Assembly (NCBI GenBank): GCA_017552715.1
Contig: JAFZOW010000064.1
Location: 1 to 35,062 of the forward strand
Direction of reading: 5' to 3'
DNA length: 35,062 nt
Origin: Lachnospiraceae bacterium
Lineage (GTDB): Bacteria; Bacillota; Clostridia; Lachnospirales; Lachnospiraceae
This document shows positions 1 through 35,062 of the stretch, one piece after another. The notes beneath the pieces are model-generated. The model was not told the origin of the DNA, searched no databases, and saw only the letters and a program-made list of their open reading frames with translations. Every line of letters starts with the position of its first letter. The stretch's first letter is position 1. Both the position numbers and the translations under genes were made by a program.

Positions 1-70
1 CGCTACCTCATAAATACAATCAGTAGCGAAAGCGGCCGCACATTCTGACCTACATGTCAAGCTTTTTTAT

Positions 71-110
71 AAAAAAAAGAGCCCTATATCACTTATGATA
101 TAGAACTCTT
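71..110 (-). terminator. Rho-independent terminator of the lipoprotein gene
   Basis: Read on the minus strand, a hairpin (84-91 pairing with 96-103, loop 92-95, plus an outer stem 77-81/106-110 across a 2-nt mismatch) is followed by a run of eight T. It lies about 60 bp after the stop codon of the minus-strand lipoprotein gene. I see no gene in 1-166. Confidence 0.85.
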
Positions 111-166
111 CCTTCTGTTATCTTAACTTAATAACATTGGGCATCGCGCCCCCTCTTTTATTTTAC

Positions 167-1915
167 TTAGTCCGTAACTCTGTGGAAGACGTAATCGCTG
201 CCGCCGGGAGTCCCGTCGGTATTTGTCCATTCCACACTGATATGCAGACGGTCCTCGATCAGGCTCATGACCGTGTATTCCAGGGCAGGCCAGTCGCCTC
301 TGTATACCTTCCAGCTGGGCCGTCCCTCATAGTCTTCGTTATCAAAAAGCTCCATTTCGGCCATGTCGTATTTCCCGGTGCCGCCGTCGTAGTACTTTAC
401 GGTGCCGTTACCATCGGCATCGATCTCCATATACTTTTCGCTTCCGGGTTCGTCCTCGATCAGGCCGAAGTTTCCTTCCAGCTCATAGGAATACAGTTCC
501 CATTCGCCCTCCAGCTCCGAAAGCTCGGGGATGGGAGCGCTGTAGTATCCCCAGCTCAGCAGGATGGGGTATGCGATGGTGCCGTCATCATTCCGGGAAT
601 TCTCGTCAAAGGGGATGGCCTTGTAGTCGTAATCGTGCGGGATAAAGGCCTCACGCCAGCCGATATCCTGCTCCCGTATATGCTGGGCGCTGAAGGTGAT
701 GGTAAAGGCGGTCTCTTCGTAGATCACGGCTTCCGTCAGGAAATCCCTCCATTCCGTGACATAGTCGTTGGTGTAATCGTAAAGGAAGTTCGTTGCCAGG
801 ACCATATCGTTTTTCTGGTCCACATGGTAGACCAGATCCATGAAACCGGATGTACCGGTGGGGTTCTTTGCTTCGATACGCTGGCCCATGCCCTTGTAGA
901 TCTCCAGTGAATCGCCTTTAAGCTCAATGACGGGCTCGCAGAAGTTTGCATCCCCCGAGGCACTGTCCACGGTGCTCAGAGTGCCGGCACCGCTCACATC
1001 ACCGGAGAGCACGAACCACTCGGAGAGGAAGTGACCGGTGCCTTCATAGTATCCCAGAGAGAGCCAGAAGCTGTCCCGGCTGCTCAAAAACTGTATCACC
1101 TCCGGCCAGGACGTAGTGTCGCTGCTTTCAGCCTCGGGGATATCTCCAAGCTCGCTCAGTGAGCCGTCTTCCTTAAGACCCACCAGGTAGAATGCGCCAT
1201 CCTCCCCGTGCCGGGCCAGACCGACCAGTGTATCTCCCGCGAAATCAATGAAGCTGAGCACATCCGTATTTGCGGTGTTGAATTCACATAAGCGCTCTCC
1301 TTCCCTGTAGAAGGAGTAGATCTCACCGGCGGAGGCCCAATAGCTTGCGGCCAGAGTCCTGCCGTCGGGGGAGACAGCTACGGGAAGACCTTCGCAGTAA
1401 GCCGTAAGCTCCCCACTTTCGGGATCGATGAGGGAGGTGTGGTTGCCTGAGCTGTTACCGAGGAACAGACCTTCCCGGCCGATGTAGAGCGCTCCGTCTC
1501 CGTTTACGGGAAAGAGCTCCTTATACTCGTGGGTATCCAGGTCGTAGCAGCAGAGGATGGAGTCTACATAGGGATCCTCTTCATTAAGGAAGTTGTCGTA
1601 AAGCGCAAACTCCGGCAGGGCTGCGGGATCGGTCACACGATAGTATACCTTGCGGCCTGCCCTTACGAAATAATTACCGCTGCCTTCCGCCGATGCGTTC
1701 TTAAAACAGGAGCTGAAGACATGATCCTTTTGCTCTGCTGCTTCGGTGGGTTCCGCTTCAACAGGGGCTTCAGTGGGAGCTTCTGCAGGCTGTAAAGCCG
1801 TAACGACAGGTTCTTCTTCAGTGCTTCCGGGGCTTTCGGGCTCGTCTGCCTCCTTCGTCCCGCAGGCCGCCAGCAGGCTTAAGATGCTCAAAAGGCATAA
1901 CAGTTTCTTTTTCAT
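167..1915 (-). CDS. Secreted lipoprotein of unknown function
   Basis: The product is about 582 residues. The start at 1915 is chosen because AGGAGGAG lies just upstream and the protein then begins with a typical lipoprotein signal: basic MKKK, hydrophobic stretch, lipobox LAAC with the lipidated Cys at residue 18. An in-frame start at 1939 would put eight odd residues before the signal. After the Cys comes an acidic, Glu/Pro/Thr-rich linker (about residues 20-60). The middle contains short segments such as SPDGRTLAA that recall beta-propeller blades. The last 115 residues or so (from LEGEWELYSYELEG) look like a small beta-barrel, lipocalin-like domain. It should sit on the outer face of the membrane. 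It has its own promoter and terminator, so it is probably monocistronic. The protein class is clear; the function is not recognised. Confidence 0.85.
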   Translation of the reverse strand: MKKKLLCLLSILSLLAACGTKEADEPESPGSTEEEPVVTALQPAEAPTEAPVEAEPTEAAEQKDHVFSSCFKNASAEGSGNYFVRAGRKVYYRVTDPAALPEFALYDNFLNEEDPYVDSILCCYDLDTHEYKELFPVNGDGALYIGREGLFLGNSSGNHTSLIDPESGELTAYCEGLPVAVSPDGRTLAASYWASAGEIYSFYREGERLCEFNTANTDVLSFIDFAGDTLVGLARHGEDGAFYLVGLKEDGSLSELGDIPEAESSDTTSWPEVIQFLSSRDSFWLSLGYYEGTGHFLSEWFVLSGDVSGAGTLSTVDSASGDANFCEPVIELKGDSLEIYKGMGQRIEAKNPTGTSGFMDLVYHVDQKNDMVLATNFLYDYTNDYVTEWRDFLTEAVIYEETAFTITFSAQHIREQDIGWREAFIPHDYDYKAIPFDENSRNDDGTIAYPILLSWGYYSAPIPELSELEGEWELYSYELEGNFGLIEDEPGSEKYMEIDADGNGTVKYYDGGTGKYDMAEMELFDNEDYEGRPSWKVYRGDWPALEYTVMSLIEDRLHISVEWTNTDGTPGGSDYVFHRVTD

Positions 1916-1951
1916 CGTTCTCCTCCATCTTGTTTTCAAAAAATCCCATCT

Positions 1952-1980
1952 ATTATACCAGAAATCCGGACAGAATAAAA
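1952..1980 (-). promoter_or_regulatory. Promoter of the lipoprotein gene
   Basis: On the minus strand, TATAAT (1957-1952) is preceded by TGG, an extended -10. A weak -35 TTTTAT (1980-1975) lies 17 bp upstream. The start codon is about 37 bp downstream of the -10. Confidence 0.6.
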
Positions 1981-2004
1981 GTCATACCCTCATCCGCCGG
2001 AATA

Positions 2005-2033
2005 TTGTAAAGCCCCGGCTAATCTGATACAAT
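2005..2033 (+). promoter_or_regulatory. Promoter of the small protein-ridA pair
   Basis: TTGTAA (2005-2010), a 17-bp spacer and TACAAT (2028-2033), with TGA directly before the -10 hexamer. The expected transcript start is near 2040. It is divergent from the lipoprotein promoter. Confidence 0.65.
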
Positions 2034-2065
2034 CATGTGGGTCGGAGATCGCCTGCTTCGGCATC

Positions 2066-2332
2066 ATGGAAGGAGAGGTGGCAGCTTTGCGTTCAATGGA
2101 TTTCAAGATGGAAAGACCGGGCCTGCTGGAGGTGGGGCAGGAGGTCACGATAACAGAAGGCCTGCTTCCGGGCAGTTACTATTACACCATCGATCCCTCT
2201 CTGGCAATGTCGGCCAACTACAAGCTGAGGGACAGGCTCTATGCAAAGGAAGGAAAGGTGAGCCGCGTGGAGGAGACGCCCCGGGGCTTTTATGTGACCG
2301 TGGAATTTGAGGATGCCGTTCCATCGGCATGA
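2066..2332 (+). CDS. Small conserved-looking protein upstream of ridA
   Basis: This is a soluble protein of up to 88 residues, with no signal peptide, membrane segment or recognisable motif. The core, from LLEVGQEVTI to VTVEFED, reads like a small beta-rich fold. The start is uncertain. ATG 2066 has only a distant GGAG, whereas an in-frame TTG at 2087 lies 11 nt after an AAGGAG that falls inside the longer frame; ATG 2096 is a third choice. It ends 33 bp before ridA, follows a good promoter and has no internal stop, so it is probably the first gene of a two-gene operon with ridA. I do not recognise the family. Confidence 0.6.
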   Translation: MEGEVAALRSMDFKMERPGLLEVGQEVTITEGLLPGSYYYTIDPSLAMSANYKLRDRLYAKEGKVSRVEETPRGFYVTVEFEDAVPSA

Positions 2333-2365
2333 GGATAAATCATCATCACAAAAGGAGGATTGGAT

Positions 2366-2743
2366 ATGACAACCATCAGTACGGACAATGCACCGGCGGC
2401 CATAGGGCCCTATTCCCAGGCCATTGCGGCAGGAGGCTTTCTCTTTGCCTCGGGACAGATCCCCATTGACCCCGCCAAGGGTGTCGTGGAAGCGGAGGGG
2501 ATCGAAGCGCAGGCCGAGCAGGCCATCAGGAATGTGGGAGCGATCCTGGAAGCAGCCGGGACGGATTACGCCCATGTGGTAAAGACCACCTGCTTCCTGG
2601 CGGATATGAACGATTTTGGGGCCTTCAACACCGTATACGAGCGTTTCTTCACCGGCAAGCCTGCCCGCAGCTGTGTGGCGGTCAAGGCGCTGCCCAAGGG
2701 AGTGCTCTGCGAGGTGGAAGTGATCGCTCATCTCGACTCGTGA
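2366..2743 (+). CDS. ridA: RidA family reactive enamine/imine deaminase
   Basis: RidA proteins hydrolyse reactive 2-aminoacrylate and related enamine/imine intermediates released by PLP enzymes, protecting amino-acid metabolism. The 125-residue length is normal for this single-domain trimeric family. Family signatures visible are AAIGPYSQA near the N-terminus, FASGQIPIDP, the central KTTCFLADMNDF and the C-terminal PARSCVAVKALPKG, which carries the conserved Arg that binds the substrate carboxylate. ATG 2366 is chosen over the in-frame TTG at 2360 because AAAGGAGG ends 7 nt before it. It is likely cotranscribed with the small gene upstream. I see no clear terminator after it. Confidence 0.93.
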   Translation: MTTISTDNAPAAIGPYSQAIAAGGFLFASGQIPIDPAKGVVEAEGIEAQAEQAIRNVGAILEAAGTDYAHVVKTTCFLADMNDFGAFNTVYERFFTGKPARSCVAVKALPKGVLCEVEVIAHLDS

Positions 2744-2826
2744 GAATGCACATGCGTGAAGCGTAAAGCCTATATCTATGTATCATTTTGCACTGGCGAG
2801 AAGCTGCTATACTAGATATAGTATAC

Positions 2827-3080
2827 GCCGCCTGCGACACAAGTATTCGCACTCGGACTCAGCTCGCGCACGGATCTCGCCACAGGATCTTCCCGCTGCC
2901 TAAACGATCGCACGCCTCCCCACATTCGTGGGGCCCCTCCCGTGCTCCAGCCAGCGGGCCCCTCCTCGTGGCTAGCTCGTAGCGGACGCTAAGCTCGCAA
3001 TACGCCCGCGAGCGGGCTGCTCGCTAAGCGCCGACGGCTCGATACGGTCCTCGTTGCGAATACTTGCTGTCTCCGGCGGC
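2827..3080. mobile_element. Putative small non-autonomous element with terminal inverted repeats
   Basis: The left end (2827-2851) and the reverse complement of the right end (3055-3080) both begin GCCGCC, then share GACA and CAAGTATTCGCA, separated by two mismatches and a one-base gap. The 254-bp interval encodes nothing credible. This is the layout of a MITE or REP composite. No target-site duplication is evident, so mobility is inferred. Confidence 0.45.
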
Positions 3081-3301
3081 TGTAACATATCGACTTTTCC
3101 GGCCTTCATCGATATGTAGCCCGGCGCGGAGCAGAAACAGCATGGGGCCGTCGCATTGCCGCAGCACTTAATGAGCGCGAGCGTTTAATCTCGCCCGAGG
3201 TTTTGTCTGAGCGATGCTCGCGCAAGATCGCGCGAGCGAGCGAGTTGCCGAGGGCGAGTCGGTTTCGAAACGCGATGCGCGAATTTAGTGCGGAGGCATC
3301 A

Positions 3302-3453
3302 GCAAGGCCCCAGCTGTTTCTGCTCCGTGCCGTGAACAGATATCTCGAATACATGTGTCGCAGGCGGCAGGACGACAAGCAGAGCGTATGCCCGGAGGAC
3401 GGCCGCAAGGCCCCGGCTGTTTCTGCTCCGTGCCGTGAACAGATATCCCGAAT
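3302..3453. repeat. 49-bp direct repeat pair
   Basis: 3302-3350 and 3405-3453 match at 47 of 49 positions with an offset of 103 bp. The shared core includes CTGTTTCTGCTCCGTGCCG. A diverged inverted copy lies at 3122-3149. The function is unknown. Confidence 0.85.
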
Positions 3454-3481
3454 CCTTATCCTGCCGCCGGCAGATAAACAC

Positions 3482-3510
3482 TTGCGATTTCGGCCCGATG
3501 GGTGTATATT
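3482..3510 (+). promoter_or_regulatory. argG promoter
   Basis: TTGCGA (3482-3487), a 17-bp spacer and TATATT (3505-3510). The transcript should start near 3517, giving a short leader of about 27 nt with GGAGG before the argG ATG. There is no room for a T-box or riboswitch. Confidence 0.65.
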
Positions 3511-3543
3511 GTTAGAAAATTTGAAAATGCGGAGGACTAAACC

Positions 3544-4764
3544 ATGGCAAAGGAAAAAGTGATCCTGGCATATTCGGGAGGGCTGGATACCACAGCTATC
3601 ATTCCCTGGCTGAAGGAGAATTTCGATTACGAAGTGGTCTGCGTGTGCGTGGACTGCGGACAGGCGGAAGAGCTGGACGGGCTGGAGGAGCGCGCTAAGA
3701 GCTGCGGAGCCGAAAAGCTTTACATCCTGGATGTGACGGATGAATTCGCCGACGAATATATCGTGCCCTGCGTGCAGGCGCATGCGGTATACGAGAACAA
3801 ATATCTGCTGGGTACGTCCATGGCGCGTCCCCTGATCGCCAAGAAGCTGGTGGAGATCGCACGGAAAGAGAATGCTGCGGCGATCTGCCACGGTGCAACG
3901 GGTAAGGGGAATGACCAGATCCGTTTTGAGCTGGGCATCAAGGCACTGGCTCCGGATCTGCGCATCATCGCAGCCTGGAGAAACGATAAGTGGACCATGG
4001 ATTCCCGTGAGTCCGAGATCGAGTACTGCAAAGCCCACGGCATCCATCTGCCTTTCTCGGCGGATTCAAGCTACAGCCGTGACCGTAACCTCTGGCATAT
4101 CAGCCATGAGGGGCTGGAGCTGGAGGATCCGGCCAATATGCCCAATTACGACCATCTGCTGGTACTGGGTGTGACCCCCGAGAAGGCTCCGGATGAGGGA
4201 GAGACCATTTCCCTGAGCTTTGAGAAGGGTATTCCCGTAGCCATCAACGGCGAGAAGATGAAGGTTTCCGATATCATCCGCAAGCTGAATGAGCTGGGCG
4301 GCAAGCACGGTATCGGTATCGTGGATATCGTGGAGAACCGTGTGGTTGGCATGAAGAGCCGCGGTGTATACGAGACACCGGGCGGGACCATCCTCTATGA
4401 GGCGCATCAGCAGCTGGAGGAGCTGATCCTGGATCGTGAGACCACCAAGACCAAGCTGGATATGGGCAATCTCTTCGCACAGATCGTGTATGAAGGAAAG
4501 TGGTTCACCCCTCTGCGTGAGGCGGTGCAGGCCTTCATCGAGAGCACCCAGAAGTATGTGACCGGCGAAGTAAAGCTGAAGCTTTACAAGGGAAATATCA
4601 TCAAAGCCGGGGAGACTTCACCTTACTCTCTGTATAACGAGAGCATCGCGTCCTTCACTACCGGTGAACTCTATAACCACCACGACGCGGAAGGCTTCAT
4701 CAACCTCTTCGGTCTGGCCAGTAAAGTCCGCGGGATGAAGCATAAGGAACTGAGCGGGGAATAA
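3544..4764 (+). CDS. argG: Argininosuccinate synthase
   Basis: ArgG ligates citrulline and aspartate with ATP cleavage to AMP and pyrophosphate, the penultimate step of arginine synthesis, in the cytoplasm. At 406 residues it is the usual length. The N-type ATP pyrophosphatase loop AYSGGLDTT is at residues 9-17. Also visible are the family segments GATGKGNDQIRFE, SRESEIEYCKAHGI and KLKLYKGNI. The ATG at 3544 has GGAGG about 8 nt upstream. The usual partner argH is not in this window, and argJ, which acts earlier in the pathway, lies 3 kb away on the opposite strand in a different operon. Transcription appears to end at the terminator directly downstream. Confidence 0.97.
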   Translation: MAKEKVILAYSGGLDTTAIIPWLKENFDYEVVCVCVDCGQAEELDGLEERAKSCGAEKLYILDVTDEFADEYIVPCVQAHAVYENKYLLGTSMARPLIAKKLVEIARKENAAAICHGATGKGNDQIRFELGIKALAPDLRIIAAWRNDKWTMDSRESEIEYCKAHGIHLPFSADSSYSRDRNLWHISHEGLELEDPANMPNYDHLLVLGVTPEKAPDEGETISLSFEKGIPVAINGEKMKVSDIIRKLNELGGKHGIGIVDIVENRVVGMKSRGVYETPGGTILYEAHQQLEELILDRETTKTKLDMGNLFAQIVYEGKWFTPLREAVQAFIESTQKYVTGEVKLKLYKGNIIKAGETSPYSLYNESIASFTTGELYNHHDAEGFINLFGLASKVRGMKHKELSGE

Positions 4765-4774
4765 GAAAAAAAAC

Positions 4775-4810
4775 GAGGGCAGGGGCGGGGCTCCTGCTCT
4801 CTTTCCTTTT
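4775..4810 (+). terminator. argG terminator
   Basis: GAGGGCAGG (4775-4783) pairs with CCTGCTCTC (4793-4801), 8 of 9 bp, followed by a T-rich tail up to 4810. The next gene starts almost on the tail. Confidence 0.7.
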
Positions 4811-4814
4811 GTGT

Positions 4815-5105
4815 ATGGATGTTATCCGTGTTATCATCATCTATCTGGTGGCTCTTAACCTTCTTGGCCTGGGACTGATGGGACTGGACAAGTGGAAAGC
4901 CATGTATCACCGCTGGCGTATCCCGGAGGTCCATCTTTTTCTGGTGGCTTTTCTGGGCGGCAGCCTGGGGAGCCTTGTGGGAATGTATCTGTTCCGGCAT
5001 AAGACGAAACGCTGGTATTTCCGCTACGGATTTCCGCTGATCCTGGGAGCGCAGCTGGTGTTCGGAGCCTGGCTCATCGGATCGGATAAAGTTGTGATAA
5101 TGTGA
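4815..5105 (+). CDS. DUF1294 family small membrane protein
   Basis: This 96-residue integral membrane protein has hydrophobic segments at about residues 3-20, 34-54 and 70-90. The signature GLDKWKA, then RIPE, then a Gly-rich GGSLGSLVGMYLFRHKT and a closing PLI is that of DUF1294, whose function is unknown. ATG 4815 is used; an in-frame TTG lies at 4809. Neither has a visible Shine-Dalgarno sequence, since the upstream bases are the T-rich tail of the argG terminator. It ends 19 bp before trkA and may be cotranscribed with trkA-trkH, but the family is found in many contexts and no role in potassium transport should be assumed. Confidence 0.85.
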   Translation: MDVIRVIIIYLVALNLLGLGLMGLDKWKAMYHRWRIPEVHLFLVAFLGGSLGSLVGMYLFRHKTKRWYFRYGFPLILGAQLVFGAWLIGSDKVVIM

Positions 5106-5124
5106 GTTCTGGAGTAATGAGTAT

Positions 5125-6480
5125 ATGAAGATCATCATCGTCGGCTGCGGCCGTGTGGGCTTTGCCCTGGCCAAGCAGCTTTCGGAAGAGAATCACGATG
5201 TTACGGTCATAGATGTGAAGGCCGGCAAGCTGGAGCGTATGCTGGCTGTATTGGATGTGCAGGCCATTGAAGGCAACGGCACTTCTTTTCGCGTACAGCA
5301 GGAAGCCGGAGTGAGAGAGTGCGACATGATGGTGGCTGTTACCGGGCAGGATGAGGTGAACCTCCTATGCTGCCTGATCGCCCGGCGCAGCGGTATACGC
5401 CACACCATCGCCCGGGTGCAGAACCCCATCTATAACGAGGAGATCCAGTATCTTTCCGATGAACTGGGGCTGTCCATGACCATCAACCCGCGGCTGGCCT
5501 GTGCCAAGAATATCGCACGCCTGATCGAGGTGCCGGGAGCACTGGATATCACCACCTTTTCCAGGGGGCGGGTGGAGCTGCTGCGGCTGCCCATTCCCAA
5601 GGATTCGCCCATAGACGGCATGAGCATCATCGACTTTTCCAACAAGATCAGTCATGATACCCTGGTGACTGCCATCGAGCGGGATAAAGAGGTGATCATA
5701 CCCAACGGCCGTACAAAGCTTCTTGCCGGGGATGATATGTATGTGATCCTGCGGCCGGCCAATATACATAAGCTACTGCCGAAGATCGGCATCAAGGCCA
5801 AGCCCATACGTTCCGTGATGATCGCGGGGGGAGGGGCCACGGCCTATTATCTGGCCAAACAGTTGGAAAACCTTCCCATAGACGTAAAGATCATCGAACA
5901 GGACCATGCGCGCTGCGAGCAGCTTTCCGAACTGCTTCCCAAGGCCATGATCATCGAGGGCAATGCCTCCGACCGCCAGCTCCTGATGGAAGAGGGCATC
6001 AGCGAAAAGGACGCCATGGTGGCTGTTACCAATATGGATGAGGAGAATCTGGTCCTCTCCCTTTTCGCGTCAAAGGTGAGCAAGGCCAAGACCATTACCA
6101 AGCTCAACACCATCTCCTTTGATGAGGCATTATCCGACCTGCCCATCGGTGTGGTAGTGAGTCCCAAGCTCATCACCACCAAGAGCATACTGCAGTATGT
6201 GCGCGGTCTGGAGAATACCCATGGCAGCAATATCGAGACACTCTACCGTATGCTGAACGACCGGGTGGAAGCCCTGGAGTTCAAGGTGCGGGGAGATGCA
6301 AGGGTGATCGATACACCCCTGATGGAGCTTAAGCTGAAGAAGAACCTGCTGGTCTGCGCCATCATCCGCAGGGGCATGCTCATCACTCCCGGCGGTAAGG
6401 ACGAGATTCTGCCCGGGGATAACGTGATCATCGTGACCACGAGGCTGGGTCTTAATGATATCAATGATATTCTGGAGTAA
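5125..6480 (+). CDS. trkA: Trk potassium uptake regulatory subunit TrkA
   Basis: TrkA is the cytoplasmic gating ring of the Trk/Ktr potassium channel and binds nucleotide to open or close TrkH. The 451 residues hold two RCK units in tandem. The first Rossmann fold starts at residue 1 with the dinucleotide motif GCGRVGFALA and an acidic VIDV after the second strand; the second starts near residue 232 with IAGGGATAYYLA and IIEQD. Each is followed by a small C-terminal TrkA_C domain, the last near residues 370-451. This full-length two-RCK form matches Trk rather than the single-RCK Ktr form. A weak GGAG precedes ATG 5125. It lies 6 bp upstream of trkH. Confidence 0.96.
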   Translation: MKIIIVGCGRVGFALAKQLSEENHDVTVIDVKAGKLERMLAVLDVQAIEGNGTSFRVQQEAGVRECDMMVAVTGQDEVNLLCCLIARRSGIRHTIARVQNPIYNEEIQYLSDELGLSMTINPRLACAKNIARLIEVPGALDITTFSRGRVELLRLPIPKDSPIDGMSIIDFSNKISHDTLVTAIERDKEVIIPNGRTKLLAGDDMYVILRPANIHKLLPKIGIKAKPIRSVMIAGGGATAYYLAKQLENLPIDVKIIEQDHARCEQLSELLPKAMIIEGNASDRQLLMEEGISEKDAMVAVTNMDEENLVLSLFASKVSKAKTITKLNTISFDEALSDLPIGVVVSPKLITTKSILQYVRGLENTHGSNIETLYRMLNDRVEALEFKVRGDARVIDTPLMELKLKKNLLVCAIIRRGMLITPGGKDEILPGDNVIIVTTRLGLNDINDILE

Positions 6481-6486
6481 GATGGA

Positions 6487-7932
6487 ATGAACGGCAGGAT
6501 GATCTTCAACCTCCAGGGCAAGATCCTGGAGATCATCGGCAGCATGATGATCTTTCCCTTTGTGGTATCGATCATCTATCGCGAGCGCAGCGGGATCTAT
6601 TTCCTGGCCTGCGGCGCGGCGATCCTTGCTGTGGGGCATCTCATATCCCGCCTGTGCCGTCCGCGGAACAAGGCCTTTTATGCAAGGGAAGGCTTTGTGG
6701 TCACGGCTCTTTCCTGGCTGCTCTTATCCGTGGCGGGAGCGCTGCCTCTGTACCTCAGCGGTCAGATCCCCCGTTTTACGGATGCGCTCTTTGAGTGTGT
6801 TTCCGGCTTTACCACCACGGGAGCTTCTATCCTGCCCGAAGTGGAAAAGCTTTCCCATTGCATGAATTTCTGGCGCTGTTTTATACAGCTCATCGGCGGC
6901 ATGGGGGTTCTGGTCTTCATGCTGGCTCTCCTGCCTTCCACCGGAGGACAGGATCTGTATCTCATGCGGGCCGAGAGCCCGGGCCCCAGCGTTTCCAAGC
7001 TGGCCCCTAAGGTGCGTCAGACGGCATATTACCTCTATATCATCTATTTCATTCTCACCGGACTGGAGATCGTTGCCTTAAAGATCGCCGGAGCACCGCT
7101 CTTTGACAGTATCTGCACGGCCTTTACCACCACCAGTACCGGCGGTTTCGGAGTGCGCAACACATCCCTGACGGACTACAGCCCGGCTGTGCAGTATGTG
7201 ATCTCGGTCTTTCTGTTCTTTTCCGGATTGAACTATAATTTCTTTTTCTGTCTGTGGATGAAGAAGTGGAAGGATGCTTTCGGTTCGGAGGAGATACGCT
7301 TATACAGCGGGATCTTCTTTACGTCCCTGGCCCTGATCACTGCCAATCTGATCCTGGGAACCGGCAGGGGGATAGAAGAGGGTTTCCGCCATGCTTTCCT
7401 GCAGGTGGGTTCCATCATGACCACGGCGGGTTTTTCCTCTGCGGATTTTGATCAGTGGCCGGCTTTGTCCAGGGAGATCCTGATCCTGCTGATGCTCATC
7501 GGCGGCTGCGCGGGTTCCACCTGCGGCGGTATCAAGGTGTCCCGTGTGCTCATCTATTTAAAGACCGTAGGAAAGGAGCTTTCCATGCTCTGTCATCCCC
7601 GCAGCGTCAAGGTGCTTAAGGTGGAGGGGAAAGCCCTGCCTCACAATGTGCTGCGCTCGGCCAATATCTTTCTCATCACCTATGCGCTTATCTTTGTGGT
7701 CTCCCTCCTGCTGGTATCCCTGGACGGTTACGACCATACCACGAATTTCACCGCTGTGGCTTCGGCCATAGGAAATATAGGCCCCGGCTTTTCGCTGGTG
7801 GGGCCTACCTGTAATTTCGCGCATTTTTCCGATCTGGCTAAGTTTGTGCTGATGTTTGACATGCTGGCCGGACGTCTGGAGCTTTTCCCCATCCTGGTTC
7901 TCCTAAGCCCGGCTACATGGCGCAGAAGATGA
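6487..7932 (+). CDS. trkH: Trk potassium uptake channel TrkH
   Basis: This is the membrane subunit that conducts potassium, about 481 residues with the usual four membrane-pore-membrane repeats. The pore-loop filters are visible in order: SGFTTTGAS (near residue 108), FTTTSTGGFG (near 214), MTTAGFSS (near 315) and IGNIGPGFS (near 425). The C-terminus GRLELFPILVLLSPATWRR is typical, so the gene is complete. A GGAG inside the last codons of trkA serves as ribosome binding site, which implies translational coupling. A strong terminator follows. Confidence 0.96.
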   Translation: MNGRMIFNLQGKILEIIGSMMIFPFVVSIIYRERSGIYFLACGAAILAVGHLISRLCRPRNKAFYAREGFVVTALSWLLLSVAGALPLYLSGQIPRFTDALFECVSGFTTTGASILPEVEKLSHCMNFWRCFIQLIGGMGVLVFMLALLPSTGGQDLYLMRAESPGPSVSKLAPKVRQTAYYLYIIYFILTGLEIVALKIAGAPLFDSICTAFTTTSTGGFGVRNTSLTDYSPAVQYVISVFLFFSGLNYNFFFCLWMKKWKDAFGSEEIRLYSGIFFTSLALITANLILGTGRGIEEGFRHAFLQVGSIMTTAGFSSADFDQWPALSREILILLMLIGGCAGSTCGGIKVSRVLIYLKTVGKELSMLCHPRSVKVLKVEGKALPHNVLRSANIFLITYALIFVVSLLLVSLDGYDHTTNFTAVASAIGNIGPGFSLVGPTCNFAHFSDLAKFVLMFDMLAGRLELFPILVLLSPATWRRR

Positions 7933-7957
7933 ATCGGGATGCCGACTTCACAGCGAT

Positions 7958-8002
7958 AAAAAAACTGTTCTGAAATGCATCAGCATTCAGAACAGTTTTT
8001 TT
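7958..8002. terminator. Bidirectional terminator between trkH and argJ
   Basis: A near-perfect 17-bp stem, 7958-7974 with 7986-8002, has A-rich and T-rich arms, so it makes a hairpin plus U-run in both directions. It sits between the convergent trkH and argJ genes. Confidence 0.9.
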
Positions 8003-8021
8003 CGGAGTATACAGATCTTTC

Positions 8022-9260
8022 TCAGGAACGGTAATCCGCGTTGATCTTAACGTAGTCGTAGCTTAAGTCACAGCCCCAGGCCGTGGCGCTTTCGTTTCCC
8101 ATGTGCATGTCCACGAGTACGGTCACTTCGGGCTGGTCCAGCAGTTTTGTGGCTTCCGCTTCATCGTAGTCGGTGCCCAGGCCCCCTTCCACGATCTTCA
8201 GTTTCCCCGCGGCAGATTCATACCAGATATCCACCTGTTCCGGATCAAAGGAAACGCCGGAGTAGCCCAGGGCGCAGAGGAAGCGTCCGAAGTTGGAGTC
8301 GTTTCCGAAGATCGCCGCCTTGCAGAGAGAGGAGCCGATGACGCTTTTGGCCAGCATACGGGCATCGCCCAGGCTCCTGGCGCCGCTTACTTTGCATTCG
8401 AAGAGGCAGCTGGCTCCTTCTCCGTCGGCAGCCATGCGGCGTGCCAGGGAGAGGCTTACATAGCGGAGTGCTTCGAAGAAACGTTCGTAATCCTCATCCT
8501 CCGTATCGATAAGGCGGTTCCCGGCTTCCCCGTTGGAAAGCACCACATAGGTATCGTTGGTGGAGGTGTCCCCGTCCACGCTGATCATATTGAAGCTCTC
8601 ATCCACGATGGCCGTGAGGGCCTTCTGAAGCAGAGCCTTGTCGATGGCGGCATCCGTGGTCACAAAGCCCAGCATGGTGCACATGTTGGGGTGGATCATG
8701 CCGCTGCCCTTGGTCATGGCGCCGATGCGGACAGTCTTTCCGTCACTGAGGCTCAGCTCCACGGAGATCTCCTTTTTCTTCGTATCCGTGGTCATGATGG
8801 CCCGGGCGGCGGCAGTGGCTGCTTCGGTACCGGCTGCACGTTTTTCATACAGTGCACGGCAGCCTGCCGTGATGCGATCCGTATCGATCTGCATGCCGAT
8901 GACGCCGGTACTGGCTACCAGCACTTCATCCTTATCACCGCCGTAGCATTCGCTTAAGGCGGCTGCGGTCTTTTCACAGATCTCCATGCCGGGCTTGCCG
9001 GTGGCGGCATTTGCGATGCCTGAATTGGCCACAACGGCCCGTACCTTTTTTTCGCTGTGTACGATGCGCAGATCCCAGATCACCGGGGCGGCTTTCACGT
9101 TGTTACTGGTGAAGGTGCCGGCGGTGATGCAGGGCGTATCCGAAAAGATCAGTGCCATGTCATCGCGGCCCTGATATTTGATGCCGGCTGCGTGGGAAGC
9201 TGCCGAAAAACCTTTCGGGGCACAGACCCCGCCTTCGATCTCCCTGAAGTATTCTTTCAT
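8022..9260 (-). CDS. argJ: Bifunctional glutamate N-acetyltransferase/N-acetylglutamate synthase
   Basis: ArgJ transfers the acetyl group from N-acetylornithine to glutamate, recycling it in arginine synthesis. The 412-residue precursor carries the self-cleavage signature KGSGMIHPNMCTMLGF. Family knowledge places the cut before the Thr of this motif (Thr195 here), which becomes the nucleophile of the beta chain; the residue before it is Cys, where Ala is most common. Other family segments are TFTSNNVKAAPV, ANSGIANA and VASTGVIG. Its ATG overlaps the stop of the upstream ABC permease in an ATGA, with GGAGAG upstream, so it is the last gene of the transporter operon and probably translationally coupled to it. 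That is an odd place for argJ, which normally sits with argC, argB or argD. Confidence 0.96.
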   Translation of the reverse strand: MKEYFREIEGGVCAPKGFSAASHAAGIKYQGRDDMALIFSDTPCITAGTFTSNNVKAAPVIWDLRIVHSEKKVRAVVANSGIANAATGKPGMEICEKTAAALSECYGGDKDEVLVASTGVIGMQIDTDRITAGCRALYEKRAAGTEAATAAARAIMTTDTKKKEISVELSLSDGKTVRIGAMTKGSGMIHPNMCTMLGFVTTDAAIDKALLQKALTAIVDESFNMISVDGDTSTNDTYVVLSNGEAGNRLIDTEDEDYERFFEALRYVSLSLARRMAADGEGASCLFECKVSGARSLGDARMLAKSVIGSSLCKAAIFGNDSNFGRFLCALGYSGVSFDPEQVDIWYESAAGKLKIVEGGLGTDYDEAEATKLLDQPEVTVLVDMHMGNESATAWGCDLSYDYVKINADYRS

Positions 9261-10630
9261 GACGAGATGCTCTCCTTTCCGAGGCTTTTGATCACCTGTA
9301 CGATGCTCACTTTGTTTCCCTTATAAAGGGCCATCATCTTATAGATGCGGCCGGCTACGATGACGATGACCAGCGTAAGAGCCACCAGGATGGCGAAGGA
9401 TATGCCGGCCTTCCACAGCTCCGTCAGGCCCAGAGATATCTCCGCAGGCATGAGCAGGGAAGCCGTGAAGGGTACAAAAAGCATCCATTCCGGGGCTCCG
9501 GTGCTGCTTAAGCCGCCGCCCATCATCACCAGCATGAAGCTGAAGACCAGAGGCAGTACGAAGAGGAAATTCTGGCTGGCCACTTCCTCCCTGGTGGAGC
9601 TGATGGCTCCGGCAATGGCAGCCAGACTGGAATACATGATAAAGCCGCAGGCAAGGAAGCAGAGGCCGAGGATCACCTGGAGCGGCGTAAAGATCTGCAT
9701 CTCATTAAGCTGGCTGAAGAAGGCCTTAAGGGGAGAGGGAAAATCAGGGAAGAAGACTTCCGTAAGCTTCATCCCCGCTACCAGGCCGACTACGATGGAT
9801 ACGATCCAGATCGCGAACTGCAAAAGTCCTGCGGCGATGGCTGCCAGGAGCTTTCCGAAGACCATGGCTTCAGGCCGGAGGCTGATGAGCATGGTGTCCA
9901 TGAGCTTGGATTCCTTTTCCATGACCATGGTCTGGGCTACGGTATTGCCGTAGGTCAGGATCATGAAATAAAGGATCATGATGGTGAGATAGGGCAGGAG
10001 CATGCCAAAGACCTCTTTCACCTGCTGGCGCATCAGTTCCTCGGATCCCTGTGTATCTTCATCGATGGTCATATCTTTGGCATAACCGCTCTCGGTATAG
10101 GTCCGGTAAGCATTGCCGGGCATCAGGCTCATAAGCTTTGCTTCGCTTAAGCCCGTAAGCAGCAGACGAAAATCATCTCCGTGACGTTCAATGAAAGAAA
10201 AGTAATTCTCCGCATCTTCCTTCTCCACGGAACTGGCTTCGGGGATCAGGATGTCGGCGCGGATATAATCATCTTCCGGGTGAAAGTAAAGGATGAACGC
10301 CGCTTCGTCTTCCTTCACGCTTTCTTCCGCAGCGGCAAGATCCGGATAGGTCTTGTAACGGATGGTGGCGTAGTCCTTTTCCTCCGCACGGCTCAGCAGC
10401 AGGTAATTGTTTACTTCGGCGCCCATATCACTGACCAGGGCGATCCGCTCCGCACCGCAGGGTTCCAGTTCGTCCTCCTCTTTGGTAGAAGAATGGGCGA
10501 TCAGCAGCATGATGGTCCCCGGCCCCAGTAAAAGGATCAGGGCAAAGACCAGAGTAAGGATGCGATAGGATTTTGTCCCTGCCTGGTTATGAAAACTGAA
10601 ATTAAATACCTTATTGAAATTCCTGAACAT
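9257..10630 (-). CDS. ABC-2 type exporter permease (second of a pair)
   Basis: This 457-residue membrane protein has the NatB/ABC-2 layout: one membrane segment at about residues 27-48, a large extracytoplasmic domain to about residue 205, then five or six segments in the C-terminal half. Typical family stretches are MEKESKLMDTMLISLRPEAMVFGKLLAA (coupling region, near residue 235) and a late GAISSTREEVAS. It starts 2 bp after the stop of the other permease and ends overlapping argJ by 4 bp. With the paralogous permease and the ATPase it should form a heterodimeric exporter. The substrate cannot be read from the sequence; NatAB-type systems have been linked to sodium export and to removal of toxic compounds. 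Confidence 0.9.
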   Translation of the reverse strand: MFRNFNKVFNFSFHNQAGTKSYRILTLVFALILLLGPGTIMLLIAHSSTKEEDELEPCGAERIALVSDMGAEVNNYLLLSRAEEKDYATIRYKTYPDLAAAEESVKEDEAAFILYFHPEDDYIRADILIPEASSVEKEDAENYFSFIERHGDDFRLLLTGLSEAKLMSLMPGNAYRTYTESGYAKDMTIDEDTQGSEELMRQQVKEVFGMLLPYLTIMILYFMILTYGNTVAQTMVMEKESKLMDTMLISLRPEAMVFGKLLAAIAAGLLQFAIWIVSIVVGLVAGMKLTEVFFPDFPSPLKAFFSQLNEMQIFTPLQVILGLCFLACGFIMYSSLAAIAGAISSTREEVASQNFLFVLPLVFSFMLVMMGGGLSSTGAPEWMLFVPFTASLLMPAEISLGLTELWKAGISFAILVALTLVIVIVAGRIYKMMALYKGNKVSIVQVIKSLGKESISS

Positions 10631-10632
10631 TC

Positions 10633-11976
10633 CTATACCCCCTTCACGGAAAGTTTAAGGATCTGCAGGATCCCCAGACGTTTGCTGTCGTTGACGATGA
10701 GTTTCCGGTAGGTTTTGGCACAGAGCATGAAGAGCAGTGCGATGGTCACCAGCTCCATGGCCATACCGCAGAGGAAAGCCCAGAGCGGGATGCGGCCGGT
10801 GATCAGGAAGACCGGTGCCAGATAACCGGAAGTAAAGGGAACGATGGATAAGACGATATCCAGCGTACGGTTTTCCAGCATGGGGATAAAGCAGCCCAGG
10901 AGATAGCCGGCCATGTTGAGCATGGTCACTGTCCCGATGGCGGACTGTGCATCTTCCGGCTTAACGCAGCCGCTGCCCAGCAGGCCTGCAAGGATGGCAA
11001 AGATCAGGTAGGTCAGCAGCATGCAGACTACGATCAGAGCGCCCTTTGCCGCTCCCTGGGAAAAGAGGCGTGAAAAATCCATGAATTGTGAGGTCTGCTG
11101 TACGATCTCTTCGCCTTCCATATTCTTCATGATGCTGCCGGAAATAACGGATCCCAGAAGTCCCAGGCCGATCATCAGAAAGACGTAGGTCATCATGGCC
11201 AGGATCTTGCCCATCACCAGGGCCAGAGGGCGTACGCTCACCAGCAGGTTTTCCACCAGTTTGGAGCTTTTTTCCTCCATCACGCTGCTCACCACATAGG
11301 AGCTGGTGAGGGCGATCAGGATCATGATCACGATGCAGTAGACCATGTTCAGCTGAAAGACCTGGGATGCCGTATAGCTGCCTTTATCCTGATTGATATA
11401 ATCACTGTAAGACATGCAGTCGCCCTGCTGTATCCCGCTGGAGAGCACCGTGATCTGATCCTCCGTCAGCTCTGCCGCTTCCCTCCTGGCTTCTGCCAGC
11501 ATACCTGTGAGTTCGGAGCAGAGCGCATCCAGCTGGGAACTCTCGATGAGGGAATCATCGGAGATCACCCCGTTCACGACAAAGTATTCCGTATCCTCAA
11601 TGGTGCGGCGGTCAAACACCAGAGCCAGCTCGTCCTCTTTCAGACCGGAGATATCGTCGCTTTCCGTAATGGGCAGACTCTCGAATGCAGTTTCCTTCAG
11701 GTATTCCGAGATGCGGTCGGCATCTATGGGAAGATTGGTCTTGTTGCAGAGCTGTATGGAGGCGGCTTCATTCTCGACAAAGAGGCCGTCGCCGCTCTTG
11801 GCCGCATCCAGTCCCGCCGAGCTGCTTAAGCGGGTGATGGGGCCCATGAGGGTAAACATCAGGACAAATACGATAAAGCCCATGCGGTAGGTAGGGCTCT
11901 TGAAGGTCTGGCTTAAGGTAAAGGAATAGACCTTACCCAGCCCCTCCATGTTATAGATATTATTGCTGTTCTTCAT
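10633..11976 (-). CDS. ABC-2 type exporter permease (first of a pair)
   Basis: The product is a 447-residue membrane protein paralogous to the permease that follows. It has a first membrane segment near residues 30-50, an extracytoplasmic domain to about residue 200, then several segments. The stretch VMEEKSSKLVENLLVSVRPLALVMGKILA matches the equivalent region of its partner. ATG 11976 is preferred over the in-frame GTG at 11982 because GAGGTGG lies 6 nt before the ATG. The gene overlaps the end of the ATPase gene by 17 bp, and its stop is 2 bp from the next start, so the three transporter genes are tightly coupled. Confidence 0.9.
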   Translation of the reverse strand: MKNSNNIYNMEGLGKVYSFTLSQTFKSPTYRMGFIVFVLMFTLMGPITRLSSSAGLDAAKSGDGLFVENEAASIQLCNKTNLPIDADRISEYLKETAFESLPITESDDISGLKEDELALVFDRRTIEDTEYFVVNGVISDDSLIESSQLDALCSELTGMLAEARREAAELTEDQITVLSSGIQQGDCMSYSDYINQDKGSYTASQVFQLNMVYCIVIMILIALTSSYVVSSVMEEKSSKLVENLLVSVRPLALVMGKILAMMTYVFLMIGLGLLGSVISGSIMKNMEGEEIVQQTSQFMDFSRLFSQGAAKGALIVVCMLLTYLIFAILAGLLGSGCVKPEDAQSAIGTVTMLNMAGYLLGCFIPMLENRTLDIVLSIVPFTSGYLAPVFLITGRIPLWAFLCGMAMELVTIALLFMLCAKTYRKLIVNDSKRLGILQILKLSVKGV

Positions 11977-12913
11977 CGGCACCCACCTCTTTCACAAAGA
12001 TCTCGTGGAGCGAAAGCTCGGATAAGTCGAAGCGGACCAGGGGGATGGTGGCATTGACCAGCTCCCAGAGCAGGGCATTGGCCTGGGTATCTCCCGTTAC
12101 CCGCAGTTCGTACTCGTTTTCCTTTTCCGAAAGGATAGTGATCCCCAGCTTTTCGATATATTCGTGTGCATCCTTTTCACATTTGAGTCCCAGCTTAACG
12201 CGGCCGTAGTTTTTCTTGATCTCGTTTAAGTTACCCTGTACCAGGGCGCGGGAGCGGGACATGATGGTGATGTCAGTACAGAACTCCTCCACGGCGGCCA
12301 TCTGGTGGCTGCTCATGATGATGTATTTACCGGCAGCGATCTGTTCCCTTACCACATCCTTAAGGATATCCGTGTTCACGGGATCCAGTCCGGAGAAAGG
12401 CTCATCCAGCACTAAAAGCTCCGGCTCGGAGAGCATGGCGATCAGGAACTGGATCTTCTGCTGGTTACCCTTGGAGAGCTGGTCGGGACTCTTGGGTTTT
12501 ACCTTTTTCGTCCGGCCCCGGGCATCCGTTGCAGCCTGGGGATAGAGGTACTCGTCCAGCTTAAGGCGCTCCGACCAGTAACGGATCTTACCCTTCAGCA
12601 CGCTGTCCGAAACACCCCGCAGGCGTCCGAAATACATGATCTGGTCCATCAGGCTGTACTTCTGATAAAGGCCGCGTTCTTCCGCAAGGTAGCCGATATT
12701 GCAGTTGTTGAAGGACAGTGGCTGCCCGTTCCAGAGCACTTCGCCGCTATCCTTGTCCAGCATGTCCAGCATCATGCGGATCGTAGTGGTCTTTCCGGCG
12801 CCGTTGGTGCCCAGCAGGGCATACACACCGGGCTTCTCCATGGAGAAGCTGATGTGATCCACTACGGTCTTCTCACCGTACTTCTTTGACAGATCCTTTA
12901 CTTCCAGTCCCAT
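11960..12913 (-). CDS. ABC transporter ATP-binding protein (NatA-like)
   Basis: This 317-residue ATPase powers the two ABC-2 permeases encoded after it. Walker A GTNGAGKTT is at about residues 36-44, the signature motif is LSKGNQQK, and Walker B is ELLVLDEPFSGLDP, followed by the H-loop SSHQM. The last 90 residues or so are the C-terminal extension usual in NatA/YhaQ-like exporter ATPases. The signature departs from LSGGQ in the manner common to this subfamily. ATG 12913 is chosen for the AGGAGGAG just upstream; the longer frame to 12952 adds 13 unrelated residues. It lies 38 bp after the acetyltransferase gene. Confidence 0.94.
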   Translation of the reverse strand: MGLEVKDLSKKYGEKTVVDHISFSMEKPGVYALLGTNGAGKTTTIRMMLDMLDKDSGEVLWNGQPLSFNNCNIGYLAEERGLYQKYSLMDQIMYFGRLRGVSDSVLKGKIRYWSERLKLDEYLYPQAATDARGRTKKVKPKSPDQLSKGNQQKIQFLIAMLSEPELLVLDEPFSGLDPVNTDILKDVVREQIAAGKYIIMSSHQMAAVEEFCTDITIMSRSRALVQGNLNEIKKNYGRVKLGLKCEKDAHEYIEKLGITILSEKENEYELRVTGDTQANALLWELVNATIPLVRFDLSELSLHEIFVKEVGADEEQQ

Positions 12914-12951
12914 AATTCTCCTCCTCTTTCCCGGTCCCTGCCGGGAGATCA

Positions 12952-13398
12952 TTATTGGTTAAATGCAGTGATGTTATCCTCGTTCAGTGTAAAATCGTAG
13001 TAGTTTAAGTCTTCCCGCTTTGTCCAGCCGATGCATTTCCAGAAAGCGTTGCCGATATCGTTGCGCGTAAAGGCGATGAGGGAGACCTTGTTGATCTTTT
13101 CGGCCTTAAGAGCGTTCATACAGTGAACCACCATGGCCTTGCCGATCCCCCGCATACGGTGTTCCTCCGCCACGCAAACATGGTAAAGGCAGCCACGCCT
13201 GCCGTCATGGCCGCAGAGTATGGCACCGATGATCCTTCCGTCTTCCTCTGCCACCACACTCAGACCGGGATTCCTCTGAAGAAAGCGCTCCACACCTTCC
13301 CTGGAATCGTCCACACTGCGCATACCGAAGCCGTGGATGGTCTTCCACAGCGCATGCACCGCTTCATAATCTGCAGCTGTCATTGCCCGTACGTTCAT
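12952..13398 (-). CDS. GNAT family N-acetyltransferase
   Basis: The product is a 148-residue single-domain acetyltransferase that transfers acetyl from acetyl-CoA to an unknown amine. The acetyl-CoA binding loop is in VAEEHRMRGIGKAMV (about residues 84-98, the R/Q-x-x-G-x-G/A motif), after the strand GCLYHVCV, and the C-terminal FWKCIGWTKREDLNYYDF is typical. ATG 13398 with AGGAGT upstream is the true start. The open frame runs back to 13605, but that extension is translated from the 138-nt repeat and encodes the same GQNPAQQTTK string found in front of the surface protein at 28166, so it is not protein. First gene of the operon with the exporter and argJ. Confidence 0.9.
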   Translation of the reverse strand: MNVRAMTAADYEAVHALWKTIHGFGMRSVDDSREGVERFLQRNPGLSVVAEEDGRIIGAILCGHDGRRGCLYHVCVAEEHRMRGIGKAMVVHCMNALKAEKINKVSLIAFTRNDIGNAFWKCIGWTKREDLNYYDFTLNEDNITAFNQ

Positions 13399-13423
13399 GA
13401 TCCGTACTCCTTTTATATTTTTA

Positions 13424-13561
13424 CAAACGACAAAAAACTCTTTTTGTTTTGTCGTTTGCTGCGCCGGATTTTGGCCGCGGAGCGGCAGATTTCCATACAA
13501 AATCTGTGCGCATCCTCGCGGAGCGGTATAGAAAACGCAGTTTTCAATTGCGTTTTCTATA
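13424..13561 (-). ncRNA. Structured 138-nt repeat element, copy 1 (leader of the GNAT-ABC-argJ operon)
   Basis: Read on the minus strand this matches copy 2 at 28004-28141 over the same 138-nt length. Three hairpins are predicted: 13549-13561 with 13527-13539 (13 bp, perfect); a long-range stem 13508-13512/13460-13464 and 13498-13506/13465-13473 (one A-C mismatch, one bulged base) capped by GCCGC/GCGGC at 13482-13486/13474-13478; and 13447-13458 with 13424-13435 (12 bp, perfect). It lies in sense orientation between a predicted promoter and the first gene. It could be a cis-regulatory RNA or a MITE/REP element; I cannot match it to a named RNA family. Confidence 0.6.
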
Positions 13562-13576
13562 CACAAAATCCGTGAT

Positions 13577-13605
13577 AGTATATCACAAAGAAGAAAGACA
13601 TACAA
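13577..13605 (-). promoter_or_regulatory. Promoter of the GNAT-ABC-argJ operon
   Basis: On the minus strand, TTGTAT (13605-13600), a 17-bp spacer and TATACT (13582-13577), with TGA directly before the -10 hexamer. The predicted transcript start is near 13570, giving a leader of about 170 nt that contains the whole structured repeat. It lies just after the stop of the histidine kinase gene. Confidence 0.7.
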
Positions 13606-13617
13606 GATATGCGGGAT

Positions 13618-15270
13618 TCATCCCCGTCGCGAAAGCCTGAGGATCACCGTGGTCCCGCTGCCCTCTGCGGACTCGATGCTTATGCCGCAATCCCCTCCGC
13701 ATACCATGCGGATGCGCCGTTGTACGTTCTTCAGGGCCACATGGTTCAGTTCCTGCATCTCGATGGGACTGTCATCGGAAAGCTCCTTCCTGAGTTCCTT
13801 CAGTTCTTCCGCACTCATGCCGCTGCCGTTATCCTCCACACGGATCACGATATGGTCCTCGGAAAGTTCCGCGGAGAGGCGCACACGGCCCTTTCCGCCG
13901 CTTAAGCCGTGAAGGATCGCATTCTCCACCACGGGCTGCAGGAGCATGCGGGGGACAAATTCCCCGGCGAAGGCATCATCATCCTCGATCTCGGCCTCGA
14001 TACGGCCGGGATAGCGGGCCTGCATGATACCGATGTACTGGCGCAGCACATAGAATTCCTCCAGCAGTGAAATGAACTCGTCCGCCGCATTGGCATAGCG
14101 GAGCAGGGTGGAGAGCTCGTCGCAGATCCGTGCCGCCTCGGCTTTTTCTCCCTTATTGATCATGGCCCGCACCACGTTCAGGGTATTCACGGTAAAGTGT
14201 GCGCTGATCTGTTTTTTCAGAAGGGTGATCAGGGTGCGTTCCGCCTCCAGCTCCGTCTCCTTCAGATGCATCCTGGATTCATAGAGTTCCCGTTCCCGCT
14301 CCTCCATGCGCCGAAGCATATCGTTCACATGGTCCACCAGGCTGTCAAAGTATTCTTCTCCGGTATAGGGTAGAGGCTTGTCTCCCTCCTCTGCCGTGGC
14401 TGCAATGATGCTGCCGATGGGTTTGACGACCCGGCGACGGAGATAACGCATAAAGAGAGCCAGGAGGAGGAGGAGCAGGGCGATGCTTACCGGCATCACA
14501 ATGCGGAAATAAGCGGCCATGCGTGCCGAGATCCCCTTTTCACACCAGACCAGCAGCCGCAGACCGGATATGCCCACCTCTTTTTCCTTGACGAATACCG
14601 CATTCTCCGAAAGGCCGGAGATATCCTCTGCCCGTAGTTCCTTGTTGGAACAGAGGATGCGGTCTCCAGAGAGCAGGGCCACTCCGAGGTAATCCAGATC
14701 ATCGTAGGCCGTAAGGAAGCTCTCTATGCGCTGCTGGTCCATCAGCATCAGTACATAGCCGGCCCTGTCCCGGCCGTTCCGTATGCTTTCATAGGAGGCG
14801 ATATAGCTGTTATCGTTTGAAGTGACGGTAAAACCTTTCCCTCCGCCGCTTTCCATCAGATAGAAACAGCGTTTCAGGGTGGTATTGGAGATATTTCCCC
14901 GCAGGCGGTAAAACAGTCCTTCCGTATTGAATACGATCAGTGCATTATCCCGGCTCAGGTCTCCGCTGCTCAGGGGATGGGCATCCAGATAGGCATTGCA
15001 GCTGTCATAAAATGCCAGAGGTTCTGTGCATCCGATCAGATCTGCCAGCTCTTCGTCATGCCCCAGCTCGTAAGCCGTGTTCTCCATGGCCAGCAGTTCC
15101 CTCTCCATGGAAGAGATGATGACCTCGGAGCCGGTTTCGGCCTGAAGCCGCATATTCCGCTGCACCATGCCTGCGGTAAGGTAATAAAACACGACCCACA
15201 GAAGGAGCAGGCTGGCATTGAGGAGGAGTACACTCAGTAAAAAAACAGAAAAGATCCCGCGCTTTTTCAT
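13618..15270 (-). CDS. YesM-like sensor histidine kinase
   Basis: This 550-residue membrane kinase has two membrane segments (about residues 7-32 and 252-275) flanking an extracellular sensor domain of roughly 220 residues. A HAMP linker follows, then a His_kinase (PF06580-type) region with the phosphorylated His in KKQISAHFTVNTLN (near residue 354) and a GHKL ATPase with LLQPVVENAILHG and EDNGSGMS. The kinase box has Ala where the family usually has Pro (QINPHF). It starts 3 bp after the upstream binding-protein gene and is the last gene of the sensory operon. Its partner should be the AraC-type regulator at 17768-18496, and the two lipoproteins between them are likely its ligand sensors. 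Confidence 0.93.
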   Translation of the reverse strand: MKKRGIFSVFLLSVLLLNASLLLLWVVFYYLTAGMVQRNMRLQAETGSEVIISSMERELLAMENTAYELGHDEELADLIGCTEPLAFYDSCNAYLDAHPLSSGDLSRDNALIVFNTEGLFYRLRGNISNTTLKRCFYLMESGGGKGFTVTSNDNSYIASYESIRNGRDRAGYVLMLMDQQRIESFLTAYDDLDYLGVALLSGDRILCSNKELRAEDISGLSENAVFVKEKEVGISGLRLLVWCEKGISARMAAYFRIVMPVSIALLLLLLALFMRYLRRRVVKPIGSIIAATAEEGDKPLPYTGEEYFDSLVDHVNDMLRRMEERERELYESRMHLKETELEAERTLITLLKKQISAHFTVNTLNVVRAMINKGEKAEAARICDELSTLLRYANAADEFISLLEEFYVLRQYIGIMQARYPGRIEAEIEDDDAFAGEFVPRMLLQPVVENAILHGLSGGKGRVRLSAELSEDHIVIRVEDNGSGMSAEELKELRKELSDDSPIEMQELNHVALKNVQRRIRMVCGGDCGISIESAEGSGTTVILRLSRRG

Positions 15271-15273
15271 CCC

Positions 15274-16422
15274 TTACTTTTCCTGATTGTTCTGTCGGAG
15301 GATGCCGGACCAGAAGGCTTCCATATGTTCACGGTCACTGATCAGCTTTTCCTGATCGGGTTCGATCAGATCTATTTCCGAAAGGGGGACGGGATTGCCG
15401 TCCGCCACGTCTTCCCTTGCGGACCAGGTGCCGGCCGTACAGAAAGGTTTATAGCCTTCTCCCTTTCCGTCTGCCTCTCCCAGAAGCCAGCGTACAAAAA
15501 GCCTTGCGGAGTTCACGTTCGGGGAGTCGGCAGCCAGCATCACCGCCACCGAGGTGCGGCAGCCGCAGAAAGGCTCCAGTCGGTATACGGCTTCCATATC
15601 GTAGCCCAGATCCTTTAAACGCAGCTTGCTGGAAACACCGATACCGAAATCTGCGGCACCGCTGCCCAGAGCCTCCACCACCTCATCCGAACTGTTGGTA
15701 AAGACGATGTTTTCGGAAGCCCGGCTCCAGAATACTTCTGCGGCATTCATGCCCTCCGGTATCTCCAGGGGGCTGCCGCAGTATTTTTCGTAAGCCGCGG
15801 CCAGTTCCTCCGCATGCTGCATACAGGCTCCGCAGAAGGCATAGGTGGAAAAGGAGCGGAGAGGATTGGGCATATAAATGGTCCCTCTGTATTTCTGCTC
15901 CGTAAGGGCCCAGATATTGTCGATGGGGCAGGAATCATATCTGGCGGAGTTGTAAAGAAGAAGTTCTGCTTCGCTCAGGAAAGTGATCATCTCCCCGGCC
16001 ATGCCTTCCTTCATGTGAGCGCCGATATCCTGCGGCATATAGGGCAGTACGATACCCGTATCCACCAGCCGGGATTTGAAATCCCCGCTGTTGTCGTTAC
16101 AGATCACCACGTCGCAGTTAGCGAGGCCCTTTTCATGATCCTCCTCCACCGCATCGATGAGATTGGGACTGCGCAGATCCCTTATCTCCACGGTAAGACC
16201 GGGATAGGCTTTCTCAAAGCTGTCTTTGGCATCCACCGCCCGGGTGGATACGGTATATACGATCAGCACATCCTCGGAGAGCGCCTTGTCATACAGCTCT
16301 TCGGGGCTTTCATAAACGGAGGCATCCGCAGCCGCCGGCAGGGAGTCTTCTGTTTTTCCGCAGCCCAGGCACAGGATGGCACTTACTGCCAGCGCGAAAG
16401 CCCGTTTAGGTATTCTTCCCAT
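15274..16422 (-). CDS. AfuA/FbpA-type solute-binding lipoprotein, probable sensor component
   Basis: The product is 382 residues, with a basic N-terminus, hydrophobic core and lipobox LCLGC (Cys21). The rest reads as an iron- or sugar-phosphate-type (AfuA/FbpA/PotD-like) binding protein: VLIVYTVSTRAVDAKDSFEKAYPGL near residue 52, ANCDVVICND, LLLYNSARYD and YRGTIYMPNP. Staphylococcal HptA and enterobacterial PgtC are proteins of this kind that work with a kinase-regulator pair instead of a permease. The gene overlaps the end of the preceding binding-protein gene by 40 bp; this start is retained because the signal peptide needs it. No ABC permease or ATPase is encoded in this operon. The ligand is inferred only by analogy. 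Confidence 0.85.
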   Translation of the reverse strand: MGRIPKRAFALAVSAILCLGCGKTEDSLPAAADASVYESPEELYDKALSEDVLIVYTVSTRAVDAKDSFEKAYPGLTVEIRDLRSPNLIDAVEEDHEKGLANCDVVICNDNSGDFKSRLVDTGIVLPYMPQDIGAHMKEGMAGEMITFLSEAELLLYNSARYDSCPIDNIWALTEQKYRGTIYMPNPLRSFSTYAFCGACMQHAEELAAAYEKYCGSPLEIPEGMNAAEVFWSRASENIVFTNSSDEVVEALGSGAADFGIGVSSKLRLKDLGYDMEAVYRLEPFCGCRTSVAVMLAADSPNVNSARLFVRWLLGEADGKGEGYKPFCTAGTWSAREDVADGNPVPLSEIDLIEPDQEKLISDREHMEAFWSGILRQNNQEK

Positions 16423-17771
16423 TCTTCATCGCTCCTTATGTCTTTTTCACCTTTGAGGAAGGCTTTCAGCCACTCGTCCGTGTAGGCCGAAAGCTCCGGA
16501 TCGTATTCGTGAAATTCTATATGCTCGGGCAGATATTTGCTGTAGCTCATCTGTGCACGCCCGTCTATATACTCCGCATCGGAGTTCAGACCGTTCCAGG
16601 TCACGCCACGCAGGTAGCGCTCCGGTACGTTCATGGGACCGATCCCGTTCAAATGCTTGTTCTGGGGGCTGTTCCGAATGTAGCTGCGTGTAACGATGGT
16701 GGAAGCATCGCCGTAGATACTCACGTCACGGCCGTCGGAAAACTCCCAGTCAACACCTTCTTCTCCGTAGCGGGCGATGAGGGAGGCCTCTTCCGTGAGC
16801 ATCAGGGAAAGCAGCTTTTTTGCCTCTTCTTTGCGGGTGCTGCGTCCCAGGATCACAGCACCCACGGCAGGTGCATCTTCGGCGTACAGGGCGTAAGCGG
16901 CCCCGTCTTCGCCTTTCAGGGGGGCCACATGCATATAGCGTGCCATCACTTCGGGGTTCACGGGATAGATCACATCGGAGATGGATGCGGTGGTAAAAGC
17001 ACCCACCAGGGGAAGGGGACTGTTGACCAGCTCACAGAACTGTTCTTCGTTTACGCTGAAGCTCCGCTCATCAAAGAGTCCCTCTTCGCAAAGGCTGCGG
17101 CAGTAGCTCACGCCCTTGCGCCAGGCGGAGGTACCCGCAGTCAATGAGCTGCCGTCGGCGGGATCGAAACGGCTGTGAAAGGAATCGTTATTTACGTAAG
17201 CGTTCAGGAGGAATTCTGCCGGATCTTCGGCATAATTGTCGCAGCAGCCCAACAGAGGGATCTCGTCCGCAAGACCGTTGCCGTTCAGATCGTTGGAGGC
17301 GAAGGCCTTAAGTACTTCTTTGAATTCTTCGGTAGTGGACGGAATGGGGAGCCCCAGTGCCTCCAGCCATTCGTGGTTGATCCAGAGGATCTGGCCGGCA
17401 CCGCCCCGCACGCTGCTGCCGTAGTTGTCATAAGAGCTCACGCCGTTTTCGGACCAGATCTGCCCCGATGCGATATAGGGCTCCAGCGCTTCCCGGCTGA
17501 TGGTAAAATCGCCGCCGAACATCACCACATCCACATCTGCCCCGGAAGAGAGAAGGGCGTCCAGGTATTCTTCGCTGCGGCTCTGGCGGATCAGGGTGAT
17601 CTGCAGCTCCAGGCCCGTCCGTTCCTCCAGCCAGTTGATATAGTAATTGCTGTCCGGATCCTGTACCATGTCGGACCAGGGAAGGGCCACACGTAAAACA
17701 GACGGCTGCGCTTTAGAGCCGCAGCCGCCGAGGAAAAGAAGCAGGATGATCGGAAAAATGAGCTTTTTCAT
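16383..17771 (-). CDS. Family-1 extracellular solute-binding lipoprotein
   Basis: The product is 462 residues, with signal MKKLIFPIILLLFLGGC (lipidated Cys17). The mature part resembles the sugar-binding, LipO/MalE-like family: NYYINWLEERTGLELQITLI, then SGADVDVVMFGGD, and a C-terminal YTDEWLKAFLKGEKDI. It belongs to a different fold class from the binding protein that follows it, so the operon carries two distinct candidate sensors. Its ATG overlaps the stop of the response regulator gene in an ATGA. No cognate permeases are nearby, so it may present ligand to the histidine kinase instead of feeding transport, or serve a transporter encoded elsewhere. Confidence 0.88.
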   Translation of the reverse strand: MKKLIFPIILLLFLGGCGSKAQPSVLRVALPWSDMVQDPDSNYYINWLEERTGLELQITLIRQSRSEEYLDALLSSGADVDVVMFGGDFTISREALEPYIASGQIWSENGVSSYDNYGSSVRGGAGQILWINHEWLEALGLPIPSTTEEFKEVLKAFASNDLNGNGLADEIPLLGCCDNYAEDPAEFLLNAYVNNDSFHSRFDPADGSSLTAGTSAWRKGVSYCRSLCEEGLFDERSFSVNEEQFCELVNSPLPLVGAFTTASISDVIYPVNPEVMARYMHVAPLKGEDGAAYALYAEDAPAVGAVILGRSTRKEEAKKLLSLMLTEEASLIARYGEEGVDWEFSDGRDVSIYGDASTIVTRSYIRNSPQNKHLNGIGPMNVPERYLRGVTWNGLNSDAEYIDGRAQMSYSKYLPEHIEFHEYDPELSAYTDEWLKAFLKGEKDIRSDEEWEEYLNGLSRWQ

Positions 17772-18496
17772 TGCCCTGTTTCGCGAAGCTCCTTGGGGGA
17801 TACGCCGTAATGCTCCTTAAACACCTTAAAGAAGTGATAATAATCCGCATAGCCGCAGCGCCAGGCCACTTCCTTGATCAGTATGCTGTGATCCAGCAGC
17901 AGTTCCTTTGCGTGTGCCATGCGCAGATCCGTAAGGTAACGGTTTAAGGACTTATTGAAATACTTCTGAAAGAGCACGCAGATATAGTTCCTGCTGAAGC
18001 CGAAGCTGCCTGCCAGCTGGCCCAGAGTGATCTTTTCCGCATAGTGCTCCTTTACGTACAACACCAGTTTATTAAAATCGGGATTCTCCGTCAAGAGCTC
18101 CTCCCCATGGGACTCGCGGCCTTCGGAGAGCTTCTTGTTGAGCCCCTCCAGAACGATCTGTATGTCCTCGTTGTTCACGGGTTTTAAGATATAATCATAA
18201 CCGCTCTGCTGGAAAAAACTGCGTACGTTCTCGTAGCTGTCGTAAGCCGAGATCATCACGTATTCGCTGTTCACTCCCCTGGCCTTCAGCATACGGATCA
18301 GTTCGTTTCCGTCCATCCCGGGCATCTTCAGATCACAGAAGACTGCATCCGGCGCGAGTTCGGGGATGCGTTCCAGTGCTTCCCTCGGGTCGGTGGAGCT
18401 GCCGGCCACCTCAAAGCCGTTCTCGGCCCAGGGGATCATATCGATCAGTTCTTCCAGTATGAATTCGTCATCGTCCACCAGAAATACTCTGTACAC
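17768..18496 (-). CDS. AraC-family response regulator (YesN-like)
   Basis: The product is 242 residues. It has an N-terminal receiver domain with the acidic pocket DDDEF (residues 8-10) and the phosphorylation site Asp55 in FCDLKMPGMDG, then a C-terminal AraC-type double helix-turn-helix (about residues 140-240; LGQLAGSFGFSRNYICVLFQKYF and EVAWRCGYADYYHFFKVFKEHYG). It starts with GTG at 18496, 8 nt after GGAGG. Such regulators bind DNA directly when phosphorylated by a YesM-type kinase and usually control a sugar or sugar-phosphate transporter. It is the first gene of a four-gene operon ending with that kinase. Confidence 0.94.
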   Translation of the reverse strand: MYRVFLVDDDEFILEELIDMIPWAENGFEVAGSSTDPREALERIPELAPDAVFCDLKMPGMDGNELIRMLKARGVNSEYVMISAYDSYENVRSFFQQSGYDYILKPVNNEDIQIVLEGLNKKLSEGRESHGEELLTENPDFNKLVLYVKEHYAEKITLGQLAGSFGFSRNYICVLFQKYFNKSLNRYLTDLRMAHAKELLLDHSILIKEVAWRCGYADYYHFFKVFKEHYGVSPKELRETGQ

Positions 18497-18584
18497 GGAC
18501 TTGTCCTCCGCTCATTTGATGCACTTCATTATCGCAGAAAGCGCTTCTTTTGCATAGCGGCTTTCGTGCCATCATAATATTTGC

Positions 18585-18612
18585 ATTATATATGATAATC
18601 CATCACAGCAAA
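18585..18612 (-). promoter_or_regulatory. Candidate promoter of the sensory operon
   Basis: On the minus strand, a perfect TATAAT (18590-18585) lies 16 bp after TTTGCT (18612-18607). The leader to the GTG start would be about 80 nt. The -35 is weak. Confidence 0.45.
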
Positions 18613-18639
18613 GGGCGGAAGATCGGTCCTGGGCGCTTA

Positions 18640-18667
18640 TTGACTGGGGGGGTCATTATGCTATATT
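18640..18667 (+). promoter_or_regulatory. Promoter of the unknown membrane protein gene
   Basis: TTGACT (18640-18645), a 16-bp spacer with a G-run, and TATATT (18662-18667) with TGC directly before it. It is divergent from the sensory-operon promoter and among the strongest promoters in the window. Confidence 0.75.
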
Positions 18668-18718
18668 GAGTGCAGGTCTGACAGGTAGAAGACCAACTCA
18701 TCGGAGGAGGAGATAAAA

Positions 18719-19297
18719 ATGGAGCAGATGACAAAGCAGCTTGCGGCAAATGAAGCGGTACCGAGAGAGATCATAGCGGAGATCGGAGCGTTAGTGGAAC
18801 CCCTTAAAGAAATTGATTCAGTGACATCTGAGATCGAGCTTTACAAAGAGGATAAGGAAAAAGGAAGCAGTATATTGCGCTGGTTCCTGTTTATCTTTTT
18901 GGGATTATTCGAAATACTCGGCGGAATAGTATTCTTAGGCATAGAACCGGCAGCGGGAGGGTTCGAATTAGTCATGGGGGTACTTTTTTCTATCATTTTC
19001 GGAAGGAAGATCCTGCTGGGATTTCAGGCCAGAGCTAAGCTTCCCGCAGCGGAAAAGAGATTGCAGGATCTTAAAACCGGAACAAACTGGAGCGCATTTG
19101 CGTATATCCCGCCGAAATACAGGGATCTGCATGCCATCCAGTTTATCGCATCGGCGCTGGAAAATATGCGGGCCACGACCATGCAGGAGGCCGTCAATCT
19201 TTTTGAGAATGAGCTTCATAAGATGCGTATGGAAAATATGCAGGCCGCGACGCTGGAGGCAGCCGTAGAGGCAAGGAACGCCGCCGGCAGATGGTAG
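18719..19297 (+). CDS. Hypothetical membrane protein with amphipathic C-terminus
   Basis: The product is 192 residues. An N-terminal, mainly helical charged region (1-50) is followed by two membrane segments (about 52-75 and 80-102) with a short loop, then a cytoplasmic-looking C-terminal half. That half contains WSAFAYIPPKYRDLHAIQFIASALENMRA and a Glu/Ala/Met-rich helix likely to form a coiled coil. GGAGGAG precedes ATG 18719. The gene is less GC-rich and uses A/T-ending codons more than its neighbours, which may mark later acquisition. It stands alone between its own promoter and terminator. I do not recognise the family. Confidence 0.8.
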   Translation: MEQMTKQLAANEAVPREIIAEIGALVEPLKEIDSVTSEIELYKEDKEKGSSILRWFLFIFLGLFEILGGIVFLGIEPAAGGFELVMGVLFSIIFGRKILLGFQARAKLPAAEKRLQDLKTGTNWSAFAYIPPKYRDLHAIQFIASALENMRATTMQEAVNLFENELHKMRMENMQAATLEAAVEARNAAGRW

Positions 19298-19421
19298 TGA
19301 ACCGCTGTAACAATCCGAAAAATCTCCGGCTTGAATGCCTGAGTGTTTATACCGACAGCATGCAGCCGAAAGCCTCGACATAATCAGGCTCTATACATGA
19401 AGCTTTGGGACTTCCATATCA

Positions 19422-20372
19422 TCATATGCAGGCACGGAGATATTTCCGTGCCTTTTCTGCGTTTTCCCCAGGTCGGGTTTCGGGAAAGTAGATATTCCCC
19501 CGGAGCCGGTCGGTATAGTAGCGCAGGCCCAGTTCGAAGCAGATCCGGGAAAGGGCCGCGGGAAGGGCATCCAGTTCTTCCGGGGAGAGCTTCCGGAAGC
19601 CGGAAGTCTGATATCCCTCCAGCAGGATACCGCAGCGTTCGCGGTCGAGTCCCGCATCCGTAATGCTCGCGGAACGCATGCAGTCTGCTATATCCAGAAG
19701 GCGGGGACCGTACATGAAGCTGTCCAGATCCAGCATGGCGATCTGCCGGCTGTTTCGGAAGAGGGCGTTTCCGATGCGGGCATCGCCGTGGATCAGCTGC
19801 CTTCCGGGGAAGGTGAGGGAGAGTATGCTCTCAGCATTCTTATCGATGATGCGTTCGGCCTCCGGTTCACGGATTTTTTCATCGGCATTTTTCAATGCGT
19901 TCAGATATTCATCATGGTATTTCGCTGTATTGTGAAGATCCGGCAGCACGGGAGCGGCTTCCCCTTCGGCATAAGAAAGGATGTGATGCAGTTTTGCCAG
20001 GCCTGCCCCGCAGGCTTTCAGCGTATCTGAATCACAGGAAGCATCCGCCGTTTGGCCGGGAATAAAAGGGTAGCAGCGCCAGATCCCGCCGTCATCGTCA
20101 CGATGAAAATGATCCCCCTGGCGGTCTTTGAGCCAGCGGGGCACTTCCCAGCAGTCGCCTTCCGGAAGAGCTTCCCCGCAGGCCCGGACATATAAAAGAT
20201 AGTCCCTCTCCATAGCCTGCAGACGGCTGTCGAAGAGTGTGTCATTCAGCTTTTGCAGGATGAAGCGTTCCCCACCGGCCGTGACGGCCCAGGTGCGGTT
20301 GATATGTCCGCCGGAGATAAGGCGGCAGTCCTCTGTTTTTTTGCCGGTAAAACCGAAGATGATCTTTTTCAT
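19422..20372 (-). CDS. Aminoglycoside phosphotransferase-fold small-molecule kinase, NahK-like
   Basis: The product is a 316-residue soluble kinase of the APH/choline kinase fold. The N-terminal GGHINRTWAV plus FILQKLN recalls N-acetylhexosamine 1-kinase (NahK), which phosphorylates GlcNAc/GalNAc at C1. The catalytic loop LIHGDARIGNALF has the catalytic Asp197, and the metal-binding segment is MLDLDSFMYGPRLLDIAD. Both active-site motifs are intact. It has a predicted promoter at 20412-20440 and only a weak Shine-Dalgarno sequence. No sugar genes flank it, so the NahK-like assignment rests on sequence resemblance alone; another sugar, amino-alcohol or drug substrate is possible. Confidence 0.8.
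   Translation of the reverse strand: MKKIIFGFTGKKTEDCRLISGGHINRTWAVTAGGERFILQKLNDTLFDSRLQAMERDYLLYVRACGEALPEGDCWEVPRWLKDRQGDHFHRDDDGGIWRCYPFIPGQTADASCDSDTLKACGAGLAKLHHILSYAEGEAAPVLPDLHNTAKYHDEYLNALKNADEKIREPEAERIIDKNAESILSLTFPGRQLIHGDARIGNALFRNSRQIAMLDLDSFMYGPRLLDIADCMRSASITDAGLDRERCGILLEGYQTSGFRKLSPEELDALPAALSRICFELGLRYYTDRLRGNIYFPETRPGENAEKARKYLRACI
19431..19456 (+). terminator. Terminator of the unknown membrane protein gene
   Basis: GGCACGGA (19431-19438) pairs with TCCGTGCC (19445-19452), then TTTT. The hairpin overlaps the last codons of the convergent kinase gene. I see nothing else in 19298-19421. Confidence 0.75.
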
Positions 20373-20411
20373 ATCTGATAAGGACCTTAAGTCCCGCTTG
20401 CTTACCGATCG

Positions 20412-20440
20412 ATTATATCATGCGTCTGTCCCGAAAACAA
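20412..20440 (-). promoter_or_regulatory. Promoter of the NahK-like kinase gene
   Basis: On the minus strand, TTGTTT (20440-20435), a 17-bp spacer and TATAAT (20417-20412) preceded by TGA. Confidence 0.7.
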
Positions 20441-20496
20441 TGTGATCCACCGCGGCTTCCGGAGCATATCCGGCTTCCGTTTTTATGGCGATAAGC

Positions 20497-20526
20497 TTGC
20501 AGTAAGCCTTTCATCTGTGATATAAT
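20497..20526 (+). promoter_or_regulatory. Promoter of the CheX-receiver gene
   Basis: TTGCAG (20497-20502), an 18-bp spacer and TATAAT (20521-20526) preceded by TGA. GGAGG lies before the ATG at 20558. Confidence 0.7.
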
Positions 20527-20557
20527 CAATTAATCATTTTATCACGGAGGGCGCCCA

Positions 20558-21871
20558 ATGTTCTGTCAATTATTCGGGAAGTATCTTCTGGAAAAGGAAG
20601 CCATCAATGACTTTGATTATTCTACCCTGATCAAAGAGCAGATGTCAGTGCGTGTACGCCTTGGTACCATTGCCGTGGCGGAGGGCCTGCTTACCGAAGA
20701 ACAGGTGGAAGAGATCAATCAGCAGCAGCTGACCCAGGACCGCCGTTTCGGTGACATCGCCGTGGAGATGGGCCTGCTCAAGGATTCACAGGTAGGGGAA
20801 CTGCTGGCCAAGCAGGGAGATTCCTATCTGCAGTTTGTGCAGCTGCTTACCGATATGACCGATATCACGAAAGAGAAGCTGGATGAGTATCTGGAGGATT
20901 TCCGGAAGCAGACCGGCTTTACGCCCCAGGAGATGGAAGCCCTGAAGCGGGATGATATCGACGAGCTCCTGCCCATCTATGTGGTCACCACGAAGAGTTA
21001 TGTGGCCCAGATCGCAGGGCTGTTCCTTCGTAACCTCATGCGTTTTGTTTCCAGGGATTTTTATATCGAGAAGGCCCATCGGGCCAAAGAATATGAATAT
21101 GTGCATCTGGCCAGCCAGGAGATGAGCGGAGATGCTTCTATCTTCCTCGCCATCGGCGAGCAGGAAGATGAAGGGGCTTTCCTGCAGGTGGCAGGCGGTT
21201 TTTCCGGTCAGGAGATCAGCCGGGTGATCGAGGATGCCTACGATTCGGTGGGTGAGTTCATTAATGTGACCAGCGGCATTTTTGCCAGTTCCGTAAGCCA
21301 GAAGAAGATCAATGTGGACATGGAGCCGCCCCTGGGCTTCCCGGATCAGAAAGCGATGGGTGATTTCTACATCCTTCCCGTGATCCTGGAGGATAAGCGG
21401 CTGGAGATCCTGATCGCCGTGAACAGTGATTTTTCTCCCGGCGAGAATCCCATCAAGACCGGCAGCATTACCCACGATCATTCCACTTCCATAGGGAACA
21501 ACAGCGGTGCCAGAGTGCTTATCGTGGATGATTCCCGTATGTCCCGCAGGATGCTGCGGAATATCCTGGAGAGCGGCGGTTTTCAGGTGGTGGGAGAGGC
21601 CGAGAACGGCGTGAACGGTGTAAAGGCCTATCAGGCACTGCGCCCCGATGCGGTAACGCTGGATATCACCATGCCGGAGATGGACGGACTTACCGCTTTG
21701 GAAGAGATACTGAAGCTGGATCCCCATGCAAACGCCTGCATGATCACGGCAGCCGGGCAGCAGGATAAACTGATCCGTGCCCTTCGTGCCGGAGCCAAGC
21801 GCTTTATCAGCAAGCCTTTCAATGAAGAGGAGATCCTCCGGAATATCCGGGAAGTACTTACGGCGAAATAA
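20558..21871 (+). CDS. MshEN-like/CheX/receiver fusion, chemotaxis-type signalling protein
   Basis: The product is 437 soluble residues in three parts. Residues 5-28, 34-57 and 63-86 are three 24-residue motifs, each separated by exactly five residues, of the form RLGxxxVxxGLLTxxQVxxxxxQ; this is the pattern of MshEN/GspE N-terminal domains, several of which bind cyclic di-GMP. Residues about 150-300 resemble CheX, with the phosphatase pair E-x-x-N at Glu233 and Asn236 (VGEFINVTSG). Residues about 318-437 are a CheY-like receiver with VDDS and phosphorylated Asp369 (LDITMPEMDG) and Lys in FISKPF. A phosphatase fused to its likely substrate suggests self-limiting signalling. It has its own promoter and no chemotaxis neighbours. 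Confidence 0.88.
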   Translation: MFCQLFGKYLLEKEAINDFDYSTLIKEQMSVRVRLGTIAVAEGLLTEEQVEEINQQQLTQDRRFGDIAVEMGLLKDSQVGELLAKQGDSYLQFVQLLTDMTDITKEKLDEYLEDFRKQTGFTPQEMEALKRDDIDELLPIYVVTTKSYVAQIAGLFLRNLMRFVSRDFYIEKAHRAKEYEYVHLASQEMSGDASIFLAIGEQEDEGAFLQVAGGFSGQEISRVIEDAYDSVGEFINVTSGIFASSVSQKKINVDMEPPLGFPDQKAMGDFYILPVILEDKRLEILIAVNSDFSPGENPIKTGSITHDHSTSIGNNSGARVLIVDDSRMSRRMLRNILESGGFQVVGEAENGVNGVKAYQALRPDAVTLDITMPEMDGLTALEEILKLDPHANACMITAAGQQDKLIRALRAGAKRFISKPFNEEEILRNIREVLTAK

Positions 21872-21876
21872 GCCGC

Positions 21877-23478
21877 TTATAAGATGTCAAGCAGGCCCTG
21901 CAGGCCTTCCTCTTTATAGATATCTTTATACAGTCCCACTTCGTTTTCGATGAGGCTGTCGATCATACGCATACCCAGAAGTTCAACCGGCGCGCGGTCA
22001 TCCGTAAGCAGCCGCCCGCCGGAACTCCAGGGTTGCAGTCCTTCTTCCACCCGGCGCATCATGCCGGCCAGATCCGTACTTTCCTCTTTTTCTATCCCCG
22101 AGGAAAAACGTTCCATGCATTCCGTATCCATATAGGCATATAGTTCCCGGTTGCTGCTGCCCCTCACGTCCACCGTGTATACGCAGGGGAAAACGGAGGC
22201 TACGGTATCCGCCAGCCAGTCCGTGATATTGTCATCGATATCGCTGTGCATGTTCATGTTCATCACCATCACGCCCTCGGGTTTTAAATGGGCCTGTACC
22301 AGACGGTAGAATTCCTGCGAACTCATGGAGAAGGGGATGGTGATATCCTGGTAGGCATCCACCAGGATCAGGTCGTACTGTTTTGTATCTGCGTTCAGAA
22401 AGGCCCGTCCGTCGTATTCGATCACGGGGACGCTGTCGGGCAGCTCAAAGTATTCCCGGGCCAGCTTCGTGATCTTTGCATCGATCTCCACACCCGTGAG
22501 CTTCATATTACCGAAGTAGCGCTCGCACTGGGTGGCAAAGGTGCCCGTGCCCATGCCCAGGATCAGCACGTCCAGGGAGTCTTTCTCCTTTACCCCGGCC
22601 ATATAGGCCCCGGCCATGGCATAGTCGTAATACATGCCCGTCAGTTCTTTTTCCTTCCGGTAAACGCTCTGTACGCCGAAGAGCACGTTGGTGGAGAGTA
22701 CCACCTGGCGGTCGTTTTCATAGACCTGCAGATAATTGTAGACGGATTCCCCTTCGTAGCTTAAGTCATCCTGCCAGAAGGCAAAGCTGGCATCGTGTCC
22801 GAAGATGCAGCAGATGATGAAGATGGATACGGATATGGGCAGCTTTAAGGGGAAAAGCTTCTCCGAAAGGAAGTAGACCGCTGCCAGTATCAGCAGTATC
22901 CCCGCAAAGATCAGGAAGCTCACGGCCGTGCCTACCGCCGGGATGGAGATAAAGGTAGGAACAAAGGTGCCGATGATGGAGCCTATGGTATTGAAGGCGT
23001 TCAGCCGTCCCACCACGCTGCCGGAATCCTCCAGGCTGCTCACCGAGTACTTCACCAGGGAAGGGGTCACCGTTCCCAGCAGGAAGAGGGGGAAGACAAA
23101 GACCAGCATACAGGCCGCAAAAGCCGCGACGATCAGGTAATTGCTGTTCACCGTAAAGATCATCACACCGGCGATGGCCAGGATGAGATACTTTCCAAGC
23201 AGAGGGATGGCAGCGATCCATACCGCCGCCAGCAGGATGCGTCCGTAAAGGATATCCGGATCCGGCTTTTTGTCAGCGCTGCGGCCGCCGTAAAGGTTAC
23301 CCAGGGCCATGGCGATCATGATGGTTCCGATGATGATGGTCCAGACGATCTGGGAGGAAGAAAAGTACGGCGCCAGCAAGCGGCTGGCCCCAAGCTCCAC
23401 GGCCATTACGCTCATCCCCGCGAAAAACTCCGTCAGGTAGAGATAGAAACGGTTCTTTAAGATCTTTCGTTCTTTCAT
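21877..23478 (-). CDS. Membrane-anchored spermidine synthase-like protein
   Basis: The product is 533 residues. The N-terminal half has about six to eight membrane segments with the family stretch MAVELGASRLLAPYF near residue 25, followed by GTVTPSLVKY and GRLNAFNTIGSIIGTF. From about residue 245 comes a Rossmann methyltransferase/aminopropyltransferase domain: LDVLILGMGTGTFA (cofactor loop), VEID, YDGRAFL and LVDAYQD. This is the fused membrane/spermidine-synthase family; whether it makes polyamines is unknown, and no speD is nearby. ATG 23478 has no Shine-Dalgarno and lies within about two bases of the predicted transcript start, so the mRNA may be leaderless. It converges with the CheX-receiver gene at only 5 bp. 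Confidence 0.87.
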   Translation of the reverse strand: MKERKILKNRFYLYLTEFFAGMSVMAVELGASRLLAPYFSSSQIVWTIIIGTIMIAMALGNLYGGRSADKKPDPDILYGRILLAAVWIAAIPLLGKYLILAIAGVMIFTVNSNYLIVAAFAACMLVFVFPLFLLGTVTPSLVKYSVSSLEDSGSVVGRLNAFNTIGSIIGTFVPTFISIPAVGTAVSFLIFAGILLILAAVYFLSEKLFPLKLPISVSIFIICCIFGHDASFAFWQDDLSYEGESVYNYLQVYENDRQVVLSTNVLFGVQSVYRKEKELTGMYYDYAMAGAYMAGVKEKDSLDVLILGMGTGTFATQCERYFGNMKLTGVEIDAKITKLAREYFELPDSVPVIEYDGRAFLNADTKQYDLILVDAYQDITIPFSMSSQEFYRLVQAHLKPEGVMVMNMNMHSDIDDNITDWLADTVASVFPCVYTVDVRGSSNRELYAYMDTECMERFSSGIEKEESTDLAGMMRRVEEGLQPWSSGGRLLTDDRAPVELLGMRMIDSLIENEVGLYKDIYKEEGLQGLLDIL

Positions 23479-23485
23479 AACGGGT

Positions 23486-23513
23486 ATTATAACGGATTTT
23501 CAGATATTATCAA
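23486..23513 (-). promoter_or_regulatory. Promoter of the spermidine synthase-like gene
   Basis: On the minus strand, TTGATA (23513-23508), a 16-bp spacer and a perfect TATAAT (23491-23486). Only 7 bp separate the -10 from the ATG. Confidence 0.75.
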
Positions 23514-23515
23514 GC

Positions 23516-23544
23516 TTGCGGAGCGGATTATTTCATGATAGTAT
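23516..23544 (+). promoter_or_regulatory. Promoter of the HAD-Nudix gene
   Basis: TTGCGG (23516-23521), a 17-bp spacer and TAGTAT (23539-23544) preceded by TGA. Its -35 is 2 bp from the -35 of the divergent promoter, so the two may compete for polymerase. Confidence 0.6.
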
Positions 23545-23567
23545 TTTTTGCCGGAGGGAAGCTTATC

Positions 23568-24737
23568 ATGATCAAAGCCGTTATTTTCGATATGTTTGAA
23601 ACCCTGGTCTCCCTTTTTCAGGGGAAGACCTATTTCGGGGAGAATATCGCTGCGGATCTCGGTGTGGATCCGCAGCTTTTCCGCAGGGAATGGCATGCAA
23701 CGGAGCATGCACGGACCGTAGGGGAATATACCATTGAGGAAGGGCTGAAGCTCACACTTGAAAAGCTCGGTATTTATACGGAAGATGCGGTCCGTATGGC
23801 GGCAGAGAAGAGAAAGGCTGCCCTAAATGATACCTTTTCCGTGATCCCGCCGGAAAGCCTTGCACTTCTGAAGGAACTGAAAAGGCGGGGACTGAAGATC
23901 GGACTCATCACAAATACCTTTTCCGATGAGCGGGATTTCATACGCGCCAGTGAGCTCTTTCCTTTCTTTGACGAGGCCTTCATTTCTTATGAGAAGGGGC
24001 TGAGCAAGCCGGACCCCGCGATCTATCTTGGGATGACGGAGGCGCTGGGCTTAAAGCCCGAAGAATGCCTTTATGTGGGGGATGGCGGCTCGAAAGAACT
24101 GTATGCGGCCCGGGATGTGGGCATGAAAGCGGTGCAGGCCACCTGGTTCTATGCCATGGCCTTTGAACCCCATATCCCCTGTCACCCCCTGCCGGAATTT
24201 GAGCAGGCGGCGAAACCTCTGGATATCCTGAACTTCCTTGATCCGGCCCGGGTGCCCGAGCTGACGACCCTGTGCTACCTTGAGAAAGAAGGGCAGTACC
24301 TGATGCTCCACCGGGTAAAGAAGGAAAAGGATATCAACCGTGACAAGTATATCGGAGTAGGAGGGCATTTCGAGTACGGGGAGAGTCCTGATGAATGCCT
24401 GAAGCGGGAAGTGCTGGAGGAAACGGGGCTGACGCTTTTATCTTACCGTGCCAGAGGGATCGTGACCTTCCGTTACGGGGAAGATGTAACGGAATACATG
24501 CATCTGTATACGGCAGACGTCTGGGAGGGAGAGCTCATTGAATGTGATGAAGGGGAGCTGGTCTGGATCGATATCGACAAGGTCCCCTCTTTGCCCCTGT
24601 GGGAAGGGGATAGGATATTCTTTAAGCTTCTGGCAGAGGAAGAACCCTTCTTTTCCCTGAAGCTTGTTTATGAAGCCGACGGCCGCCTGAGGGAGGCTGT
24701 GCTGAACGGAAAGACCATGAGCGGGCCGTCATTCTGA
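23568..24737 (+). CDS. HAD hydrolase-Nudix hydrolase fusion
   Basis: The product is 389 residues carrying two hydrolases. Residues 1-220 or so are a HAD-superfamily domain: nucleophile Asp8 in FDMFETL, motif II LITNT, Lys in KGLSKPDP, and motif III YVGDGGSKEL. The second Asp of the usual DxD is Phe here, as in several HAD subgroups. Residues about 235-375 are a Nudix domain with a perfect Nudix box (G-x5-E-x7-REVLEETGL) near 266-288. ATG 23568 with GGAGGG upstream is the start; an earlier ATG at 23535 falls inside the promoter -10 region. Pairing a sugar/nucleotide phosphatase with a nucleotide pyrophosphatase suggests a clean-up or salvage role; substrates are unknown. Confidence 0.9.
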   Translation: MIKAVIFDMFETLVSLFQGKTYFGENIAADLGVDPQLFRREWHATEHARTVGEYTIEEGLKLTLEKLGIYTEDAVRMAAEKRKAALNDTFSVIPPESLALLKELKRRGLKIGLITNTFSDERDFIRASELFPFFDEAFISYEKGLSKPDPAIYLGMTEALGLKPEECLYVGDGGSKELYAARDVGMKAVQATWFYAMAFEPHIPCHPLPEFEQAAKPLDILNFLDPARVPELTTLCYLEKEGQYLMLHRVKKEKDINRDKYIGVGGHFEYGESPDECLKREVLEETGLTLLSYRARGIVTFRYGEDVTEYMHLYTADVWEGELIECDEGELVWIDIDKVPSLPLWEGDRIFFKLLAEEEPFFSLKLVYEADGRLREAVLNGKTMSGPSF

Positions 24738-24752
24738 CGCCCCGCTTTTTTT
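24720..24752 (+). terminator. Terminator of the HAD-Nudix gene
   Basis: AGCGGG pairs with CCCGCT and, inside a C-C mismatch, CGTCA pairs with TGACG around a TTC loop; a run of seven T follows. The stop codon lies within the hairpin. Confidence 0.85.
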
Positions 24753-24781
24753 CATTGTTTTTCATAATTTTTTCCATTCTC
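24746..24781 (+). promoter_or_regulatory. Conserved block upstream of a BspA-like gene (copy A)
   Basis: The first 21 bp (TTTTTTCATTGTTT, then T or A, then TCATAA) match the block at 34086-34120 at all but one position, and similarity continues to CCATT. Both copies begin in the T-run of an upstream terminator and sit 60-110 bp before a BspA-like gene. A weak -10 (GATAAT, 24812-24817) follows this copy. Confidence 0.5.
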
Positions 24782-24844
24782 ATCCCTTGGGAAATACATT
24801 AAAATAAGAATGATAATGTATTTTCGTGTGCAAGGAGGTGCTCT

Positions 24845-27800
24845 ATGAAAAAACGGATCCGGAGAGATTTATCCCTGCTGATGACGGTGTTGCTGATCTT
24901 TGGCAGTATCCCCGTGTATGCGGCGGATGATGCGGGATCGCCGGAAGCGCAGGCCGGAGAGGCGGAAGCGCCTTCGGAGGATGCAGCAGTCCCCGAAGAG
25001 GACGCGGCGGCAGCTTCAGCAGACGCGGCTGTCAATTGGCCCGTGCCTGGGGCGGACTGGTATGAAGCTTATGACTATACCCTGAAAGAAGAGGATGGGG
25101 TCATCGAGCTTAACAACTACAAAAGCGGGAATACGGCAGAGTATGTGGTGGTTCCGGCTACGGCGACCATCGCCGGCAAGAACTATTCGGTAGTGCTGAA
25201 TACCATCAATCCGGATAACAGCACGGTAAGCCTTTGGGGCTCATACAACCAGACCATCAAAGGCATAAAGATCCTGGAGGGCGTAAAGGCAAAGAAATGC
25301 AGCCATCTCTTTTATTCTTTGCCGGAGCTGACGGATCTGGATCTGAGCGGGCTGGATACGAGCGGTGTCACGGATATGACGAATTTCCTGTGTTACAGCC
25401 GGAAGCTGACCAACCTGACGCTGGGAGACCTTGATACTTCGGCCGTTACCTCCATGGAAGGAATGTTTGAAGGGATTGCTGTAAGCTCCCTTGATCTGAA
25501 GGGATTTGATACCACGCACGTGACTTCGATGTCACAGATGTTTTATCAGTGCACTGAACTGGTGGATCTGGATCTCAGCTCCTTTGCCACGCCGGCTCTT
25601 ACCGAAATGAGCTGGATGTTCTATGAGTGTGAAAAGCTGGAAAATCTGCGCTGGGGGGACGGGCTGGATACGTCCAAAGTGCAGACGATGTATGACATGT
25701 TCTGCCGCTGCGAGAAGCTGAAGGATGCCGGGCTCTCCCGTTTCAACACCTCGAATGTCACTTCGATGTCCAGCATGTTCTGCGGATGTGAAGCCATGAC
25801 AGAGATCGATCTCAGGAATTTTGATTTTTCCAAAGTAGAAAGCATGTCATACATGTTCTACAACTGTGACAGCATCAGGACCGTGTATTTTCCGGAAGAA
25901 ATGAGCACCCCGGCCCTGAAGGATATGAATGCGATGTTTTCTTCCTGCAAGAAGCTTGTGAAAGTCGATCTGTCCCGTTTTGACACCGGAAATGTTACGG
26001 ATATGTCGGATATGTTTGACTATGACGAACAGCTTCGGGAAGTGCTTTTCAGCGACAGGTTCATCACCTCCAAGGTGACAGACATGCGCGGGATGTTCCG
26101 CCAGTGTTTCAGACTGCAGGTCCTGGATGTGAGCAGTTTCGATACTTCCAATGTGACGTCGATGGACAGTATGTTTGAAAGCTGCGATGCCCTCCGGACC
26201 ATCGATGTGAGCGGCTTTGATACCTCCAAGGTTACGGATATGGGGGATATGTTCTATAATTGCGAGTCTGTGCTGAGCCTGGATGTGAGCCGTTTTGATA
26301 CTTCCAATGTTACGGATCTGTATCACATGTTCCGGGGCTGCTCCAGGCTGCGCAGCCTCGACCTGAGCAGTTTTAATACCGAAAAGGTGGAAAACTTCTA
26401 TCAGCTGTTCTTTGAATGCCGTGACCTTACGGTGGCGGATCTCAGAAGCTTTGATTTCAGCAACGGAACTCCCATCGAAACGTCGGGATCCGGGGACCTG
26501 CACAGCTTTATCGGCGACAGCGGCATCCGTCATCTTTATCTGCCGGTGAAGGCCATGAGCGGCTTTGATTTTACACGTGATCTGTCCATTTCCGGGGAAG
26601 CGGGCTATGCCCTGACGGATATCTTCTATGCCGGAACGCAGGAGGAATGGACGGCGCTGGGGAATACGGTACCTGCGAATGTAACGATGCATTATGAATA
26701 TACGGATCCGTCAACGCCCATCGTGCCCGACAGGACTCCGGTGAGTTCCATCAGTCCTGAGACGCATGAGCTGAGCCTGAAAGCCGGCAGCTATAAATAT
26801 GTACCGATCACGGTTTCTCCCGAGAATGCTACGGACAGAGGAACGGTCAGCATCAGCTCGGATCCCACCGTGGCATATTCGGATAACTATGCGACGATCT
26901 GGGCCCTTAAGCCCGGAAGCTGTACGATCACCGTTTATGCCCTGGACGGAAGTGGCGTGACGGGCAGTATCGCCGTAACGGTCACGGAAGGAAACGGCGA
27001 CGAGCCCGGCCCCGGACCCGATCCCGATCCCGATCCCGGACCGGATCCTGCCGATCCCATCCCCGGAGGCGGCGGAGCCACGGATCCCCAGCCCCTCATT
27101 ACAAATGAAGCAAACCAGAGCCTGACCCTGGTCAAGGGACAGAAGTTCGTGATGGCGGATAAGGGTTGGAAGAGCAGTGCCAAAAAGACCCTTGCCGTCA
27201 GCAAAAAGAATGTGACGGCAAAGAAGGCCGGAGAGGCGGACCTTACTTTCGGAGCTCATACCATCCATGTGACCGTACTGGCTCCGATACTTTCCGGGGA
27301 CGAAAAGAAGCTGAAGAAGGAAGCCGGGGATGAATTTCAGTTGAGCCTGGCCGGAGTAAAGGCATCGGGAGGGAAGATCCTCCTTGCGGGTGCGCCGGAA
27401 GCGCTGGATATACTCTTTGTCAGCTCCGCACCGGATGTGGCTACGGTGGATGAGGACGGGAACGTCAGGACGGTAGCGAAGGGCAGTTCCACCATTACCG
27501 CCTATGTCAACGGTGTGGCATTCAAGTATACGCTGAAGGTCGCGGAGAGCAGTCCTGCTGCGGAACGCACCCTGCATCTGAACAAGGGAAAGAGCAAGAC
27601 CATCAAACTCAAGGGACAGAAGAGCCCCTGGACGATCTCCGGGAACAATATCGTTTCCGTCAGTAAGAGGAACAAGATCACCGCTAAAGAAACAGGAGAG
27701 ACGACCCTGGTATACGAAGGATATACGATCCATGTTTATGTGGAGGATCCTTCCATCGAGGATACGGGCAAGTTTAAGAAGACCTACACGATGAGCGTGG

Positions 27801-27979
27801 GACAGAGTATGCCTATCCCTTTAAAGAGCCTGTATCGCACTCCTTTCTTTAAGAGCAACAAGAGTTATATCGCCTATGCGGACGAGGATGGCATGATCTA
27901 CGCCCGCAGCAAGGGGACGGCCAAGATCACGGGAAAGATCAACGGCAGAACGGTCACCATCACGGTGAAGGTACAGTAG
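24845..27979 (+). CDS. BspA-like surface protein with DUF285 repeats, Big_2 and basic C-terminal module
   Basis: This 1044-residue secreted protein has a signal peptide MKKRIRR...IPVYAA (residues 1-27) and AAGGAGGTG before the ATG. An acidic Ala/Glu linker follows (28-65). Residues about 160-541 are some fifteen DUF285-type leucine-rich repeats of about 24 residues, built on FDTSNVTSMxxMFxxC and LxxLDLSxF, as in Bacteroides/Treponema BspA adhesins. A Big_2 immunoglobulin-like domain spans about 625-715, then a PDPDPGPDP and Gly4 linker, then a lysine-rich module of roughly 300 residues ending at the C-terminus. That module also ends the protein at 28166-32404. No LPXTG or membrane anchor is present. 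It is likely a surface adhesin or host/plant-polymer-binding protein; the ligand is unknown. Confidence 0.92.
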   Translation: MKKRIRRDLSLLMTVLLIFGSIPVYAADDAGSPEAQAGEAEAPSEDAAVPEEDAAAASADAAVNWPVPGADWYEAYDYTLKEEDGVIELNNYKSGNTAEYVVVPATATIAGKNYSVVLNTINPDNSTVSLWGSYNQTIKGIKILEGVKAKKCSHLFYSLPELTDLDLSGLDTSGVTDMTNFLCYSRKLTNLTLGDLDTSAVTSMEGMFEGIAVSSLDLKGFDTTHVTSMSQMFYQCTELVDLDLSSFATPALTEMSWMFYECEKLENLRWGDGLDTSKVQTMYDMFCRCEKLKDAGLSRFNTSNVTSMSSMFCGCEAMTEIDLRNFDFSKVESMSYMFYNCDSIRTVYFPEEMSTPALKDMNAMFSSCKKLVKVDLSRFDTGNVTDMSDMFDYDEQLREVLFSDRFITSKVTDMRGMFRQCFRLQVLDVSSFDTSNVTSMDSMFESCDALRTIDVSGFDTSKVTDMGDMFYNCESVLSLDVSRFDTSNVTDLYHMFRGCSRLRSLDLSSFNTEKVENFYQLFFECRDLTVADLRSFDFSNGTPIETSGSGDLHSFIGDSGIRHLYLPVKAMSGFDFTRDLSISGEAGYALTDIFYAGTQEEWTALGNTVPANVTMHYEYTDPSTPIVPDRTPVSSISPETHELSLKAGSYKYVPITVSPENATDRGTVSISSDPTVAYSDNYATIWALKPGSCTITVYALDGSGVTGSIAVTVTEGNGDEPGPGPDPDPDPGPDPADPIPGGGGATDPQPLITNEANQSLTLVKGQKFVMADKGWKSSAKKTLAVSKKNVTAKKAGEADLTFGAHTIHVTVLAPILSGDEKKLKKEAGDEFQLSLAGVKASGGKILLAGAPEALDILFVSSAPDVATVDEDGNVRTVAKGSSTITAYVNGVAFKYTLKVAESSPAAERTLHLNKGKSKTIKLKGQKSPWTISGNNIVSVSKRNKITAKETGETTLVYEGYTIHVYVEDPSIEDTGKFKKTYTMSVGQSMPIPLKSLYRTPFFKSNKSYIAYADEDGMIYARSKGTAKITGKINGRTVTITVKVQ

Positions 27980-28003
27980 AACCTGGAGGTCCGTCCCATG
28001 GTT

Positions 28004-28141
28004 TATAGTAAACGCAATTTTCAATTGCGTTTACTATAACGCTCCGCGAGGATGCGCACGGATTTTGTAATGAAATATGCCGCTTTCAGCGGCCAAAATC
28101 CGGCGCAGCAAACGACAAAACGAAAAGACTTTGGTCGTTTG
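28004..28141 (+). ncRNA. Structured 138-nt repeat element, copy 2 (upstream of the LRR_5 surface protein)
   Basis: This copy has the same length and order as copy 1 on the opposite strand. The stems are 28004-28016/28026-28038 (13 bp), 28053-28057/28103-28107 and 28059-28067/28094-28102 (with one bulged A) capped by 28079-28084/28088-28093, and 28109-28116/28134-28141. Against copy 1, the first stem shows an A-T to T-A double change, the GCCGC hairpin gains a T-A pair, and the A-C mismatch of copy 1 becomes a G-C pair. It ends 25 nt before the start codon of the next gene. I see no clear separate promoter, so it may be read through from the gene upstream. Confidence 0.6.
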
Positions 28142-28165
28142 CTATACATGTCATGGAGGTATGAT

Positions 28166-31100
28166 ATGAAGCATAAAAAAATGATGGAGAGAGTGCTTAG
28201 TCTGATCCTGTGTCTGGTCCTGCTGTTTCCGGATATACCGGCTCGTGCAGAAGGGGAGACGGAAGGAGACAGCGGGGAGTGGGAGGATACATCTTCGGAG
28301 GAAGGAACGGAACCGCTTGGGGTACCCCTGCCGGAACAGGAGGAGCTGAGCGAAACGGGCGAGCCGGCGGCAGCACAGGATTACGGCCTGAAAGATCCGC
28401 GGCTGATCCATGAATGGTGGAGTAACATCTTTGAATACGACACCATATGGTTTGGCTCTTATGTGCAGGACGATATCACGGGCGAACAGAAGAATTCCAT
28501 TCGCTGGCGGGTGCTGGATGTGAGCGGTAACGAAGCTCTGCTGGTCTCGGATTCCATCCTGGATCTTCAGCCCTTTCACGATGTGGAAGATACGGCGGAA
28601 ACCATGGATGCCTGGTGGCATAATTCTACCCTGCGCTCCTGGATGAACGGATACGGCGCCTCGGAGAACCTGGCGGGAAAAGACTACAGCGGGGAAGGGG
28701 ACAGCTTTATCACTAAGGCCTTTACGCCTGCGGAGCGGGAGGCTATTATCCCTGATGTACAGAAGGGGGAATCCGGTTATTCCAGCGTTTTGGAGAAGAG
28801 GATCAGTGAACCGGATACGCTGGATAAGGTGGGCCTGCTCGGACAGGAGGATATCGATGAGCATTCCTATTGCTTATACTATATGTATATCGGTAATTCC
28901 TATCTGAACATGCGTCAGAAAGCAAGCAACTATGTCATGGCACAGTCCCGCGGTCTGCTGCGTTACTGGCTCCGCGAGATGTACGACCGGCGATATAACG
29001 AGACCAGCACGCTTGAAAAGACCGAAGAATTTGGGAAAGGCTATTACTTATCGGATGACGACAGTTATCAGAATTATTATATTGAAAACGTTTTTTACAA
29101 AAATGAAGCGCACGGGGTTGTGGCCAGGATCCGGCTGGATCTGAGCAAAACGGATCTCTGGTCTTTTGCGGGTACTACAACGAGTGAGGGTCTGGATGAT
29201 CTTTCGGATGCGGCCCCCATGCCTGTTCGCGTGGATTACAGCAGGCAGGTGCTTCCGGCTACGGAGGGACTGAAGCTTTCCGATGATAAGAAGACAGCTC
29301 TTTCCTATGAGGGTGAGAGCCTCGTCGTTGTGATACCTGAAGGGGTAGAGGAGCTGAATCCGGATTTTTACTTAAACTCCAGGGAAATCGGCTATCTGCA
29401 TCTTCCGTCCACGCTGAAGTCAATACCGGACAAATGCTTCAGCCATGAGAAGCTGGGAACGGGGGATAAGGAAAAGAAAGGGGATCTTACTTACGTTCGA
29501 TTTAATAATCCGTCGGTCTCGCAGCTTAGGACCATCGGAGAATATGCTTTTTATGACGAAGCATTGTTTGAAGTCCTTCTGCCGGAAGGACTTGAAGAGA
29601 TAGGGGCTCACGCCTTTGAAGAGAGCTTCCGGGATGGTATCGGCTTCGGGGGAAACCATACCAATATGTGCTTTCCCGACAGCCTGAAGCTGATAGGAGA
29701 GAGTGCCTTTCAATTTGCACAGATTCAGTATTATCACTTTGGGAGCGGGCTGGAGAGACTGGGGTACAGAGCTTTTTATGCTTCGAACATCGTTACGGCC
29801 GATCTGTCCGCCTGTAAAAAGCTTAAAACGATACCGGATGAGTGCTTCTGCTGCGTGGCACTCAAAGAAGATCTGCTTAATGTGGTGCTGAACGAGGGAC
29901 TGGAAGAGATCGGCGCAAGGGCTTTTGCCTGGGCCGGAAATGATTCCAAGCCGATCACCATCGTGGTTCCTGACAGTGTAAAGAGTATCGGAGACGAAGC
30001 CTTTGCGGACGGAACCATCGAGAAGCTGACCCTGCCCGAAACCGTGGATCATTTCGGAGAGCATGTGATCAGCCTGGCGGGGAGTCTGCATTACCTGCGA
30101 CTTCCGAAGAATCTGACGAAAATCGACCGAATCTTTCGTAAAATCCAATATGAGGACAGTATACCCAGGATCCTGGTCTGTGAGGGGGATGTAAGTGAGG
30201 TGATCTGGGGGGGAGCTGCCGAAAATCAGTATATCCCGAAATATATTATTTACGGAAAGCCCGGTACGGCGCTGGAACAGGCGGCAAGGGAAAACGGCCT
30301 GACTTTTTATGACTGCACAAAGAACCCGCCTCCGCAGGACTATGAGATAAGGATCACGGAGCGGGATCTGAATGTGGTGGCGGACGGAGATGCCCTGTGC
30401 TCCTATGATGAAAATACCCTGATGCTTTTGGGGAAGGGAACCTATAAGATTTCCATGAAAGATGGGGTAAGCTCCACTACGGACTGCATCGTGATCAGAA
30501 GTGACTGTACGGTCGAGCTTGATAATGTAAACATCCAGACGGACGCGAATATGGACTATGGCTTTCCCGACTGGACCTATGGTGGCTTCGCCGGCATATG
30601 GATCCCGACCAATTCCGGCGCGAAGGTGACGATACGCTTCAAAGGAACGAATACCATCAAGGGCTCGGGCATGCTGCTCGGCATCATGAAGTATTCGAGA
30701 AACTCTGCCGGGCAGCTTACGCTGGAGGCGGCCAGTGGTACGGATGCCGATGTGCTGATCTGCAACGGCATCGGCTATGATGATCTGAGCGGAAACCGCC
30801 CGCGGGATGAATATGGCAACCTCTATTATCATTCGCACAATATCACGATAGGGAGCGGAACGGTAAAGAGCAGCTTCGGAAACTGCGGGTGCAGTAATTT
30901 CCAGATCAACGGCGGCGTGCTGGAGACGGATACCATCGGGAACCTGAAGGTGAATGGCGGAACGGTAAAGGCTTCAAATGGCGTGGAGCATTTCAGTACC
31001 GTCAGGATCAACGACGGTGATGTGTCCGTCAGTACGATCGAAAGCGAATCCAAGATCCAGATGTACGGAGGACGGCTGAATATCCAGAATTACAGACGCA

Positions 31101-32404
31101 TGGACGGGGAGCTGGAGTATCACGGCGGCTTTGTTTTTTCCGGTGAAGAGCAGATCTACCCGAACGAGGAGACGGTGTATCCGGAAAGCGTGGTCATCAG
31201 CAAAAGCGAGCTGAGCCTGAGCGTGAATGAGACGTTTCAGCTGGAAGCCCATGTGCTGCCGGAGAACGCAACGAATAAAGAGATACGCTGGTCCAGCGGG
31301 AACGGGAATATCGTGACGGTGGATGAGACGGGGCTGGTCACCGGCGTTTCCGAGGGGACGATGACGATCTATGCGTCTTCCCTGCATGACAGCAGTAAAC
31401 GGGCGGAATGCAGGGTGACGGTCACCGGATCCGGAACGCCCGCTCCGGCTCCGGAACCGATCCCCGAACCTTCGGAGCCGATCCGGGGAGGAGGCGGGCC
31501 CACGGACAGCCAGCCGGCGCTTTCTGCCGAAAAGCTTCAGAAGATCACGCTGGTGAAGGGCCAGAAGTTTGTGATGGCAGATAAGGGCTGGAAGAGCAGC
31601 GATAAAACGGTAGTGCGTGTAAGCAAAAAGAATGTGACGGCAAGGAAGGCCGGATCGGCCGTGCTCAGCTTCGGGGAACACAGGATCGATGTGACGGTGG
31701 TGGACGCAAAGCTTTCCAGGGAGGAAAAGAGCATAAAACTGGAAGCGGGAAGCGGCGTGCAGCTGACCCTGGCGGGAACAGCGGCGGGGCTCAATACGAT
31801 ACGCCTTCCCGGTACTTCGGAAGATCTGGGGATACGCTTTATCGCCGCCAACCGTAATGTGGTCGAGGTTGGAAATGACGGATATGTGACGGCGGTCTCC
31901 AAAGGAAAGACCACGGTCACTGCCTATATCAACGGTGTGGCCTTCAAGTACACGATAAAAGTGACGGAAACCGCATCGGTCAAAGAGCGTACGCTGCATC
32001 TCAATGTGGGGCAGAGTAAGAACATAAAGCTGGTGGGAGTTAAGTATCCCCAGTGGGAGATCACAGGGGATGCGATCGTTACCGTGAGCAAAAAAGGGAA
32101 GATCACCGCAAAGCGGGAAGGGGAGACCACCCTGGTCTTTGGAGATTACAAGCTTAACGTATTGGTGGATGATCCCAGATTTACGGAAAACATGAAATAC
32201 AAGATAACATACACCCTGCATCCGGGAGAAGATATTCCCCTGGGAGCCTGCCTGATCCACGGCAATGTGCTCTATAAGAGCAATAAGGACCACATCGTCT
32301 GGGCGGATGTGGTCGGACATCTTTACGCCCGCGGCAAGGGCACGGCCAAGGTCACGGGCAAGGTGAACGGAAAGACGGTGACGATCATCGTGAAGGTGAA
32401 GTAA
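28166..32404 (+). CDS. Giant multidomain surface protein: DUF6273, LRR_5, beta-helix-like, Big_2, basic C-terminal module
   Basis: The product is 1412 residues from ATG 28166, which has GGAGGT 5 nt upstream and gives a proper signal peptide (MKHKK...IPARAEG). The frame is open back to 28052, but that part is the structured repeat. Order: acidic linker (30-75); DUF6273-like domain (about 85-340: IWFGSYVQ, IRWRVLDVSGNEALLVSD, LRSWMNGYG); LRR_5/BspA repeats (about 380-650: LPEGLEEIGAHAFEES and similar), closing with IYGKPGTALEQAARENGLTFYDC; a repetitive beta-rich, parallel-helix-like region (about 725-995); Big_2 (about 1006-1088); a Pro/Ala/Glu linker and Gly3; then the lysine-rich module shared with the preceding surface protein. 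No LPXTG. Probably an adhesin or glycan-binding surface protein. Confidence 0.9.
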   Translation: MKHKKMMERVLSLILCLVLLFPDIPARAEGETEGDSGEWEDTSSEEGTEPLGVPLPEQEELSETGEPAAAQDYGLKDPRLIHEWWSNIFEYDTIWFGSYVQDDITGEQKNSIRWRVLDVSGNEALLVSDSILDLQPFHDVEDTAETMDAWWHNSTLRSWMNGYGASENLAGKDYSGEGDSFITKAFTPAEREAIIPDVQKGESGYSSVLEKRISEPDTLDKVGLLGQEDIDEHSYCLYYMYIGNSYLNMRQKASNYVMAQSRGLLRYWLREMYDRRYNETSTLEKTEEFGKGYYLSDDDSYQNYYIENVFYKNEAHGVVARIRLDLSKTDLWSFAGTTTSEGLDDLSDAAPMPVRVDYSRQVLPATEGLKLSDDKKTALSYEGESLVVVIPEGVEELNPDFYLNSREIGYLHLPSTLKSIPDKCFSHEKLGTGDKEKKGDLTYVRFNNPSVSQLRTIGEYAFYDEALFEVLLPEGLEEIGAHAFEESFRDGIGFGGNHTNMCFPDSLKLIGESAFQFAQIQYYHFGSGLERLGYRAFYASNIVTADLSACKKLKTIPDECFCCVALKEDLLNVVLNEGLEEIGARAFAWAGNDSKPITIVVPDSVKSIGDEAFADGTIEKLTLPETVDHFGEHVISLAGSLHYLRLPKNLTKIDRIFRKIQYEDSIPRILVCEGDVSEVIWGGAAENQYIPKYIIYGKPGTALEQAARENGLTFYDCTKNPPPQDYEIRITERDLNVVADGDALCSYDENTLMLLGKGTYKISMKDGVSSTTDCIVIRSDCTVELDNVNIQTDANMDYGFPDWTYGGFAGIWIPTNSGAKVTIRFKGTNTIKGSGMLLGIMKYSRNSAGQLTLEAASGTDADVLICNGIGYDDLSGNRPRDEYGNLYYHSHNITIGSGTVKSSFGNCGCSNFQINGGVLETDTIGNLKVNGGTVKASNGVEHFSTVRINDGDVSVSTIESESKIQMYGGRLNIQNYRRMDGELEYHGGFVFSGEEQIYPNEETVYPESVVISKSELSLSVNETFQLEAHVLPENATNKEIRWSSGNGNIVTVDETGLVTGVSEGTMTIYASSLHDSSKRAECRVTVTGSGTPAPAPEPIPEPSEPIRGGGGPTDSQPALSAEKLQKITLVKGQKFVMADKGWKSSDKTVVRVSKKNVTARKAGSAVLSFGEHRIDVTVVDAKLSREEKSIKLEAGSGVQLTLAGTAAGLNTIRLPGTSEDLGIRFIAANRNVVEVGNDGYVTAVSKGKTTVTAYINGVAFKYTIKVTETASVKERTLHLNVGQSKNIKLVGVKYPQWEITGDAIVTVSKKGKITAKREGETTLVFGDYKLNVLVDDPRFTENMKYKITYTLHPGEDIPLGACLIHGNVLYKSNKDHIVWADVVGHLYARGKGTAKVTGKVNGKTVTIIVKVK

Positions 32405-32426
32405 AGGGTATAGCGTTGAAATGAGA

Positions 32427-32457
32427 GAAAACCGTGGGAAAACCACGGTTTTCTTTT
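32427..32457 (+). terminator. Terminator of the giant surface protein gene
   Basis: A perfect 11-bp stem (32427-32437 with 32443-32453, GAAAACCGTGG) with a 5-nt loop, followed by TTTT. Confidence 0.9.
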
Positions 32458-32471
32458 GTCCGTGAATGTGG

Positions 32472-32477
32472 TAGAAT
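32472..32477 (+). promoter_or_regulatory. Candidate extended -10 for the small CxxC gene
   Basis: TAGAAT preceded by TGG. A weak -35 (TTTTCT) 17 bp upstream would overlap the terminator tail. The ATG is 42 bp downstream. Confidence 0.35.
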
Positions 32478-32518
32478 GTTCATCGACCGTGGTAAAGACC
32501 CGGAATGGGAGGGAAACC

Positions 32519-32737
32519 ATGTGGTTCGGGAAAAAGAAAAAAGAGATCAAAAGCTATGACAGGGAGAAGCAGAAGCCGATGATACGCTGCAGCATCTGCA
32601 ACGGGGAGCAGGTGGCCGGATTTAAGGATCTGGGCAGCGGGGACTTCAGTGAGGTCATGCTGATCCGGGATCCCGGGGATCTCCGTTCCTTTATGGAAAG
32701 CTACGGGATCGAAGAAGAAATAGAAAAGTTTTATTAA
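32519..32737 (+). CDS. Small conserved protein with a CxxC motif
   Basis: The product is 72 residues from ATG 32519, which has GGGAGGG upstream. The N-terminus MWFGKKKKEIKSYDREKQKP is strongly basic. Then comes MIRCSICNGEQVAGFKD with a single CxxC, a segment FSEVMLIRDPGDLRSFMESYGI, and an acidic C-terminus. I recall small Lachnospiraceae proteins with the same layout but no established role. One CxxC is too few for a classical zinc finger unless the protein dimerises. It ends 38 bp before metY, which has its own -10 in the gap. Confidence 0.8.
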   Translation: MWFGKKKKEIKSYDREKQKPMIRCSICNGEQVAGFKDLGSGDFSEVMLIRDPGDLRSFMESYGIEEEIEKFY

Positions 32738-32744
32738 ATTATGA

Positions 32745-32750
32745 TATAAT
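32745..32750 (+). promoter_or_regulatory. metY extended -10
   Basis: A perfect TATAAT preceded by TGA (extended -10), with no good -35. The transcript would start near 32757, giving a leader of only about 20 nt with AGGAGG, too short for a SAM riboswitch or T-box. Confidence 0.55.
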
Positions 32751-32775
32751 AAATAGAAATTGCAGGAGGAACAAA

Positions 32776-34053
32776 ATGAGCGAACAGGGAATCGGAACAA
32801 AATGCGTACAGGCGGGATATACACCGAAAAACGGTGAACCCAGACAGATACCCATCATCCAGTCTACCACTTTCAAGTATGATACCAGTGAGGATATGGG
32901 AAAGCTTTTTGATCTGGAAGCCAGCGGGTATTTTTACACCCGGCTGCAGAACCCCACGAATGACTATGTTGCGGCCAAGATCGCAGCGCTGGAGGGCGGG
33001 AGTGCTGGTATGCTCTTAAGCTCCGGTCAGGCGGCAAATTTCTTCGCTCTGTTCAATATCTGTGAGTGCGGCAGCCATATCGTGGCCTCTTCCTCTATCT
33101 ACGGCGGTACCTTCAATCTTATCTCCGTTACCATGAAGAAGATGGGCATTGATGTAACCTTTGTTTCTCCCGATGCTACAAGGGAGGAACTGGATGCGGC
33201 CTTCCGGGAGAATACCCGGGCTGTCTTCGGAGAGACCATTGCGAATCCCGCGTTGACCGTATTGGATATCGAGAAATTTGCGGCAGCGGCCCATGATCAC
33301 GGTGTACCCCTGATCGTGGACAATACTTTCCCCACACCGGCTCATTGCCGGCCCATCGAATGGGGAGCGGATATTGTGACCCACTCCACCACCAAGTATA
33401 TGGACGGGCACGGGACGGCCGTAGGCGGAGCTATCGTGGATTCCGGAAAGTTTGACTGGATGGCCCATAAGGATAAATTCCCGGGACTTACGGAACCGGA
33501 TGAATCCTATCATGGTATTACTTATGCGGAACGTTTCGGCATCGAGGGTGCCTTCATCACCAAGGCTACGGCTCAGCTGATGCGTGACCTGGGCAGCATA
33601 CAGTCGCCCCAGCATGCCTTCTATCTGAATCTGGGTCTGGAATCCCTGCACGTGCGTATGAAGCGTCATGCCGAGAACGGCCAGGCTGTGGCGGAATTCC
33701 TGCAGGGCTGTGACAAGGTGAGCGCCGTGCATTTTTCCGGCCTGGAGAGCGATCCCTATCACGAGCTGGCAAAGAAATATCTGCCCAAGGGGGGCTGCGG
33801 TGTGGTTTCCTTTGAACTGAAGGGAGGCAGGAGTGCAGCCGAAGCCTTTATGAAAAAGCTGAAGCTTGCTGCCATAGAGACCCATGTGGCGGATGCGCGG
33901 ACCTGCTGCCTGAACCCTGCCACATCCACCCACCGTCAGATGAACGATGAACAGCTGGAGGCGGCAGGTATTCCCGCCGGCCTGGTGCGCATGTCCTGCG
34001 GTCTGGAGGACAGCGCCGACCTGATCGAAGATATACGGCAGGCCATGGCCTGA
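32776..34053 (+). CDS. metY: O-acetylhomoserine sulfhydrylase (Cys/Met PLP enzyme)
   Basis: This 425-residue PLP enzyme converts O-acetylhomoserine and sulfide to homocysteine, in direct-sulfhydrylation methionine synthesis. The PLP lysine is Lys207 in [12 protein letters not shown]; other family landmarks are [12 protein letters not shown] near residue 53, [19 protein letters not shown] and the C-terminal VRMSCGLED. The length fits MetY (about 425), longer than the roughly 380 of cystathionine gamma-synthases and lyases, and the internal stretch [11 protein letters not shown] is a MetY feature. AGGAGG precedes ATG 32776. It has its own terminator. The RidA at 2366 could detoxify enamine by-products of such enzymes, but the genes are far apart. 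Confidence 0.94.
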
Positions 34054-34059
34054 GGATTC

Positions 34060-34091
34060 GGGGGATCCGGAAGCGGATCCCCCTCTTTTTT
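34060..34091 (+). terminator. metY terminator
   Basis: A perfect 10-bp stem (34060-34069 with 34074-34083, GGGGGATCCG), a 4-nt loop, then TCTTTTTT. Confidence 0.92.
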
Positions 34092-34120
34092 CATTGTTTA
34101 TCATAACATCTCCCATTATT
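34086..34120 (+). promoter_or_regulatory. Conserved block upstream of a BspA-like gene (copy B)
   Basis: This is the counterpart of 24746-24781: the same TTTTTTCATTGTTT then TCATAA with one change, starting in the T-run of the metY terminator. A perfect TATAAT follows at 34138-34143 with no well-placed -35. Confidence 0.5.
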
Positions 34121-34199
34121 GATTTTCCCTCTTTAAGATATAATAGAAATGATGGCGCAAAAGGCGTTTACGCAATATTCATTACGAGGAGGTATTTCT

Positions 34200-35062
34200 A
34201 TGAAAAGAAAGGTTCAAAGAATACTGTCTTCCATACTGGCCGCTGTGCTGGTTACGGGGAATATCCCCGTATACGCGGCGGATGTACCGGAGGAGCCGGT
34301 ACTTTCCGTGGAGACAGAGGAAGCAGACGGGGTTACGGTCACGGAAGGTGATTATGAACTGACGGTCATTGACGAAGATGCGAAGACGGCGTCGATCTCG
34401 AAGTACAAGGGCACGGGTTCAGGTTCCCTGACGATCCCGGCGACTTTGGGTGATTATTCCATCGTTGAGCTAGGTGACAATTCCTACAAGGGTAGCGGCT
34501 TTACTTCCGTGACGATCCCGGCAACGATTCTGAAAGTCGGAAGTTATGCGTTTTCGAATTGCGGCGAGCTTCAGAGCGTGGTGTTTGCGGAAGGGACTTC
34601 CGCGATCGATATGGATCACCATACGTTCTATGAGTGTGATAAGCTGCAGAGCATCAAGCTGTCGGAAAGGGTAACGGCGATCCCGTCGACCTTTGCCTAT
34701 GGCTGTGAACTGCTGACAACGGTGGAATGGCCGGCGGCACTGACCACCATTGGTGCTACCGCTTTTTGCAACGATAAGATGCTGACCTCCTCCGATCTGT
34801 CCGGAACATCCCTGACAATGATCGGAGACGGAGCGTTCAGCGGCTGTACAGCCCTGCCTGTAGTGAAATTCCCTACAGAGACCACGGCGCTGAAGATCGA
34901 TGACAATGCCTTCAAAGGAACAGCTATGAGTGGTGAGGGATTGATCATCCCGGCCAATGTGGCTTCGCTGGGAAGCTATGCTTTTGCAAACTGCGATGAG
35001 CTGCAGCGTGTGGAAGTTGCGGAAGGAACTTCCGCGATCGATATGGATCACCATACGTTCTA
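34200..35062 (+). CDS. BspA-like LRR_5 surface protein, cut by the window end
   Basis: At least 287 residues are visible, with no stop before the window edge. GAGGAGGT lies upstream of ATG 34200. The signal peptide MKRKVQR...NIPVYAA (1-26) closely resembles that of the protein at 24845. An acidic linker follows, then from about residue 60 LRR_5-type repeats: LTIPATLGDYSIVELGDNSYKG, VTIPATILKVGSYAFSNCGELQSVVFAEG, and so on. A 41-bp stretch at 34590-34630 recurs at 35022-35062 with one mismatch, an internal repeat with a 144-codon period. The C-terminal architecture cannot be seen. It is probably a further member of the local surface-protein family. Confidence 0.88.
   Translation, partial: MKRKVQRILSSILAAVLVTGNIPVYAADVPEEPVLSVETEEADGVTVTEGDYELTVIDEDAKTASISKYKGTGSGSLTIPATLGDYSIVELGDNSYKGSGFTSVTIPATILKVGSYAFSNCGELQSVVFAEGTSAIDMDHHTFYECDKLQSIKLSERVTAIPSTFAYGCELLTTVEWPAALTTIGATAFCNDKMLTSSDLSGTSLTMIGDGAFSGCTALPVVKFPTETTALKIDDNAFKGTAMSGEGLIIPANVASLGSYAFANCDELQRVEVAEGTSAIDMDHHTF
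34590..35062 (+). repeat. 432-bp-period internal coding repeat
   Basis: 34590-34630 and 35022-35062 agree at 40 of 41 positions, offset by exactly 432 bp (144 codons), and the flanking codons are also similar. The repeat may continue beyond the window edge. Confidence 0.85.

Follow-up and report, generated by a model that had tools for sequence, protein, structure and literature searches.

Two copies of a structured sequence in the window, i.e., the whole 35,062-nt stretch of Lachnospiraceae DNA analysed here, are likely members of a large Lachnospiraceae family of small non-autonomous mobile DNA elements. The type present in the window (type A) measures about 140 bp and has the ends TATAGYAAACG...CGTTTRCTATA. 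We favor this reading because the copies are dispersed, their ends are sharp, one orthologous site is unbroken, no protein is coded and no linked gene family was seen. Overall, the best reading of the data is a new family of miniature mobile elements that resemble ERIC and Correia repeats and are unusual in combining a conserved core with exchangeable ends, and the element is probably not a switch of the two genes that it adjoins.

The two copies and the anatomy of the element

The two copies are 138 nt each and share 86% identity (E = 8e-41, search with copy 1 as query; Table 1). Alignment and folding agree with an earlier note on this DNA, which had described two copies of the same length and fold on opposite strands, distinguished by a double change in stem 1 (A-T to T-A) and one added base pair in the capping hairpin. 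Its observation that each copy lies in sense just before a start codon also holds: the ATG of an acetyltransferase-like open reading frame (ORF) lies 25 nt beyond the end of copy 1, and that of a gene for a large secreted-type protein lies 24 nt beyond copy 2. The good promoter that it placed before copy 1 was absent at the threshold of our scan, although a weak TTGTAT-17-TATACT with 8/12 consensus bases can be recognized there by eye. Folding energies were -50.5 kcal/mol for copy 1 and -58.1 kcal/mol for copy 2 (z = -5.2 and -7.8 relative to 200 shuffles), and the opposite strands folded about equally well (-56.9 and -57.3 kcal/mol). The outer ends form the inverted repeat given above, intact in copy 2 and lacking its right end in copy 1; such ends are a transposon-like feature. 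The search of Rfam suggested in the earlier note returned no Rfam 15 family at gathering score in the whole window (0 matches). Matches at relaxed thresholds were weak, at chance level, below gathering scores and of unlike kinds, and identity with a known Rfam RNA was rejected.

Two further repeats were observed in the window. The large secreted-type proteins encoded at 24845-27979 and 28166-32404, with copy 2 between them, are adjacent and have a common 159-nt repeat (at 27197 and 31619, 70%). A 69-nt direct repeat (3302-3370 and 3405-3473, 86%) lies directly 5' of a gene that by eye is argininosuccinate synthase-like.

Table 1 Parts of the two element copies in the window.
Feature	Position	Strand	Basis
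Copy 1 of element, type A	13424..13561	-	sequence, similarity search, folding
Copy 1, core matched by covariance model R1	13460-13525	-	model search
Copy 1, hairpin H1, 13 bp; left end TATAG	13527..13561	-	folding
Copy 1, mini-hairpin TCC-GCGA-GGA of conserved core	13513..13522	-	folding, alignment
Copy 1, long stem: bulged A, 5'-side bulge (GGAAAT), capping hairpin, GGCGC	13460..13512	-	folding, R1, alignment
Copy 1, hairpin H3; terminal CTATA lost	13424..13459	-	sequence, folding
Possible weak promoter TTGTAT-17-TATACT, 5' of copy 1	13577..13605	-	by eye; absent from promoter scan
Copy 2 of element, type A	28004..28141	+	sequence, similarity search, folding
Copy 2, core matched by R1	28040-28107	+	model search
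Copy 2, hairpin H1, 16 bp	28004..28038	+	folding
Copy 2, mini-hairpin of core	28043..28052	+	folding, alignment
Copy 2, long bulged stem, capping hairpin, GGCGC	28053..28107	+	folding, R1, alignment
Copy 2, hairpin H3	28108..28141	+	folding
Copy 2, right terminal inverted repeat TATAGCAAACG; partner 28004-28014	28136..28146	-	inverted-repeat comparison

All types follow a common plan: hairpin H1, a core mini-hairpin (TCC and GGA around a loop that is mostly GCGA), a long stem and a capping hairpin, GGCGC or a variant of it, and hairpin H3. One bulged A (102/103 alignment rows) and a one-sided bulge holding GGAA interrupt the long stem. The sequences of H1, H3 and the long stem vary among types and the core persists, i.e., the inner core is conserved better than the ends, which is opposite to the pattern of usual MITEs.

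Types were assigned by short patterns and differ in their ends (slashes mark the element boundary). Type A ends read TAT/AG...CTATA/ at 19 left and 17 right ends, four chance or doubtful partial matches (L051, L066, L141, L171) being excluded from these counts, and carry terminal inverted repeats, whereas the left and right ends of type B are unlike each other. In one genome, the element boundary of type B (TTTAA/CTCAG...TTGAC/) was sharp at 53 left ends and at 51 right ends, with random flanks beyond; the left target was TTTAA in 32/53 and AA in 53/53, the right end was TTGAC or a close variant in 51, and no duplication was visible at the TTTAA/TTGAC ends in this one genome. Types C/D, classed as terminator types (56 of the copies listed), started in a T-run in 53 cases, 42 of them with a hairpin directly before the run (vs. 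8/52 control segments), and T's followed H3 in 49. Clostridium fessum (G293) carries two element types in one genome.

Several variants were observed beside these forms. Some type B copies (in Eubacterium oxidoreducens, G174, and at other loci, e.g., L067, L110, L163) have a long form with an extra CCCCCACCT/AGGTGGGGG hairpin inside H1 and CTCAGTCGG present twice, which gives the single 3' strand two competing 5' partners. For some type B copies, the preceding sequence was considered as inserted IS605 right ends; this was rejected, as further upstream it proved to be the longer element form with its extra hairpin and repeated CTCAGTCGG. The H1 sequence restarts after H3 in L195, L198 and L342, like tandem copies. 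Five loci of type A genomes (L172, L173, L174, L177, L178) show H1 or H3 but lack the usual core; TATAG...CTATA-like ends occur at some of them, as though an individual hairpin could persist or move by itself. In L172 a variant core adjoins H1.

Family size, genomic placement and orthologous sites

In the genome that contains the window, a similarity search found four full type A copies and one 5' fragment, and a covariance model of the central domain (R1, built from 22 sequences) gave eight matches. Each of the four type A copies precedes a gene in sense orientation. The four additional R1 matches are divergent. Terminator-like sequences precede two of them, a third has other TA-flanked ends and the fourth looks degenerate. 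One of the four runs antisense to the genes on both sides, and another follows a gene of opposite orientation. Plain BLAST with copy 2 matched 22/98 genomes, the own one included. The covariance model search of relatives, as proposed in the earlier note, recovered a family with covarying structure in 118/299 Lachnospiraceae genomes (117/298 genera), a survey with stricter filters and 17 candidates scored per genome, in which per-genome counts are lower bounds. The E. oxidoreducens genome alone has 82 R1 matches. A class-wide sample gave matches in 7/291 genomes; two of these seven belong to other families and keep the core and recognizable flanking hairpins at three places. An exact 20-mer of the core occurs in at least 120 stretches, mostly labelled Lachnospiraceae or its genera among the matches listed, although gathering by exact 20-mer overstates the constancy of the core, which is also variable in the R1-gathered set. 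As in MITEs, there are many dispersed copies per genome, shorter than about 200 bp and coding for no protein.

Copy 2 had no match in phage or plasmid collections, and carriage by phages or plasmids was set aside; one viral contig contains the core 20-mer, but the flanking features are absent there. We found no earlier description of the element in open-licence PMC main texts, where the core words occurred in 0 papers; the main text of PMC8040213 does not mention Lachnospira, Blautia or transposons.

Genomic context was counted for 61 of the 82 E. oxidoreducens matches, i.e., those that lay in the fetched regions and were recognized with a core pattern, and for 216 copies in other loci, with ORFs called by a simple codon score. 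The 216 exclude the four partial matches named above, and a few E. oxidoreducens places are counted in both sets. Tandem copies were predominantly in sense (sense:antisense 37:2 in E. oxidoreducens, 112:16 elsewhere), least so in type A (19:5) and more so in types B (44:8) and C/D (49:3). Convergent places outnumbered divergent ones, at 18:2 and 19:7, respectively. Since a circular chromosome has equally many convergent and divergent gaps, these ratios indicate a preference for the 3' ends of genes. Raw ratios of same to opposite orientation were 56:5 for the upstream and 39:20 for the downstream gene in E. oxidoreducens, and 160:27 and 139:43 in the other loci. The upstream gene of a convergent copy is in sense either way, and therefore the raw upstream counts are not used as an argument; without convergent places, the E. 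oxidoreducens ratios are 38:5 upstream and 39:2 downstream. In that genome, 20/61 copies start exactly at the stop codon of the upstream gene. Leader-like positions follow because the copies sit after genes in sense, which in operons also places them before the next gene.

Orientation in E. oxidoreducens followed the regional gene majority and GC skew in a ratio of 55:6 (14:4 between convergent genes). Outside this genome the skew ran against the element in 15/16 antisense tandem copies, so that these counts do not separate a replication-strand rule from an effect of gene direction.

The 625 ORFs lying no more than 4 kb from a copy at the 120 loci listed contained no standout neighbour family; this survey included L051, L066 and L141 and not L171. 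The largest neighbour cluster at the loci listed, ABC transporters, comprised 14 ORFs at 11 loci. Inspection of the downstream genes, another check proposed in the earlier note, thus gave no consistent position upstream of functionally related genes.

Orthologous sites provide evidence of mobility. Orthologues of flgB were found in 34/35 genomes of the genus, and in the 20 loci fetched, a core within 420 nt upstream occurs in the own genome only (1/20). The leader sequence CCGATATA-ATA... is unbroken in 5/6 aligned relatives, and excising the element in silico from the own flgB leader restored the alignment with them. An insertion with an unbroken orthologous site, as known from MITEs, was thus found at the flgB leader, the one clean site. 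The insertion place reads TATATA, which fits a TA duplication or none. Matches to the acetyltransferase downstream of copy 1 exist in 33/35 genomes; at the 13 other loci fetched, no core lies upstream, but gene order differs, so that they provide no clean empty site. Separately, we observed a leader GCATAGGCAGGGAAGCC...CTGTGCT before flgB in the own genome (C108) and in several relatives (L366-L378). This may be a separate structured leader; two of these loci were scanned and had no Rfam match at gathering score.

Covariation, mobilization and competing explanations

In 103 distinct rows, 91.7% of cells were paired and the covariation score, from an alignment fitted to the model, was 0.415 vs. 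0.127 for shuffled and at most 0.081 for slid controls. A first MAFFT alignment of 22 sequences had scored 0.310 vs. 0.145 (shuffled) and at most 0.101 (slid). Such covariation is the mark of a maintained fold, in DNA or RNA, and not of RNA function as such. Selection on an RNA of the sense strand should leave G-U pairs more often than A-C pairs. Paired columns held 1897 Watson-Crick, 62 G-U, 56 A-C and 121 other cells; 44/62 G-U cells fall on a single closing pair, where U-A occurs in 39 rows, and 24/56 A-C cells fall on one possibly misaligned column pair. Away from the closing pair, G-U and A-C numbered 18 vs. 56, or 18 vs. 32 without the possibly misaligned pair, i.e., the 103 rows had no excess of G-U over A-C that would mark covariation specific to the RNA strand. 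Because pairs are almost only Watson-Crick and a G-U excess is absent, DNA structure or template-switch repair explains the covariation as well as RNA does; template switching in replication is described as a source of compensatory change (PMC8794818). The core, the bulged A and the GGAA-type bulge stayed constant while the stems changed on both sides, and the mini-hairpin loop was GCGA, GCAA or GGGA, all GNRA, in 80/103 rows, with non-GNRA loops occurring as well. This constant unpaired core needs a reason and points to recognition of the folded form.

The lowest H1 pairs, on the flank side, vary between copies of one genome (C. aminophilum L081, L085, L100, L133, L135; C. fessum L197, L319, L320, L322, L328). 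By eye they mostly stay paired, with exceptions (e.g., L312, L323, L329), and could reflect either palindrome repair or pairing between element and target.

Among the Y1 and IS630 families, we found neither a mobilising enzyme nor an autonomous transposon with the same ends. Y1_Tnp (PF01797) is present in 5/7 carriers and absent from G000 and G044 (86% complete); the Y1 elements of E. oxidoreducens have ends unrelated to those of the element. IS630 (PF13358) occurs in 2/16 carriers and is absent from 14, including G000 and G009, and three IS630 matches had no ends matching the element. Lone H1/H3 places in type A genomes and E. oxidoreducens were considered as sites of an autonomous partner and rejected; those inspected proved to be isolated or truncated hairpins, copies with internal deletions and one N-gapped copy, with no transposon. 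In the gapped copy (type B; L262, contig C20 of G174, ~3400-5030), a run of about 1.6 kb of N separates H1 from the long stem, an interval of well under 200 nt in other copies, and an insert could hide in this run. In L270 (2150-2440), the start of a truncated transposase, which we take to be IS256-like, runs into a 5'-shortened element copy.

The earlier note found that the copies fit a cis-acting RNA leader. On this reading, the transcribed element would respond to a signal or be bound by a protein and so control translation or transcription of the gene just downstream. The sense position near start codons in the window, shared by all four type A copies of the own genome, and the covarying stems would suit such a leader. 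However, the neighbours include no standout family, and convergent gaps, where no sense gene lies downstream, are richer in copies than divergent ones, the reverse of what is expected of leaders. Two of the four extra R1 matches in the own genome lie antisense to both neighbours or after an opposite gene, the insertion is confined to one genome among the flgB loci examined, and the stems come with neither a G-U excess nor an Rfam match above chance level in the window. We consider a regulatory leader very improbable on these grounds, and copy number and genomic context rule out a private leader of the two genes. The alternative raised in the same note, insertion of a mobile repeat into leaders, accounts better for the context and orthologous-site evidence. 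That note had expected a plain mobile repeat to show many copies in random orientation and no covariation; the copies are indeed many, but they are oriented and they covary.

How such mobile elements move and what keeps their core constant could be explained in several ways. A double-strand cut-and-paste MITE of the IS630/Correia/RUP type with TA duplication, its stems kept perfect by replication template switching and not by function, is a less likely possibility. It accommodates the TATAG...CTATA ends of type A, the unbroken site, the almost exclusively Watson-Crick pairs and the distal H1 pairs that change together among copies of one genome (by eye, with exceptions), and the described effect of template switching. 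Yet one TA mechanism does not cover a family in which type B ends show no duplication and types C/D start in T-runs, IS630 is missing from most carriers (14/16), and template switching leaves the constant unpaired core unexplained. It is rather unlikely that the core works as RNA in a mobile element, a folded sense transcript being protein-bound or itself active and thereby keeping the core constant while the ends change. The constancy of core, bulged A and GGAA-type bulge amid changing stems, the mostly GNRA loops, the sense bias of copies and the joint occurrence of U-G and U-A at the closing pair would fit this, but the G-U to A-C ratio elsewhere bears no mark of selection on a sense-strand RNA, the opposite strand folds about equally well and loops outside GNRA occur. 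It is also conceivable, again as a minority view, that several miniature elements whose ends and targets are unrelated (TA-type, TTTAA/TTGAC, terminator T-tracts) have one folded core in common, the core and not the ends being the recognized unit. If true, they would form a new class of mobile elements guided by structure, and their shared partner would be an enzyme acting on folded DNA (single-stranded) or on folded RNA.

For the family of mobile elements as a whole, we infer that a transposase acting in trans would recognize the element in its folded form, in the simplest case while it is single-stranded DNA in replication, and that the element would be joined to short T/A-rich sites (TTTAA, TATA, terminator T-tracts). 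Such sites would be frequent on the coding strand just 3' of genes, and with harmful insertions lost, surviving copies would mostly lie 3' of genes in sense. Transcribed copies would add hairpins to mRNAs and may alter their stability or processing, by analogy with reports for ERIC/Correia, an effect that is presumably not specific to the downstream gene.

Comparison with known systems

Structured mobile repeats can be mistaken for riboswitch-like leaders, and the element is a case where covariation alone does not prove RNA function. Its constant core and exchangeable ends point to a mobilising factor to look for, and copies on terminators or stop codons may alter the 3' ends of many operons. 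Covarying stems and constant loops are shared with the structured RNAs of Rfam 15, none of which, in contrast, matched the window at gathering score.

Similarities to REP/BIME and to the ends of IS200/IS605 elements (Y1) include constant unpaired bases in changing stems, an oriented T/A-rich target and a position 3' of genes. Type B alone, which is not the type of the window, has the fixed left target, the fixed right end and the lack of duplication of the IS200/IS605-REP pattern, and its TTTAA/TTGAC ends presumably resemble target/right-end pairs of that family. Unlike REP/BIME, the element is much larger and consists of multiple hairpins, a Y1 gene is absent in 2/7 carriers and the Y1 ends in E. 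oxidoreducens differ. With Correia/NEMIS and RUP (IS630-type MITEs), it shares terminal inverted repeats and TA ends, and type A starts with TATAG, as Correia repeats also do. In contrast to these, IS630 is absent in 14/16 carriers, other types have non-TA ends and the inner core is constant. For Correia, transcribed hairpins and RNase III cleavage are described in PMC2229807 and PMC10969869. The same papers describe ERIC as 127-bp enterobacterial repeats that are foldable, intergenic and co-transcribed, with a reported orientation-dependent effect on upstream mRNA. Judged by these descriptions and not by sequence, the element resembles ERIC in being small, foldable and intergenic, needing no protein of its own, having TA ends and reaching tens to hundreds of copies. 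It differs in its hosts, in having one core common to several end types and in the location of some types on terminators or stop codons.
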